Shown one piece after another: positions 1 to 64,000 of a stretch of 64,000 nt of DNA (its first letter is position 1; every line of letters begins with the position of its first letter). Under the pieces are notes generated by a model. That model did no database searches and was not told the DNA's origin. It saw only the letters and a program-made list of their open reading frames with translations. The position numbers and the translations under genes were made by a program. This DNA is from Dermabacteraceae bacterium TAE3-ERU27 (lineage in GTDB: Bacteria > Actinomycetota > Actinomycetes > Actinomycetales > Dermabacteraceae): the NCBI GenBank assembly GCA_019218415.1, contig JAHUUL010000002.1:124001-188000 (forward strand), read 5' to 3'.

Positions 1-461
1 GCCCCGCTTTCGTGCGTACCAAGCTCAAGAACGTGCTCTCCGGCAAGACCGTAGATAAGACTTTCAACGCTGGCGTAAAGGTTGAGACCGCCAACGTCGA
101 CAAGCGCGACATGCAGTACTCCTACATGGACGGCGAAATGTACGTCTTCATGGACACCTCCACCTGGGAGCAGCTGAACGTCACCGCCGACGTTGTGGGT
201 AACGCCGCCGACTTCATGCTTGAGGGCCAGGACGTCATCGTGGCGCTGCACGACGACAACCCGCTTTACGTCGAGCTTCCCGCTTCCGTCGTGCTGGAGA
301 TCGCCTTCACCGAGCCGGGCCTGCAGGGTGACCGCAGCTCCGGTGGCACCAAGCCCGCGAAGCTGGAGACCGGCCGCGAGATCCAGGTGCCGCTGTTCCT
401 GGAGCAGGGCGTCAAGGTTAAGGTCGACACCCGCTCGGGCGAATACCTGGGGCGCGCGTGA
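1..461 (+). CDS. efp: Elongation factor P, 5'-truncated by window edge
   Basis: Translation factor that enters the ribosomal E site and relieves stalling at polyproline. The reading frame runs in from the window start (codons for P-A-F-V-R-T-K-L) and ends with the family's typical [10 protein letters not shown] tail. About 152 residues are visible of a family length near 187, so roughly 35 N-terminal residues, including the loop that carries the modified residue, lie outside the window. The GTG at base 12 is an internal valine, not the start. The stop codon overlaps the GTG start of nusB, indicating co-transcription. efp-nusB adjacency is normal in actinobacteria. Confidence 0.95.
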
Positions 462-955
462 GTCTTCCGCTGCCTCAGCGTGACGGGGAGGAAGTAGAGC
501 TGGTTCGCACCGAACCCGGCTCCGCTAAGCGCCTCCCCGCGCGTACCCGTGCCCGCATCCGCGCGATGGACGTCCTCTTTGAGGCCGACATGCGCGGCGG
601 CCTGGACGAGCTGGAACTGCTCGCGGAGCGTAAGGTTCGCTCCGCGGCGCAGAGTGATTTCCCGGAGTTTGCCGCCGAACTGGTGCGGCTGCACGCCGCG
701 CACAGCGAAGAGATCGACGATCTCATTGCCACCCACGCCGTGGGCTGGACCCTGGAGCGGATGCCCGCCGTTGACCGGGCTATCCTACGGCTGGGAACGG
801 CGGAGTTGGTCTTTTCTCAGGAAGAGCAGCCCGTGGGTTCGGTGCTCGGACAGTACGTGGACATCGCTACTTCGCTTTCTACCGGGGATTCCCCCCGGTT
901 TGTGAACGCTCTTCTGCAGCGGATTGTGGATATGCAGTCCCTTTTGCAGGAATAG
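458..955 (+). CDS. nusB: Transcription antitermination factor NusB
   Basis: RNA-binding, all-helical protein that joins NusE (S10) at boxA sequences to suppress termination in rRNA operons. The 165-residue product has the NusB core starting near residue 30 ([19 protein letters not shown]) and the conserved C-terminal stretches [18 protein letters not shown] and [10 protein letters not shown]. The first 25-30 residues are a charged, poorly conserved extension. The GTG start overlaps the efp stop by four bases. A strong terminator follows, making nusB the last gene of its operon and separating it from pyrR. Confidence 0.95.
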
Positions 956-962
956 TTTTATT

Positions 963-997
963 GGCCGCCCGTCAAGATAAGCGACGGGCGGCCTTTT
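963..997 (+). terminator. Rho-independent terminator after nusB
   Basis: A perfect 11-bp GC-rich stem (963-973 with 983-993), a 9-base loop and a TTTT tract directly after it. It ends the efp-nusB transcript before the pyr operon. Confidence 0.9.
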
Positions 998-1023
998 CAT
1001 AACCTAATAAAAACAACCTTTAA

Positions 1024-2567
<1,544 letters not shown>

Positions 2568-2570
2568 AAA

Positions 2571-3866
2571 ATGACCAACGCATATCTGATTAAGGGAGGC
2601 CTGCTCTACGGTGAGCAGCGCGCCGATGTTCTGATCGAGGACGGCCGTTTCGCGCGTATCGCGGAGCAGATCACCGATGCCCCGAGCGATGCCACCGTGG
2701 TTGAGGCCGACGGCTGCGTGCTGCTGCCGGGCCTGGTAGACCTGCACACCCACCTGCGCGAACCGGGTGGGGAGGACGCCGAGACGGTGCTGAGTGGCTG
2801 CCGCGCGGCGGCCCGCGGCGGCTTCACCGCCGTTTACGCGATGGCGAACACGACCCCGGTGGCGGACACCGCGGGCGTGGTGGAACAGGTGCTGCGCCTG
2901 GGCGAGGACGCGGGCTACTGCGCCGTGCGTCCCATCGGCGCGGTCACCGTCGGACTGGGCGGCGAACGCCTGGCCGAGCTGGACGCGATGGCGAATTCAC
3001 GGGCCCGGGTGCGGGTCTTTTCCGACGACGGTAAGTGCGTGCACGATCCGCTGCTCATGCGCCGCGCGCTCGAATACGTTAAGACCTGCGGCGGGGTGAT
3101 CGCGCAGCATGCGCAGGAGCCGCGCCTGACCGAGGGCAGCCAGATGCACGAGGGCGTGGTTTCGGCGGAGATCGGCCTGACCGGCTGGCCGGCCGTGGCC
3201 GAGGAATCGATCATCGCCCGCGACGTGCTGCTGGCCGAACACGTCGGCTCTCGCCTGCACGTTTGCCATCTTTCCACCGCGGGCAGCGTGGAGATCGTGC
3301 GCTGGGCGAAATCGCGCGGCATCAACGTCACGGCGGAAGTCACCCCGCACCACCTGCTGCTGACCGATGAACTGGCGCGCGGCTACGACGCCTCCTACAA
3401 GGTAAACCCGCCGCTGCGTACCGAACGCGACGTGGCTGCGGTACGGGAGGGGCTGGCCGACGGCACCATCGACATCGTGGCCACCGACCACGCCCCCCAC
3501 CCGCGCGAAAACAAGGACTGCGAATGGGTGCATGCCGCGTTCGGCATGACCGGGCTGGAAACGGCGCTGCCGATCGTGCAGCAGACCATGGTTGAGAGCG
3601 GCAAGATGACCTGGCGGGACGTGGCGCGCGTGCTTTCCGAAACGCCGTCCCGCATCGGCCTGGACGATTCCCAGGGGCGCGAGTTGAAGCAGGGAGAGCC
3701 GGCGCACCTGTTGGTGTGGGATCCGCGCGTGAGCACCACGGTCGATCCGAACGAGCACGCTTCGCGTTCCGGCAACACGCCGTATCGCGGGATGAACCTG
3801 CCCGGCTTTAACCGGGCCACGTTCTATGGCGGCAAGCGCACCGTGGCTGATGGAAAGGTGCTGTGA
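2571..3866 (+). CDS. pyrC: Dihydroorotase
   Basis: Cyclises carbamoyl-aspartate to dihydroorotate. The 431 residues fit the type I dihydroorotases of Gram-positive bacteria. The metal-binding HxH is in [11 protein letters not shown] (His59, His61) and the C-terminal active-site aspartate in ATDHAPHP near residue 305. The gene starts three bases after pyrB with no room for a promoter. The downstream carA starts seven bases after its stop. Confidence 0.97.
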
Positions 3867-3873
3867 GAAGCGT

Positions 3874-5031
3874 ATGAAGCAGCAGAGCGAAGAGACAGCT
3901 AACAACACGGCTTACCTGGTGCTGGAGGACGGCACCGTGTTTACCGGCCAGCCGTACGGGGCACGCGGGGAAACGCTGGGCGAGGTCGTCTTTACGACTG
4001 GCATGACCGGCTACCAGGAGACCCTGACCGACCCCTCCTATGCCGGTCAGATCGTCGTGCAGACCGCGCCGCACATCGGCAACACGGGCGTGAACGCGCA
4101 GGACATGGAGTCCACCCGGATCTGGGTCGAGGGCTACGTGGTGCGCGACCCCGCGCGGCGGCCCTCCAACTGGCGCAGCGAAAGCAGCCTGGACGAGGCG
4201 CTGATTGCCGGGGGAGTGGTCGGCATCAGCGGCATCGATACCCGTCAGCTCACCCGCCTGCTGCGCAGCGCGGGAGCCATGCGCGGCGGTATCTTCTCGG
4301 GCCTCGGCCTAAGCCGCGCCGAGATGCTGGAGAGGGTGCGTAACGCCCCCGGCATGGTTGGCGCTTCGTTCGTGGATCGCGTTACGGTCGCCCAGGCGCA
4401 GACCCTGGAACCGCAGGGGGAGTGCGTCGGCACCGTGGCCGTGGTGGATCTCGGCCTGAAGGCGGCCACGCCCCGCAACATGTGCGAACGCGGGCTGCGC
4501 GTGCATATCGTGCCGGCCGACGTCACCTGTGACGAGCTGCTGGCGCTGGGCGTGGACGCCGTGTTCTTCTCCAACGGGCCGGGGGATCCGGCGAGCGCGG
4601 AGCGGCAGGTGGCGCTGCTGCGCGAGGTGCTGGACCGGGGAATTCCCTACTTCGGGATCTGCTTCGGCAACCAGCTGCTGGGCCGGGCGCTCGGTTTTTC
4701 CACCTACAAGCTGCCTTTCGGCCATCGGGGGATCAACCAGCCGGTCTTGGATCGTGCCACCGGGCACGTCGAGATCACCGCGCATAATCACGGCTTCGCG
4801 GTGGACATCCCCCTGGAGGGGGAGAGCGTGGCGCCGCACGCTAACGGTCGCTACGGCCGGGTTCGCGTCAGCCACGTGGGGCTGAACGATGACGTGGTGG
4901 AGGGAATCGAGTGCCTGGACATTCCGGCGTTCTCGGTGCAGTACCACCCGGAGGCCGCGGCCGGGCCGCACGATGCCCTTTACCTGTTTGATCGTTTCGT
5001 TGCCATGGTGCGCAGCGCCAAGGAGTCCTGA
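3874..5031 (+). CDS. carA: Carbamoyl phosphate synthase small (glutaminase) subunit
   Basis: Hydrolyses glutamine and channels ammonia to CarB. The 385-residue protein has an N-terminal CarA domain ([15 protein letters not shown]) and a C-terminal class I glutamine amidotransferase domain with nucleophile Cys263 in GICFGNQ and the His358/Glu360 pair in YHPE. I chose the ATG at 3874, seven bases after the pyrC stop. A longer reading with a start at 3826 would lie inside pyrC and adds residues foreign to the family. Its stop shares one base with the carB start. Confidence 0.95.
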
Positions 5032-8000
5032 TGCCCGCTCGTAAAGATATTTCCTCAGTTCTAGTCATCGGCTCCGGCCCTATCGTGATCGGTCAGGCCT
5101 GCGAGTTCGACTATTCGGGTACCCAGGCCTGCCGCGTGCTGCGCGAGGAGGGGCTGCGGGTGATCCTCGTGAACTCGAACCCGGCAACGATCATGACGGA
5201 TCCCGAGATCGCGGACGCGACCTACGTGGAGCCGATCGAGGCGGGCATTATTCGTTCGATCATCGAGAAGGAACGCCCCGACGCGATCCTGCCTACCCTG
5301 GGCGGGCAGACCGCGCTTAACGCCGCTATCGAACTGGCCGAACGCGGCATCCTGGACGAGTTCGGCGTGGAGCTGATCGGTGCCTCGATTGACGCGATCA
5401 ACAAGGCGGAGGACCGCCAGCAGTTCAAGGACGTGGTGGAGCGTTGCGGCGCGGAATCTGCCCGCAGCGCTGTCTGCCACAGCATGGACGAGTGCCTGCG
5501 CGTGGCCGACGAGCTCGGTTATCCGCTGGTGGTGCGCCCGTCGTTCACGATGGGCGGCCTGGGCAGCGGCATGGCCTACGACGAGGCCGACCTGCGCCGC
5601 ATTGCGGGAGATGGCCTGCACTATTCCCCGACCAGTGAGGTGCTGCTGGAGGAGTCGATCCTCGGGTGGAAAGAGTTCGAGCTGGAGCTGATGCGCGACC
5701 GCAAGGATAACTGCGTGGTCGTCTGCTCTATCGAGAACGTGGACCCGGTGGGCGTGCATACCGGCGATTCGATCACGGTTGCCCCCGCCCTCACGCTCAC
5801 AGATGTGGAGCTGCAGAACCTGCGCAATATCGGCATTGCGATCATCCGCGAGGTCGGCGTGGACACGGGCGGCTGCAACGTGCAGTTCGCGGTGCACCCG
5901 GAGACCGGCCGCGTGGTAGTGATCGAGATGAACCCGCGTGTTTCGCGTTCCTCCGCGCTGGCGTCGAAGGCGACCGGTTTCCCGATCGCGAAGATCGCGG
6001 CGCGCCTCGCCATCGGCTACACGTTGGACGAGATCCGTAACGACATCACCGGTACCACCCCGGCCAGTTTCGAGCCCGCGCTCGATTACGTCGTGGTCAA
6101 GGTGCCGCGCTTCGCGTTCGAGAAGTTCCCCGGTGCGGACCCGACGCTGACCACCACGATGAAGAGCGTGGGTGAAGCCATGTCGCTGGGGCGCAACTTC
6201 AGCGAGGCGCTCGGCAAGGCACTGCGTAGCCTGGACGTGCCCGAGGTCGGTTTCGACTGGGCGGGGGAGCCGCCGAGCGAAGCCGAGGTTGCCGAGCTGT
6301 TGGAGGCGGTTAAGACCCCGACGGTGCAGCGCCTGGGGCAGGTGCAGAGGATCCTACGGGCGGCGGCCTGCGGGGGAAGCGATCCGGAAGAACTGATCGA
6401 GCGCCTCTACGCCGCTACGGGGATAGACCGCTGGTTCCTGGATCAGATCCTGCTGATTAACGAGATCGGCTCCAAGCTGCGCACGGCTGCGACCCTGGAC
6501 GAGGCGCTGCTGCGCGAGGCAAAGCGCCACGGTTTTTCGGACCTGCAGATCGGGCAGGTACGCCACCTGAGCGAGGACGTGGTGCGCGGCGTGCGCCGGG
6601 CGCTCGGCGTGACCCCCGTGTTCAAGACGGTCGATACCTGCGCGGCGGAGTTCGCTTCGCATACGCCCTACCACTATTCGGCGTACGACCACGAGAACGA
6701 GGTGCCCGCTAGGGAAAAGCCCGCCGTAATCATTCTGGGTTCCGGGCCGAACCGGATCGGCCAGGGGATCGAGTTCGACTATTCCTGCGTGCACGCGGCG
6801 CTCGCGCTGCGCGGCGGGGATTTCGACTACGAAACCGTGATGATCAACTGCAACCCGGAGACGGTATCTACCGACTACGACGTTGCTTCGCGCCTCTACT
6901 TCGAGCCGCTCACGTTCGAGGACGTGCTCGAGGTGTACACGGTGGAAAGCGCCGCCGGGCCGGTGGCGGGCGTGATCGTGCAGCTTGGCGGGCAGACGCC
7001 GCTGAAGCTGGCGCAGCGCCTGCAGGACGCGGGGCTGCCGATCATCGGCACCAGCCCCGAGGCGATAGACGCGGCTGAGGACAGAGGGGTGTTCGGGGGA
7101 GTGCTCACCAGGGCACAGCTTCCGGCACCGCCCTACGGCACCGCCTGGGCCCTCGAAGACGCCCTCGAAGTGGCGTCCCGGATCGGCTATCCGGTGCTGG
7201 TGCGCCCCAGCTACGTGCTGGGCGGGCGCGGCATGGAGATCGTCTACGACGAACCGCAGCTGCGCGATTACGTCAGCCGCAACCTGCCGGATGGCGGTAG
7301 GGCGGAGGCCCCGATCCTGATCGATCGCTTCCTGGACACGGCGATCGAAATCGACGTGGATGCGCTCTATGACTGCGAGGAGCTGTTCATCGGCGGCGTC
7401 ATGGAACACATCGAGGAGGCCGGTATTCACTCGGGCGATTCGGCCTGCACCATCCCGCCGGTTTCCCTTTCGCACGCAGAACTGGAAAGGATTCGCCGCT
7501 CGACCGAGGCAATCGCGGCGGGCGTCGGCGTGCGCGGCCTGCTAAATATTCAGTTCGCGCTGACGCAGGACATCCTCTACGTGCTCGAAGCCAATCCGCG
7601 TGCTTCGCGCACGGTGCCCTTCGTTTCCAAGGCGACCGGCGTGCCGCTGGCGCGCGCCGCCGCGCTGCTGATGGCCGGTAAGAGCATCTCCCAGATGCGC
7701 GCCGACGGTCTGCTGCCGGAGGGCGACATGACCCACCTGCCGCTGGACGCCCCCATCGCGGTGAAGGAGGCCGTGCTGCCCTTCAAGCGCTTCCGCACGG
7801 CGGAGGGCCGCAGCGTGGATTCGGTGCTCGGGCCGGAGATGCGCTCGACGGGAGAGGTGATGGGCTTGGCCCAGACCTTCCCCCGGGCTTTCGCCAAGGC
7901 CCAGCTGGGTATTTCCGGCAAGGGGCTGCCCGAGGCCGGCACGGTATTCGTATCGGTGGCCGACAGGGACAAACGCGCCGTGGTGTTCCCGGTGAAGCGT

Positions 8001-8363
8001 TTGGTAGACCTGGGCTTTAAGATCCTCGCCACGGACGGCACGGCCAACGTGCTGGCACGTTCGGGAATCCCCTGCGACCGCGTGCGGAAGGTTTCCGAGG
8101 CGCAGGACGGCGAACAGCACGTGATTGACCGCATCGAATCCGGCGAGGTCGTGATGGTGCTGAACACCCCCACGGGAACTTCCGGCAGGGCCGACGGATA
8201 CGCCATTCGCGCGGCGGCTACCAGTGTCGATGTGCCGATCGTGACCACCGTGCAGGAGTTTTCGGCCGCCGTGCAGGGCATCGAGTCTCTGCGCGAGGGC
8301 AGCTTTAAGGTTTTGAGTTTGCAGGAGCACCACGCGCACCTGCGTGCGGGAAGGAAAGCATGA
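5031..8363 (+). CDS. carB: Carbamoyl phosphate synthase large subunit
   Basis: ATP-dependent synthesis of carbamoyl phosphate for both pyrimidines and arginine. The 1110 residues show the duplicated architecture: an N-terminal ATP-grasp half ([17 protein letters not shown] near residue 14), a second half beginning with [16 protein letters not shown] near residue 570, and a C-terminal MGS-like allosteric domain from about residue 965. It overlaps carA by one base and pyrF by four. Length and motifs are normal. Confidence 0.98.
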
Positions 8364-9262
8364 ACAAGCAACGTTTTGGTGAGAGGCTGCAGGCTACCGT
8401 AGCCGAAAACGGCCCGCTCTGCGTCGGTATCGACCCGCACCCCGGGCTGTTAGCGGACTGGGGACTGCCCGACAGTGCGGCAGGCTTACGCGAGTTTGCT
8501 CTGCGCGTGGTGGAAGCCAGCCAGGGGCTCGCGGCCGCCGTGAAGCCGCAGTCGGCATTCTTCGAGCGCCACGGCTCCGCCGGCGTGGCAGTGCTGGAAG
8601 AGACGCTGGCCGCGCTGCGTGCGTCCGGTACCCTGTCTATCCTCGACGTGAAACGCGGCGACATCGGCTCGACCATGTCGGCCTACGCGGACGCCACGCT
8701 GCGCCCCGGAGCACCCCTGGAGGCCGACGCCATCACCGTCAGCCCCTTCCTCGGCTATGCCTCCCTGCGCCCTGCGCTGGATCTGGTAGCCGAATACGGA
8801 AAGGGAATTTACGTGCTTGCGTTAACCTCAAATCCCTCGGGTCCGCAGGTGCAGCATGCGCGTCCGACAGATTCGGAAATAGCTAATTTACTTCCCGGTA
8901 ATGAGGCGCCTTCGGTGGCCGCTTTGATTGCCGCAGAAGTGGCGCGCAGTAATGCCGAAGAGGTTACAAATCACGCTATTACCGGATGGGGCAGTGCGGG
9001 ACTGGTGATCGGTGCTACGGTGGGCGATGCGGTGCACCGTCTGGCCCTTGACCTGGGCACTTCCGCGGGGGCTACCACCGTTCTCGCGCCCGGTTTTGGT
9101 GCGCAGGGAGCGGGCCCGCAGGACCGGGAAAAGGTATTCGGCGAGGCCGCGTCGCGGGCGCTGGTGTCGGTATCGCGCGGGGTGCTCTCCGCCGGGCCGA
9201 ATATCGCTGACCTGCGTAATTCATGCGAAGAGTGGCGTAAAAACTATCGATTTGCTGAGTAA
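8360..9262 (+). CDS. pyrF: Orotidine-5'-phosphate decarboxylase (type 2)
   Basis: Decarboxylates OMP to UMP, the last step of UMP synthesis. The catalytic [12 protein letters not shown] motif places the lysine at residue 98, and the N-terminal GIDPHPGLL and C-terminal PGFGAQG segments are typical of the longer type 2 family. At 300 residues it fits that family. It closes the pyr operon, overlapping carB by four bases. pyrD, pyrK and pyrE are not in the window, so the pathway is completed elsewhere. Confidence 0.95.
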
Positions 9263-9289
9263 AACCGCTGGTAGCGGCCCGGCCTTTGA

Positions 9290-9318
9290 TTGAAAATAGC
9301 CGGGCGTAGTCTTATGAT
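9290..9318 (+). promoter_or_regulatory. Sigma70-type promoter for mihF
   Basis: A -35 box TTGAAA (9290-9295), a 17-base spacer and a -10 box TATGAT (9313-9318), near-consensus at both boxes. Predicted transcription start about 9325, giving an mihF leader of roughly 80 bases. This would let mihF-gmk be expressed independently of the pyr operon. Confidence 0.65.
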
Positions 9319-9406
9319 TCGATTGGTGGATACACCGGTGTTCACCAAATATCTCCAGTTAAGTTATATATCCCTATATCCCAAGAAGAAACGTGAGGTA
9401 CACGTC

Positions 9407-9733
9407 GTGGCACTCCCCCCTCTGACGCCCGAGCAGCGCGCCGAGGCGCTGAAGAAGGCCGCCGAAGCGCGCCGTGAACGTGCCGCGGTTAAGGCTCGTC
9501 TTAAGGAAAGCGCCGGCCGTCGTGGTGAAGAAATTAAGAAGGTCCTTAAGGACGCGGAAACCAATGAAATTATTGGCAAGCTCAAGGTAGCCGCCCTGCT
9601 TGAATCTCTTCCCGGTGTTGGCAAGGTTAAGGCGCAGCAGATCATGGAGGATATCGGCATTTCTCCCACCCGCCGTATCCGCGGCCTTGGTTCCCACCAG
9701 GCCGACAAGCTAGTGGAACATTTCTCGGAGTGA
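9407..9733 (+). CDS. mihF: Actinobacterial integration host factor (mIHF)
   Basis: Small nucleoid-associated DNA-binding protein unrelated to enterobacterial IHF. I chose GTG 9407 because it gives the family's N-terminus [20 protein letters not shown], a GTGAGG ribosome-binding site lies about nine bases upstream, and the 108-residue product matches family length. An in-frame upstream extension to 9290 would read through the promoter. The C-terminal helix-two-turn-helix region contains [17 protein letters not shown]. The stop overlaps the gmk start, the conserved actinobacterial arrangement. Confidence 0.93.
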
Positions 9734-10326
9734 CGGTTGTGAAGGCGGACTCGCTTAGCGGGTCCGCCCCCGTTACTGTCCTTGCCGGACCGACGGCGGT
9801 CGGCAAGGGGACTGTCTCTGCCGCTATTAGGGCAAGCTATCCCGAGATTTACCTTTCCGTTTCGGCGACCACGCGCGCGCCGCGCCCCGGAGAAATCGAC
9901 GGCGTTCACTATCACTTCGTGAGCGACGAACAGTTCACCCGGATGATCGAGGAAGGCGAATTCCTCGAATGGGCGCAGGTGCACGGTAAGCACCGATACG
10001 GGACCCCGCGCAGCTCCGTCACCGCCGCGGCCCGCGATGGCCGCCCGGTTCTGCTTGAGATCGACCTCGCCGGGGCGCGCCAGATCAGAAAGACCATGCC
10101 GGAAGCCAGGTTCGTTTTCCTGGCCCCGCCCTCGTGGGACGTGCTGGTAGATCGGCTCGTCGGTCGCGGTACCGAAACCGCCGAGGAACGCGAACGCAGG
10201 CTGATCACGGCCCGCGAAGAACTCGCCGCGGAAAGCGAGTTCGACGTCACCATCGTGAACGATTCGGTTGCGCGCGCTACGCGCGAACTCGCCGACGTTA
10301 TGGGTGTTACACGCCCCGCACAATGA
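9730..10326 (+). CDS. gmk: Guanylate kinase
   Basis: Phosphorylates GMP to GDP. The P-loop is GPTAVGKGT (residues 20-28), followed by the GMP-binding segment [22 protein letters not shown], cited here as the SATTRxPRPGE signature. 198 residues is standard. The GTG at 9730 overlaps the mihF stop by four bases; a GTG three codons later is an alternative start. The rpoZ promoter overlaps the gmk stop codon. Confidence 0.96.
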
Positions 10327-10352
10327 CAAACAGGCACTTTTTGCCGTAGTCT
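10323..10352 (+). promoter_or_regulatory. Candidate promoter for rpoZ
   Basis: A -35 box ATGACA (10323-10328), an 18-base spacer and a -10 box TAGTCT (10347-10352), overlapping the gmk stop. Predicted start about 10359, some 33 bases upstream of rpoZ. Confidence 0.45.
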
Positions 10353-10391
10353 GAATAGCTGTCCACCAATCCAAAACCGGAAGGGACGTTC

Positions 10392-10784
10392 GTGTCCGGA
10401 ACTGTCGCCCAGCCTGAGGGCATCACCAATCCGCCGATCGACGACCTGCTCGAGGCGACTGACTCCAAGTACTCGCTGGTCCTGTACGCCGCCAAGCGCG
10501 CGCGTCAGATCAACGCCTACTACGCGCAGCTCTCCGAGGGCCTGCTCGAATACGTCGGCCCGCTGGTAGAGACCGATAACCAGGAGAAGCCGCTCTCCAT
10601 CGCCCTGCGCGAGATCGACGGCGGCCTGCTTACCTCCCGCCAGATCGACGAGGCCGAGCTGGCCGCGCGTGAGGCAGCGGAGAGCGACCTCGCGAAGGAA
10701 GAGGACTCTTCCCCGCGCCTGGACGCCCTGGACCTGAGCCGCCCGGCTCCCGACGAGGACATCCAGTTCCCGCCGACCTACTGA
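10392..10784 (+). CDS. rpoZ: RNA polymerase omega subunit
   Basis: Small subunit that helps fold and assemble beta' into RNA polymerase. The 130-residue protein has the omega signature [20 protein letters not shown] followed by [12 protein letters not shown]. The C-terminal half is acidic and variable, as in actinobacterial omega proteins. The GTG start has a GGAAGGG ribosome-binding site. It sits between gmk and coaBC as in mycobacteria and streptomycetes. Confidence 0.95.
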
Positions 10785-10821
10785 TTCTTTAATCCCGCAG
10801 CGAAAGCGAGGCGTGTGCCAA

Positions 10822-12048
10822 GTGGCGTCGTCCCTGCACGGTAAAACCGTCGTTGTCGGAGTGTGTGGCGGCATTGCCGCCTACAAGGCCGCGCACGTTG
10901 TGCGCGGCCTTCGCGCTGCCGGTGCCACGGTGCACGTGATTCCCACCCCCTCTTCCCTGGAGTTCGTCGGCCGCGCCACCTGGGAAGCGCTCAGCGGCAA
11001 CCCGGTACACACCGGGGTTTTCGAGGCGGTCGATAGCGTCGCCCACGTAAACCTGGGCAAACAGGCAGACCTGGTGTTGGTGGCCCCCGCAACTGCGGAT
11101 TTTCTCGCGCGTCACCGGCAGGGACGCTGCGAGGACATGCTTTCCGCGGCGCTGCTAGTCGCTACCTGCCCGGTGGCGATGTTCCCGGCCATGCACACGG
11201 AAATGTGGCAGCATCCCGCCACGGTCGAAAACGTCGGCGTGCTGCGCGAGCGCGGCGTGCTGCTGCCGGACCCGGATTCCGGCAGTCTAACCGGGGCCGA
11301 TACCGGCCCGGGGCGCCTGAGCGATCCCGAGGCCATCGTTGCCTTCGCGCGCGCGGCGATCTCCGCCAAACCGCGCGACCTTGCCGGGAAACGCATTCTC
11401 ATTAGCGCCGGTGGCACCCGCGAGGCGCTGGACCCGGTGCGTTTTATCGGTAACCATTCCTCGGGCAAACAGGGATTCGCGCTCGCAAACGCGGCCTCCG
11501 TGCGCGGTGCCGAAGTGACCCTGGTGGCGGCTAATGTCTCGCTGCCCACTCCCTGCGGCGTGCGGCGGATAGATGTCACCTCCGCGGCAGAGCTTGCCGA
11601 AACGGTGCACCGCGAGAGCGCGCACCACGATGCGGTGGTAATGGCTGCCGCGGTCGCAGATTTCGCTCCGGCGGGAGCCGCGGCCAGCAAGATTAAAAAG
11701 ACGCCGGGGGAGGACACCTTCACCCTTGCCCTGCAAACCACGCAGGACGTGCTGCGCACCCTGGTGACCACGCGGGGGAAGCGCAGCGCGCCGGTTATCG
11801 TCGGCTTCGCGGCGGAGACCGGCGACGGGGAAAAGGACGCGCTCGCTTTCGCGCGGGAAAAGGCGCGCCGCAAGGGGGCCGACCTACTGGTTGCCAACGA
11901 TGTCAGCCGCGGCGTCTTTGGCAGCGACGATAACCGGGTACACATCCTGGATACCGTGGGGGAGCTACTCGCTTCCGGCGAAGGCAGCAAGGAAACCGTG
12001 TCTCACCTGCTGCTTGATCGGGTGAGCGAAATTATGAACAACGGTTAA
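10822..12048 (+). CDS. coaBC: Bifunctional phosphopantothenoylcysteine decarboxylase / synthetase
   Basis: Two consecutive steps of coenzyme A synthesis. The N-terminal flavin-dependent CoaC half has GVCGGIAAYKAA, PATADFLAR and the PAMHTEMW substrate loop. The C-terminal CoaB half starts near residue 190 with ISAGGTREALDPVRFIGN and includes the KIKK motif. I prefer GTG 10822, whose GAGG ribosome-binding site (10808-10811) is ten bases upstream. The alternative GTG at 10813 leaves one base of spacing. About 408 residues, normal for the bifunctional family. Confidence 0.93.
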   Translation: MASSLHGKTVVVGVCGGIAAYKAAHVVRGLRAAGATVHVIPTPSSLEFVGRATWEALSGNPVHTGVFEAVDSVAHVNLGKQADLVLVAPATADFLARHRQGRCEDMLSAALLVATCPVAMFPAMHTEMWQHPATVENVGVLRERGVLLPDPDSGSLTGADTGPGRLSDPEAIVAFARAAISAKPRDLAGKRILISAGGTREALDPVRFIGNHSSGKQGFALANAASVRGAEVTLVAANVSLPTPCGVRRIDVTSAAELAETVHRESAHHDAVVMAAAVADFAPAGAAASKIKKTPGEDTFTLALQTTQDVLRTLVTTRGKRSAPVIVGFAAETGDGEKDALAFAREKARRKGADLLVANDVSRGVFGSDDNRVHILDTVGELLASGEGSKETVSHLLLDRVSEIMNNG

Positions 12049-12070
12049 GGCTGCCTTGCCCGCTTTGCCG

Positions 12071-12076
12071 TAGGCT
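12071..12076 (+). promoter_or_regulatory. -10 box of a probable leaderless metK promoter
   Basis: TAGGCT ends exactly six bases before the metK ATG, which would place the transcription start on or next to the A of the ATG. No Shine-Dalgarno is visible before this start. One of a series of identical arrangements in the window. Confidence 0.55.
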
Positions 12077-12082
12077 TTAGCC

Positions 12083-13300
12083 ATGACTTCGTCGCAGGCT
12101 CCGCTTCGTCTTTTCACTTCCGAATCCATCACCGAGGGCCACCCCGACAAGGTGTGTGACCAGATCTCGGACGCCATTCTGGACGATCTGCTTCGGCAGG
12201 ACCCGTCCTCGCGTGTGGCGGTGGAGACCCTGGCTACCAGGGGCTTCGTGCAGATCGCGGGGGAGGTGAGCACCAGCGGCTACTGCGATATAGACGCGCT
12301 CGCGCGCGGCGTGCTCTCCCGCATCGGCTATAACGGCCAGGATGCCGGTTTCGATGCGGCCACGTGCGGCATCAATGTTTCCATCGGCCACCAGTCGCCC
12401 AACATCGCTTCCGGCGTGGACACCTCCTGGGAAAAGCGCCACGGTGGCGGGGAAGACGAACTGAGCGGGCTGGGCGCTGGCGATCAGGGCCTCATGTTCG
12501 GCTATGCCTGCGATGAAACCCCCTCGCTCATGCCGCTCCCCATAGACGCCGCGCACGACCTGGCGCTGGCGCTGACCGCCGCCCGCCGGGACGAGGTACT
12601 CGACTACCTGCTTCCCGACGGAAAAACTCAGATCACCGTCGGCTATGACGAATCCGGGACCCCGCGCAGCATCGAAACGGTGGTGCTCTCCACGCAGCAT
12701 CGGGGCGGGATCGACCTCGAAGGCAAGCTCATTCCCGAGGTCGAAGAGGCGATCGTGCGCCCCTTCCTGGCCCGCATGGCGGAACGGGGCCTGCTCACCG
12801 GGGACGCGGAAATCATCATCAACCCGGCGGGGGAGTTCGTGCTGGGCGGCCCCGCTGCGGACACCGGGCTAACCGGGCGCAAGATCATCGCCGACACCTA
12901 CGGTGGCTACGCCCGCCACGGCGGCGGTGCGTTCTCCGGCAAGGACCCGTCGAAGGTGGATCGCTCCGCCGCCTACGCCGCCCGCTGGATCGCCAAAAAC
13001 GTGGTTGCCGCAGGGTTTGCGCGCCGCTGCGAGATCCAGCTCGCTTACGCTATCGGCCGCGCCCAGCCGGTAGGCATCTACGTGGAAACCTACGGCACCG
13101 AGACCGTTTCGCCGCAGTCGCTGGAACGCGCGATCCGCGAAGTCTTTGACCTACGCCCCGCCGCGATCATCGCAGCCCTTGACCTGCGCGCGCCCCGTTA
13201 CCTGGCAAGCGCCGCCTACGGCCACTTCGGCCGCGAGGACGCAGGCTTTACCTGGGAGAACCGGGACCGCGTGGCAGAGCTACGCGCGGCGCTGGCCTGA
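12083..13300 (+). CDS. metK: S-adenosylmethionine synthase
   Basis: Makes S-adenosylmethionine from methionine and ATP. The 405-residue protein has [19 protein letters not shown] near the N-terminus, [12 protein letters not shown] and the phosphate-binding [19 protein letters not shown]. The ATG lacks a Shine-Dalgarno and is six bases after a -10 box, so the mRNA is probably leaderless. In mycobacteria and streptomycetes priA commonly follows metK; here hisI follows after two bases. Confidence 0.97.
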
Positions 13301-13302
13301 GC

Positions 13303-13683
13303 ATGTCCGAAATTTCGCTGCCCAACTCGCCGCTCGCGGCGCAGGAGATACTGTCGGCGCTGAAACGCGATGCGGCGGGTTTGGTGTGCGCCGTCGTGCA
13401 GGACGCGGATACCCGCGACGTGCTGATGGTCGGCTGGATGAACGACGAGGCGCTGCAAAACACGCTGCGCGAGGGCCGCGTTACGTTCTTTTCGCGCTCA
13501 CGTCAGCAGCTCTGGCGCAAGGGCGACACCTCCGGGCACGTGCAGATAGCGCACCGCATGCGCCTGGATTGCGATGGCGATGCGCTGCTCATCGAGGTAA
13601 CTCAGACCGGCGCTGCCTGTCACACGGGAACCCGTAGTTGCTTTGCCGAGCGGGACCTGCCGCTCACGGAAGGCGGCTCGTGA
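13303..13683 (+). CDS. hisI: Phosphoribosyl-AMP cyclohydrolase
   Basis: Third step of histidine synthesis, opening the adenine ring of PR-AMP. The 126-residue protein has the metal and catalytic cysteines in [12 protein letters not shown] and [12 protein letters not shown], plus the [18 protein letters not shown] segment. It is a stand-alone HisI without the HisE pyrophosphohydrolase domain. No other his genes are in the window, so it is detached from a his operon. The stop overlaps the next gene's GTG. Confidence 0.95.
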
Positions 13684-14210
13684 AGCGGGGGAGCTGGCTG
13701 TGGCTGGCGCTCCTGTGCGCGGGAGGGGCCTTTTTGACCTCCCGGGCGGACTGGTACGTGCTCACCGTGACGGGCATCGGCGGCAGGCAGGAACAGCTAC
13801 CGGTTTCCGGCGTCGTGGCGTTCCCGCTCGGGGTGGCTTTGCAGCTGGCTCTTTTTGCGGCGCTGATCGGCTTGTACCTGGCCAAGCTGCGCCCGCTACG
13901 GGTGGTGCTTGCCGTGACCGCCGGAGCGCTTTCATTGTTTTTATGTGCGCTCCCGTTTACCTCGCCGGTGCTGTCGGTCGCGGAGATTCCGGGAGGGGCG
14001 CTTAGCGCCACGCAAGCCTCTCACTGGTGGCTTCCCTTCTGCCTGGTCGCCCTCGGCGGCGGCCTGTGCGCGCTGCTTTCGCTACGCGCGGCGGACTCCA
14101 AACCGCGCCAGCAAGCCGCTGGCGGCGTTAACGAAGAACCGGACTCCGCACAGATCTGGGATGCCCTCTCCGCGGGCGAGGATCCGACTGCGCGCGGTAG
14201 CGCGAGCTGA
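13680..14210 (+). CDS. Trp biosynthesis-associated membrane protein family (TIGR02234-like)
   Basis: Predicted integral membrane protein of 176 residues, function unknown. Visible are an N-terminal hydrophobic segment ([24 protein letters not shown] begins it), two central segments and a fourth near residue 120, then a polar cytosolic-type tail. The N-terminal helix ending in W before a TVTG motif is typical of the family found beside tryptophan genes in actinobacteria. GTG 13680 overlaps the hisI stop by four bases; a longer reading from 13638 would lie inside hisI. No trp structural gene is in the window. Confidence 0.75.
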
Positions 14211-14269
14211 CGCCGTGAACGTGGCACAATAGCGAGGTACGTTTCTTCGTAGGAAAACAGGAGCTATAA

Positions 14270-14500
14270 ATGCCTAAGACATACGAGGTGCCGCCAGCAC
14301 CGCCCGCAAACCACGGCAGCACGCTTGCGGCCTGGGTGCTCACTTGGGGCGTTGTGATCGGTTCCGTTGTGGCTGCGGTTGGTTTTTCCCTCGACATTGA
14401 CTTCGCCACCTACGGCGGCGTGGCCATTATCGTTCTGACCTGCGCGGCTTCGCTCGGCCTGCGTGCCGCCGGATTCGGTCAGAAGACCAAGAAAGCCTGA
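14270..14500 (+). CDS. HGxxPAAW-family small membrane protein
   Basis: A 76-residue protein of unknown function with the motif HGSTLAAW near residue 15 (the usual proline is leucine here) followed by two hydrophobic helices and a short lysine-rich tail. This family commonly sits next to the Trp-associated membrane protein in actinobacteria, as here. The ATG has a CAGGAG ribosome-binding site six bases upstream. It precedes lgt by eight bases, suggesting shared transcription. Confidence 0.8.
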   Translation: MPKTYEVPPAPPANHGSTLAAWVLTWGVVIGSVVAAVGFSLDIDFATYGGVAIIVLTCAASLGLRAAGFGQKTKKA

Positions 14501-14508
14501 GGCCTATC

Positions 14509-15375
14509 TTGCTTCCCGCCCACATCCCCTCCCCGGACTTTAACGCCATCCACCTGGGGCCGGTCACGATACATTTCTATGCCCTGTGCATACTGACCGG
14601 GATCGCTTTCGCGACGCTGTGGGCGAAGCACCGCTGGGAGGCGCGCGGCGGTAACCTGGAGCACCTCTACGACGCCCTCTTTGCGGGCATGATCACCGGC
14701 ATTATCGGTGCCCGCCTCTATCACGTGATCACCTCGCCGGACGCCTATTTTGGTCCCCAGGGGCACCTGATAGACGCATTCAAGATCTGGAACGGCGGCC
14801 TGGGCATCTGGGGCGGCGTTGCCGGGGGCGCGGTGGGTGCCTACTTCGTCTGCCGCAAATACGGCTGCTCGTTTGCCGTGCTGGCCGATGTGGTCGCCCC
14901 GACGCTGCTCCTCGGGCAGGCCGTGGGGCGCCTCGGAAACTGGTTTAACCAGGAGCTTTACGGCGGGCCTAGCGATTCCTTCTGGGCTCTCGAGATCACC
15001 TGCCGCGGCGGGGAGATCGTCGGTTGCACGCCCGGTCTTTACCAGCCCACCTTCCTTTACGAAATGCTTTGGAACCTGGCCGGGATCGGCGTGCTCCTAA
15101 TCTGGGAGCGCAGCTTCCACCTCGCCGGCGGACGCATGTTTTGGGCTTACGTTATCTACTACACGGCGGGTAGGCTCTGGATTGAGACGCTGCGCACCGA
15201 CCCGGCGCAGATCATCTTCGGGCAGCGCCTGAACGTCTGGACTTCACTGTTCATGATCGCTTTCGGCGTGCTCATGTTCGGCATCCTGACACGCCGTAAA
15301 CGGGTGCGAGGAGAAGAGGCATATTTTGCCGAAACTCCCCGCGAGTCCCGTGAAGAAGGGTCAGTGCGCGTTTAG
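14509..15375 (+). CDS. lgt: Prolipoprotein diacylglyceryl transferase
   Basis: Membrane enzyme that transfers diacylglycerol to the lipobox cysteine of prolipoproteins. The 288-residue polytopic protein has the Lgt signature GRLGNWFNQELYGGPSD, the earlier GARLYHVI segment, and NGGLGIWGG. The start is TTG with GAGG about seven bases upstream, inside the end of the preceding gene. The C-terminal tail is charged and cytosolic in character. Confidence 0.96.
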   Translation: MLPAHIPSPDFNAIHLGPVTIHFYALCILTGIAFATLWAKHRWEARGGNLEHLYDALFAGMITGIIGARLYHVITSPDAYFGPQGHLIDAFKIWNGGLGIWGGVAGGAVGAYFVCRKYGCSFAVLADVVAPTLLLGQAVGRLGNWFNQELYGGPSDSFWALEITCRGGEIVGCTPGLYQPTFLYEMLWNLAGIGVLLIWERSFHLAGGRMFWAYVIYYTAGRLWIETLRTDPAQIIFGQRLNVWTSLFMIAFGVLMFGILTRRKRVRGEEAYFAETPRESREEGSVRV

Positions 15376-15478
15376 ACTAGCGTGTACGAGACATCAGACG
15401 TGGTGCGATCGCGCGGTTTTTAGCGCCGCTTGGTGCGCCACATAATTCTCATCCATATTCAGCGACAGATTGGTAGCC

Positions 15479-16951
15479 ATGCGCAAAGCGAAGATCGTCT
15501 GCACCCTCGGACCTGCGACGAACTCATACGACGAAATCCGGACTCTTATCGAATCCGGCATGAATGTGGCCCGCATGAATCTCAGCCACGGCACCTATGC
15601 GGATCACGAGGCGGTGTACACCAACATCCGTAAGGCGGCTGCTGACACCGGCAAGAACGTTGCGGTTCTGGTAGACCTGCAGGGCCCGAAGATTCGTCTT
15701 GGCAAGTTCGAAGGCGGCCCCTACGATCTCGAAGTTGGTGACCGCTTCACCATCACGGTTGACGACATCGTCGGCACCCGTGAGCGAGTTTCGACCACCT
15801 TCAAGGGCCTGCCCGGCGACTGCCGCCCCGGCGATACCCTGCTGATCGACGATGGCAAGGTGGCTGTCAAGGTTACCGACGTGACCGAGACCGACGTACA
15901 CACCGTGGTTGAGGTACCGGGGCCGGTATCCAACAATAAGGGCATCAACCTGCCCGGCGTCGCGGTTTCCGTTCCCGCCATGAGCGAGAAGGATATTGCC
16001 GATCTGCGCTGGGGCCTCAAGCTCGGCGCCGACATGATCGCTCTCTCCTTCGTGCGCGACGCGCACGACATGGACGACGTGGCCCGCATCATGGCTGAAG
16101 AGGGCGTGCGCGTCCCCGTCATCGCCAAGATCGAGAAGCCGCAGGCGGTCCGCGCGCTGCGCCAGATCGTTGACGCGTTCGACGGCATCATGGTTGCCCG
16201 TGGCGACCTGGGCGTGGAGCTGCCGCTGGAGCAGGTTCCGCTCGTGCAGAAGCGCGCGATTGAGCTGGCTCGCCGTAACGCGAAGCCGGTCATCGTCGCC
16301 ACCCAGGTACTAGAATCCATGATTCTTTCCCCGCGCCCGACCCGCGCGGAGGCTTCCGACTGCGCCAACGCGATCCTGGACGGTGCCGACGCGGTAATGC
16401 TCTCCGGCGAAACCAGCGTGGGCAAGTTCCCGTTCGAGGCCGTGCGCACCATGGCTCGCATCATCACCAACACCGAGGAAAACGGCGCAGACCGTATCGC
16501 CCCGCTGGGCACCATTCCTCACACCCGCGGCGGTGCTATCACCCGTGCGGCCACCGAGATCGGCGATCAGCTGTCGGCCAAGTACCTGGTGACCTTCACC
16601 GAGTCCGGCGACACCGCGCGCCGTATGGCCCGCATCCGCCCGACCATCCCCCTCCTGGCCCTCACCCCCTACGAGAAGACCTGCAACCAGCTGGCGCTCT
16701 CCTGGGGCATCGAGACTCACCTGGTGCCGAAGCAGGCCAACACCGACGAAATGGTGCAGGTAGTTGACGATCTGCTGCGCGAGCAGAAGGGCCTCAAGCA
16801 GGGCGATCTGGTCGTGATCGCCGCCGGTTCTCCCCCCGGAGAGCACGGCTCGACCAACACTCTGCGCGTGCACCGCATCGGTGACCTCGACGGCCGTATG
16901 TCGGCCCGCCTGGAGGTCGAACAGATCACCGGCGTACACGCGGAAGACTGA
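15479..16951 (+). CDS. pyk: Pyruvate kinase
   Basis: Final ATP-yielding glycolytic step, phosphoenolpyruvate to pyruvate. The 490-residue protein begins MRKAKIVCTLGPATNSYDE and contains the catalytic IAKIEKPQAV, MVARGDLGVELPLEQVP and LDGADAVMLSGETSVGKFP segments. ATG 15479 gives the family N-terminus; a TTG nine bases upstream is less likely. No convincing Shine-Dalgarno is visible. The 103-base gap after lgt shows no clear terminator. Transcription probably ends at the hairpin just downstream. Confidence 0.97.
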   Translation: MRKAKIVCTLGPATNSYDEIRTLIESGMNVARMNLSHGTYADHEAVYTNIRKAAADTGKNVAVLVDLQGPKIRLGKFEGGPYDLEVGDRFTITVDDIVGTRERVSTTFKGLPGDCRPGDTLLIDDGKVAVKVTDVTETDVHTVVEVPGPVSNNKGINLPGVAVSVPAMSEKDIADLRWGLKLGADMIALSFVRDAHDMDDVARIMAEEGVRVPVIAKIEKPQAVRALRQIVDAFDGIMVARGDLGVELPLEQVPLVQKRAIELARRNAKPVIVATQVLESMILSPRPTRAEASDCANAILDGADAVMLSGETSVGKFPFEAVRTMARIITNTEENGADRIAPLGTIPHTRGGAITRAATEIGDQLSAKYLVTFTESGDTARRMARIRPTIPLLALTPYEKTCNQLALSWGIETHLVPKQANTDEMVQVVDDLLREQKGLKQGDLVVIAAGSPPGEHGSTNTLRVHRIGDLDGRMSARLEVEQITGVHAED

Positions 16952-16969
16952 GCATTTCGCTTTAAGGTT

Positions 16970-17000
16970 TCGGACCCTCGGGGAGCACCCGGGGGTCCGA
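16970..17000 (+). terminator. Probable terminator after pyk
   Basis: An 8-bp perfect outer stem (16970-16977 with 16993-17000) continued by further GC pairs inside. It is followed by CCCGTTTCT, a weak U tract. It lies in the converging zone between pyk and the reverse-strand tRNA-Leu. Confidence 0.6.
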
Positions 17001-17053
17001 CCCGTTTCTAGGAGTTGTAAACGTTCCCATTGCGGGAAAGGAAAACGCGGGCT

Positions 17054-17093
17054 AAAAACGAGAAGGGACCGGACGGTCTATCCGTCCAGTCCC
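17054..17093 (-). terminator. Terminator of the reverse-strand tRNA-Leu
   Basis: Read on the minus strand, arms at 17065-17075 and 17083-17093 form an imperfect 11-bp stem with a one-base mismatch and a short loop, followed after a few bases by a TTTTT run (17054-17058 on the plus strand as AAAAA). It lies just 3' of the tRNA. Confidence 0.75.
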
Positions 17094-17099
17094 TGTACG

Positions 17100-17180
17100 T
17101 ACCGGATGTGGGACTCGAACCCACACGCCCGAAGGCAACGCATTTTGAGTGCGCCGCGTCTACCATTCCGCCAATCCGGC
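17100..17180 (-). tRNA. tRNA-Leu(CAA)
   Basis: 81 bases on the minus strand fold as a class II tRNA. It has a 7-bp acceptor stem (first pair G-U), D arm, anticodon loop CTCAAAA giving anticodon CAA, a long variable arm and a T arm with GGTTCGAGTCC. The discriminator is A, as leucine tRNAs require. The 3' CCA is not encoded. The gene stands alone, with its own promoter and terminator, opposite to pyk and pdtaR. Confidence 0.95.
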
Positions 17181-17218
17181 CTGTGCCTGCCATCTCGCAA
17201 TCACAGGCCACGGGAATT

Positions 17219-17248
17219 AGAATAGCTATGGTTGTACTCAAAATCCAA
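17219..17248 (-). promoter_or_regulatory. Candidate promoter for tRNA-Leu
   Basis: On the minus strand, TTGGAT (17248-17243), an 18-base spacer and TATTCT (17224-17219). The predicted start is about 30 bases upstream of the mature tRNA 5' end. Confidence 0.45.
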
Positions 17249-17265
17249 TATGAACGGCAGGTGGC

Positions 17266-17937
17266 ATGAACGCTAACGATAGCGAGGGCCTTCCCGAGGA
17301 GACTCCGGTCTCGACGCAGGAAGAGCCCGCAGAGGACTCGCCGCGACCCGCGGCAAAACGGCGTGTCGTGGTGGCTGAGGACGAGAGCCTCATCCGCATG
17401 GACATTGTCGAGACTCTCACCGAAGCCGGTTTCGAGATCGTCGCCGCTGTAGGGGACGGTGAGAGCGCAGTCGAAAAGACCCGCGAGCTTACCCCTGACG
17501 TCGTGGTGATGGACGTTAAGATGCCGAAGCTCGATGGCGTGTCTGCTGCGGAGCAGATCGGCAAGGAAAATCTGGCGCCGGTCGTGATGCTGACCGCGTT
17601 CAGCCAGAAAGAGCTCGTTGAGCGCGCGCGCGACGCGGGGGCGATGGCTTACGTGGTTAAGCCCTTCACCCCGGCCGACCTGCTGCCGGCCATCGAGATC
17701 GCGATGTCTCGCTTCACCCAGATCCAGTGCCTGCGCGATGAGGTCAGCGACCTGACCGAACGCTTCGAGACCCGCAAGCGCGTTGACCGCGCCAAGGGCC
17801 TGCTGATGACCAACATGGGTCTCAGCGAGCCGGAGGCATTCCGCTGGATCCAGAAGACTTCCATGGACCGCCGCCTGACCATGCGAGAGGTCGCCGACGC
17901 CGTGATCGATCAGCTCGCATCCGCGGGCAAGGAGTGA
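17266..17937 (+). CDS. pdtaR: PdtaR-type response regulator with ANTAR RNA-binding domain
   Basis: Receiver domain (about residues 33-150) with acidic pocket AEDESL, phospho-acceptor aspartate in VVMDVKMPKLDG, the conserved threonine in MLTAFS and lysine in VVKPFTP. A C-terminal ANTAR domain (about 160-218; RAKGLLMTNMGLSEPEAF, IQKTSMDRR) follows. The first 32 residues are an acidic, proline-containing extension. ANTAR proteins bind paired hexaloop hairpins in nascent mRNA and antiterminate. M. tuberculosis PdtaR (Rv1626) is the named relative and occupies the same position between pyk and polA. No histidine kinase is nearby. Confidence 0.92.
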   Translation: MNANDSEGLPEETPVSTQEEPAEDSPRPAAKRRVVVAEDESLIRMDIVETLTEAGFEIVAAVGDGESAVEKTRELTPDVVVMDVKMPKLDGVSAAEQIGKENLAPVVMLTAFSQKELVERARDAGAMAYVVKPFTPADLLPAIEIAMSRFTQIQCLRDEVSDLTERFETRKRVDRAKGLLMTNMGLSEPEAFRWIQKTSMDRRLTMREVADAVIDQLASAGKE

Positions 17938-17975
17938 TCCGTCCCCGCGGCTAGCGCCTGGAAACCTGCGTTAAA

Positions 17976-18013
17976 GCATTGCGGGCCACCCCGTTTGGGG
18001 TGGCCCGCAATGC
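17976..18013. terminator. Bidirectional terminator between pdtaR and the thioesterase gene
   Basis: A perfect 17-bp stem (17976-17992 with 17997-18013) with a GTTT loop. T-rich sequence follows on the plus strand (TTGTATTTG), and AAA precedes it, supplying Us on the minus strand. It can end both convergent genes. Confidence 0.85.
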
Positions 18014-18062
18014 TTGTATTTGACGCCCTGGCGCGGTTAGTTACCGCCGCTTTTAGCTGCGC

Positions 18063-18527
18063 CTAGTTGCCTCGCGGCGGCATGGCCATGGTAGAAACCG
18101 TGGCGGTGCAAAGCAGGTGGCCGCGCCTATCGCGCACCTCCACCAGATAGGTCTGTAGCTGCGCGCCCAGGTGCTGCACGCGGCACATCGCCGTGACATC
18201 GCCGTTGCGTACGGAACGATGGTGGGTGGCGGTGACGTTTACCCCGACAGCCTGTGCTTCGGGGCCGTGCTGTGCGCGTGCGTGGAAGAGGGCGCAAACC
18301 GAGGCGATGGTTTCCGCGAGCGCGATGGAAGCCCCGCCGTGCAGGATCCCCGCGGGCTGGGTGTTGCCCTGCACCGGCATGGTGGCGATACCGCCGGCCG
18401 CGGAAGCCTCAACTATTTCCATCCCGAGGGCGCCGCAAAGCGTGCCGGTCAGGGTGAGGTCGGGAAGGGAAATCTCCTGCCGGGACGGTGTGCGTTTGGC
18501 CCGACGGCCGCGTTTAGCTGAGGTCAT
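18063..18527 (-). CDS. PaaI-type hotdog-fold thioesterase
   Basis: Hotdog-fold acyl-CoA thioesterase family; substrate unknown. About 154 residues. The active-site loop is AGILHGGASIALAETIAS with the HGG typical of the PaaI/YdiI group, and the C-terminal strand contains VEVRDRRGHLLCTATVST. The N-terminal 20 residues are strongly basic. I chose ATG 18527; a GTG at 18602 is possible but would leave only seven bases to the divergent polA start. It is convergent with pdtaR and divergent from polA. Confidence 0.85.
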   Translation of the reverse strand: MTSAKRGRRAKRTPSRQEISLPDLTLTGTLCGALGMEIVEASAAGGIATMPVQGNTQPAGILHGGASIALAETIASVCALFHARAQHGPEAQAVGVNVTATHHRSVRNGDVTAMCRVQHLGAQLQTYLVEVRDRRGHLLCTATVSTMAMPPRGN

Positions 18528-18574
18528 ACCCCTAAGGGTGTCACTGTCGGCCCGTGTTTCGCTACTTATTCGCT

Positions 18575-18603
18575 TTGCGTCGGAGTGATACGTAGACAAC
18601 ACT
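18575..18603 (+). promoter_or_regulatory. Candidate leaderless promoter for polA
   Basis: TTGCGT (18575-18580), a 17-base spacer and AACACT (18598-18603), then exactly six bases to the polA ATG. AACACT keeps only the conserved second A and last T of the -10 box, so this is weaker than the other leaderless cases. Confidence 0.4.
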
Positions 18604-18609
18604 TAGGGT

Positions 18610-21255
18610 ATGGCTTCTTCTGACGCGACCTATCTGCTGATCGACGGGCACGCGATGGCGTTCCGTGCCTTTTACGCGCTTCCCCCGGAAGCGTTCACCC
18701 TGCCCACGGGTGAGGCCACGAACGCGGTCTACGGCTTCGCCAGCATGATGTTTAACCTGATAGAGAAGCACCATCCCACTCACGTTGCCGTGGCTTTCGA
18801 CCTTTCCGGGCCGACCTTCCGCGACGAGATCTATCCCGCCTATAAGGACGGTCGCGACGCCACCCCGGAGGCGTTCAAGGGACAGATCGACCGCATAAAG
18901 ACGATGCTCGACTCGCTAGGTGTGAAATGGCTAACCGCCGAAGGATTTGAGGCAGACGACATCGTGGCCACCCTCGCGCAGCGCGCGGAAGAGGAGGACG
19001 CGCGGGCGCTCATCTGCACCTCCGATCGCGATGCCTTCCAGCTGATTAGCGAACGCGTTTCCGTACTCAAGCCGGTAAAGGGCCTGAGCGAACTGGAACC
19101 GCTGACTCCCGCCGACATCGTGACGAAGTACGACGTAACCCCGCAGCAGTACCCCGAACTGGCGGCGCTGGTCGGCGAAAAGGCCGATAACCTGCCCGGC
19201 GTGGCCGGGGTCGGTCCCAAGACGGCGGCCAAGTGGCTGAAGCAGTTTGGCGGCCTGGACGCCCTGCTGGAACGCGCCGAGGAGGTCAAGGGCAAGGCCG
19301 GACAGTCACTGCGCGACAACCTGGAGCTAGTGCGCCGTAACCGCCGCATGAATCAGGCGGTGCGTAACGTGCCGCTGCCCGCTGCCGATCTGCGGCTGCG
19401 ACCGGTGCGCGCCGCCGCAGTGCAGGAAATGTTTGACGCACTGGCTTTCGGCGACACGATCCGGGGCCGCGTCCCCGCGGCGCTGGTGGAGGGCGGCAGC
19501 CTGGCGGCGGCTGAAGAAAAGCCGCAGGAGCTTCCCGCGCTAAACATCCTGCGCGTTTCCTCCGCCGCAGACTTCGCGGCCCCGCAAAGCGCCGCTGTAC
19601 TGCTGGAATCTTCGCTACTGGCCCTGGCAGAGGACGCCGAGGTGCAGGTGATTGACCTGGGGGCCGCTCCTAAGGAGCTGCGCGAAAGCCTGCTGGCCTG
19701 GTTTGCCGACGCCGAGGCGGAGAAGCTTTTCTTCGATGCGAAAGAAATTCAGCATCGGCTGCGGCGCGCGCTGGGAGAGTGCCTTACCCTCGCGGGCGCT
19801 GCTATGGATCTTTCGCTGGCTGAGTTCCTGTGCCGCCCCGATTCCCGCCCTGGCACCCTGGATTCCCTGGCGCTGCGCCACTTACGCTGCGAACTCACGG
19901 AAGCGGAAGCCAGCGAAGGCCAGCTGCTGTTGGACGACGCGGCGGAAAGCGAGGCGCTGGCGCGTCGGGCCTGGGCGATCTGGGCGCTGACCCCGCTGCT
20001 GCGCGAGGAGCTTACGCAGCGTCACGCCCTTTCCCTGCTGGAAACCCTGGAGCTTCCCCTCGCCGGAGTGCTGGCGCGGATCGAAGCGGAGGGGATCGCC
20101 GTCTCTCGTGCCCGCCTGGACGAAATAGACGCCGAGCACGCGGGCAAGCAGAGGCAGGCGGCGCAGAGCGCGTACGCGGAGCTGGACGGCGAACAGATCA
20201 ACCTGAACTCGCCGAAACAGCTGCAGGAGGTTTTGTTTACCCGCCTGGAAATGCCCAAGACGCGCAAGACCCGCACCGGCTACACCACGGACGCCGACGC
20301 GCTAACCGATCTTTACGCAAAGACGCAGCACCCGTTCCTGCGCGCCCTGCTCGATTACCGCGAAGTCACCAAGCAGCGCCAGATCATCGGCTCCCTTCAG
20401 TCAGCCGTGGCGGAGGACGAGCGGATCCACACCACGCTGCTGCAGAACATGGCGGCCACGGGGCGGCTTTCCTCCAAGAACCCGAACCTGCAAAACATTC
20501 CCGCGCGAAGCGAGGTGGGTAGGCGCATCCGGTCGGCTTTCCGCACCCGCGAGGGGTTCGCGGGCCTGATGACGGCCGACTATTCGCAGATCGAGATGCG
20601 CATTATGGCGCACCTGTCGGGTGATGAGGGCCTGATCGAGGCGTTCCGCAGCGGTGAGGACCTGCACGTGTTCGTGGCCTCCCGCGTGTTCGGAGTGGGC
20701 TCTGACGAGGTAGATATCGAGATGCGCGCCAAGACCAAGGCCGTCAGCTACGGTCTGGCCTACGGCCTGAGCGCCTTCGGCCTTTCCAAGCAGCTGCACA
20801 TTCCTCAGTTTGAGGCGACCGCGCTGCGGGACGGCTACTTCGAGCGCTTCGGCGGGGTGCGCGACTTCCTGGCCGGGGTGGTCGAGCAGGCGCGCGAAAA
20901 CGGCTACACGGAAACCGTGTTGGGCCGACGCCGCTACCTGCCCGATCTCACCAGCGATAACCGCATGCGCCGGGAAAACGCGGAGCGCGCGGCCCTCAAC
21001 TCTCCGATCCAGGGGAGCGCGGCCGACATCATCAAGCTGGCGATGCTCGGCGTGGATAGAGCGCTGCGCGAAGGAGGCTACGCGAGCAGGCTCGTGCTGC
21101 AGGTCCACGACGAACTGATCGTGGACGTGGCAGAAGGAGAAAAGGACGCGGTGCGGGACATACTGGTGCGGGAGATGTCTAGCGCCTATGAACTCAGCGT
21201 GCCGCTCGATGTTTCCGTCGGTTTCGGCGAAACCTGGCTCGCGGCCGCGCACTAG
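18610..21255 (+). CDS. polA: DNA polymerase I
   Basis: Gap filling and Okazaki fragment processing. Order in the 881 residues: 5'-nuclease domain (1 to about 290; IDGHAMAFRAFYA, DDIVATLAQRA, TSDRDAFQLI, then a helix-hairpin-helix VAGVGPKTAAKW), a middle 3'-5' exonuclease-like domain (about 310-480), and the polymerase domain with DYSQIEMRIMAHLSGDEG (motif A), the O-helix region and LQVHDELIVDV (motif C). The middle domain lacks a recognisable DxE exo I motif and looks catalytically dead, as in other actinobacterial PolA. No Shine-Dalgarno precedes the ATG. Confidence 0.96.
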   Translation: MASSDATYLLIDGHAMAFRAFYALPPEAFTLPTGEATNAVYGFASMMFNLIEKHHPTHVAVAFDLSGPTFRDEIYPAYKDGRDATPEAFKGQIDRIKTMLDSLGVKWLTAEGFEADDIVATLAQRAEEEDARALICTSDRDAFQLISERVSVLKPVKGLSELEPLTPADIVTKYDVTPQQYPELAALVGEKADNLPGVAGVGPKTAAKWLKQFGGLDALLERAEEVKGKAGQSLRDNLELVRRNRRMNQAVRNVPLPAADLRLRPVRAAAVQEMFDALAFGDTIRGRVPAALVEGGSLAAAEEKPQELPALNILRVSSAADFAAPQSAAVLLESSLLALAEDAEVQVIDLGAAPKELRESLLAWFADAEAEKLFFDAKEIQHRLRRALGECLTLAGAAMDLSLAEFLCRPDSRPGTLDSLALRHLRCELTEAEASEGQLLLDDAAESEALARRAWAIWALTPLLREELTQRHALSLLETLELPLAGVLARIEAEGIAVSRARLDEIDAEHAGKQRQAAQSAYAELDGEQINLNSPKQLQEVLFTRLEMPKTRKTRTGYTTDADALTDLYAKTQHPFLRALLDYREVTKQRQIIGSLQSAVAEDERIHTTLLQNMAATGRLSSKNPNLQNIPARSEVGRRIRSAFRTREGFAGLMTADYSQIEMRIMAHLSGDEGLIEAFRSGEDLHVFVASRVFGVGSDEVDIEMRAKTKAVSYGLAYGLSAFGLSKQLHIPQFEATALRDGYFERFGGVRDFLAGVVEQARENGYTETVLGRRRYLPDLTSDNRMRRENAERAALNSPIQGSAADIIKLAMLGVDRALREGGYASRLVLQVHDELIVDVAEGEKDAVRDILVREMSSAYELSVPLDVSVGFGETWLAAAH

Positions 21256-21316
21256 CGAGAAAACTTTGGTGACTCGCGGCGTTTTTCGTTGCATGAGGCC
21301 TAACCAGCAGGTAAAT

Positions 21317-21346
21317 TTGACCGTGACTGCGCTATACACGTATACG
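21317..21346 (+). promoter_or_regulatory. Promoter for rpsA
   Basis: TTGACC (21317-21322), an 18-base spacer and TATACG (21341-21346). Predicted start about 21353, giving a leader of some 66 bases. A separate promoter for rpsA fits the need for high ribosomal protein output. Confidence 0.6.
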
Positions 21347-21418
21347 CAGAGTCCGCCGTAAGGCGGGCGTTCACCTGTCCATATTCGACTATTTTGTTCC
21401 TACGGAGCTTCGACCTTT

Positions 21419-22891
21419 ATGACCAGCTCGACCAACAACACTGCGACCCCGCAGATCGCCATCAACGACATCGGCACCGCTGATGATTTCATGGCGGCGA
21501 TCGACTCGACGATCAAGTACTTCAACGATGGCGACATCGTCGAGGGCACTGTCGTGAAGGTCGACCGTGACGAGGTTCTCCTCGACATCGGCTACAAGAC
21601 TGAGGGTGTCATCCCCTCCCGCGAACTTTCCATCAAGCACGACATCGACCCCGGCCAGATCGTAGAGGTCGGCGACGAGGTTGAGGCGCTTGTTCTTCAG
21701 AAGGAAGACAAGGAAGGCCGCCTGATCCTGTCCAAGAAGCGCGCTCAGTACGAGCGGGCCTGGGGCACGATCGAGCAGATCAAGGAAGACGACGGCGTTG
21801 TCACCGGCACCGTCATCGAGGTTGTCAAGGGCGGCCTCATCGTCGACATCGGTCTGCGTGGCTTCCTGCCCGCCTCCCTGGTTGAGATGCGTCGTGTCCG
21901 TGACCTGCAGCCCTACGTTGGACAGGAACTCGAAGCCAAGATCATCGAGCTGGACAAGAACCGCAACAACGTCGTGCTTTCCCGCCGCGCCTACCTGGAA
22001 GAGACCCAGTCGGCAGTGCGCAGCGACTTCCTGCAGACCCTGCAGAAGGGCCAGGTCCGCGACGGCCACGTTTCCTCGATCGTCAACTTCGGTGCGTTCG
22101 TGGATCTGGGCGGCGTCGACGGTCTGGTGCACGTCTCCGAGCTGTCCTGGAAGCACATCGACCACCCGAGCGAGGTCGTCGAGGTTGGCATGCCGGTTAC
22201 CGTCGAGGTTCTCGACGTGGACATGGACCGCGAGCGCGTCTCCCTGTCGCTGAAGGCCACCCAGGAAGATCCGTGGCAGCACTTCGCACGCACCCACGCC
22301 ATCGGCCAGGTCGTGCCCGGCAAGGTCACCAAGCTGGTTCCGTTCGGCGCGTTCGTGCGCGTCGAGGACGGCATCGAGGGCCTCGTGCACATCTCCGAGC
22401 TGGCTGTGCGCCACGTCGATCTGCCGGAGCAGGTTGTCACCGTTGATCAGAACGTATTCGTCAAGGTCATCGACATCGACCTCGAGCGCCGCCGCATCTC
22501 GCTGTCGCTGAAGCAGGCGAACGAGGGCGTTGACCCCGAGGGCGACGACACCACCTTCGACCCGGCTCTGTACGGCATGGCCGCAGAGTACGACGAGAAC
22601 GGCGAGTACAAGTACCCCGAGGGCTTCGACCCGGAGACCAACGACTGGCTCGAGGGCTACGAGAAGCAGCGCGAGGAGTGGGAGAGCGAGTACGCGAAGG
22701 CATACGAGCGCTGGACCCAGCACAAGGCTCAGGTTGCGGCTTCCCTGAAGGCAGACGCCGAGAGCGCTGCCGAGACCGAAGAGGCTCCGGCCGCTTCCTC
22801 GGCTTCGTTCCAGAGCACCTCCTCGGACGAGGGCACCCTCGCTTCCGACGAGGCCCTGGCTGCCCTTCGCGAGAAGCTGACCGGCAACTGA
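21419..22891 (+). CDS. rpsA: 30S ribosomal protein S1
   Basis: Ribosomal protein that binds mRNA upstream of start codons. The 490 residues contain four S1 RNA-binding repeats, at about 38-105, 120-190, 205-275 and 290-360. Repeats 3 and 4 each carry FGAFV with a following glycine-leucine-VHISEL or VHVSEL. The C-terminal 130 residues are acidic and low in complexity (alternating glutamate, alanine and serine). Four repeats, not six, is usual for actinobacteria. The ribosome-binding site is GGAG about eleven bases before the ATG. Confidence 0.97.
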   Translation: MTSSTNNTATPQIAINDIGTADDFMAAIDSTIKYFNDGDIVEGTVVKVDRDEVLLDIGYKTEGVIPSRELSIKHDIDPGQIVEVGDEVEALVLQKEDKEGRLILSKKRAQYERAWGTIEQIKEDDGVVTGTVIEVVKGGLIVDIGLRGFLPASLVEMRRVRDLQPYVGQELEAKIIELDKNRNNVVLSRRAYLEETQSAVRSDFLQTLQKGQVRDGHVSSIVNFGAFVDLGGVDGLVHVSELSWKHIDHPSEVVEVGMPVTVEVLDVDMDRERVSLSLKATQEDPWQHFARTHAIGQVVPGKVTKLVPFGAFVRVEDGIEGLVHISELAVRHVDLPEQVVTVDQNVFVKVIDIDLERRRISLSLKQANEGVDPEGDDTTFDPALYGMAAEYDENGEYKYPEGFDPETNDWLEGYEKQREEWESEYAKAYERWTQHKAQVAASLKADAESAAETEEAPAASSASFQSTSSDEGTLASDEALAALREKLTGN

Positions 22892-22919
22892 TTTTCAGTC
22901 GCTTAAGCTAAAACGCTAA

Positions 22920-22956
22920 AAGGCGGGGCATCACCCTTAGGGCGGTGCCCCGCCTT
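22920..22956 (+). terminator. Terminator after rpsA
   Basis: An 11-bp GC-rich stem (22920-22930 with 22946-22956), extended inward by further pairs, followed by CGTTTTCT. It separates rpsA from aroC. Confidence 0.8.
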
Positions 22957-23044
22957 CGTTTTCTGCCGCTGCGGTACGCTCTTTTCCGGTTCGGCTAGTT
23001 CATAAACCTCCTTTCGGCAGCGCGGGCATGGAAGAATTGAGGGC

Positions 23045-24244
23045 ATGTTGCGCTGGCTTACCGCAGGTGAATCTCACGGTCCCTCACTGGTCGCCACCCT
23101 GGAAGGTTTTCCTGCAGGGGTGGGCATTACCAGTGCGGATGTCTCGGCCGCCCTGGCGCGCCGCCGACTCGGCTACGGTCGCGGGGCACGGCAAAAGTTC
23201 GAGCAAGACAAGCTCCGCATTCTCTCCGGGCTGCGCCACGGCCTCACCATCGGCTCACCGATCGCGTTAGAGATCGGGAACAGCGAATGGCCCAAGTGGC
23301 AGGCCGTGATGTCGCCGGACCCGGTATCGGCGGAGGAACTGCTGCGCGACGCGGGTACGGGAGACGAACGCGAGATCGCGCGCAACCGGCCGCTTACGCG
23401 CCCCCGTCCCGGACACGCCGACCTCGCAGGCATGCACAAATACGGACTTAGCGATGCCCGCAACATCCTGGAACGCGCCAGCGCCCGTGAAACTGCCGCC
23501 CGCGTGGCCCTCGGAACGTTCGCTGCCGCCCTGCTGGAGCAGGCAGCCGGGATACGCCTGGTTTCGCATACGGTAGCGGTCGGGGAGGTTAGCGTGCCGG
23601 ACGGCGCACCGCTTCCTGGCCCGCAGGATACCGCGCTGCTCGATGCCGATCCGCTGCGTTGTTTCGATCCCGAAACCTCGGCGCGGATGGTGGCGGCGGT
23701 GGATGAATGCAAAAAGGACGGGGACACCCTGGGCGGGGTGGTAGAGGTATTGGCCTATGACGTGCCGATCGGGCTGGGCTCCCACACGCACTGGGACAGG
23801 CGGCTCGACGGGCGCCTCGCGCAGGCCATCATGAGCATCCAGGCGTTCAAGGGAGTGGAGATAGGCGACGGCTTCGCCACCGCCGCTCGGCGCGGCTCCG
23901 CGGCGCACGACGAGATCCTGCCTGCGGCCGATGCCGGCGGCGTTACCCGCGCGAGCAACCGGGCCGGGGGCCTAGAGGGTGGCATCACGAACGGGCAGGT
24001 GCTGCGCGTTCGCGGCGCGATGAAACCGATCTCCACGGTTCCCAGGGCGCTGCGCACGATAGACGTCACCACGGGAGAGGCGGCCACCGCGCACCATCAG
24101 CGTTCTGACGTCGCAGCGGTGGCACCCGCCGCCGTTATCGCGGAGGCGATGGTCGCCCTCACCCTGGCCGACGCCCTCCTGGAAAAGACCGGCGGGGACA
24201 CCCTGGCCGAGGTGCAGCGGGCAGCGGCGGAGCTGAGCCGGTGA
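23045..24244 (+). CDS. aroC: Chorismate synthase
   Basis: Converts EPSP to chorismate using reduced FMN as a catalyst. The 399-residue protein starts [15 protein letters not shown], the first family signature. Later it has [20 protein letters not shown] and [11 protein letters not shown]. The ATG is nine bases after GGAAG and seven bases after the possible -10 box AAGAAT, so either initiation mode is possible. Its last four bases overlap aroKB. Confidence 0.97.
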
Positions 24245-25806
24245 GCCCGCGCCTGGTCCTGGTCGGCCCGATGGGGAGCGGTAAAAGCACCCTGGGCAGG
24301 GAACTCGCGTCCCGGCTGAATCTGCCCTTCGCGGATTCCGACGAGGTGATCGTGGCACGCCTCGGCATGAGCATCGCGGACGTATTCGCGCGCTTCGGGG
24401 AGGAAGTGTTCCGCAGCATCGAAGCCGCCACGTTAGCCGACCTGCTGGCGCACCACGACGGGATCCTGTCTCTCGGCGGCGGGGCCGTACTGAGTGCTAA
24501 GACGCGGCAACTCCTGCGCGGCGAACGCGTGGTGTGCTTAACGGTGTCCCCGGAGGCCGTGGCGCAGCGCCTGGCGGGGGAGGAACGCCCGCTGCTGGCC
24601 GGGGACGCGCTGGCGAACTGGCGCAAAATAAACGATCGGCGGGAACCGCTGTGGCGTGAGGTCGCGGTGGAAAGCGTAGATACGGGGGAGCGCAGCGTAG
24701 GCAGCTGCGTTTCGGAGCTGATCCGCCTGCTGCATCCGGCGCTACCGCGAGAAGCAGAACTAATCGGGGTGCGCGACTACGCTGTGGCGATCGGGCACGG
24801 CCTCGACGAATACCTGTGCCAGGCGATTCCCGCGGGCGTACGGCGGATCCTGTTTGTGTATCAGGAAACCACCGCTAAACGCGCCGGAGAGCTTTGCCAG
24901 AGACTGCGCGATAGCGGCTATCTGGTAACCCCCGCCCCGGTGCCCGACGCGGAGGCGTGTAAGGACGTTCCGGGCATCGCGAAACTGTGGGATAGCCTGG
25001 GCGACGCCGGATTCACCCGCAGCGATCTGGTGATCGGCTACGGCGGGGGCACGGTGACCGACCTTGCCGGGTTCGCCGCGGCGAGCTGGAACCGCGGCAT
25101 CTCGCTCATGCAGGTCCCGACCACGGTCGCGGGAATGGTGGATGCCGCTATTGGCGGTAAGACGGGGATCAACACGGCGCACGGGAAAAACCTGGTGGGT
25201 GCGTTCCATCCGCCCGTGGCGGTGGTGAGCGACATGTCGGCCCTGGAGACCCTTCCCGAACGGGAAATCGCGGCGGGCATGGCGGAAACCCTGAAGTGCG
25301 GCTTCATCGCGGACCCGCGGATCCTGGAAATCCCCGCAGCCGCCCTGCGCGATATTCGCAGCCCGGAGTTCGCGCGCGCGCTCGGCTACGCGGTGCGGGT
25401 TAAGGCCGACGTGGTGAGCCATGACCTGCGCGAAGCGGGACTGCGGGAGATCCTCAACTACGGCCACACCTTCGGCCACGCCATCGAACTGTGCGAGGAC
25501 TATTCCTGGCGTCACGGCGAGGCGGTCGCGGTGGGCATGGTTTTCGCTGCCGAACTGGCGCGCCTGAGCGGCCACCTGGACGATGCCGCGGTGGAAAGGC
25601 ACCGCGAGGTTCTGCGGCAAATGTCCCTGCCCACCGGGTACCGGGGGGATTGGCAGCGGCTGCGCGCAGCCATGGGGCGCGATAAGAAAGCGCGTGGCAA
25701 CACGCTGCGTTTCGTGGTGCTCGACGCTATCGCCAAGCCGTCTCGCCTGGTCGGCCCGGACGAAGCCACCCTGCACGCGGCATATTTGGCGCTCGCGGGT
25801 GACTAA
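24241..25806 (+). CDS. aroKB: Fused shikimate kinase / 3-dehydroquinate synthase
   Basis: One 521-residue chain. Residues 1-165 are shikimate kinase with P-loop GPMGSGKST (9-17), ADSDEVI and LSLGGGAV. Residues 175-521 are dehydroquinate synthase with the NAD-binding [35 protein letters not shown] and likely zinc ligands Glu349, His409 and His425. Together they catalyse steps 2 and 5 of the shikimate pathway. The frame is continuous and there is no internal stop. Co-transcribed with aroC by a four-base overlap, and convergent with the next gene, overlapping it by four bases. Confidence 0.95.
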
Positions 25807-26564
25807 CTGATCTCGTCGATCGCTTCCTGCAGCTCGGCCTCCACCCGCTTCTGTTCGCTTCGCCTAACCCGGCGCACCAGCGATTTCAGTTGCGCCGCGG
25901 ATAGCGTGACCGACCAGTCGTCGTGCTGCGGCAGGCGCCAGCGCAGCCACTTCGCGAGGATCGCGGTGGCGGCACCGGCCGCGATCGCGAGGAACACGGT
26001 TTCGCCGGGAACCGGCAGCAGGATGCAGCCGGCGGTGAGCACCGAGGTGAGCAGAGCCGCCGTCGCGTAAAGGGGGCCACCCCCGAAAATCTCCGGGATC
26101 TTGCCCACCGCGATATCGCGGATTGCGCCGCCGCCCACCGCGTAAACCACCCCCAGCATGATGGCGGGCAGGACGCTCAGCCCGTAGTTGAGGGATTTCG
26201 CCACGCCCACGGCGGCCCAGGTGCCGATCACGGCGGCGTCCATCACGCCGATGCCGACCCGCCATTTGCGCCCCTCGGTTTTTACCAGGAAGGCGAAAGT
26301 GGCTCCGGCGAGCGCGAAACACAGATACCAGGGGCCCGCGAACGCCGCCGGGGTGCCGTAGGCGAGGATGAGATCGCGCAGGATGCCGCCGCCGAGGGCG
26401 GAGATGATGGCGACGCTGGCAAAACCTACCGCGTCGAAGCGCAGGCGCCTGCCGTAGGCGCCGCCGACGATGCCGGTCAGGAACACGCCAAACAGGTCAA
26501 GGTAGCGCACGATCTCGGAACTGAAAAGAAAGTCTCCGGGGGTCACGATGTGCAAGGCTAACAA
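25803..26564 (-). CDS. TRIC-type cation channel family membrane protein (UPF0126)
   Basis: A 253-residue polytopic membrane protein with the internal duplication typical of the family. Each half carries a GGG-x-x-RD motif (GGGILRDLIL near residue 60 and GGGAIRDIAVG near 147), with about seven hydrophobic helices. Structures of family members are trimeric cation channels; the ion here is unknown. A 40-residue charged C-terminal tail follows. The start is uncertain: TTG 26564, TTG 26555 or GTG 26546. No Shine-Dalgarno is visible. Confidence 0.85.
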   Translation of the reverse strand: MLALHIVTPGDFLFSSEIVRYLDLFGVFLTGIVGGAYGRRLRFDAVGFASVAIISALGGGILRDLILAYGTPAAFAGPWYLCFALAGATFAFLVKTEGRKWRVGIGVMDAAVIGTWAAVGVAKSLNYGLSVLPAIMLGVVYAVGGGAIRDIAVGKIPEIFGGGPLYATAALLTSVLTAGCILLPVPGETVFLAIAAGAATAILAKWLRWRLPQHDDWSVTLSAAQLKSLVRRVRRSEQKRVEAELQEAIDEIS

Positions 26565-26606
26565 CGATAGTTGCGACAGTCAGCGCGCGCCGCTAGCGGG
26601 GAGAGG

Positions 26607-26612
26607 AATAAT
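26607..26612 (+). promoter_or_regulatory. -10 box of a probable leaderless coaE promoter
   Basis: AATAAT, one base from TATAAT, ends six bases before the coaE ATG. A purine-rich GGGGAGAGG lies further upstream (26598-26606), so Shine-Dalgarno use from a longer transcript cannot be excluded. Confidence 0.45.
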
Positions 26613-26618
26613 ACGTTC

Positions 26619-27254
26619 ATGGCTTTCTTACGGCGCAGGGACGACAGCGACGGTTTTCTCGTCGGCTTAACGGGGGGCATCGGCTGCGGGAAAAGTACCG
26701 TGACCGGTTTCTGGCGCGAAGCCGGGATTCCCGTGCTTGATGCAGACGAGATCGCCCGGGCTGTTTTGAACAACCCCGGTGATGCGGTGGAGGCCGTGGT
26801 GGCGCGTTTCGGGGAACGGGTGCGGGGAGAAGGCTGCCCCGTGAACCGTGACGAGCTGGGCCGGATCGTGTTTGCCGACCCGGCGGCGCGAGCCGACCTG
26901 GAAGGCATTGTGCTTCCCCGGGTTGAGGCAGAGCTTGACCGGCAGCAGCGCCTGGCTTTCGCGGCCGGGGCCCGGCTGGTTGTGCAGGATGTGCCCCTCC
27001 TGTTCGAGAAGAACCTAGATTCCCGTTTCGATGCGGTGGTGTCTGTGCTGGCTCCCTACGACGCACGGGTGGAGCGCCTGGTCGCTTCGCGCGGAAAGGC
27101 ACGCGGCTTTTTCGAGGAGGTCATCGCTGCGCAGGTGGGCGATCTAGAACGGATTCGCCGCAGCGATCTGCTCCTGCTTAATAACGGGGACAGGGAGGCG
27201 TTACGCCGCAAGGCGAATGTGGCCCTGGAAAGACTGCTTGCGCGGTTAGGCTGA
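26619..27254 (+). CDS. coaE: Dephospho-CoA kinase
   Basis: Last step of coenzyme A synthesis. The 211-residue protein has the P-loop [12 protein letters not shown] near the N-terminus, the VLDADEIAR motif and the [15 protein letters not shown] lid region. ATG 26619 fits family length; a longer reading from 26571 adds unrelated residues. It lacks the C-terminal GrpB-like extension seen in mycobacterial CoaE. The uvrB -10 box overlaps its stop codon. Confidence 0.95.
27247..27252 (+). promoter_or_regulatory. -10 box of a probable leaderless uvrB promoter
   Basis: TAGGCT, identical to the metK box. Its last T is the first base of the coaE stop codon. Exactly six bases separate it from the uvrB ATG, and there is no Shine-Dalgarno. 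Confidence 0.55.
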
Positions 27255-27258
27255 GTGT

Positions 27259-29370
27259 ATGCGCCCGGTTACCGATCTTGTCAGGACTGTGCACCCGTTT
27301 CAGGTGGTCTCTCCCTATCAGCCTTCCGGCGATCAGCCGCAGGCGATTGAGGAGCTGGCGCGCCGAATCGAGGACGGCGAGGAACACGTGGTGCTGCTCG
27401 GCGCCACCGGCACGGGCAAGAGTGCGACTACCGCCTGGCTGATCGAGCGGCTACAGCGTCCCACGCTGGTGATGGCGCACAACAAGACCCTGGCGGCGCA
27501 GCTTGCGAGCGAGTTCAGGGAGCTGCTGCCGCATAACGCCGTGGAATACTTCGTTTCCTACTACGACTACTATCAGCCGGAAGCCTACGTCCCGCAGTCG
27601 GATACCTATATCGAGAAGGATTCCTCCATCAACGCGGAGGTTGAGAGGCTGCGCCACTCCGCCACCAACTCGCTGATTACCCGCCGTGACGTGGTGGTGG
27701 TGTCGTCGGTGTCCTGCATCTACGGCCTGGGCACGCCGCAGGAATACGTGGACCGCATGGTTTCGCTGCAGGTAGGGGACACGATTGACCTGGACGTGCT
27801 GCTGCGCCGATTCGTGGACATGCAGTACGAACGCAACGACATCGCTTTCGTGCGCGGCACCTTCCGCGTGCGCGGCGACACGGTAGAGATCATCCCCATG
27901 TACGAGGAGCTGGCGCTCAGGATTGAGTTCTTCGGGGACGAGATCGACGCCCTTTACACCCTGCACCCGGTGACCGGCGAGGTGATTCGGGAAGAGCAGC
28001 AGGTGCATATCTTCCCCGCCTCGCACTACGTGGCTGGCCCAGAGCGTTTGGCGCGCGCCATCGGCGACATCGAAAAGGAACTGGGGGAGCGGCTTAGCGA
28101 ACTGGAGGGGCAAAACAAGCTCCTCGAAGCGCAGCGGCTGCGCATGCGCACCACGCACGATCTGGAGATGCTGCGCCAGATGGGAACCACCAGCGGGGTG
28201 GAGAACTATTCGCGGCACTTCGACGGGCGCGGCCCCGGCACCCCGCCGAACACGCTGCTCGATTACTTCCCGGAGGACTTCCTGCTGGTGCTGGACGAGT
28301 CCCACCAGACCATCCCGCAGATCGGCGCGATGTACGAGGGCGACCGTTCGCGCAAGCGCACCCTCGTAGATTTCGGCTTCCGCCTGCCGTCGGCACTGGA
28401 TAACCGGCCGCTCAAGTTTGCGGAGTTCACCGAACGGATCGGCCAGACCGTCTACCTGTCGGCCACCCCCGCCGACTACGAACTAAACCTGGCCAATGGC
28501 TTGGTGGAGCAGATTATTCGCCCGACGGGGCTGGTGGATCCGGAGATTGTGGTCAAGCCGGTGAAGGGGCAGATCGACGATTTGCGGGCGGAGATCGAGG
28601 CACGCGCGGCCCGGGACGAGCGCGTGCTGGTCACCACCCTCACCAAGAAAATGGCGGAGGACCTCACCGACTACCTGCTCGAACACGGCGTGCGGGTGCG
28701 TTACCTGCATTCGGACGTAGATACGCTGCGCCGGATCGAGCTGCTGAGCGAACTGCGGCACGGCGAATACGACGTGCTGGTGGGCATTAACCTGCTGCGT
28801 GAGGGCCTGGACCTGCCCGAGGTGTCCCTGGTGGCGATCCTGGACGCCGACAAGGAGGGCTTCCTGCGTTCGCGCACCTCCCTGATCCAGACGATCGGGC
28901 GCGCGGCGCGTAACGTGTCGGGCCAGGTACACATGTACGCCGACAAGATCACCGATTCCATGCAGCAGGCGATTGACGAAACGAACCGCCGCCGCGCCAT
29001 CCAGATCGCCTACAACGAGGAACGCGGCATCGACCCGCAACCGTTGCGCAAGAAGATCGCGGACGTCACCGAGATGCTGGCGCGCGAGGACGTAGACACC
29101 GAGACGCTGATGGCCAGCAAGTACCGCAAGGGAAAGGACGCGGTGCGGCAGGACCTGGCGGTGGCGACTAGCGCGACCGCGAAGGCCACCGCGCAGTCAC
29201 TGGACCTGGGCGACGATCCCGTGGGCGAACTGAGCAGGCTGATCGAGGAGATGACGGTGCAGATGCACGCGGCCTCCGCCGAGCTGCGCTTCGAGGAGGC
29301 CGCGAAGATCCGCGACGAGGTGGCGGCCCTAAAGAAGGAGCTGCGCCAGATCGAGCAGGGGCAGGCTTAG
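27259..29370 (+). CDS. uvrB: Excinuclease ABC subunit B
   Basis: Damage-verification helicase of nucleotide excision repair. The 703 residues include Walker [14 protein letters not shown], the beta-hairpin region [21 protein letters not shown] (20 or fewer cited here), DESHQTIPQ, the helicase motif [15 protein letters not shown] and [11 protein letters not shown]-terminal UVR motif for UvrA/UvrC contact lies near residues 660-695 ([19 protein letters not shown]). Walker A ends KSA where KTF is usual. It lies beside uvrA and uvrC. Confidence 0.97.
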
Positions 29371-29376
29371 CGGGGC

Positions 29377-30054
29377 CTACCAGCCGCGTTCGCGCCAGGC
29401 GGGTAGCTGGGGGCGTTCCTTGCCGAGCGTGGTGTCCGGGCCGTGGCCGGGATACACCCACGTGTCGTCGTCCAGCCGGTCGAAGATGCGTTCTTCTACG
29501 TCTCCTATTAGCTGCTGGAAACGCTGCGGATCGTTGTGCGTCGCGCCGACCCCGCCGGGGAAGAGCGAGTCGCCCGTGAACAGGTGGTTACCGTAGAAAT
29601 CGCCGCGCAGCAGCAGCGCGATGGAACCGGGGGTGTGCCCGCGCAGCGAGATCACCTCGACGTCGTGGATACCGACGTGGAACACGTCGCCGTTACGCAG
29701 GGGCAGGTCTGTCGGTACGGGAATGTCGGGCGCGTCGGCCGCGCCGGCGGCGGTGCTCGCCCCGGTGGCGGCAACCAGCGCCGCCAGGGCGCCGACATGA
29801 TCGTGGTGAGAATGGGTGGTGACGATCATGTCCAGCCGGGACTCCGGGGAACCTTCCCGCACCAGTTTCATCAGCCGGGCCGGGTCGGCGGCGGCGTCGA
29901 TCAACACCTGCGCGCCGGTGCAGCGGCAGGTCAGCAGGTAGGCGTTGTTGTCCATCGGGCCTACCGACGCCTTGCGTATCACCAGGTTGTTGACGATTCG
30001 TTTTGCGCAGGGGCCGCCGTTTTCGACGTCCCCGGTGTATTCACCTCGTGCCAT
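29377..30054 (-). CDS. Metallo-beta-lactamase-fold hydrolase (glyoxalase II-like)
   Basis: A 225-residue zinc hydrolase with the metal motif THSHHDHVGAL and downstream ligands in LRGHTPGS, FTGDSLFPGGVG and VYPGHGPDT. The substrate is unknown; thioester hydrolysis of the glyoxalase II type is possible. I chose ATG 30054 because the product then begins MARGEYTGDV, matching actinobacterial relatives that carry VGPMDNNAYLL shortly after. CATACT lies seven bases upstream, so it may be leaderless. A longer start at 30099 exists. Its position between uvrB and uvrA is conserved in actinobacteria. Confidence 0.88.
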   Translation of the reverse strand: MARGEYTGDVENGGPCAKRIVNNLVIRKASVGPMDNNAYLLTCRCTGAQVLIDAAADPARLMKLVREGSPESRLDMIVTTHSHHDHVGALAALVAATGASTAAGAADAPDIPVPTDLPLRNGDVFHVGIHDVEVISLRGHTPGSIALLLRGDFYGNHLFTGDSLFPGGVGATHNDPQRFQQLIGDVEERIFDRLDDDTWVYPGHGPDTTLGKERPQLPAWRERGW

Positions 30055-30119
30055 GTCCACCAGTATGAACCTTTCATTCGCCTTTAGCGAAGCAGCCATT
30101 ACGCACGGCCGCCGCCCCG

Positions 30120-30125
30120 TAGACT
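30120..30125 (+). promoter_or_regulatory. -10 box of a probable leaderless uvrA promoter
   Basis: TAGACT ends exactly six bases before the uvrA GTG. No Shine-Dalgarno is present. The divergent hydrolase start lies about 66 bases away. Confidence 0.55.
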
Positions 30126-30131
30126 GTTTGA

Positions 30132-32975
30132 GTGAAGGATTCCTTGGTAGTACGTGGTGCCGCAGAACACAACCTGAAGAACGTAGACATAGACATCCCC
30201 CGAGATCGGCTCGTGGTCTTTTCCGGCCTATCGGGTTCCGGTAAGTCATCCCTGGCGTTCGACACGATCTTCGCCGAGGGGCAGCGCCGCTACGTTGAAT
30301 CCCTTTCCGCCTACGCCCGCCAGTTCCTGGGGCAGATGGACAAGCCCAAGGTTGATTTCATCGAGGGGCTTTCGCCCGCGGTTGCGATCGATCAGAAGTC
30401 CACCTCTCGCAACCCGCGCTCCACCGTCGGCACCATTACCGAGGTCTACGACTACATGCGTCTGCTGTGGTCGCGGGCCGGTATTCAGCACTGCCCCGAC
30501 TGCGGTGAGGAAGTGACCGCGCAGAGCGCGCAGCAGATCGTGGACGTCATCCTGGGATACGAGGAAGGCACCCGCTTCCAGCTCCTCGCCCCGATTGTGC
30601 GCGGACGCAAGGGCGAGTTCGTGGACCTGCTGGCCGATCTGCGCGCCAAGGGGTACGCCCGCGCCCGGATCGACGGCGAACAGGTGCGCCTGGACAGCGA
30701 GATCACGCTCGATAAGAAGTACAAGCACACCATCGAGGTGGTGGTGGACCGACTGGTGGTGCGCGAGAACATGCAGCGCCGCCTGACGGACTCTGTGGAG
30801 ACGGCGCTGCAGCTGGCCGAGGGCCTGCTGCTGGTCGATTTCGTGGACCGCGACGAAAACGACCCCCGCCGCGCCCGCCGTTTCTCCGAGAAGATGGCGT
30901 GCCCGAACGAGCACGCGCTCGCGATTGACGATTTCGAACCGCGTTCGTTCTCGTTCAACGCCCCCTACGGTGCCTGCCCCTCCTGCGACGGGCTCGGGGC
31001 CAGCCTCGAGGTAGATCCCGAGCTGGTGATCGCCGACGAGGACATGACGCTCGCGGAGGGCGCGATCCTGCCCTGGACGCAGTCGGGGGCCGACTATCAC
31101 CTACAGGTGATGGCGGGCCTGGCCGAGGAAATGGGTTTCGACCTAGACACCCCCTGGCGAAAGCTGCCGCAGGCCGCACGCAAGGCGCTGCTGGAGGGCA
31201 AGGACCACAAGGTGCATGTGCGCTATCGCAACCGTTTCGGTAGGGAACGCACCTATTCGACCGGCGTCGAGGGTGTGCTGCACTTCGTGAAGCGCCGCTA
31301 CGACGACACCGAATCCGACACGATGCGCGAAAAATACTCGGCCTTCATGCGCGAGGTTCCCTGCACCGCCTGCCGGGGCGCGCGCCTGCGCCCCGAGGTG
31401 CTCGCGGTAACGGTGGGGGAGCGCTCCATCGCGGAGGTCTGCGAGATGTCCATCCGGGACGCGCAGAGCTTCTTCACGGGGCTTTCCCTGACCCCCCGTC
31501 AGGCGGCCATCGCCGACGCCGTGCTGAAAGAGATCCGGGCACGCCTCGGCTTCCTGCTCGACGTCGGCCTGGATTACCTCACGCTTTCGCGCGCAGCGGG
31601 CACGCTTTCGGGCGGCGAGGCGCAACGCATCCGCCTGGCCACCCAGATCGGTGCCGGGTTGGTGGGCGTGCTGTACGTCCTGGACGAGCCCTCCATCGGC
31701 CTGCACCAGCGCGATAACGAACGCCTGATTAACACCCTGACCCGGCTGCGGGACCTCGGCAACACCCTGATCGTGGTGGAGCACGATGAGGACACGCTCA
31801 ACGCCGCGGACTGGGTGGTGGACATCGGCCCGGCGGCGGGCGAACACGGCGGACGCGTGGTGCATTCTGGCGACGTGGCCTCCCTGAAGCAAAACCCGGA
31901 TTCCCTCACGGGCCGCTACCTTTCCGGGGAGCTCAGCATCGCGGTGCCCAAAGAACGCCGCCAGATCGCTAAGGACAGGCAGCTCAAGGTGCTGGGAGCG
32001 CGCGAAAACAACCTGCAAAACGTTGACGTCGCGTTCCCGCTCGGCGTACTGACCGCTGTCACGGGCGTTTCCGGTTCCGGCAAGTCCACGCTGGTGAACG
32101 ACATCCTCTACACGGCCCTCGCGCGCGATCTGAACCGGGCCCGGCTGGTGCCGGGGCGGCATAAGCGCATCACCGGCCTGGAGCACTTGGACAAGGTGGT
32201 GCACGTCGATCAGTCCCCGATCGGGCGCACCCCGCGCTCCAACCCCGCCACCTACACGGGCGTGTGGGATCACGTGCGCAAGCTGTTTGCGCAGACCTCC
32301 GAAGCGAAGATTCGCGGCTATCAGCCGGGGCGTTTCTCCTTCAACGTGAAGAGCGGGCGCTGCGAGGCCTGCACGGGCGACGGCACGATCAAGATCGAAA
32401 TGAACTTCCTGCCCGACGTCTACGTGCCCTGCGAGGTATGCAAGGGCAAGCGTTATAACCGCGAAACGCTGGACGTTAAGTTCAAGGGCAAGAACGTGGC
32501 GGAGATCCTCGACATGCCGATCGAGGAGGCGCTCGACTTCTTCGACGCGATCCCCGCGATTCGTCGGCAGATGCAGACCCTGGTAGACGTCGGCCTCGGC
32601 TACGTGCGCCTCGGGCAGAGCGCGCCCACGCTTTCGGGCGGTGAGGCGCAGCGCGTCAAGCTCGCGTCGGAACTGCACAAACGCTCCAACGGGCGCACCA
32701 TTTACGTGCTGGACGAACCGACCACGGGCCTGCACTTCGAGGACGTGCGCAAGCTGCTCGCCGTGCTGCAGGGGCTGGTAGACAAGGGCAACAGCGTGCT
32801 GGTGATCGAACACAACCTGGACGTGATCAAGAGCGCCGACTACGTGATCGACCTCGGCCCGGAGGGCGGCAGTGGCGGCGGCCAGCTAATCGCCTGCGGC
32901 ACCCCTGAACAGGTTGCCGAGTGCGCGGAAAGCTGGACCGGACGCTACCTGAAGCCGCTGTTGGGCCGTGGCTGA
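30132..32975 (+). CDS. uvrA: Excinuclease ABC subunit A
   Basis: Damage-sensing ABC-type ATPase. The 947-residue protein has two nucleotide-binding modules: Walker [17 protein letters not shown] near residue 33 and [14 protein letters not shown] near 645, with two LSGGEAQR signatures. Zinc modules are visible in [14 protein letters not shown] and the CEAC...CEVC pair near residue 745. The GTG start has no ribosome-binding site and follows a -10 box by six bases. It overlaps uvrC by eight bases. Confidence 0.97.
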
Positions 32976-34863
32976 CCCGGTAACCTACCGGCCAGCACCG
33001 GGAGAGATCCCCACCTCTCCCGGCGTTTACCGTTTCCGTGACGGAGACGGGCGCGTCATCTACGTCGGCAAGGCAAAAAACCTTCGCCAGCGCCTGGCTA
33101 ACTACTTCCAGGACCTAGCCGGACTGCACCCGCGCACTCGCCGCATGGTAACCACCGCCGAATCGGTGGAATGGACCGTGGTAGGCACGGAGGTAGAGGC
33201 GCTCACCCTCGAATACACCTGGATCAAGGAATACGATCCGCGCTTTAACGTAAAGTTTCGCGACGACAAGTCCTACCCCTACCTGGTCGTGACGATGGCG
33301 GATAAGTTCCCCCGCGTCCTGGTGACACGCCAGGCGCACCGGAAGGGAAACCGTTATTTCGGCCCCTACACGCAGGCCTGGGCGATCCGAGAGACCCTGG
33401 ATCTGCTGCTGCGCGTATTCCCGGTGCGCACGTGCACAGAAGGAATCTTCCGCCGTGCCGAAAGGGCGGGTCAGCCCTGCCTGAAGGGACACATTGAGCG
33501 CTGCGCCGCGCCCTGCGTGGGCCGGGTGAGCGCCGAGGAACACCGGCGGCTCGCAGAACAGCTTTGCGACTTCATGGCCGGAAACACCGGCCGCTACCTG
33601 CGCGACATCGAGGAAAAGATGCGCGCCGCCGCGCAGGAACTCGATTTTGAGGCGGCGGCCAGGTACCGGGACGATCTGGCGGCGTTGAAAAAGGTGATGG
33701 AGAAGAACACCGTGGTGCTTTCCGACGCCACGGATGCCGACGTCATCGGCGTGGTGCTAGACGATCTGGAAGCCTCCATTCAGGTGTTCCACGTGCGCGG
33801 CGGCAGGATTCGCGGCCAGCGCGGCTGGATAGCCGAGCTGAGCGACGCCTCCTGCGCCGCAGACATCGTTGAACGCGCCCTGCAAACCCTCTACGAGCAG
33901 GAAAAGCCGCCCCGCGAGGTGCTGGTGTCGGCCCTGCCGGAAGATGCCGACGAAACCCGGCGGATGACCCAGTTCGTGGGGCGCGGCGTGAACCTGCGGG
34001 TACCTCAGCGCGGCGAAAAGAAAGACCTGCTGGAAACCGTCCTCACGAATGCACAGCAAGCGCTGCGCCTGCACAGCATGCGGCGGGCGGGCGATCTCAC
34101 CGCTCGTTCGCGTTCCCTGGAGGAACTGGCGCAGGCGCTCGATCTGGACACCCCGCCGCTGCGCATCGAATGTTTCGATGTTTCCCATTCCCAGGGAACC
34201 AACGTAGTGGCCTCGATGGTGGTGTTCGAGGACGGCCTGCCCCGCAAGAGCGCCTACCGACGCTACAACGTGACGGGCGAGGCCGCGCGCGACGATACGG
34301 CCTCGATGTACGACGTGATCAGCCGCAGGCTCGCGCGCCACAAACGCGGCGAATCAGAATCCGGCGACGACAAGCGCTTCGCCTACCCGCCCTCGCTGAT
34401 AGTGGTGGACGGCGGCCCGGCGCAGGTGGCGGCGGCCCAACGCGCCTTCGAGGAGCAGGGCGTAACCGATATTGCCCTGGTCGGCCTGGCAAAGCGCCTG
34501 GAGGAGGTCTGGCTGCCGGGGGAGGACTTCCCGCTGGTACTGCCGCGCACCTCGCAGGGCCTGTTCTTGTTGCAGCGTTTGCGCGACGAAGCGCACCGCT
34601 TCGCGATCTCGCATCATCGCACCAAGCGCGGCAAGGCCATGCAGGAAAGCCTGCTGGATGGGATTCCGGGACTGGGTGAGAAGCGCCGCCGGGCGCTGCT
34701 GGAAAAGTTCGTCACCGTAAAGGCGCTCCGCGAAGCCAGCGAGGAAGAGATCGCCGCGGTGCCCGGATTCGGCGCCGCGTTAGCGGGTAATGTGTGGCGG
34801 GCACTACAATCGGTAGAGACGCAGCCGGCGGTGAATATGACCACCGGCGAAATCATAGATTGA
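32968..34863 (+). CDS. uvrC: Excinuclease ABC subunit C
   Basis: Dual-incision nuclease. The 631 residues contain the N-terminal GIY-YIG domain ([20 protein letters not shown]), a UVR motif near 205-240, the RNase H-like endonuclease domain with [17 protein letters not shown], and C-terminal helix-hairpin-helix motifs ([19 protein letters not shown] and [13 protein letters not shown]). Translation is probably coupled to uvrA through the eight-base overlap. All three uvr genes lie within 8 kb, separated only by the reverse-strand hydrolase. Confidence 0.97.
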
Positions 34864-34895
34864 GCTAGCGCGTTTACTAAGAGGAGACGTTTCAG

Positions 34896-35783
34896 ATGGC
34901 CGACGGCGCCCCGGAACCGAGCGAAGCCCCCGAGATCGTCATTATCACCGGCCTGGCCGGGGCGGGGCGCGAAACCGCAGCCCACGCCCTGGAAGACCTC
35001 GGCTGGTACGTCGTTTACAACATTGCTCCCCAGCTTATAAAGACCCTTTACGAACTGCAGTCGCAGACGGAGGGCAAGCGCAGCCGCTTCGCCTGCGTGG
35101 TGGATCCGCGTTCGGGAGAGTTCTTCTCGGAGCTTCCCGACGTCATCATGAACCTGCAGGAAGAGGAAGTGCGGCCGCGTCTGGTTTACCTGACCGCGGA
35201 CGAACAGACCCTGGTGCGCCGCTTCGATTCCGTGCGTCGGCCCCACCCGCTGCAGGGCGAGGGCGGCGTGATCGAGGGCATCCGGCGGGAGCGGGAAATG
35301 CTGGCCCCGCTAAAGAAGTTTGCCGATACCGTCATCGATACCTCCGCGCTCAACGTGCACCAGCTGACCATGCGCATGCGAAGCGCTTTCGGTTCGGACG
35401 ATGACCAACGGCTCACCGTCAATCTGATGTCCTTCGGCTTCAAGTACGGCATCCCGCTCGAAGCCGACCACGTGAGCGACGTCCGTTTTATCCAGAACCC
35501 GTACTGGATCCCCGAGCTCAGGCCCCTGCGCGGCACGGACGAAGAGGTGGCCGCATTCGTCATGGGCACCCCCAACGCGCTACCGTTCGTGGAGGCCTAC
35601 CTCGCGATGCTGAAGCCGGTATTTGCCGGCTACGGCACCGAAAATAAGCACTTCACGACCATCGCGATCGGCTGCACCGGCGGTAAGCACCGTTCCGTGG
35701 CGATCACGGAACGCATCGCGGCGGAGCTGCAAAAGCAGGGCTATTCGGTGCGGGTACGCCACCGCGACCTGGGGCGAGAATAG
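34896..35783 (+). CDS. rapZ: RapZ/YvcJ-family nucleotide-binding protein with degenerate P-loop
   Basis: In E. coli RapZ is an RNase adaptor; in actinobacteria the role is unclear. The 295-residue protein has the family C-terminal domain (MSFGFKYGIP, DVRFIQNPYW, IAIGCTGGKHRSVAI). The usual Walker A (GMSGAGKST or GRST) reads GLAGAGRET here: lysine is arginine, and the following serine is Glu26, which should clash with phosphate. The next loop, usually DNLPP, reads YNIAP. The ribosome-binding site AGAGGAG lies ten bases upstream. It precedes yvcK and whiA as in other Gram-positives. Confidence 0.92.
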   Translation: MADGAPEPSEAPEIVIITGLAGAGRETAAHALEDLGWYVVYNIAPQLIKTLYELQSQTEGKRSRFACVVDPRSGEFFSELPDVIMNLQEEEVRPRLVYLTADEQTLVRRFDSVRRPHPLQGEGGVIEGIRREREMLAPLKKFADTVIDTSALNVHQLTMRMRSAFGSDDDQRLTVNLMSFGFKYGIPLEADHVSDVRFIQNPYWIPELRPLRGTDEEVAAFVMGTPNALPFVEAYLAMLKPVFAGYGTENKHFTTIAIGCTGGKHRSVAITERIAAELQKQGYSVRVRHRDLGRE

Positions 35784-35790
35784 GCAGAAA

Positions 35791-36759
35791 ATGGCGAGGA
35801 AGAATCGACGCCAGCGCGCACCGCGCGTGGTGGCCTTCGGCGGTGGGCACGGCCTAGCCGCGAACCTCAAGGCGCTGCGCCACATCACGCAGGACCTGAC
35901 CGCGGTGGTCACCGTGGCAGACAACGGCGGCTCCTCCGGGCGGCTGCGCGAACACATGCCGGTGTTGCCGCCGGGCGATCTGCGCATGGCGCTGGCGGCC
36001 CTGTGCGATGACACGAGCGCGGGCCACATGTGGCGAGACGTGATCCAGCACCGCTTCGAGGACGCGGGGGAGCTGGAGGGGCACGCTGTCGGAAACCTGC
36101 TGATCGTGGCACTTTGGCAGCTACTGGACGATCCCGTAGAGGGCCTGAAATACGTGGGTGATCTTTTGGGCGCCCGCGGCAGGGTGCTTCCGATGGCGCT
36201 GGATCCGCTGCATATCGAGGCAGATGTGCGCGTCGGGGGAGAGCTGCGCAAGGTGCGCGGCCAGGCGCAGGTGGCTGCCTCCGACGGATTCGTGGAAAAG
36301 GTACGTCTGCTTCCCGCCAACCCGCGCGTGCCGCAGCAGGTGTTGGAAGCGGTTGCGCGCGCCGACTGGCTAATCTTCGGCCCCGGCTCCTGGTTCACCT
36401 CTGTACTGCCGCACCTGATGGTGCCGGATCTGGCGGACGCCGTGGCGCGTAGCTCCGCGCGCCGAATGGTGACGATGAACCTATCCGCGGGCGTCAGTGA
36501 GGCGGAAGGGCGAAACTTCGCCGATTTGCTCGACGTGCTCTGCGCGCAGCGTCCCGACATTCGCTATCACGCGCTGCTCGCCGACCCATCGTGCCTGGCA
36601 GATCCCGCCGTAATGCGGGAAAGGACGCAGCACCACGGCACCGAACTGGTGCTGCGCAGCGTAGGCGTCAGCGGAAACGTGCCCGAGCACGAGCCGTTGC
36701 GCCTGGCCTCCGCCTACCGGGACGTCTTCGACATGTTTGCGCGCGAGGAGGCGCACTAA
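35791..36759 (+). CDS. yvcK: YvcK/CuvA-family gluconeogenesis factor (CofD-like)
   Basis: UDP-sugar-binding regulator linked to cell-wall precursor supply in firmicutes and mycobacteria. The 322-residue protein has the CofD-like fold motifs VVAFGGGHGLAANLKALR, VTVADNGGSSGRLREHM, PPGDLRMALAALCD and GHAVGNLLIVAL. ATG 35791, seven bases after the rapZ stop, gives the expected N-terminus; an upstream in-frame reading would overlap rapZ. Second gene of rapZ-yvcK-whiA. Confidence 0.93.
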   Translation: MARKNRRQRAPRVVAFGGGHGLAANLKALRHITQDLTAVVTVADNGGSSGRLREHMPVLPPGDLRMALAALCDDTSAGHMWRDVIQHRFEDAGELEGHAVGNLLIVALWQLLDDPVEGLKYVGDLLGARGRVLPMALDPLHIEADVRVGGELRKVRGQAQVAASDGFVEKVRLLPANPRVPQQVLEAVARADWLIFGPGSWFTSVLPHLMVPDLADAVARSSARRMVTMNLSAGVSEAEGRNFADLLDVLCAQRPDIRYHALLADPSCLADPAVMRERTQHHGTELVLRSVGVSGNVPEHEPLRLASAYRDVFDMFAREEAH

Positions 36760-36768
36760 GATAACCTA

Positions 36769-36789
36769 GGCCTGTTTTCGGCCTGTTTT
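36769..36789 (+). repeat. Tandem 10-bp direct repeat upstream of whiA
   Basis: GGCCTGTTTT occurs twice (36769-36778 and 36780-36789) with one base between, an 11-base period near one helical turn. It lies 32 bases before the whiA start. It could be a paired protein-binding site; no function is shown. Confidence 0.6.
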
Positions 36790-36820
36790 TACAGCCAGAT
36801 TTTTTGGGAGAGGAGCACGC

Positions 36821-37798
36821 GTGGCGCTCACCGGTACCGTCAAAGAAGAGCTTGCCCGCGCCGAGGTCACGCGTGTTTGCTGCCGTAAAGCCGAGGTGTC
36901 GGCCCTGCTGCGCTTCGGCGGCGGGCTGCACCTGGTGGGAGGCGCGGTAGCGGTCGAGGTGGAACTCGATTCCGCGCTGGCCGCCCGCAGGCTGCGCCGT
37001 GACCTGGCAGAACTGTACGGTCACCGCAGCGAACTGGGCGTTATCTCCGCTTCGGGGATACGCCGCTGCGACCGCTACGTGGTGCGCGTGATGGGGGATG
37101 GGCACGTACTGGCACGCCAGACGGGGCTGATCGACGGACGCGGCAGGCCGGTGCGTGGCATGCCGCCGGTCGTGGTGGGGGGAGCCGATCACGATGCGGC
37201 CTCCGCCTGGCGCGGCGCTTTCCTCGCCCACGGCAGCCTGACCGAGCCGGGCCGCAGCAGCGCCCTTGAGCTAACCTGCCCCGGACCGGAGGTGGCGCTC
37301 GCAATGGTGGGCGCGGCGCGCAGGCTAGGGGTTGCCGCAAAACCGCGCGAGGTACGTGGCAGCGACCGGGTGGTGCTACGCGACGGCGAACAGATATTGC
37401 GCCTGCTACAGGTCCTGGGGGCGGAAAAAACCGCCCAACTATGGGGGCAAAAGCGTACGCGGCGTGAGGTACGCGCCACAGCTAACCGGTTGGCGAACTT
37501 CGACGATGCCAACCTGCGCCGCTCCGCGCGCGCGGCGGTTGCCGCGGGCGCACGCGTGGAGCGTGCCCTGGAGATTTTGGGGGACGAGGTGCCCCCTCAC
37601 CTGCGCAGCGCCGGGACTTTGCGGATATCGCACAAACAGGCGAGTCTCGAGGAACTCGGGGCCCTGGCAGATCCGCCCATGACCAAGGACGCTGTGGCGG
37701 GACGTATTCGCAGATTATTGGCGATGGCCGATAAAAAGGCCGCTGAACTGGGTATTCCCGACACTGAGGCGCGCCTTACGGGTGAGTCGACACAATAG
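36821..37798 (+). CDS. whiA: WhiA sporulation/cell-division regulator
   Basis: DNA-binding protein built from a LAGLIDADG-endonuclease-like domain (about 1-215; [36 protein letters not shown]) and a C-terminal helix-turn-helix (about 225-315; [30 protein letters not shown]). In streptomycetes it acts with WhiB to control division genes. 325 residues is normal. GTG 36821 has a GAGAGGAG ribosome-binding site. Confidence 0.95.
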
Positions 37799-37962
37799 TG
37801 AAATTAGTCCGCTAAAAAACCGGGACGAATGGTCGAAGTCCCCCTCCAAGGTGTGTAGGCTTGTGTTATCCGGTAAGCGGAACGAACGGCTTGGAAACAG
37901 GCTCACCCGCCCGCTTCACGGGTTAGCGTACGTCGTTGTGCGCGCCAGACCTGTCTCCAACA

Positions 37963-37984
37963 GCGACGGTGCAATCACCGTCGC
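37963..37984 (+). promoter_or_regulatory. 5'-UTR hairpin just upstream of the gap ribosome-binding site
   Basis: A perfect 9-bp stem GCGACGGTG/CACCGTCGC with a CAAT loop. It ends six bases before the AGGAGGG Shine-Dalgarno of gap. It has no U tract, so it is more likely an mRNA-stabilising or translation-tuning element than a terminator. The 204-base whiA-gap gap also has a possible -10 box TAGGCT at 37857-37862 without a clear -35. Confidence 0.5.
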
Positions 37985-37992
37985 GCGCCTAG

Positions 37993-39006
<1,014 letters not shown>

Positions 39007-39027
39007 GCCTAAACGCTTAAGCATCTG

Positions 39028-39074
39028 AGAGAGCCCGCACTGTTTGGCCCAGCGCCGGATGGGGCGGGCTCTCT
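39028..39074 (+). terminator. Intercistronic hairpin between gap and pgk
   Basis: An 11-bp perfect outer stem (39028-39038 with 39064-39074). No U tract follows, so it probably reduces read-through or stabilises the gap mRNA 3' end instead of fully terminating. Confidence 0.55.
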
Positions 39075-39129
39075 GCCTACCGCGGCCTCTGCCGCACCCT
39101 AGATAACTTCGCTCCACTGAGGAGAACCC

Positions 39130-40325
<1,196 letters not shown>

Positions 40326-40329
<4 letters not shown>

Positions 40330-41108
40330 CCACCCGTACCCCGCTGATGGCGGGCAACTGGAAGATGAACCTCGACTACAAGGAGGGCCTCGCCCTCGTT
40401 GAGGAGCTGGGTGAAAAGCTCGCTGACGCGAAGCATGACTACAGCGCCGTCGAGGTCGCAGTTCTGCCCCCGTTCGTTGACATCCGCACCGTGCAGACCG
40501 CTGTCGATGCCGGTAAGTTCGGCCTCGCCTACGGCGGCCAGGACATCTCCGAGCACGAGTCCGGTGCCTACACCGGCGAAACCTCCGGCAAGATGCTGAA
40601 GGCTCTCGGCTGCACCTACGTTGCGGTTGGCCACTCGGAGCGTCGCCAATACCACGGCGAGACCGAAGCCATCACCAACAACAAGGTCAAGGCTGCTTTC
40701 GCGGCTGGCCTGGTGCCGATCCTGTGCGTGGGCGAACCGCTCGAAGAGCGCAAGGCCGGCAAGCACGTTGAGTACACCCTCGCCCAGCTGGAAGGCGGCA
40801 TCGAGGGCCTCAGCGCCGAGGACGCAGCGAAGATCGTCATCGCCTACGAGCCCGTTTGGGCCATCGGCACCGGCGAGGTCGCTACCCCGGAGGATGCTCA
40901 GGAAGTCTGCCACGAGATCCGCGAGTGCCTGCGCGTAATGTACGGCGGCGAGGTCGCCGACGCAGTGCGCGTACTTTACGGCGGCAGCGTCAAGGCTGAT
41001 AACGTCCGCGAGATCATGGCCAAGGAAGACGTCGACGGCGCTCTCGTCGGCGGTGCTTCGCTTAAGGCCGATGGCTTCGCCGCCATCGCCACCTACCAGC
41101 AGGCCTAA
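40326..41108 (+). CDS. tpiA: Triosephosphate isomerase
   Basis: Interconverts dihydroxyacetone phosphate and glyceraldehyde 3-phosphate. The 260-residue barrel has the substrate lysine in MAGNWKMN, catalytic histidine in AVGHSERR, catalytic glutamate in [11 protein letters not shown] and the phosphate loop [12 protein letters not shown] 40326 overlaps the pgk stop by four bases, so the two are translationally coupled. Confidence 0.98.
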
Positions 41109-41125
41109 AGCTAGCTGATTTATTA

Positions 41126-41163
41126 CTCGCGCCGCGTCCCGGATGACAGGGACGCGGCGCGAG
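41126..41163 (+). terminator. Strong hairpin between tpiA and secG
   Basis: A perfect 15-bp GC-rich stem (41126-41140 with 41149-41163) with an 8-base loop. It lacks a following U tract, so termination strength is uncertain. A TATCCT at 41168 could be a -10 box for secG. Confidence 0.6.
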
Positions 41164-41206
41164 CCGTATCCTGGGGAAGTAATCCGTTTCGAGTGAAAGA
41201 CTTGGC

Positions 41207-41446
41207 GTGCAAATTCTGACCATCATCCTGCAAGTGATCCTCGCCCTGACCAGCCTGCTGCTGATCCTGTTGGTGCTTTTGCACAAGGGGCGCGGCGGCG
41301 GTCTGTCGGACATGTTCGGTGGCGGGATTTCTTCCGGTGCCGGTTCTTCCGGGGTCGCGGAACGAAACCTCAACCGCATCACCGTCGGCATGGCGCTACT
41401 CTGGGGCATTTGCGTGATTGCCCTGGGCGTACTCTCCAGGTTCTAG
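41207..41446 (+). CDS. secG: Preprotein translocase subunit SecG
   Basis: Small integral membrane subunit of the SecYEG channel. The 79 residues comprise two hydrophobic helices (about 1-24 and 56-77) joined by a glycine-rich loop (HKGRGGGLSDMFGGG), the SecG hallmark. The GTG start has only a weak upstream AAAG. secG directly after tpiA is conserved in actinobacteria. The ppc gene that follows in mycobacteria is absent here. Confidence 0.95.
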   Translation: MQILTIILQVILALTSLLLILLVLLHKGRGGGLSDMFGGGISSGAGSSGVAERNLNRITVGMALLWGICVIALGVLSRF

Positions 41447-41502
41447 GCACATAACGCTTAGCTGCGCGGCATGGCTCAGCCGCTATAGCGCAATAAATTA
41501 TT

Positions 41503-41546
41503 AAGCGAGAGGGCGAACGGTATCTCTACCGTTCGCCCTCTCGCTT
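41503..41546. terminator. Bidirectional terminator between secG and opcA-pgl
   Basis: A perfect 20-bp stem (41503-41522 with 41527-41546) with a TCTC loop. The upstream flank is AT-rich (CAATAAATTATT), giving a U-rich run for minus-strand transcripts, while TTCGCT follows on the plus strand. It sits between convergent operons. Confidence 0.88.
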
Positions 41547-41577
41547 TCGCTATGCCCTTTTTGCGGGGGAGCGGACT

Positions 41578-43272
41578 CTACGGCAGCCGCGAGGCCGCCG
41601 CCTCGTCCAGATACCAGGTTGTTTCCTGCACGCCGCGCACCGACGAAGCGGGGTAGAGCCACGGCTCGGGATCGCACTGCGAATTGGCCACGGCCTCGGC
41701 CTTTTCCGCACCGGCCACCAAAAGCATGACGGTGCGCGAAGAATTGAGCACGCTGTAGGAAAGCGACACGCGCGTCGGCGGCGGCTTGGGGGAATCGTGA
41801 ACGGGAATCACCGGATGACTGCACTCCGACTGCGCCTCGTGCTTCGGGAAAAGCGAGGCGACATGCGCGTCGGGGCCGACCCCGAGCAGCACCACATCGA
41901 AGAAAGGCATGCCGCGGGTATGGAACTGGGCGTCGCCTCCCCAGAGGGCAAGCTGCTGGGCATACCAGGCGGCCGCGTCGGCCGGGCTCATACCGGAACC
42001 GCTCGCGGGCATCCGGTGAATGTGCTCAGGGCGCAGGCCTTCTGTATCGAGCAGGCCGCTCACAGCCCGGTCGTTACGGTCCTCGCTGCTGTGCTTCACG
42101 AAGCGTTCGTCGCCCCACCACAGATGCAGCTTTTCCAGGGGCAGCCCGGCGGCGTGGGCGGCAGCTGGCAGCACCAGCGCAACCTTGGTGCCGACGCTAC
42201 CCCCGGTCAGCACCAGGTGGCCTACCCCGCGTTCGCTGATCGCGGCCGCCAGGCGATCCATGATGCTCTTTGCGGACTGCGCGGCAAGCTCGTCGGCGTC
42301 GGCAAACACCTTCACCGTCGGGGCGGGCTTGTTGCGGGCGTATTCCGCCGGGTCAGCGATCTCCTCAAAGGCGTGGCGGATAACCTCACCGTAGACCACG
42401 TCGGGGTCCAGCCTGCGCAGTTCCTCGGAAAGGCACTCGAACAGGCTTCGCCGGGGCAGGCTGACAAGCTGCGGTTTCTGGCTGCCGGGAAGCTGCATGG
42501 CGAGCTGGGTATCGTTTTCGCGGGTGAGCACGATATCGCCGTCGGCACGCAGGATACGCACCGCTTTCAGCCCGTTTACTTCTTCGCTGGCGTCGATCAC
42601 GCGCACCTCGCAGCCCAGGCGAGTCTCCAGCCAGCTAGACATCAGGATCACCGAGGGGTTACGCGGGTTGCCGGTGACCTCCACCAGCTTCGGGGTCTGC
42701 CTGGGCGGAACGTCGAACGCCGACGCGAGCAGCCCGCGCCAGTTCGTTAGCCGGGTCCAGCTGAAGTCGGAATCGCCCTCCTGGTAGCCGCGGCGCAGCC
42801 GCTTCATGACGTCGGCCGGGTCCGGGCAGGACTGCGAATCGGTGATGCGCCGCTGCGAGAGTCGGCCCACCAGATCCTGCGCGGGAGCCGACGGCGGATT
42901 GCTCGGCCACCAGGTGACGATCGGAGCGTCCGGCAGCAGCAGGGGAGTGATGAGGGTGTCGATGCTGGCCGTCACCTGACCACGGGCGCGCAGGATGACC
43001 ACCTCACCGGCGCCGGCATCATGCCCGACCCGGATCTCCGCATCCAAACCGTCCTCGCTCGCTTCGGCGTCCAACACCAGCACGAGAACCCGGCAGGGGT
43101 GCTCGTGGCTGGCTTGCACCGCGGCCCGGATCGGCTCCTCCATCTCGGAGGCGGGGGTGACTATCACGAGTGACAGCACCCGGCTCAGGGCGAGCGCGCC
43201 GCCGCTTTCGCGCAGCGCCATCATTTCCTTATCGACCTGCGAAGAGGTCGTGTCCGTAAGGGTCTTAATCAT
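41578..43272 (-). CDS. OpcA - 6-phosphogluconolactonase fusion protein
   Basis: One 564-residue chain. Residues 1 to about 310 are OpcA, the assembly factor that activates actinobacterial glucose-6-phosphate dehydrogenase (PDAPIVTWWPSNPP, DFSWTRLTNWRGLLASAFD). From about residue 317 it is 6-phosphogluconolactonase (LTGGSVGTKVAL, LWWGDERFVKHSSEDRNDR, LLGVGPDAHVASLFP). In the last motif the usual glycine of DGH is Ala469. The joint lies near base 42324 with no stop, start or frameshift. The ATG overlaps the zwf stop by four bases. So the zwf activator and the enzyme hydrolysing the zwf product are covalently linked. Confidence 0.92.
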   Translation of the reverse strand: MIKTLTDTTSSQVDKEMMALRESGGALALSRVLSLVIVTPASEMEEPIRAAVQASHEHPCRVLVLVLDAEASEDGLDAEIRVGHDAGAGEVVILRARGQVTASIDTLITPLLLPDAPIVTWWPSNPPSAPAQDLVGRLSQRRITDSQSCPDPADVMKRLRRGYQEGDSDFSWTRLTNWRGLLASAFDVPPRQTPKLVEVTGNPRNPSVILMSSWLETRLGCEVRVIDASEEVNGLKAVRILRADGDIVLTRENDTQLAMQLPGSQKPQLVSLPRRSLFECLSEELRRLDPDVVYGEVIRHAFEEIADPAEYARNKPAPTVKVFADADELAAQSAKSIMDRLAAAISERGVGHLVLTGGSVGTKVALVLPAAAHAAGLPLEKLHLWWGDERFVKHSSEDRNDRAVSGLLDTEGLRPEHIHRMPASGSGMSPADAAAWYAQQLALWGGDAQFHTRGMPFFDVVLLGVGPDAHVASLFPKHEAQSECSHPVIPVHDSPKPPPTRVSLSYSVLNSSRTVMLLVAGAEKAEAVANSQCDPEPWLYPASSVRGVQETTWYLDEAAASRLP

Positions 43273-44810
43273 GGCCGCCTCCAGGTGCGTCCGTCACGGG
43301 CCAGCATTTCGTGTGCCGAGTCGGGCCCCCAGGTACCGGCCCGGTAGGGGGAGGGGCGACCGTTGTTGGCCCAGTATTCGGTGATCGGGTCGAGGATCTT
43401 CCAGGAAAGCTCCACCTCGCGCTGGTGCGGGAAGAGGGGTGGATCGCCCAGCAGAACGTCCAGGATCAGGCGCTCGTAGGCTTCCGGGGAGGCCTCGGTG
43501 AACGAGGAGCCGTAGGCGAAGTCCATCGTGACATCGCGTACCTCCATGTGGGTTCCGGGCACCTTGGAGCCGAAACGCAGGGTCACGCCCTCGTCGGGCT
43601 GCACCCTAATCACGATCGCGTTTTGGCCCAGGCTCGCCGTGTCGCTCGTCTGGAAGGGCAGGAACGGGGCGCTCTTGAACACCAGCGCGATTTCCGTGAC
43701 CCGCCTGCCCAGGCGCTTCCCGGCGCGCAGGTAGAACGGCACCCCGGCCCAGCGGCGGGTGTTCACGTCCAGGCGCATGGCAGCGAACGTTTCGGTGCGC
43801 GAGTCCGCTCCGATGCCGTCTTCTTCCAGGTAGCCACGCACCTGTTCGCCGCCCTGCCAGCCGCCAACGTATTGGCCACGGCAGGTGTGGGCACCGAGGT
43901 CAGCGGGCAGCTGCACCGCCGCCAGCACCTTTTCTTTTTCCGCGCGCAGCTCGGCGGCGTCGAAGGAGATCGGCTCCTCCATCGCGGTGAGCGCGAAAAG
44001 CTGCAGCAGGTGATTTTGGATTACGTCGCGGGCCGTGCCGATCCCGTCGTAGTATCCGGCTCGCGAACCGATGCCGATGTCTTCCGCCATCGTGATCTGC
44101 ACGTGGTCAACGTATTTTGCGTTCCACACCGGTTCGAACATCTGGTTGGCAAAGCGCAGCGCCAACAGGTTCTGCACGGTTTCCTTGCCCAGGTAGTGGT
44201 CGATGCGGAAAACGTCCTCGGGGCGGAATACCCGCTCTACCACGTCGTTAAGTTCGCGGGCCGAGGCGAGATCGTGACCGAAGGGCTTTTCAATAACGAC
44301 GCGCCGCCAGGATTGCCCGTCCGGGCTGTTCAGGCCGGAGCTTGCCAGCTGCGAGCAGACCTTCGGGAAGGCGTCCGGGGGAATGGACAGGTAGAAGGCG
44401 TGGTTACCGCCGGTACCGCGCTCTTCGTCCAGTTCCTTGACTACGCGGGTGAGCTCCTCGTATGCCGGAGTGTCATCAAAGCTGCTGCCCTGCACAAAGC
44501 GCAGGCCGCCCTTTAGCTGGGCGAACACCTCTTCGCGAAACTCTGTGCGGGAATGTTGGCTGACGCATTCGTGTACGTATTCAGCGAACTTTTCGTGGCT
44601 CCAGTCGCGCCGACCGAAGCCGACCAGCCCGAAACTCGGTGGCAGCAGGCCGCGGTTGGTTAGATCGTAGATAGCGGGGAGGAGCTTCTTTTTCGCCAGG
44701 TCACCCGTCACGCCAAACATCACCATTGAGCAGGGGCCTGCAATCAGGGGAAGTCGGCGATCGCGCGCATCGCGCAGGGGATTATTGGTCAGCTCGGGGG
44801 AATCGGTCAC
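43269..44810 (-). CDS. zwf: Glucose-6-phosphate 1-dehydrogenase
   Basis: Entry enzyme of the oxidative pentose phosphate pathway and a major NADPH source. The 513-residue protein has the dinucleotide motif FGVTGDLAKKKLLPAIYDL near residue 32 and the active-site RIDHYLGKE near residue 204. GTG 44810 has a GGAAGGAAA ribosome-binding site. It lies between tkt and opcA-pgl; the transaldolase gene usual at this position is missing. Confidence 0.97.
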   Translation of the reverse strand: MTDSPELTNNPLRDARDRRLPLIAGPCSMVMFGVTGDLAKKKLLPAIYDLTNRGLLPPSFGLVGFGRRDWSHEKFAEYVHECVSQHSRTEFREEVFAQLKGGLRFVQGSSFDDTPAYEELTRVVKELDEERGTGGNHAFYLSIPPDAFPKVCSQLASSGLNSPDGQSWRRVVIEKPFGHDLASARELNDVVERVFRPEDVFRIDHYLGKETVQNLLALRFANQMFEPVWNAKYVDHVQITMAEDIGIGSRAGYYDGIGTARDVIQNHLLQLFALTAMEEPISFDAAELRAEKEKVLAAVQLPADLGAHTCRGQYVGGWQGGEQVRGYLEEDGIGADSRTETFAAMRLDVNTRRWAGVPFYLRAGKRLGRRVTEIALVFKSAPFLPFQTSDTASLGQNAIVIRVQPDEGVTLRFGSKVPGTHMEVRDVTMDFAYGSSFTEASPEAYERLILDVLLGDPPLFPHQREVELSWKILDPITEYWANNGRPSPYRAGTWGPDSAHEMLARDGRTWRRP

Positions 44811-44833
44811 GGTTTTCCTTCCATCGTGCCCGT

Positions 44834-44866
44834 CGGGGTGCCGCCGTCAGTAACGGCGACACCCCG
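44834..44866 (-). promoter_or_regulatory. Hairpin between tkt and zwf
   Basis: Arms 44834-44847 and 44853-44866 form two stacked stems (7 and 6 bp) around a single C-A mismatch, with a 5-base loop. No U tract follows on the minus strand. It fills most of the 69-base gap and may set tkt to zwf mRNA ratios by processing or partial termination. Confidence 0.5.
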
Positions 44867-44879
44867 GGGCGGGAAAAGG

Positions 44880-46973
44880 CTAGGCCTTGGCGGCGGCGAG
44901 GGATTCGCGGGCCGCTGCGGCCACGTTTTCGGCGGTGAAACCGAACTCGGCAAACAGGGTGTCGGCGTCCGCGGAAGCACCGTAGTGCTCGAGCGAGACT
45001 GCGCGACCGGCATCTCCGAGGTAACGGTGCCACGGCATCGCGATGCCTGCCTCTACGCTGACGCGGGCCTTGACTGCGCTCGGCAGCACGGACTCGCGGT
45101 ATTCGGCGTCCTGCTCATCGAACCATTCGAGGCAGGGGGCGGAGACCACGCGCGCCTGAATGCCCTCTTCCGCCAGCAGCTTGCGCGCACCGAGCGCGAA
45201 CTGCACCTCGGAACCGGTGGCGATCAGCACGACGTCCGGGGTGCCCTCGGTGTCGGCCAGCACGTAGGCGCCGCGAGCCAGCCCGGCGGCATCCGCCAGC
45301 TCCTCGCGGTCCAGGGTCGGCACTGCCTGACGGGTCAGCACCAGGCCGACGGGACCGTTATCGCGTTCCAGGATCGCCTTCCAGGCCTGCGCGGTTTCGT
45401 TGGCGTCCGCCGGGCGCACGATGGACAGGTTCGGGATGGCACGCATAGCGGCCAGGTGTTCCACCGGCTGGTGGGTAGGCCCGTCTTCGCCCAGGCCGAT
45501 CGAGTCGTGGGTCCAGACGTAGGTTACCGGCACGTTCATCAACGCGGCCAGGCGAACCGCGCCGCGCATGTAGTCGCTGAAGGTAAAGAAGGTGCCGCCG
45601 TAGGGACGGGTCAGGCCGTGCAGCGCGATACCGGAAAGGGCCGCGCCCATCGCGTGCTCACGGATACCGAAGTGCAGGGTGCGCCCGTAGGGGTTGCCCT
45701 GGAAGGTTTCGGTGGAGCGATGCTCGGGCAGGAACGACGGCTCGCCCTTCATGGTGGTGTTGTTGGAGCCGGCCAGGTCGGCGCTGCCGCCCCAAAGTTC
45801 GGGCAGCGGCTCGGCCAGGGCGCTCAGCACGTTACCGGAAGCGGCGCGGGTGGCAACGCCCTTTTCGTCGGCGGGGAAGGTCGGCAGGGAAGCTTCCCAG
45901 CCCGCGGGCAGCTTGCGCTCGCGCAGGCGCTCCAGCAGCTCCGCCCGCTCCGGGTTCTTCTCCTGCCAGGCTGCGAAGGCGGCGTCCCATTCGCTGCGGG
46001 CCTCGCTTGCGCGCGCGGCGAGTTTGCGGGTGTGGGCCAGCACCTCGTCCTCGACCTGGAAATTGGCCTCGGGGTCGAAGCCCAGCACGTTCTTCAGCGC
46101 GGCAAGTTCCTCGCCGCCGAGCTTCGAGCCGTGCACGCCGTGCGTGTTCTGCGCGGTCGGGCAGGGCCAGGCGATGATGGTGCGCAGGGCAATGAAGGAG
46201 GGCTTATCGGTGACCGACTGCGCCTCGCGGATCGCCTGTTTGAGGGCCGCGACGTCCTCGACGTAGTCGCCGGTGACGGTCCAGTCCACGCGCTGGGTGT
46301 GCCAGCCGTAGGCTTCATAGCGGCCAACCACGTCTTCACTGAACGCGATGTCGGTTTCGCCCTCGATGGAAATCTTGTTGTCGTCCCAGATCACGATCAG
46401 GTTGCCGAGGTCCTGGGTGCCCGCGAGGGAGGATGCCTCTGCGGTAACGCCCTCTTCCAGATCGCCATCGGAAGCGAGCACGTAAACGAAGTGGTCGAAC
46501 GGGCTTTCGCCGGCGGGGGCGGCGGGGTCGAGCAGGCCGCGTTCACGGCGGGCCGCCATGGCCATGCCGACCGCGGAAGCGAGGCCCTGGCCGAGCGGGC
46601 CGGTGGTGATCTCCACGCCGCGGGTGTGACCGTACTCAGGGTGTCCGGGGGTCAGCGAGTTCAGGGTGCGCAGCTGCTTCAGGTCCTCAAGCTCAAGGCC
46701 AAAGCCGCCGAGGAAAAGCTGAATGTACTGCGTGATGCTGGAGTGGCCGCAGGAAAGTACGAAGCGGTCGCGGCCAAGCCATTCGGTGTCTGCCGGATCG
46801 TGACGCATGACGTCCTGGTAGAGCAGGTAGGCGACGGGCGCGAGGCTGATCGCGGTGCCGGGGTGGCCGTTGCCAACCTTTTCTACGGCGTCGGCCGCGA
46901 GAACACGCACGGTGTCTACCGCACGCTTATCAAGGCTGTTCCAGCCCTCGGGAGCGGTGAAGGTGTTGCTCAT
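44880..46973 (-). CDS. tkt: Transketolase
   Basis: Thiamine diphosphate enzyme moving two-carbon units among pentose and triose/hexose phosphates. The 697-residue protein has the N-terminal GHPGTAISLAPVAYLLY, the cofactor region LGQGLASAVGMA and ASDGDLEEGVTAEASSLAGT, and the transketolase motif GLGEDGPTHQPVEHLAAMRA. Its ATG has GGGGAA about eight bases upstream. It is the first gene of tkt-zwf-opcA/pgl and diverges from ctaB. Confidence 0.97.
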   Translation of the reverse strand: MSNTFTAPEGWNSLDKRAVDTVRVLAADAVEKVGNGHPGTAISLAPVAYLLYQDVMRHDPADTEWLGRDRFVLSCGHSSITQYIQLFLGGFGLELEDLKQLRTLNSLTPGHPEYGHTRGVEITTGPLGQGLASAVGMAMAARRERGLLDPAAPAGESPFDHFVYVLASDGDLEEGVTAEASSLAGTQDLGNLIVIWDDNKISIEGETDIAFSEDVVGRYEAYGWHTQRVDWTVTGDYVEDVAALKQAIREAQSVTDKPSFIALRTIIAWPCPTAQNTHGVHGSKLGGEELAALKNVLGFDPEANFQVEDEVLAHTRKLAARASEARSEWDAAFAAWQEKNPERAELLERLRERKLPAGWEASLPTFPADEKGVATRAASGNVLSALAEPLPELWGGSADLAGSNNTTMKGEPSFLPEHRSTETFQGNPYGRTLHFGIREHAMGAALSGIALHGLTRPYGGTFFTFSDYMRGAVRLAALMNVPVTYVWTHDSIGLGEDGPTHQPVEHLAAMRAIPNLSIVRPADANETAQAWKAILERDNGPVGLVLTRQAVPTLDREELADAAGLARGAYVLADTEGTPDVVLIATGSEVQFALGARKLLAEEGIQARVVSAPCLEWFDEQDAEYRESVLPSAVKARVSVEAGIAMPWHRYLGDAGRAVSLEHYGASADADTLFAEFGFTAENVAAAARESLAAAKA

Positions 46974-47060
46974 GGGTGGTTCCCCTTTTCCCCTAAGACA
47001 TATTGATGGTCTGTGACAACTCTAGTCTTTCCCGCGAATTAAGTCGCGGGGACTCGTCCC

Positions 47061-47088
47061 TTGTCATAGACTGACGAGGAATTATGAA
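47061..47088 (+). promoter_or_regulatory. Promoter for ctaB
   Basis: TTGTCA (47061-47066), a 16-base spacer and TATGAA (47083-47088) in the 142-base divergent region between tkt and ctaB. Predicted start about 47095. No equally good minus-strand promoter for tkt was recognised. Confidence 0.5.
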
Positions 47089-47115
47089 CTTTTACAACTA
47101 CTGTCAGGACGGTTT

Positions 47116-48054
47116 GTGGGCACGGACGTGACTAGGGCTCCTCGCACTAAAACTGCCCCTAAACGCAGCTTCGGACGCGTTCTGCAGGGCTATGTTGCGC
47201 TAACCAAACCGCGCATTATCGAACTGTTGCTGATCACGACCATCCCGACGATGTTCCTGGCAGCGCACGGTTTTCCCTCTCCCTGGCTGATTCTGGCCAC
47301 GGTGGTTGGCGGCTACCTTTCCGCGGGCGGCGCGAACGCCCTTAACTGCTATCTGGATCGCGACATCGACGCCGCGATGAACCGCACCAAAAACAGGCCG
47401 ATCGTGACCGGGCTGATAAGCCCCCGCAACGCGTTAATTTTCGGTCTCGCGCTCAGCGTAATTTCCACCGCCTGGCTGTGGCTCCTCGTGAACCCCATGT
47501 CGGCGTTGCTTTCCGCCGCGGCAATCTTCCTTTACGTCGTGTTCTACACGATGCTGCTAAAGCGCCGCACCAGCCAGAACATCGTCTGGGGTGGCGTCGC
47601 TGGCTGCTTCCCGGTACTGATCGGCTGGTCCGCGGTTACGGGAACCGTCTCTCTGACCGCGGTCGCGCTCTTCCTGGTCATCTTCTTCTGGACACCGCCG
47701 CACTACTGGCCGCTGGCGGAAAAGTTCACCGCCGACTACCGCCGGGCGGGAGTCCCCATGCTTCCCGTCGTGGCTAGCCGCGGCACCGTTGCAGTGCAAA
47801 TGATCGGGCACACGCTGGCGATGATCGCCTCCAGCCTGGCCATCGTGCCGCTTGAACACACCGGCCCCGTCTACACGGTGAGCGCGGCGCTGCTCGGTGC
47901 CTGGTTCCTCTTCCTGGTGGTGCGGTATGCGCTGCGGGTGCAAAAGGGAAAGAGCGGCAAGGAACTCAATCCGATGGGCGTATTCCACGGTTCCATCACC
48001 TACCTGACCCTGCTCTTCATCGCGCTCGCCCTGGATCCCTTCTTTAGCCTGTGA
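47116..48054 (+). CDS. ctaB: Protoheme IX farnesyltransferase (heme O synthase)
   Basis: UbiA-family membrane prenyltransferase that converts heme B to heme O for terminal oxidases. The 312-residue protein has about eight to nine hydrophobic helices, the first aspartate-rich motif NCYLDRDIDAAMNRTKNRP and the second FADYRRAGVPMLP-like region (reads FTADYRRAGVPMLP). ctaA (heme A synthase) is not in the window. The position after tkt is conserved in actinobacteria. It implies respiratory capacity. Overlaps xerD by four bases. Confidence 0.95.
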   Translation: MGTDVTRAPRTKTAPKRSFGRVLQGYVALTKPRIIELLLITTIPTMFLAAHGFPSPWLILATVVGGYLSAGGANALNCYLDRDIDAAMNRTKNRPIVTGLISPRNALIFGLALSVISTAWLWLLVNPMSALLSAAAIFLYVVFYTMLLKRRTSQNIVWGGVAGCFPVLIGWSAVTGTVSLTAVALFLVIFFWTPPHYWPLAEKFTADYRRAGVPMLPVVASRGTVAVQMIGHTLAMIASSLAIVPLEHTGPVYTVSAALLGAWFLFLVVRYALRVQKGKSGKELNPMGVFHGSITYLTLLFIALALDPFFSL

Positions 48055-49004
48055 GCGAGCTGCCCCGCGCGCTCGCGCGCAGCGCGGAGCAATTCCTGAG
48101 TTATCTGCGGATAGAGCGGGGACTTTCCGTTAATACGGTTTCCTCTTACAGGCGCGATCTGGCGCGTTTCTTGGCCTATGCCTGTACCGAGGGAGCGCGT
48201 GAACCGGGGGAGCTTAACGCGGAGATGATTCGCGCCTATCCGCTCGTTTTACGCGCGGGCAGCGACGGTGGGGCGGTGCTGGCCGCAAGTTCCACGGCGC
48301 GGGCGATTGCCGCTGTGAAAAGCTACTGCGCTTTCCTGCAGCGGCAGGGTGACACCGCCGTTTCGCTCGCGGGGGAGGTGAAGGCCCCGAAACGCGACAA
48401 AAATCTGCCCCACCCCCTGCCGGTGGCTGACGTTACCCGGCTAGTCGAAAGGGCATCGCTACCGAGCGGCGGCAGACTGACGGAGCAGCGCGCCCTGCGA
48501 GACAGGGCGCTTTTGGAGGTGCTCTACGGTTGCGGTTCTCGCATTAGCGAAGCCTGCGGGATAGACATCGATGATCTCTCCCTGGAGGAGGGGGCGATCT
48601 TGCTGCGCGGTAAAGGAAATAAGCAGCGGGTGGTTCCGCTCGGCAGATACGCGGCCGCCGCGATCGGCGCCTACTTGACCTCCGCGCGGCCCGCGCTGGT
48701 TGCGCGGGGTAAGGGTTCTCCCGCCCTGTTTCTCGGCGCGAGCGGCGGCAGGCTGACGCGCCAGGCGGCGTGGCAGGTGGTTAAAAACTGCGCGGAAGCG
48801 GAAGGCTTGGGGGATAAGGTGTCCCCGCACACCCTGCGTCACTCCTACGCCACGCACATGTTGCAAGCGGGCGCTGACGTGCGCGTGGTGCAGGAGCTAC
48901 TGGGACATGCGTCGGTCGCCACCACGCAGATATATACCCAGGTGACGATCGATTCGCTACGTGAAGCGTTCCTGATGGCCCACCCGCGCTCGCGTACGAC
49001 CTAA
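48051..49004 (+). CDS. xerD: Tyrosine recombinase XerD
   Basis: Resolves chromosome dimers at dif with XerC. The 317 residues comprise an N-terminal SAM-like core-binding domain (LSYLRIERGLSVNTVSSYRR) and a C-terminal catalytic domain with all expected residues: arginine in GSRISEACG, lysine in GKGNKQRVV, HTLRHSYATH, histidine in LLGHASVATT and the nucleophile tyrosine in TQIYTQ. Its place before parA and rluB marks it as the housekeeping recombinase, not a phage integrase. Confidence 0.94.
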   Translation: MSELPRALARSAEQFLSYLRIERGLSVNTVSSYRRDLARFLAYACTEGAREPGELNAEMIRAYPLVLRAGSDGGAVLAASSTARAIAAVKSYCAFLQRQGDTAVSLAGEVKAPKRDKNLPHPLPVADVTRLVERASLPSGGRLTEQRALRDRALLEVLYGCGSRISEACGIDIDDLSLEEGAILLRGKGNKQRVVPLGRYAAAAIGAYLTSARPALVARGKGSPALFLGASGGRLTRQAAWQVVKNCAEAEGLGDKVSPHTLRHSYATHMLQAGADVRVVQELLGHASVATTQIYTQVTIDSLREAFLMAHPRSRTT

Positions 49005-49046
49005 GATAGAGACAAACACCCGACGTTTTGTAGATGGGACGAGGAA

Positions 49047-49916
49047 GTGACGAGCGCTAAGCAGACACTGGATATAGACCTGGGGCCGACCGGCCGCCCG
49101 GCACAGGACTTCCCGCAGCCGCAGCCGCTCAGTTCGCACGGCCCCGCCCGGATCATCTCGATGGTGAACCAGAAGGGCGGCGTAGGTAAGACCACCTCGG
49201 TTATTAACCTGGGGGCCGCGCTGGCGGAATACGGGCGCAAGGTGCTGCTGGTAGATCTGGATCCGCAGGCCGCGCTGTCGGCAGGCACCGGCATCAACGC
49301 AAACGAGCTAGACGTTACCGTTTACAACCTGCTCATCGAGCGCGGTCACGACGTGCGCGAGGTGATTCGGGAAACCAGCACCGAAAACCTGGACGTGCTG
49401 CCCGCAAACATTGACCTTTCCGCGGCCGAGGTGCAGCTGGTGAACGAGGTGGCGCGCGAGATGGCGCTGGCTCGGGTGCTGCGCCAGGTAGAGGACGACT
49501 ACGACGTAATCATCATCGACTGCCAGCCCTCGCTGGGCCTGCTCACCGTGAACGCGCTGGCCGCAAGCCACGGTGTGATCATCCCGCTCGAATGCGAGTT
49601 CTTTGCGCTGCGCGGCGTCGCCCTGCTGGTGGAAACCATCGAAAAGGTGCAGGATCGCATTAACCCGCGCCTGGAGATTGACGGCATTCTGGCCACCATG
49701 TTCGATTCCCGTACGCTGCACACCCGCGAGGTGGTAGCGCGCGTGGTGGAGGCATTCCCGGACAAGGTGTTCCATACCGCTATCAAGCGCACCATAAAGT
49801 TCCCCGACGCCTCCGTGGCGGCGGAGCCGATCACCTCCTACGCCTCCAGCCACGCCGGCGCGGAAAACTATCGCAGCCTGGCGCGTGAGCTGATTTCCCG
49901 GGGCGGAGCCCCGTGA
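49047..49916 (+). CDS. parA: ParA/Soj-family chromosome partitioning ATPase
   Basis: Walker-type ATPase of the Soj/MinD superfamily. The 289-residue protein has the deviant Walker A in MVNQKGGVGKTTSVINLG near residue 42, VDLDPQAALSAG and the Walker B region VIIIDCQPSLGLLT. The first 30 residues are a proline-rich extension. No parB is adjacent, so it is the second, scp-linked ParA of actinobacteria, not the origin-proximal one. It overlaps rluB directly; scpA and scpB, normally between them, are missing. Confidence 0.93.
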   Translation: MTSAKQTLDIDLGPTGRPAQDFPQPQPLSSHGPARIISMVNQKGGVGKTTSVINLGAALAEYGRKVLLVDLDPQAALSAGTGINANELDVTVYNLLIERGHDVREVIRETSTENLDVLPANIDLSAAEVQLVNEVAREMALARVLRQVEDDYDVIIIDCQPSLGLLTVNALAASHGVIIPLECEFFALRGVALLVETIEKVQDRINPRLEIDGILATMFDSRTLHTREVVARVVEAFPDKVFHTAIKRTIKFPDASVAAEPITSYASSHAGAENYRSLARELISRGGAP

Positions 49917-50752
49917 GCGCAGCGCGCAAACGGTCGGCGTTTAACGCCCCCAAGAAAGTAACGCTGCGCGCCAGCGACGGCAGCAAGGTGCGCGGTAACG
50001 CGGAGGCCGACGTGCACCGCGAGGACGGCATCCGATTGCAAAAGGTACTGGCCGAAGCGGGGTTTGGTTCGCGCCGCGCCTGCGAGGTGATCATCGCCCA
50101 GGGACGCGTCAGCGTGGACGGCACGGTGGTCACGGGTGCTGGCGTGCGCATCGACCCGCAGCAGCAGGTAGTGCACGTTGACGGTAGGCGCCTGCAACTG
50201 CGCCAGGAACTTGTCACTTACGCGCTGAACAAGCCGCGCCGCGTGGTGAGCGCGATGAGCGATCCGCAGGGCAGGCGCGACCTCAGCGATTTTGTGGCCG
50301 ACATCCCCGAGCGGGTCTATCACGTCGGCAGGCTCGACTACGAAACGGAGGGCCTGCTGCTGCTGACCAACGACGGCGAACTGGCACACCGTTTGACCCA
50401 CCCGAGCTTCTCGGTGGAAAAAACGTACGTCTGCGCCTTCGACTGCCCCGGTCAGTTCCCGCGCGGTCTGCTCAAGAACCTGCGCGATGGCGTGGAGCTG
50501 GAGGACGGCCCGGCGAAGGCCGACGCTGCGAAGCTGATCGCGCACAACGGGCGCGAAGCGGTGGTGGAAGTGACCCTGCACGAGGGGCGTAACCGGATCG
50601 TGCGCCGCATGTTCGCCTCCCAGGGATTCGAGCTAACCCGCCTGGTGCGTACCCGCATCGGCTCGGTGCTGCTCGGCAGCCAGCAGGCGGGGAAGTTGCG
50701 CCCCGTGCAGGGGAAGGAACTGGGCACGCTGATGGCCCAGGTTGGCCTGTAG
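49913..50752 (+). CDS. rluB: 23S/16S rRNA pseudouridine synthase, RsuA/RluB family
   Basis: Isomerises a uridine in rRNA. The 279 residues have an S4 RNA-binding domain (RLQKVLAEAGFGSRRACEVII, residues about 40-100) and the catalytic domain with aspartate in GRLDYETEGLLLLTND and the EGRNRIVRRMF motif. The N-terminal 35 residues are basic and disordered in character. The start overlaps parA by four bases. Rsu/RluB assignment of the exact target base is not possible from sequence. Confidence 0.92.
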   Translation: MSAARKRSAFNAPKKVTLRASDGSKVRGNAEADVHREDGIRLQKVLAEAGFGSRRACEVIIAQGRVSVDGTVVTGAGVRIDPQQQVVHVDGRRLQLRQELVTYALNKPRRVVSAMSDPQGRRDLSDFVADIPERVYHVGRLDYETEGLLLLTNDGELAHRLTHPSFSVEKTYVCAFDCPGQFPRGLLKNLRDGVELEDGPAKADAAKLIAHNGREAVVEVTLHEGRNRIVRRMFASQGFELTRLVRTRIGSVLLGSQQAGKLRPVQGKELGTLMAQVGL

Positions 50753-50842
50753 GGATTATTTTCGGGGCCGTTTGTTTACGGACGGTCTGTAACCTTGCGC
50801 CTACCCGCGCCCGCCAGCGGGCATATCTGGCTTCCCTCCCGA

Positions 50843-50848
50843 TAGGAT
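50843..50848 (+). promoter_or_regulatory. -10 box of a probable leaderless cmk-der promoter
   Basis: TAGGAT ends exactly six bases before the cmk-der GTG. The intervening bases are GGGGGC, with no Shine-Dalgarno. Confidence 0.55.
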
Positions 50849-50854
50849 GGGGGC

Positions 50855-53011
50855 GTGATTGAGAACTCGCTTATTGTTGCCATCGACGGCCCTTCGGGCT
50901 CCGGCAAGTCCACCGTTTCTCGGCGCCTTGCTGCCGAGCTGGGCGGCGGCTACGTAGATACCGGCTCCATGTACCGGGTCGTTACCTGGTATTGCCTGCG
51001 CGAAGGCATTGACCTAGACGACCGCTTTGCGGTGGCCCGCGCGGCGAGCGAGCTGGATCTGCGTCTTTGCACCGACCCGGAGGCACCCGCCGTTGCGGTG
51101 GGAGAGACGATCCTGGGCGATGAGATCCGCAGCGAAGAGATTTCTAGCCAGGTTTCCCGCGTCGCCACCAACCTCGATGTACGCGCGGTGCTACAGCAGC
51201 GCCAGCGCGAGATCATCAGCCAGACCGCTAAGCGGCACGGCTCCTGCGTGGCCGAGGGGCGAGACATCACCACCGTGGTTTATCCGGACGCTGACGTGCG
51301 TATCCTGCTCACCGCGAGTGAGGAGGCCCGCATGGCGCGCCGGGCGAAGGAACTCAACATCGGTGAGGTGAGCGATGCCGACGTGGCACAGCGGATGCAG
51401 GATCAGGTGCTGCGCCGCGACCGTGACGATGCCACCGTCTCCCAGTTCCTGACCGCGCCCGACGGCGTGACCACGATCGATACCTCCGAGATGGGGATCG
51501 ACGAAGTGGTGGCGGCGGTGCTGTCTCTCACCGAGGCAACCGGAGCGCTGCCGGGCGAAGACGCGGACGCTTACGACGACGACACCGTTGAGGCAGCCTG
51601 GCGCAGCGGCCTGGAAGAGTACGAACTCGATGAGGACGACCGGGCCCTCCTGGACGGCGAGATCCCCACGGAACACGAGGGCGAGGTGCGCCGCACCCTG
51701 CCGGTACTGGCCGTGGTGGGACGCCCGAACGTAGGTAAATCCACGCTCGTAAACCGCATCCTGGGCAGGCGCGAGGCCGTGGTCGAAGACGTCCCCGGCG
51801 TTACCCGTGACCGCGTGCTTTACCCGGCTGATTGGGCCGGGCGAGACTTCATGCTGGTGGATACCGGCGGCTGGGAAGGCCGCGTGCAGGGTATTTCTTA
51901 CCGCATCGCGGAACAGGCCGAAATCGCCGTGGAAATGGCCGATGCGATCCTGTTCGTGGTCGACGCCACCGTGGGGGTTACCGAGACGGATCAGCAGCTC
52001 GTAAAGGTGCTGCGCCGCTCCGGTAAGCCGGTTGTGGTCGCCGCCAACAAGGTAGACGACGAACGCGGCGAGCTTGAGGCGGCGGCGCTGTGGAACCTGG
52101 GCCTCGGCGAGCCCTACCCGGTGTCGGGCCTGCACGGCCGCGGCTCCGGCGATCTGCTCGATGCCGTGATGGCGGTACTCCCGAAGGAAGGCAAGGCTCT
52201 CGCGCCCTACGCCGGGCCGCGCCGCGTGGCGCTGATCGGCCGACCCAACGTCGGTAAGTCCTCGCTGCTGAACAGGCTCGCGGGGGAGAACCGCGTGGTT
52301 GTCGATTCGACCGCGGGCACCACCCGCGATCCGGTCGATGAAAAGATCGAGCTGGGTGGCAAGGAATGGATCTTCGTGGATACCGCGGGTATTCGCCGCC
52401 GCATCCACAACCACCAGGGGGCGGAGTTTTACGCCTCGCTGCGCACCCAGTCAGCCCTGGAGAAGGCCGAGGTGGCGATCGTGCTGCTGGAGGCCAGCGA
52501 GCCGATCTCCTCCCAGGACCTAAAGATCATCGATACGGTGGTTGAATCCGGGCGAGCCCTGGTGCTGGCGTTCAACAAGTGGGATCTGATCGACGAAGAG
52601 CGCCACAAGCAGCTCGAATATGAGATCGCCACCGATCTGGCACACGTCGCCTGGGCGCCGCGCGTCAATATTTCGGCAGAGACGGGCCGTGCGGTCAACA
52701 AGCTGGTTCCGGCGCTGGAGACCGCGTTGGAATCTTGGGACGCACGCATCCCCACCGGCAGGTTGAACGCGTTCCTGGGCACCCTGGTGGCGGCGCACCC
52801 GCACCCCCTGCGGGGCGGAAAGCAGCCGCGCATTCTCTTTGCGACCCAGGCACGCAGCAGGCCGCCGCGTTTCGTGGTGTTTGCGACCGGCTTCCTGGAG
52901 CACGGCTACCGTCGCTTCATCGAACGCCGTCTGCGCGAGGACTTCCAGTTCCCCGGTACCCCGATCGAGATCGGCGTACGTATACGCGAGAAGAGAAAGG
53001 GACGGCGCTAG
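50855..53011 (+). CDS. cmk-der: Fused cytidylate kinase / ribosome-assembly GTPase Der
   Basis: A 718-residue bifunctional protein. Residues 1-225 are CMP kinase (P-loop [10 protein letters not shown] at 11-20, [19 protein letters not shown]). Residues 226-280 are an acidic linker rich in D and E. Residues 282-718 are Der/EngA with two GTPase domains, GRPNVGKST at 289-297 and GRPNVGKSS at 462-470, their NKVD and NKWD guanine motifs, and a C-terminal KH-like domain. Separate but adjacent genes in mycobacteria; fused forms are known in several actinobacteria. GTG 50855 lacks a Shine-Dalgarno. Confidence 0.96.
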
Positions 53012-53044
53012 CCTGCGCGTGTGCGCGCATGGTGGCTAACGGCG

Positions 53045-53050
53045 TAGGAT
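53045..53050 (+). promoter_or_regulatory. -10 box of a probable leaderless phosphoribosyltransferase promoter
   Basis: TAGGAT ends exactly six bases before the ATG at 53057. No Shine-Dalgarno is visible. Confidence 0.55.
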
Positions 53051-53056
53051 ATTCGT

Positions 53057-53584
53057 ATGGTGCGTGAAGACGACGAAACACTGGTAAATCGTGAGGTGCT
53101 CTCCTGGAGCGAGTTCGGTGAGGCGAGCCGCGAACTGGCACGCCAGATCCTGGCTTCGGGGTGGATGCCCGATCTGGTTATCGCCGTTGCGCGCGGCGGC
53201 CTGCTGCCTGCGGGCGCGCTGGGTTACGCGCTTGACGTGAAGGCCATGGGCACGATGAACGTGGAGTTCTACACGGGTATCGACGAGACCCTGGAGGAGC
53301 CGGTGCTGCTGGCCCCGCACATGGATACTTCCGATATCGCGGGCCAGAGGGTGCTGGTCGTTGATGATGTGGCCGACTCGGGTAAGACCCTGGCCAAGGT
53401 GATGGAACTGCTGCGGGCAGAGGGCGTGCCGCTGAACGACGGCGACGCTCCCGTGGACGCCCGCTGCGCTGTGCTCTACACCAAGCCGCGTAGCGAAATT
53501 AAGCCGGACTACTCCTGGAAGGAAACCAGCGACTGGATCTCCTTCCCGTGGTCCTGCCAGCCGCCGGTCACGCTCGAGGACTGA
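53057..53584 (+). CDS. Type I phosphoribosyltransferase (purine/xanthine type, unassigned)
   Basis: A 175-residue phosphoribosyltransferase-fold protein. The PRPP motif is RVLVVDDVADSGKTLAKV (about residues 98-115), preceded by the pyrophosphate loop VIAVARGGLLPAG. The short hood and C-terminal YTKPRSEIKPDY...WISFPW resemble Gpt-like xanthine-guanine enzymes. The base used cannot be set from sequence. Single-gene unit between a leaderless promoter and a terminator. Confidence 0.85.
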   Translation: MVREDDETLVNREVLSWSEFGEASRELARQILASGWMPDLVIAVARGGLLPAGALGYALDVKAMGTMNVEFYTGIDETLEEPVLLAPHMDTSDIAGQRVLVVDDVADSGKTLAKVMELLRAEGVPLNDGDAPVDARCAVLYTKPRSEIKPDYSWKETSDWISFPWSCQPPVTLED

Positions 53585-53620
53585 TCTTTTAGCTTCCATC
53601 TGGATAATCCATTAGTTTCA

Positions 53621-53659
53621 CGCTCGGCCTTCCTCGCGGAGGGCCGAGCGTTCTCTTTA
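53621..53659 (+). terminator. Terminator after the phosphoribosyltransferase gene
   Basis: A 9-bp stem CGCTCGGCC/GGCCGAGCG (53621-53629 with 53642-53650) followed by TTCTCTTTA. Confidence 0.8.
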
Positions 53660-53693
53660 TCTCGTATTCGCGTTCTCCCCAAGGAGTTATGTT

Positions 53694-54168
53694 TTGGCTA
53701 CCCCCGATTTCATTCTTTCCCTGCGCGAAAAGATCGGCCACGAAAATGCTGTGGCTTTCCGGTGTGACCGTGGTGGTGTTGCACGAAGGGCGGGTACTGT
53801 GCGTGCGCCGCTCAGACAATGGGCAGTGGACTCCCGTGACGGGGATTATCGATCCGGGGGAGCAGCCGGTGGATGCCGCCGAACGCGAGGTGCTGGAAGA
53901 AACCTCGCTGAAGGTGCGCTGCACTCGCCTGGTTTCCTTGGACGTGGTTGGTCCCATGACGTATTCGAACGGCGATCGCAGCCAATACCTGGATCTTTGC
54001 TTTGCCGCGGAATACCTGTCCGGGGAACCGTTCCCCGCCGATGGTGAAAATACCGAGGCGGCGTGGTTCCCGCTCGATGCCCTGCCGCCGCTTAACGCGC
54101 GTTTCCAGCGGGCGGTGCGGGAAACTATAGCGGGAGCGCAGCAGCCGCGCATCCGCCCGGCAGAATAG
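53694..54168 (+). CDS. NUDIX hydrolase with an apparent +1 frameshift
   Basis: Nucleoside-diphosphate-X hydrolase; substrate unknown. The NUDIX box GIIDPGEQPVDAAEREVLEE is intact; the last glycine of the EExG is serine. The most natural start, TTG 53694, has AAGGAG seven bases upstream and encodes MATPDFILSLREKIGHE, but that frame leaves the NUDIX frame. Deleting one A in GAAAATG (53742-53748) joins it to MLWLSGVTVVVLHEGRVL. Without correction, translation would need ATG 53689 (only two bases from the Shine-Dalgarno; gives a cysteine- and phenylalanine-rich odd N-terminus) or ATG 53746. Sequencing error, mutation or recoding are all possible. Confidence 0.8.
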
Positions 54169-54171
54169 GCC

Positions 54172-55593
54172 TCAATACGTACCTGCCTGCGCGTCCGCCT
54201 CGTCTGCGGGCAGCGCGGGATCTCTGCTGAGCGTTACCCTGTGTTCGCTTATCACCTCCGCTTCGAGGTAGCGGCCAACTGCGCCATCTTTCAGGTGTTT
54301 TATGCGGGAATCGCTGGCTTCTAGCCGGTTCAGGGTGCCGACGTAACCGGTGCCGTCTTTAGGGGCGGTGTCGTGGTTGCTGATTAGCGTAGGCATGGGG
54401 TTAAACAGTTCTTCGGCTTTTTGTGGGTAGCCGGGAAGAGAAATTTCTTGCACGCGATGGTTTTCTGGATTTAGGTCTAGCGCAGGCACTGGGTCGCCGC
54501 TAAATCCGAGCACGGTGGGAGGCAGCGGAGCCGGGAGCGATATCGGCTTGGCCCGCAGTTCGTGGCTTAGGTTGGCTACCCCGGTTTCGCTGCGCGCCGG
54601 ATGGAATTGCTGCACGGGGGAACCGGCGCTCAATACCTGCTCTACCCGGTAGCTTCCCGGCTTGCCGCTCGCGTTGTTAAAGGTGGGATCGGACGCGAGG
54701 GAGGCCGCGATTAGCCCTCCCTGGGAATGACCCACCAACATGATTTTTGCGCCCGGCGGAACGAGCGGTTTACCGTCCGGGCCTCTCGCCCGCATCGCGG
54801 CCCGCACCGCGCGCATGCTGTCTGATTCCTGACCGGAGCCGGCAACCAGGTTGCTGGCCCAGTCCTGCGGGTTCTTTTGGCCCCACCAGCCGGATGCCGC
54901 AATCATATTGCTTTCCGTGGGTGGTATTTGCACCAGATAGATAGTCTCACCGCGCTTGTCGCGCATTTTCTGGATCGCAACCTGGCTAAAGTCCCGTGCG
55001 GGGAGCGTGCCGCCATGCCCGTCGGGAGGGTCCGTGCGCAGCGTAGCGTTTGCCAGAAAGAGGCCCGCCAGGTCACGAGCCGCCCTAGGGTGGGAGACGG
55101 CGCTGACGGCCGCCACGGAAACTTCTGCGCCGCTCATGTTCTCGGGTAGCGCCCGGTCTATGAGGGGCAGGGAAGCGGCCTGGAGCAGATACCAGTAGCT
55201 TGCCGCGGCTACCCGCCGTGAAAGCGGAGCGTCTGTCTCTGTGGCAGTTTCCCAGGCCGCCTGTTTAGCGTTCGCAGCGTTTCGCTGCAGCTGCTGTTCC
55301 CCAGGCAGCGGCAACGGTGGGGGAGCAAGGCACATCGGAGCGGAAGCGTAATCCTGCGCATCGGCCTCAGCACGGAGCTGCTGGGCAAGTTCCGCGCTCT
55401 CCCGCCGAATCGGTGATAGGCGCAGCCTGCACAGCGCACCGATTTTCTCCCGGTAGGCCTGCGCGTCGGGGCCGTGCCAGTTAGCCGATTGAACGTTTTC
55501 AAGTGCCGTGGTGAGGCGCAGCAGGGCGTATTCCAGGCGGTCCATCGTTAACGCCGTTTGCCGCGCCTGCTCCGTATCCATTCCCTGAAACAC
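54172..55593 (-). CDS. Alpha/beta-hydrolase (lipase-like) with WXG100-like N-terminus
   Basis: A 473-residue protein. Residues 1-75 form predicted helices with a WHG turn (Trp39-Gly41, then GPDAQAYREKI), resembling the WXG100/ESX-substrate hairpin of actinobacterial type VII secretion clients. The rest contains an alpha/beta-hydrolase core with nucleophile elbow GHSQGG (Ser291), a likely acidic residue Asp367 in SGDPVP and a likely His407 in SNHDT. It has no Sec signal peptide. GTG 55593 has AGGAGG ten bases upstream. It converges with the NUDIX gene, three bases apart. Substrate and export are inferred, and no secretion genes are nearby. Confidence 0.75.
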   Translation of the reverse strand: MFQGMDTEQARQTALTMDRLEYALLRLTTALENVQSANWHGPDAQAYREKIGALCRLRLSPIRRESAELAQQLRAEADAQDYASAPMCLAPPPLPLPGEQQLQRNAANAKQAAWETATETDAPLSRRVAAASYWYLLQAASLPLIDRALPENMSGAEVSVAAVSAVSHPRAARDLAGLFLANATLRTDPPDGHGGTLPARDFSQVAIQKMRDKRGETIYLVQIPPTESNMIAASGWWGQKNPQDWASNLVAGSGQESDSMRAVRAAMRARGPDGKPLVPPGAKIMLVGHSQGGLIAASLASDPTFNNASGKPGSYRVEQVLSAGSPVQQFHPARSETGVANLSHELRAKPISLPAPLPPTVLGFSGDPVPALDLNPENHRVQEISLPGYPQKAEELFNPMPTLISNHDTAPKDGTGYVGTLNRLEASDSRIKHLKDGAVGRYLEAEVISEHRVTLSRDPALPADEADAQAGTY

Positions 55594-55760
55594 GCTCCTG
55601 CCACCTCCTAGTACCGCGTTTTCGGCAGGCTACGTAAAAGCGGCGGCGTTGCAGTATCCGCTGTGGGAAACGCAAGGAGCAGTGAACGTGTGAACAAGCT
55701 GTGGTTGATCCGAAACGCCTGGCTGCTTGCGAAGCCGTGGCGGGTGTCACGCCGCGCCGG

Positions 55761-55790
55761 TTTCGTCGCAGGCCAAACGTCGGCTATGCT
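55761..55790 (+). promoter_or_regulatory. Candidate promoter for tRNA-Pro
   Basis: TTTCGT (55761-55766), an 18-base spacer and TATGCT (55785-55790). The predicted start lies about five bases before the mature tRNA. Confidence 0.45.
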
Positions 55791-55801
55791 TATACGGGTC
55801 A

Positions 55802-55878
<77 letters not shown>

Positions 55879-55881
55879 AAT

Positions 55882-55914
55882 AGGTCCCGGAAACTTCGGT
55901 TTCCGGGACCTTTT
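55882..55914 (+). terminator. Terminator of tRNA-Pro
   Basis: A 13-bp stem (55882-55894 with 55899-55911) capped by the stable TTCG tetraloop; the stem's last U begins a TTTT tract (55911-55914). Confidence 0.92.
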
Positions 55915-56238
55915 AGTTTCCCTGCGTTTGCGTGCACAGTATCCCCACCTGCCCCAGGCTTCACACCCTCGCCAAGGCTCCCGAAAGCCCTGCACGGTTA
56001 ACCGCCGCGATAGATTGTCGGGGGTGACGCTTAGGATGAGCAGCAAGCGAGTGGCTCGTATTTAGGCGCAGGTTGATTCCATAACACGCTTTGGCTGTGC
56101 AGCGACACGCGTTAGTCCTGTAAAGCATCCGGGAATCCCGAAGCCGATTGCGCTGCGCACGCGTTCACACAGATAGAGAACAGAAAATTTCATCGGTTCA
56201 CCCGAGGAGGCCTAAGCATTCCCTTCGGTGAACAAAGG
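55915..56238. other. Non-coding stretch between tRNA-Pro and the orphan gene
   Basis: No convincing gene or tRNA-end duplication was found in these 324 bases. CACGCGTT occurs twice (56106-56113 and 56158-56165). Base composition becomes AT-richer from about 56170. A hairpin with a Shine-Dalgarno-like GAGGAGG lies at its 3' end. A minus-strand frame of 43 residues (56193-56062) has no supporting ribosome-binding site. Confidence 0.6.
56196..56233 (+). promoter_or_regulatory. Hairpin covering a Shine-Dalgarno-like site before the orphan gene
   Basis: GTTCACC (56196-56202) pairs with GGTGAAC (56227-56233); after one mismatch four further pairs form inside. GAGGAGG (56204-56210) is partly inside this stem, and the ATG at 56239 follows five bases after it. 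It could gate translation or be an operator dyad. Confidence 0.45.
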
Positions 56239-56871
56239 ATGAAACATATCTATTTATGGGGGTGCAAATTGTTAGGGACGATTATCGATGAAAAATACAA
56301 GGGTATGCCGAGCGAAATTCCTGACGGTCATTACAAAATGGTCGAAATAAACGGCGATGATGTAGTTTTTTCATGTGTTCCAGTTTTGGTTAAAGACCTG
56401 CTGGTGTTCATGTATTACCCTTCGACAGATATGTGGCATCTAGAGGAGGAACCTTCTAGATACACCATCGTTCCTGACTATGAAGAATTCATCTTTGTTC
56501 CGACAGATTTAGAAAGCCTGATCGCTTTAATGAAGACTGGCCGGAAAATACCTCGCCGAGGCAGTGGTGTGGGGCATCTGATGTCTTTGGAATCTCAGCC
56601 GGCCAATGAGCGGAAATTCAACGCTGAGGTGGGTCTCTTTCGCGATGGAGGAAAGATCTTCAAGAAGGAGATGGTTAAGGTCTTGGGAATGCTTGAGTCC
56701 GGAGATACCAGACTCGTTGCGCGATACCCGGAGGCTAAGAGAACTAATGCCCTTACGCTGGCAGGCGAAATCAACGCCGGTAAAAAGGCCATGTTGGCTG
56801 GCCTCTCACTGAAAGCCGAAGCCTTTCAGGATAAGGACGGCACCTGGGTTGTTTCGGTCACGAAACAGTGA
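56239..56871 (+). CDS. Orphan protein of unknown function, AT-rich gene
   Basis: I do not recognise this 210-residue protein. It has no signal peptide, membrane segment or catalytic motif that I can name. The N-terminal half is rich in tyrosine, aspartate and glutamate, then comes a basic stretch RKIPRRGSG near residue 102. The C-terminal half is lysine-rich and ends WVVSVTKQ. The gene is visibly AT-richer than all its neighbours and uses many A/T third bases, suggesting recent acquisition. ATG 56239 has only AAAGG touching it; ATG at residue 23 is an alternative start. A weak TTTCGCC/GGCGAAA dyad follows the stop. Confidence 0.7.
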   Translation: MKHIYLWGCKLLGTIIDEKYKGMPSEIPDGHYKMVEINGDDVVFSCVPVLVKDLLVFMYYPSTDMWHLEEEPSRYTIVPDYEEFIFVPTDLESLIALMKTGRKIPRRGSGVGHLMSLESQPANERKFNAEVGLFRDGGKIFKKEMVKVLGMLESGDTRLVARYPEAKRTNALTLAGEINAGKKAMLAGLSLKAEAFQDKDGTWVVSVTKQ

Positions 56872-56935
56872 CGCCTTTCGCCGCTTAGCTTAGAAAACAT
56901 CTGGCGAAAAGCGTTACAGCTAAAGCCGGATAGTG

Positions 56936-57481
56936 CTATTCGCCGGTTTGTCCGTCAATCGCTTCGCGCAGTAAATCTGCGTGCCCGCAATGGCGCGCAT
57001 ATTCTTCAACCATGTGGGTGAGTATCCAGCGTGCAGACACCGTTTCCCCACCCGGTAGTGCGGCTTCGCTGGAAAGATCGAACGTTTCTTGTGCGCACGC
57101 TTTTTGCCAAAGCGCATGCGATTCCGTCACCGCGCCTTGCCAATCATTTAATAGCTTCGCCGCGTTTTCCTGCAGCGCCGTTTCCCACTCCCAATCGGGA
57201 GACTCGTTCCAATCCACGCCGCACCAGGGTTCTTTTTCGGGCTCTCCCAGCAACACCTGGGAAAACCAGAAGTTCTCTACAAAGGTGAGGTGCTTTAGCA
57301 GCCCGGCCAGGGTCATGGCAGAGACGGTAGAACGCCGCCGCAGATCGCTTTCGCTCAGCCCGGCTACCTTCCAGGCGATAGTGGCGCGCAGAAAATCTAA
57401 GAACCCCAGCAGCGTTTCGGCTTCCCCCGCACGATTTGGCGGATCGGGGCGGCCATGCTCGTCCTGTACGGGGTCGTTCAT
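56936..57481 (-). CDS. DinB-fold protein (DUF664/mycothiol-transferase-like)
   Basis: A 181-residue four-helix DinB-superfamily protein. The metal-ligand histidines appear in LKHLTFVENFWF and the C-terminal HMVEEYARHCGHADLLREAIDG, the usual three-histidine pattern. Actinobacterial relatives act as thiol (often mycothiol) transferases, but the substrate here is unknown. The ATG at 57481 has a TAGTAT box seven bases upstream and no clear Shine-Dalgarno, so it may be leaderless. Confidence 0.88.
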   Translation of the reverse strand: MNDPVQDEHGRPDPPNRAGEAETLLGFLDFLRATIAWKVAGLSESDLRRRSTVSAMTLAGLLKHLTFVENFWFSQVLLGEPEKEPWCGVDWNESPDWEWETALQENAAKLLNDWQGAVTESHALWQKACAQETFDLSSEAALPGGETVSARWILTHMVEEYARHCGHADLLREAIDGQTGE

Positions 57482-57488
57482 GTTCCCA

Positions 57489-57494
57489 ATACTA
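57489..57494 (-). promoter_or_regulatory. -10 box of a probable leaderless promoter for the DinB gene
   Basis: On the minus strand TAGTAT ends seven bases before the ATG at 57481. Confidence 0.45.
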
Positions 57495-57566
57495 GCCAGC
57501 GCGGGATCCTCCGGGGCCGGATAACGCTCGTGCCGCTTCCTCGATGCTTACGCTCGGCACTCACCC

Positions 57567-57595
57567 TCGACATGGAGCCGCGACTCGGGTAAACT
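57567..57595 (+). promoter_or_regulatory. Promoter for the siderophore-interacting protein gene
   Basis: TCGACA (57567-57572), a 17-base spacer and TAAACT (57590-57595), each one or two bases from consensus. Predicted start about 57602. Interrupted dyads GTACC/GGTAC and CCGTA/TACGG overlap the start region (57600-57625) and could be an operator. Confidence 0.6.
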
Positions 57596-57695
57596 GTCCC
57601 CGTATGTACCGCCTGCATGGTACGGAGAATTTTCCTCGCGTACCCAAACTGTGTGGTTCGCTGCCACGAACCATCGGCTCTATTCGGGAGATACC

Positions 57696-58565
57696 TTGCT
57701 GAAGGAACCTTACGCACTGTTCGATACCCGCATCACGGCCCGGCATTTCATCAGTCCCACGCTGCTGCGTATCACCCTGTCGGGCCCCGATCTGGCGCTG
57801 GTCGGCACCACAGGCCTTGACCAGCGGATCAAACTGCTTTTCGTAAGGGACGACGCCCACGCCGACGCGATACTCGCACGCAATGCTCCCTGGCGCGAAC
57901 TGTATGCCTCCCTGCCGGAAGACGAAAAGCCGGTGGCGCGCACCTACACCTTTGCCGAGCTGCGGCCCGCGCAATGCGAGGTAGATATCGACGTGGTGAT
58001 TCACGACGGGCACGCCCACGGCCCCGGTTCCACGTTTGCCCTGGAAGCCCCCTATGGCAGCCGGGTAATCATGTCCGGCCCGCGCGGTGACGTACCAGGC
58101 CACGACAAGCTGGGCATCGCCTGGTATCCCGACTACGACATCCTGCAAAACATACTGCTGGTCGGTGACGAAACCGCGCTTCCCGCGATCCGCGGCATCC
58201 TGAAACAACTCCCGGTGCAGGTGAGCGGCCGGGCCGTGATCGAAGTCCCCTACCCGGAAGATGTCGAAGAAGAGATGAGCGCCCCCGAGGGGGTGGAAGT
58301 CGTCTGGTGCGTACGCGATGCGGGGCAGACGGCCTTTTCGCAGCTGCCCTTCCCCGTCACGGAGGAAGACAAAAAGGCTTTCTACACGGGCGATGAAGAC
58401 GAAATGCTGTGGCAGGAAGAAGCGGAACCGGGGCAGTGGCTCGGCTGGGTGGCCGGGGAAACGCAGTGGGTGGCAAAGATCCGCAGCGCCGCCCGCCGTG
58501 CAGGCATAGCCAAGCGGCAGGCATCCTTCATGGGGTACTGGCGCAAGGGCGCCCGGCACCCGTAA
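57696..58565 (+). CDS. Siderophore-interacting protein (FAD-dependent ferric reductase family)
   Basis: Cytosolic flavoprotein of the ViuB/SIP family that reduces ferric siderophores to release iron. About 289 residues, with the FAD-binding domain motif ARTYTFAEL and the C-terminal SIP domain starting LLVGDETALPAIRGIL, then a terminal FMGYWRKG motif typical of the family. I chose TTG 57696 with GGGAG five bases upstream; a longer reading from 57651 has no ribosome-binding site. No ABC transporter or siderophore genes are adjacent. Confidence 0.9.
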   Translation: MLKEPYALFDTRITARHFISPTLLRITLSGPDLALVGTTGLDQRIKLLFVRDDAHADAILARNAPWRELYASLPEDEKPVARTYTFAELRPAQCEVDIDVVIHDGHAHGPGSTFALEAPYGSRVIMSGPRGDVPGHDKLGIAWYPDYDILQNILLVGDETALPAIRGILKQLPVQVSGRAVIEVPYPEDVEEEMSAPEGVEVVWCVRDAGQTAFSQLPFPVTEEDKKAFYTGDEDEMLWQEEAEPGQWLGWVAGETQWVAKIRSAARRAGIAKRQASFMGYWRKGARHP

Positions 58566-58626
58566 AGCCTGCGCGTCTTTTCCTAAACCAACCGCGCCGC
58601 CCCGGCTAACCTGCGGCCTGCTCGGG

Positions 58627-58632
58627 TAGTGT
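58627..58632 (+). promoter_or_regulatory. -10 box of a possible leaderless promoter for the DUF255 gene
   Basis: TAGTGT ends exactly six bases before the ATG at 58639. The six bases are GGAGGC, so a Shine-Dalgarno-like sequence is also present but only one base from the ATG. Confidence 0.45.
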
Positions 58633-58638
58633 GGAGGC

Positions 58639-60435
58639 ATGGCAGAAAACCTCGCGCAGCACGCCAGCCAGTACATTCGCCAGCAGGCAAACAACACCGT
58701 ACGCTGGCGTCTCTGGGGCCCTGCCGCGTTAGCCGAGGCGCGCGAGCGTGACCTGCCCCTGTTTGTTTCCATCGGCTACAGCTCCTGTCACTGGTGCCAC
58801 GTGATGAGCCGGGAATCGTTTTCCGATCCGGAGGTAGGGGCATACCTGAACGAGCACTTCGTTCCGGTGAAGGTTGATCGCGAGGAACACCCCGCGGTAG
58901 ACCACGCCTACATGCGGGCAATGCTCGCCACCAGGGGAGAGGGCGGCTGGCCGCTAAACGCCTGCTGCCTGCCCGATGGATCCCCCTTTTACCTGGCCGC
59001 CTATCTGCCGCCCGTAAGCGCCGACGGAAAGATCGGCTGCCTCGATTTCCTGCGCAGCGTCTCTACCGCCTGGGGCACAGCAGACGGCCGCGCCCGCCTG
59101 GAACTGACCGCCCAGCGCGTAGCCAAAAAGGTGGCCGACGAAACCGTCTCGGGGAGGCGCATAAGCGGGGAAGCCTGCACTCAGCGGGGCCTAGATGTGC
59201 TACTGCGGACTCTTTTGCTGAGCCGGGATACGCGCTGGGGCGGCTGGGGGAGCGGCGCAAAGTTTCCGCTTCCGCTCGCCTATCAGGCCCTGCTGCGCAC
59301 GGGAGTGCCCTTCGCCGTGGAGGCGGTGTGCGCCGACATAGACATGCTGCTCTCCTCCGCCCTCACAGATCACGTGGGCGGCGGCTTTTTCCGCTATTGC
59401 GTGGACGAGATGTGGGACGTTCCCCATTTCGAAAAAATGCTTTGCGATAACGCCCTCATCACCTCGCTCCTGGCCGCGCGCCACAATATCGCGCCGAGCG
59501 AGAGCAGCACGCAGGAGCTGGCCGACGCAGCGTCGGCCCTGCAAGAAATCTTCGCCATGGAAAATGGCCTACTTGCCTCCGGGATAGACGCCGAGTCTCC
59601 GCTTCCGGGGGAAAGCGAAAGCAGCGAGGGCGGCTACTACCTGTGGCACCGCAAGGCGCTGCGCGAGGCCTTGGATACGGGAAACGGTAGCGCTGCCGCG
59701 ACAGCCTGGGCGGAGGCCTACAACATTCGCGCGGAAGCCAGCTACCGGATCGACCATTGCACGCCGCGCCGCGTGCCGGGCAGCGATTACCGCACCCCGC
59801 CCGAGGTGCGCTCCCGGCTCCGCGAAGCGCAAAAGCGCCGGGTCGCGCCGCAACGCTCCGAAGCGTCCGTGCTGGCATGGACTTTCCTAGCGGTATCGGC
59901 ACTGGCCGACGCGGGGCGCTCGCTCGCGGACGAAGCCCTGACGCACGCTGGCCGCGCACTCTACGAGAACGCTTTGCGGCTGCATACGGACGTATCTGGC
60001 ACCCTGCGCAGGCTGGCCACGCTGGCAGGCCCGGCGGGACCGGCTGCAGGCCTGGACGATCTGGCGGCGGGGGCGCTCGCGGCGATCTCCCTGGGGGATG
60101 GCGCAGAGGCCGCCCGGCTGCTGCGGCTTTGCGATGAAACCTGCCGTGACGAGCGGGGGAGGCTGCGCGATGCGGCCAGCGAAGACCCAGCCCAGCTGCC
60201 TCCGGCAGGTGCGGCGCAGACGGATTCGGGAGCACCCGCGGGGAGCAACAGTTACGCGTTGGCGCAGGCGAAGCTCGCGCGGCTAATCCCCGAAGAACGC
60301 GCCAGCCGCGCCCAAGCGGCCCGCGCCGCGCTGCGCGAGAGCGGGGCCGACGTCAGTTCCGCGCCGCAGCTTTACGGGCAGTGGTTACAGGCCGCGCTGC
60401 TGTTGCACGCAATGGGGGAGCTGAACGATGAGTGA
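58639..60435 (+). CDS. YyaL-family thioredoxin-domain protein (DUF255)
   Basis: A 598-residue protein with an N-terminal thioredoxin-like domain carrying SCHWCHVM (Cys50 and Cys53), KVDREEHPAVDH and GGWPLNACCLPDGSPF, followed by an alpha/alpha-barrel region like glycosyl-sugar epimerases (GAKFPLPLAY, GGGFFRYCVDEMWDVPHFEKMLCDNA). Function is not established in the family. The N-terminal NxLxxExSPYLLQHAxNPVxW block is diverged here (QHASQYIRQQANNTVRW). It overlaps the DUF881 gene by eight bases. Confidence 0.9.
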   Translation: MAENLAQHASQYIRQQANNTVRWRLWGPAALAEARERDLPLFVSIGYSSCHWCHVMSRESFSDPEVGAYLNEHFVPVKVDREEHPAVDHAYMRAMLATRGEGGWPLNACCLPDGSPFYLAAYLPPVSADGKIGCLDFLRSVSTAWGTADGRARLELTAQRVAKKVADETVSGRRISGEACTQRGLDVLLRTLLLSRDTRWGGWGSGAKFPLPLAYQALLRTGVPFAVEAVCADIDMLLSSALTDHVGGGFFRYCVDEMWDVPHFEKMLCDNALITSLLAARHNIAPSESSTQELADAASALQEIFAMENGLLASGIDAESPLPGESESSEGGYYLWHRKALREALDTGNGSAAATAWAEAYNIRAEASYRIDHCTPRRVPGSDYRTPPEVRSRLREAQKRRVAPQRSEASVLAWTFLAVSALADAGRSLADEALTHAGRALYENALRLHTDVSGTLRRLATLAGPAGPAAGLDDLAAGALAAISLGDGAEAARLLRLCDETCRDERGRLRDAASEDPAQLPPAGAAQTDSGAPAGSNSYALAQAKLARLIPEERASRAQAARAALRESGADVSSAPQLYGQWLQAALLLHAMGELNDE

Positions 60436-61297
60436 GCACGAAAAGAAGCGCAGCCACATTACCGCCCACGGCGAGACCAGTTATTCGCCGTCGTCGCTGC
60501 TTAGAGCGCTTACGGCCAATCCGCTGGATTATTCCCAGCTGCGTAACGGCGGGGAAGAAGACCCTCCTATGCGCGAGCTCGGCACCGTGGGGAAAGCCGG
60601 GGTGGCGGTGCTTGCGGTGGCTCTCGGCTTCATGGTTTCGGCCAGCGCGATGGCGCTGCGCAAGCCGGTCACCGGGGCGGACAACCCGCGTACCTATTTG
60701 AGCAAGCAGCTCGAGCAGCGCCGACAGGACGTAGATGCCCTGGTCGCCTTAAACCAGCAGCGCCAGGAGAAGGTTTCTCAGCTACAGGGCCAGGTCCTGG
60801 GCGGTGGCAACGGCGCGGAACTTTCGCGCAGCGAAGAAATAACGGGGGCCACAGACCTCACGGGCGAGGGAGTAGTAGTGCAGCTCCAGGACTCGCAGGG
60901 GCAGCGCACGCTACCTGGACAGACGGCCACCGCGGGCACCAACCGGGTGCGCGATAGCGAGGTGCAGCTGGTGGTTAATGCTCTGTGGGATGGCGGGGCC
61001 GAGGCCATCTCGGTGAACGGGCAGCGGGTCACCGCGCGCACGGCGATTCGCACCGCGGGAGATTCGATACTGGTTGATTTCCGCCCCCTTTCGCCGCCCT
61101 ACGAGATAACCGCGCTCGGGGAGCCGGATCGCCTCTACAACTCTTTTGCCAAGAGCACCGCCGCTGCGGAATTGCGTCAGCTGGGTGCCCAGTACGGGAT
61201 CGGCTGGAACGTTACGAAAGGCAGTAAACTGGCTGTGCCTAAGGCACCCATCGGACCGCTGCGCCATGTCCGGCTAACGGAAGGAAACCAGGAATGA
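60428..61297 (+). CDS. DUF881 family membrane-anchored protein (first copy)
   Basis: A 289-residue protein with a cytosolic N-terminus of about 55 residues, one membrane helix (AGVAVLAVALGFMVSASAMAL), a coiled-coil stretch (SKQLEQRRQDVDALVALNQQR) and the extracytoplasmic DUF881 domain (GEGVVVQLQD, RDSEVQLVVNALWDGGAEAISVNGQR, PPYEITALG). Function is unknown; the gene order DUF881-sbp-DUF881 is conserved in actinobacteria. ATG 60428 overlaps the preceding gene; the next gene overlaps its end by four bases. Confidence 0.9.
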   Translation: MSEHEKKRSHITAHGETSYSPSSLLRALTANPLDYSQLRNGGEEDPPMRELGTVGKAGVAVLAVALGFMVSASAMALRKPVTGADNPRTYLSKQLEQRRQDVDALVALNQQRQEKVSQLQGQVLGGGNGAELSRSEEITGATDLTGEGVVVQLQDSQGQRTLPGQTATAGTNRVRDSEVQLVVNALWDGGAEAISVNGQRVTARTAIRTAGDSILVDFRPLSPPYEITALGEPDRLYNSFAKSTAAAELRQLGAQYGIGWNVTKGSKLAVPKAPIGPLRHVRLTEGNQE

Positions 61298-61626
61298 TCG
61301 CTATCATCGGCCTAGTCCTGGGCGTGATTATCGGCCTTTTGGTACAACCTGATGTGCCGGTGGCGCTACAGCCTTACCTCCCGATCGCGGTGGTAGCGGC
61401 TCTAGATACGCTGTTCGGCGGATTCCGGGCCGCCCTGGAGGGGGTATTCGATGCGCACGTATTCATCATTTCCTTCCTCTTCAACGTGGTCTTGGCGGCG
61501 TTCATCGTATTTCTGGGTGACCAGCTGGGGGTAGGCGCCCAGCTTTCCACCGCGGTTGTGGTGGTTCTCGGTATCCGTATCTTCGCTAACGCCGCCGCTA
61601 TTCGCCGCCACGTATTTAAGGCTTAA
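61294..61626 (+). CDS. sbp: Small basic membrane protein Sbp (DUF1290)
   Basis: A 110-residue polytopic protein with three to four hydrophobic helices and the family segments GLLVQPDVP, LPIAVVAALDTLFGGFRA and LGIRIFANAAAIRRHVF. Function is unknown. It sits between two DUF881 genes, with a four-base overlap upstream and a three-base gap downstream. Its tight coupling suggests the three products form one envelope-associated complex, which is inference. Confidence 0.93.
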   Translation: MIAIIGLVLGVIIGLLVQPDVPVALQPYLPIAVVAALDTLFGGFRAALEGVFDAHVFIISFLFNVVLAAFIVFLGDQLGVGAQLSTAVVVVLGIRIFANAAAIRRHVFKA

Positions 61627-61629
61627 AGC

Positions 61630-62352
61630 ATGGCGCAACAGGAAATCAGCGGCTGGCAGCGAATCCGCAATATCTTGCGGCCGCGTTGGAAAATGTCCCA
61701 GATCGTGGTGGGAATCCTCTGCCTGCTGGTCGGCCTGACGATAGCCATCCAGGTGCGCGAGACACTCCAGGAGCCCCTGGACCAGATGAGCCAGCAAGAC
61801 CTTGTCCGCCTGCTGGATGAATCAAATCGTCACGTTAGCCAGTTGCAGCAGGAATCGCGTGAACTAGAGACCACTCTGCGCGAGCTGGAAAACGGCCAGC
61901 AGAATTCGTTGGCGGCGCGGGCGGCAGCCCAGGAACGGTTAAGGACGCTGCAGGTGCTGGCGGGGGAGATCCCCGCGCAGGGTCCGGGAGTGCGCGTTAT
62001 CGTGGCCGACGGTGGCGCGGGCGTAAAACCGCAAACCCTGCTCACGGTTTTGGAAGAGCTGCGCAACGCCGGCGCTGAGGTAGTGCAGCTCAACAGCGTG
62101 CGTATCGTTGCCTCCTCTTCGATCACGGGCAAGCCCGGTCAGATCGTGGTGGATGGAAAGACGCTAAAAGCGCCCTACGAGTTCCGTGTGATAGGCCCGT
62201 CCGACGTTATCGATCCTGCCCTGAAGATCCCCGGCGGAGCCGCGGACACGGTCGCTTCCGACGGCGGTGACCTGACGGTGTCGCAGCTCGACAACGTCAC
62301 GATTAACGCGGTTGTACCTCCGAGCGAGTTCCAGCACGCGAAGAGCAAGTAG
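61630..62352 (+). CDS. DUF881 family membrane-anchored protein (second copy)
   Basis: A 240-residue relative of the 60428 product with a shorter cytosolic part, one membrane helix (QIVVGILCLLVGLTIAIQV), a coiled coil (residues about 60-110) and a DUF881 domain (GPGVRVIVADGG, LLTVLEELRNAGAEVVQLNSVR, APYEFRVIGPSDVIDPAL). Paralogous to the first copy but clearly diverged. It ends the trio; 120 bases separate it from the FHA gene. Confidence 0.9.
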   Translation: MAQQEISGWQRIRNILRPRWKMSQIVVGILCLLVGLTIAIQVRETLQEPLDQMSQQDLVRLLDESNRHVSQLQQESRELETTLRELENGQQNSLAARAAAQERLRTLQVLAGEIPAQGPGVRVIVADGGAGVKPQTLLTVLEELRNAGAEVVQLNSVRIVASSSITGKPGQIVVDGKTLKAPYEFRVIGPSDVIDPALKIPGGAADTVASDGGDLTVSQLDNVTINAVVPPSEFQHAKSK

Positions 62353-62394
62353 GAATCTTTCCCAAAACTGAGTAAAACCTAGCCGCAGGTGGCC

Positions 62395-62407
62395 TCTGAC
62401 GGTCAGA
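62395..62407. promoter_or_regulatory. 13-bp palindrome upstream of the FHA gene
   Basis: TCTGAC-G-GTCAGA, a perfect 6-1-6 dyad, 65 bases before the FHA start. A possible -10 box TATCTA begins at 62439. It could be an operator; no regulator is identified. Confidence 0.35.
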
Positions 62408-62472
62408 AAACCTCTCCGGGCATGACAAAATGGAGGGGTATCTAATGTGCGCACGAGCGGAGGGACTAGGAA

Positions 62473-62922
62473 ATGAACTCCCACGAACAGGCGAGCATGC
62501 CTGACCCCACCCTCGATCAGACGAGCGTCTTCAAGGCGATCTCTGCGGAGGACTTTGCAGAAGACCAGGTTATCGGTCTTAGTCAGCAGGATAAGCAGGC
62601 GATTTCTGCGCTCCCGGAATCCTGCGCGCTACTAATCGTGCGTAAAGGCCCGAACATGGGCGCCAGGTTCCTGCTCGATGCGGAAAAGACCGTCGCCGGT
62701 CGGCACCCCAACTGCGAAATCTTCCTGGACGATGTCACTGTTTCCCGCCAACACGCCGCTTTCCTGCGCGATGCTGACGGGTTCGTGCTGCGCGATCTGG
62801 GTTCGCTAAACGGCACCTACGTCGGTAACGACCGCGTGGACGAGGTGCGCTTGAGCGCGGGCCAGGAAATTCACGTCGGTAAATACCGCCTGACCTTCCA
62901 CCCCGCAGTAGCGGAGAACTGA
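62473..62922 (+). CDS. garA: FHA-domain regulator of the GarA/OdhI family
   Basis: Phosphothreonine-controlled inhibitor/activator of 2-oxoglutarate and glutamate metabolism in mycobacteria (GarA) and corynebacteria (OdhI). The FHA domain (about residues 50-145) has GRHPNCEIFLDDVTVSRQHAAF and LGSLNGTYVG. The N-terminal phosphorylation motif, ETTSVF in GarA, reads DQTSVF here, so Thr17 matches the PknB site while the adjacent PknG-site threonine is Gln16. ATG 62473 follows an AGGGACTAGGAA purine-rich site. It precedes ftsR as in mycobacteria. Confidence 0.88.
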   Translation: MNSHEQASMPDPTLDQTSVFKAISAEDFAEDQVIGLSQQDKQAISALPESCALLIVRKGPNMGARFLLDAEKTVAGRHPNCEIFLDDVTVSRQHAAFLRDADGFVLRDLGSLNGTYVGNDRVDEVRLSAGQEIHVGKYRLTFHPAVAEN

Positions 62923-62929
62923 GCCGGCC

Positions 62930-63604
62930 TTGGCTGCCTCCGCCCTAGCTTCCCCCGGCGGCGCGCCCGGCAGGTTCTCGATCGGTCAAGTGATCGGGAT
63001 GCTGCGGGAAGAGTTTCCCACCCTACGTCCCTCCAAGCTGCACTTTTTGGAGTCTCAGGGGCTGATATCGCCCTCGCGGACGGAAGCGGGATACCGTAAA
63101 TATTCCCGTGCCGACGTGACCCGTTTGCAGTTCATTCTGCGGGCACAGCGTGACTGGCGCTGGCAGCTTTCGATGATTGCGGATCATATAGAAAAGCACG
63201 GCTGCGAAGATGGTCAGGTAACCAGCATCGCCGCTCATCGCGCTCCCGTTAGGCTGAACGCGGCCGAGCTTCGTTCCCGTGCGCAGCTAGACGAGGCGCT
63301 GCTAGAGGAGCTTTTTTCCTACGGTTTTCTCGATCCCCAGGCGGCGTTCTACGGCCAGTCGGACCTTGATCTGGCAGTTGCTGCACGCAAACTTGCGGAC
63401 GAGGGGCTGCATCCGCGGCATCTCACCCTGGTACGTACCGCGGTGGGAAGACACGCTCACCTGGTGCATAGCGTTTCTTTGCCCCATGAAATGCGTAAAG
63501 CGCCGGAAGCCAAAGAGCAGGCGAAGCAGATGACGCAAGAGCTGGCGGAATCGCTAATCACCATCTATTCCGCGCTACTTAGGGACGAAGTCTCTAAGTA
63601 TTAG
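62930..63604 (+). CDS. ftsR: MerR-family transcriptional regulator FtsR
   Basis: A 224-residue MerR-type regulator matching the actinobacterial FtsR group (Rv1828), which controls ftsZ in corynebacteria. The winged helix is at about residues 15-85 (FSIGQVIGMLREEFPTLRPS, FLESQGLISPSRTEAGYRKYS). The C-terminal part is family-specific and has no ligand-binding cysteines. TTG 62930, seven bases after the FHA stop, has no good ribosome-binding site, so translational coupling is likely. Confidence 0.9.
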   Translation: MAASALASPGGAPGRFSIGQVIGMLREEFPTLRPSKLHFLESQGLISPSRTEAGYRKYSRADVTRLQFILRAQRDWRWQLSMIADHIEKHGCEDGQVTSIAAHRAPVRLNAAELRSRAQLDEALLEELFSYGFLDPQAAFYGQSDLDLAVAARKLADEGLHPRHLTLVRTAVGRHAHLVHSVSLPHEMRKAPEAKEQAKQMTQELAESLITIYSALLRDEVSKY

Positions 63605-63738
63605 TAGGTGGAAAAGCATCGCAAAATTTTCCCGTAAATACTGGCGTGTCGCCTCTCGTATTTAGCGTGCTATCCAGGTATTCTGGCGGCAGATCCTCAT
63701 TCTTCTTCCCCACTTAGAGGATCCCGGAGGAAAAACAC

Positions 63739-64000
63739 GTGAGCGAGTTCGATTCGTGGTTCGGTAGCGAACCCACTTTTAAAGCTTCGCAAGGCGTTTT
63801 GTTCGGTTCGCAGATCGAACCGGAAGATGCCGCTGAAACGGGCTACCGTGGCCCCGCCGCCTGCAAGGCTGCCGGTATTACCTACCGTCAGCTGGATTAT
63901 TGGGCGCGCACTCACCTGGTTGAACCCAGCATTCGCTCCGCTAGCGGCTCCGGCACTCAGCGTCTTTACGGCTTCCGCGACATCGTGGTTTTGAAGGTAG
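63739..64000 (+). CDS. Second MerR-family regulator (Rv1830-like), cut by window end
   Basis: A GTG start with GGAGG eight bases upstream opens a frame with no stop up to the window end (87 codons). After a 45-residue acidic N-terminus comes a MerR helix-turn-helix: GPAACKAAGITYRQLDYWAR, then GTQRLYGFRDIVVLKV. This matches the second MerR gene of the garA-ftsR-bfn-merR block in mycobacteria (Rv1830), which resembles HspR-like regulators. The gene continues beyond base 64000. Confidence 0.88.
   Translation, partial: MSEFDSWFGSEPTFKASQGVLFGSQIEPEDAAETGYRGPAACKAAGITYRQLDYWARTHLVEPSIRSASGSGTQRLYGFRDIVVLKV

Follow-up and report, generated by a model that had tools for sequence, protein, structure and literature searches.

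A solitary gene behind tRNA-Pro in a Dermabacteraceae bacterium, a probable and strongly diverged member of the third-gene family of toxSAS operons

What is an AT-rich gene without library matches doing behind a tRNA gene in an actinobacterial genome? The question is raised by a 64,000-nucleotide stretch of DNA from Dermabacteraceae bacterium TAE3-ERU27 (the window; its host genome is 2.0 Mb in 37 contigs, and the assembly is 98% complete). The first-pass annotation of the window had described an orphan gene, outside any recognised family and a candidate for recent acquisition, behind a translation-gating hairpin. An ORF of 210 codons was confirmed at 56239-56871 (plus strand), and 360 bases separate its ATG from tRNA-Pro(GGG) (55802-55878, plus strand, ARAGORN). 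The tRNA is followed by a terminator-like hairpin of 13 pairs with a T-rich tail (55882-55911, plus strand). In a sister species, Dermabacteraceae bacterium TAE3-ERU5, the same gene (88% identical) stands behind the same tRNA, and the terminator-like hairpin is unchanged. GC content of the ORF was 0.471, versus 0.645 for the remainder of the window. Among 91 window bins of 700 bp, bin 56001-56700 had the lowest GC (0.479), and the second lowest (0.557) was the bin that contains the tail of the ORF. The ORF, its AT-richness, the tRNA and the leader hairpin were thus all located as first described. Searches of Pfam, NCBIfam, PHROGs and PADLOC with the window protein gave no model match, and for these four libraries the absence of a family was borne out.

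Neighbouring genes were also inspected. A single 718-residue ORF at 50855-53011 is presumably a cytidylate kinase fused to GTPase Der. The tRNA-adjacent ORF of 473 residues at 54172-55593 (minus strand) gave weak, below-cut-off matches to a T7SS signal domain (E 0.0095) and to alpha/beta hydrolases, and it had the highest omega (0.19) of six neighbours compared between the two species.

The start codon was reconsidered by comparison with the sister species. The leader hairpin (56196-56233, plus strand; arms 56196-56202 and 56227-56233) covers GAGGAGG at 56204-56210, and its 3' end lies five bases before ATG-56239. Its energy over 56188-56250 was better than that of shuffled sequences (z -3.28; none of 200 shuffles equal), and the sister sequence retains the hairpin (z -2.79, with 2 of 200 shuffles as good). 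However, the sister species has a 10-base gap in place of ATG-56239; from two genomes, loss of this codon there and its gain in the window species cannot be told apart. Because ATG-56239 falls in this gap, translation probably begins at TTG-56269 or ATG-56305, and the start given previously was abandoned. TTG-56269 is common to both species and lies six bases 3' of GGGGG; the likely coding sequence from this codon is 56269-56871 (plus strand, 200 codons). The energy of the upstream ribosome duplex was -12.0 for TTG-56269 versus -6.0 for ATG-56239, and the median of 582 window ATGs was -3.9. ATG-56305 is also possible, because proteins of relatives start at about residue 28 in the alignment and residues 3-22 evolve faster (dN 0.18 versus 0.05, from few sites); its duplex energy is weak (-4.1 in the window species and -0.6 in the sister). 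GAGGAGG lies outside Shine-Dalgarno distance of both shared starts. Since it serves neither of them, and ATG-56239 is missing in the sister, the proposal that the hairpin gates translation is not supported.

Comparison of the window and sister copies over residues 23-210 revealed 69 changes, of which 48 were synonymous and 21 nonsynonymous (omega 0.094, dS 0.53); dS of six neighbour genes was 0.14-0.56. The frame was open over 188 codons in both species, and third positions took 46 of the 69 changes. These dS and omega values indicate that the gene predates the split of the two species and is constrained. It is under purifying selection at the same spot in both. In residues 23-60 (window 56305-56418), the 38 codons had just 3 changes at third positions, versus 43 in the other 150 codons; this low synonymous change is unusual and coincides with the start of the family core. 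A functionless, decaying remnant of a lost operon could account for absent partner genes and for an ATG lacking in one of two species, but the frame kept open over 188 codons, the excess of third-position changes and the low omega argue against such decay, which we consider extremely unlikely.

GC content of the window and sister copies was ~17 points lower than that of their surroundings, whereas 16 other family members compared were within ~6 points of theirs. This deficit therefore speaks for an earlier acquisition from an unsampled AT-richer source. Acquisition as first suggested is thus favoured by composition, but it counts as recent only within limits; the event is dated only as before the split of the two species. 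A search of the window for a repeat of the tRNA end, such as an attachment site would show, was negative; the sole 12-mer that recurs elsewhere lies on the minus strand at 13882. The best matches of the neighbouring mycothiol-S-transferase gene outside the genus were ~50% identical, and no tRNA was present in 28 loci outside the genus that were compared by means of this neighbour (~1.5 kb on each side).

Relatives of the gene were found by searches of increasing depth. Of 98 genomes searched directly, 3 carried the gene (its own, the sister, and a Brachybacterium genome with B. kimchii plasmid pCBA3104-01). In the order, a three-row profile detected relatives in 6 of 396 genomes and an eleven-row profile in 7 of 396; the eleven-row profile also gave 6 of 197 in the family of genome G396, and a seven-row profile gave 7 of 396 related genomes. 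Across the class, the seven-row profile detected the gene in 1 of 394 genomes, namely its own, and yielded no new member; this class-wide search first scores few candidates per genome and may miss distant members. Among plasmids, 7 Curtobacterium records, 2 of Clavibacter and 1 of Glutamicibacter carried further members. Phages yielded no match by tblastn, and no relative was found in viral contigs. Other family members that were tested gave no model at cut-off in Pfam, NCBIfam and PADLOC (PHROGs was searched with the window protein only). The branch leading to the window copy is long, at 2.0 changes per column.

Gene context was read at 17 loci that contain a family member. In 9 of these (L018, L062, L063, L064, L065, L057, L058, L060 and, with a diverged partner, L059), a RelA/SpoT-type synthetase gene lies directly 5' of the member; synthetases of L062-L065 were assigned by alignment. 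An HD hydrolase gene belongs to the same group in 7 of the 9, upstream in six and downstream in L064; it was not seen in L063 (691 bases upstream examined) or L059. Three Brachybacterium loci (L017, L019, L055) have an HD gene and no synthetase. The remaining five have neither: the window, the sister, the B. kimchii plasmid (20 kb searched), L066 with two members in tandem, and L016, a fragment that was excluded from later alignments.

The loci without a synthetase vary in layout. At L017, L019 and L055 (genomes G024, G026 and G033, of the same genus as the B. kimchii genome), the HD gene is directly followed by a member whose C-terminal part is replaced; these C-terminal parts do not align and were trimmed from the alignments. 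The three loci are toxin-less two-gene versions of the operon, and a metallophosphoesterase-like gene follows at L019 and L055. At L066 (G766), the tandem members (1396-2028 and 2067-2705) lie downstream of a gene read by eye as FtsK-like. The member on the B. kimchii plasmid has an FtsK/SpoIIIE gene nearby, as well as an HNH gene of GmrSD type.

Assignment of the partner genes was supported by several searches. All five HD proteins tested matched Pfam HD_4 above cut-off, and the HDxxED motif was kept in 10 of 10 HD proteins examined. For the middle proteins, 4 of 5 tested matched Pfam RelA_SpoT with E-values of 6.6e-6 to 5.3e-4, all below cut-off, and the L018 synthetase matched solved chain 8vx3 (SaSAS) with an E-value of 1.4e-17. 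The YKGxH loop was kept in 8 of 9 synthetases. The exception is the Glutamicibacter plasmid locus L059, where the diverged synthetase-like partner (4291-5522) lacks the loop and has a profile E-value of 1.1e-7 and no Pfam match; the member after this gene is absent from the distributed gene table. A Rhodococcus plasmid that was outside the training of the HD and synthetase profiles showed the same gene order, with E-values of 2e-55 (HD) and 3e-86 (synthetase). In NCBIfam, two synthetases matched a stretch of very long XopAD-type models (E 1.3e-17 and 5.7e-15, far below cut-off), a match that we read as a shared RelA/SpoT-like domain. PADLOC gave no useful match for seven operon proteins, the one row being GajB at E 0.007. 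Stretches that resemble the FaRel-like synthetases were also present in 17 records of Streptococcus, Pasteurella, Mannheimia, Haemophilus and Aggregatibacter phages (e.g., L079, 501-1022; 24-31% identity; E-values down to 2e-10). Most of these are annotated as head proteins, and a capsid protein may here carry a domain that resembles alarmone synthetases.

A profile was built from nine third genes of these operons. The training set excluded the window gene, the sister gene and all solo genes, and the Rhodococcus third gene (L078) entered it by position. Among 566 window ORFs, this profile recovered the window ORF, read from stop to stop, with an E-value of 8.9e-13, versus 0.17 for the runner-up; the alignment spans residues 56-199 and covers both domains. 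The profile is non-circular in its training but not in its discovery, since the operon genes were reached by searches seeded with the window protein; operon context is the part of the family evidence that is independent of this circularity. The reverse test was weak: a profile built from the three solo genes in Dermabacteraceae matched L057 and L058 with E-values of 0.03-0.04, and L078 with 0.96. The window gene very likely belongs to the third-gene family of these HD/synthetase operons, judging from its sequence. It is therefore not familyless, and the term orphan fails at the family level, where relatives exist, and stands only in that the usual operon partners are absent. In combination, the original picture of a recent, familyless gene translated from ATG-56239 under hairpin control could draw on low GC, a tRNA neighbour, a hairpin better than its shuffles and the lack of a library match. 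It is already largely refuted by the family, by the gene at the same place in a sister species without the ATG, by the better ribosome site before the shared TTG and by the start of relatives near residue 28, and we hold it to be very unlikely.

Alignments and a structure model divide the protein into two domains. The N-terminal family domain (residues 23-118; 56305-56592, plus strand) is strand-rich in the model, with one loop below pLDDT 50. Within it, YYPSTDMWH is the counterpart of YxPNTxxWH in relatives. The C-terminal domain (residues 143-210; 56665-56868, plus strand) is modelled as alpha-beta-alpha-beta-beta with pLDDT of about 95. The model, made from 13 alignment rows, was good (pLDDT 87); an earlier model from 7 rows was poor (pLDDT 51.7). 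The N-terminal part had no usable fold match. Foldseek of the model against PDB and BFVD gave nothing at E 0.001 or better; in BFVD, short uncharacterised phage proteins appeared at probability 1.00 but with E-values of about 0.02. VIA-align comparison gave no Z of 5 or more, and its rows for the C-terminal domain were common alpha/beta folds. Tis1 (6OX6) and CapRel (7ZTB) were not among the best 50 fold matches, a result that excludes nothing. PDB sequence search with the profiles returned chance-level rows only.

What might a third gene of this kind do? According to the accessible portion of PMC11782079, faRel of Cellulomonas marina encodes a (pp)pApp synthetase toxin and is flanked by aTfaRel (small alarmone hydrolase) and aT2faRel. 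The aT2faRel product is a type II antitoxin; neutralisation of the toxin resides in its Tis1-like N-terminal domain, and a sensory role is suggested there for its C-terminal domain, which is pseudo-zinc-finger-like. The loop tyrosine is residue 174 in the nearest synthetases of our set (L063 and L064), versus 175 in FaRel (PMC11782079). We describe the family as apparently of aT2faRel kind on the basis of operon position rather than sequence or fold. By this analogy, the third-gene family probably has an antitoxin role. For the window copy itself, operon position in relatives and the published analogue put the chances of antitoxin activity at about even.

The partner genes were then sought around the window gene and in its genome. 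Among the 566 window ORFs, no HD ORF was found at E 1, and no synthetase ORF was better than E 0.79. A FaRel-like synthetase profile (E 0.01) had no hit in any of 8 genomes with synthetase-less members, the window genome included. The same profile found a synthetase in all 5 genomes that supplied its rows and in none of 3 further family genomes (16 genomes in total); it misses even housekeeping Rel, and a diverged toxin could escape it. Because no cognate synthetase was found in the genome, the likeliest present use would be as a guard against incoming toxSAS. We favour, at a probability of roughly 0.5, the reading that the window gene is a stand-alone, strongly diverged member of the toxSAS antitoxin family and acts as an orphan antitoxin. 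Its product would bind a FaRel-type synthetase and block the acceptor-nucleotide site, as in the analogy of the aT2faRel product, and (pp)pApp-like alarmones would not be made. The operons countered in this way would be those arriving on plasmids or from competitors. Against this reading, the long branch fits a changed function, no use has been demonstrated for an antitoxin that lacks its toxin, and the family is rare in the class.

That long branch, together with the absence of a partner in the genome, is what a repurposed relative would also show: a protein of antitoxin-family descent that has lost synthetase binding and now has another role, such as sensor or regulator. The family does leave its operon, as in the L066 tandem without a synthetase and in L017, L019 and L055, where the exchanged C-terminal part stands beside an HD gene; the sensory role suggested for the C-terminal domain of the aT2faRel product (PMC11782079) points the same way. 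However, both domains of the window protein are recognisable and colinear with those of operon members, and strong purifying selection would be expected under any conserved role and does not discriminate. We regard repurposing as possible, though doubtful. A second alternative concerns the target: as an orphan, the protein would confer immunity to alarmone synthetases that competitors secrete, and not to plasmid addiction. PMC12691689 describes alarmone synthetases that Streptomyces exports, and putative immunity genes and genes for type VII secretion lie next to some of them; the tRNA-adjacent gene at 54172-55593 has the weak T7SS-signal match mentioned above. The HD hydrolase in 7 of 9 synthetase loci is nevertheless the plan of a toxin-antitoxin module, and the immunity role appears unlikely.

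The region upstream of the candidate orphan antitoxin contains a possible regulatory site. P1, the DNA-damage promoter motif of the mycobacterial PafBC regulon, has the consensus tTGTCRgtg-8nt-TannnT (PMC5656591, accessible text). The sequence TTGTCGGGG-GTGACGCT-TAGGAT at 56015-56037 (plus strand; TTGTCGGGG-8nt-TAGGAT) fits this consensus save one weak position: all capital-letter positions match, and 11 of 12 scored positions agree with the mycobacterial pattern. It is the only site with 11/12 in the window and the only strict-pattern match in its own genome; the motif was spotted by eye and the strict pattern written afterwards, so that the match is post hoc. The motif is present in both species, and the two differences within it in the sister are both in the spacer, the fixed positions being kept. 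Elsewhere in the genome, five sites differ from the pattern by one mismatch (one of them in the reversed-pattern control); they are not clearly promoters and do not resemble a regulon. For background, a score of at least 9 occurred in 21 of 142 window stretches of 450 bases.

The likeness to the PafBC regulon of mycobacteria, as far as it is set out in the accessible parts of PMC5656591, PMC6789036 and PMC11804915, lies in the upstream P1 motif and in two adjacent WYL-domain genes of the host (C12:220907-222098), which are PafB- and PafC-like. In contrast to that regulon, the window site is a candidate, and the motif was absent upstream of the operons or genes of 16 relatives (best 9/12; some upstream stretches were short). 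Single-stranded DNA is reported to activate PafBC (PMC11804915), so a plasmid that enters as a single strand could itself raise the antitoxin before its toxSAS is able to act. Such a device, in which a chromosomal orphan toxSAS antitoxin under a PafBC promoter would counter addiction, is a speculative and quite improbable arrangement; if the PafBC site is real, it would tie the antitoxin to sensing of single-stranded DNA.

The operons of relatives resemble the C. marina aTfaRel-faRel-aT2faRel operon in consisting of an HD gene, a synthetase gene and a third gene, and the third genes resemble aT2faRel in encoding a two-domain protein in actinobacterial hosts. The window gene differs in being solitary, and the search of its genome gave no such synthetase. 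No orphan of a toxSAS third-gene family was met in the literature searched or in the accessible portion of PMC11782079. What looked like an orphan is best placed on a branch of toxSAS third genes that is missing from the libraries searched. In several genera of actinobacteria the family serves as a marker of plasmid-borne toxSAS operons, and no model in those libraries reached its cut-off with the members tested. Toxin-less members, present in at least four separate settings, are natural test cases for antitoxins that outlive their toxins and for protection against incoming elements. Orphan antitoxins of type II toxin-antitoxin systems are a known class. The window gene is like these in being a putative antitoxin-type gene without a toxin, and it differs from them in its family, which is that of toxSAS third genes.
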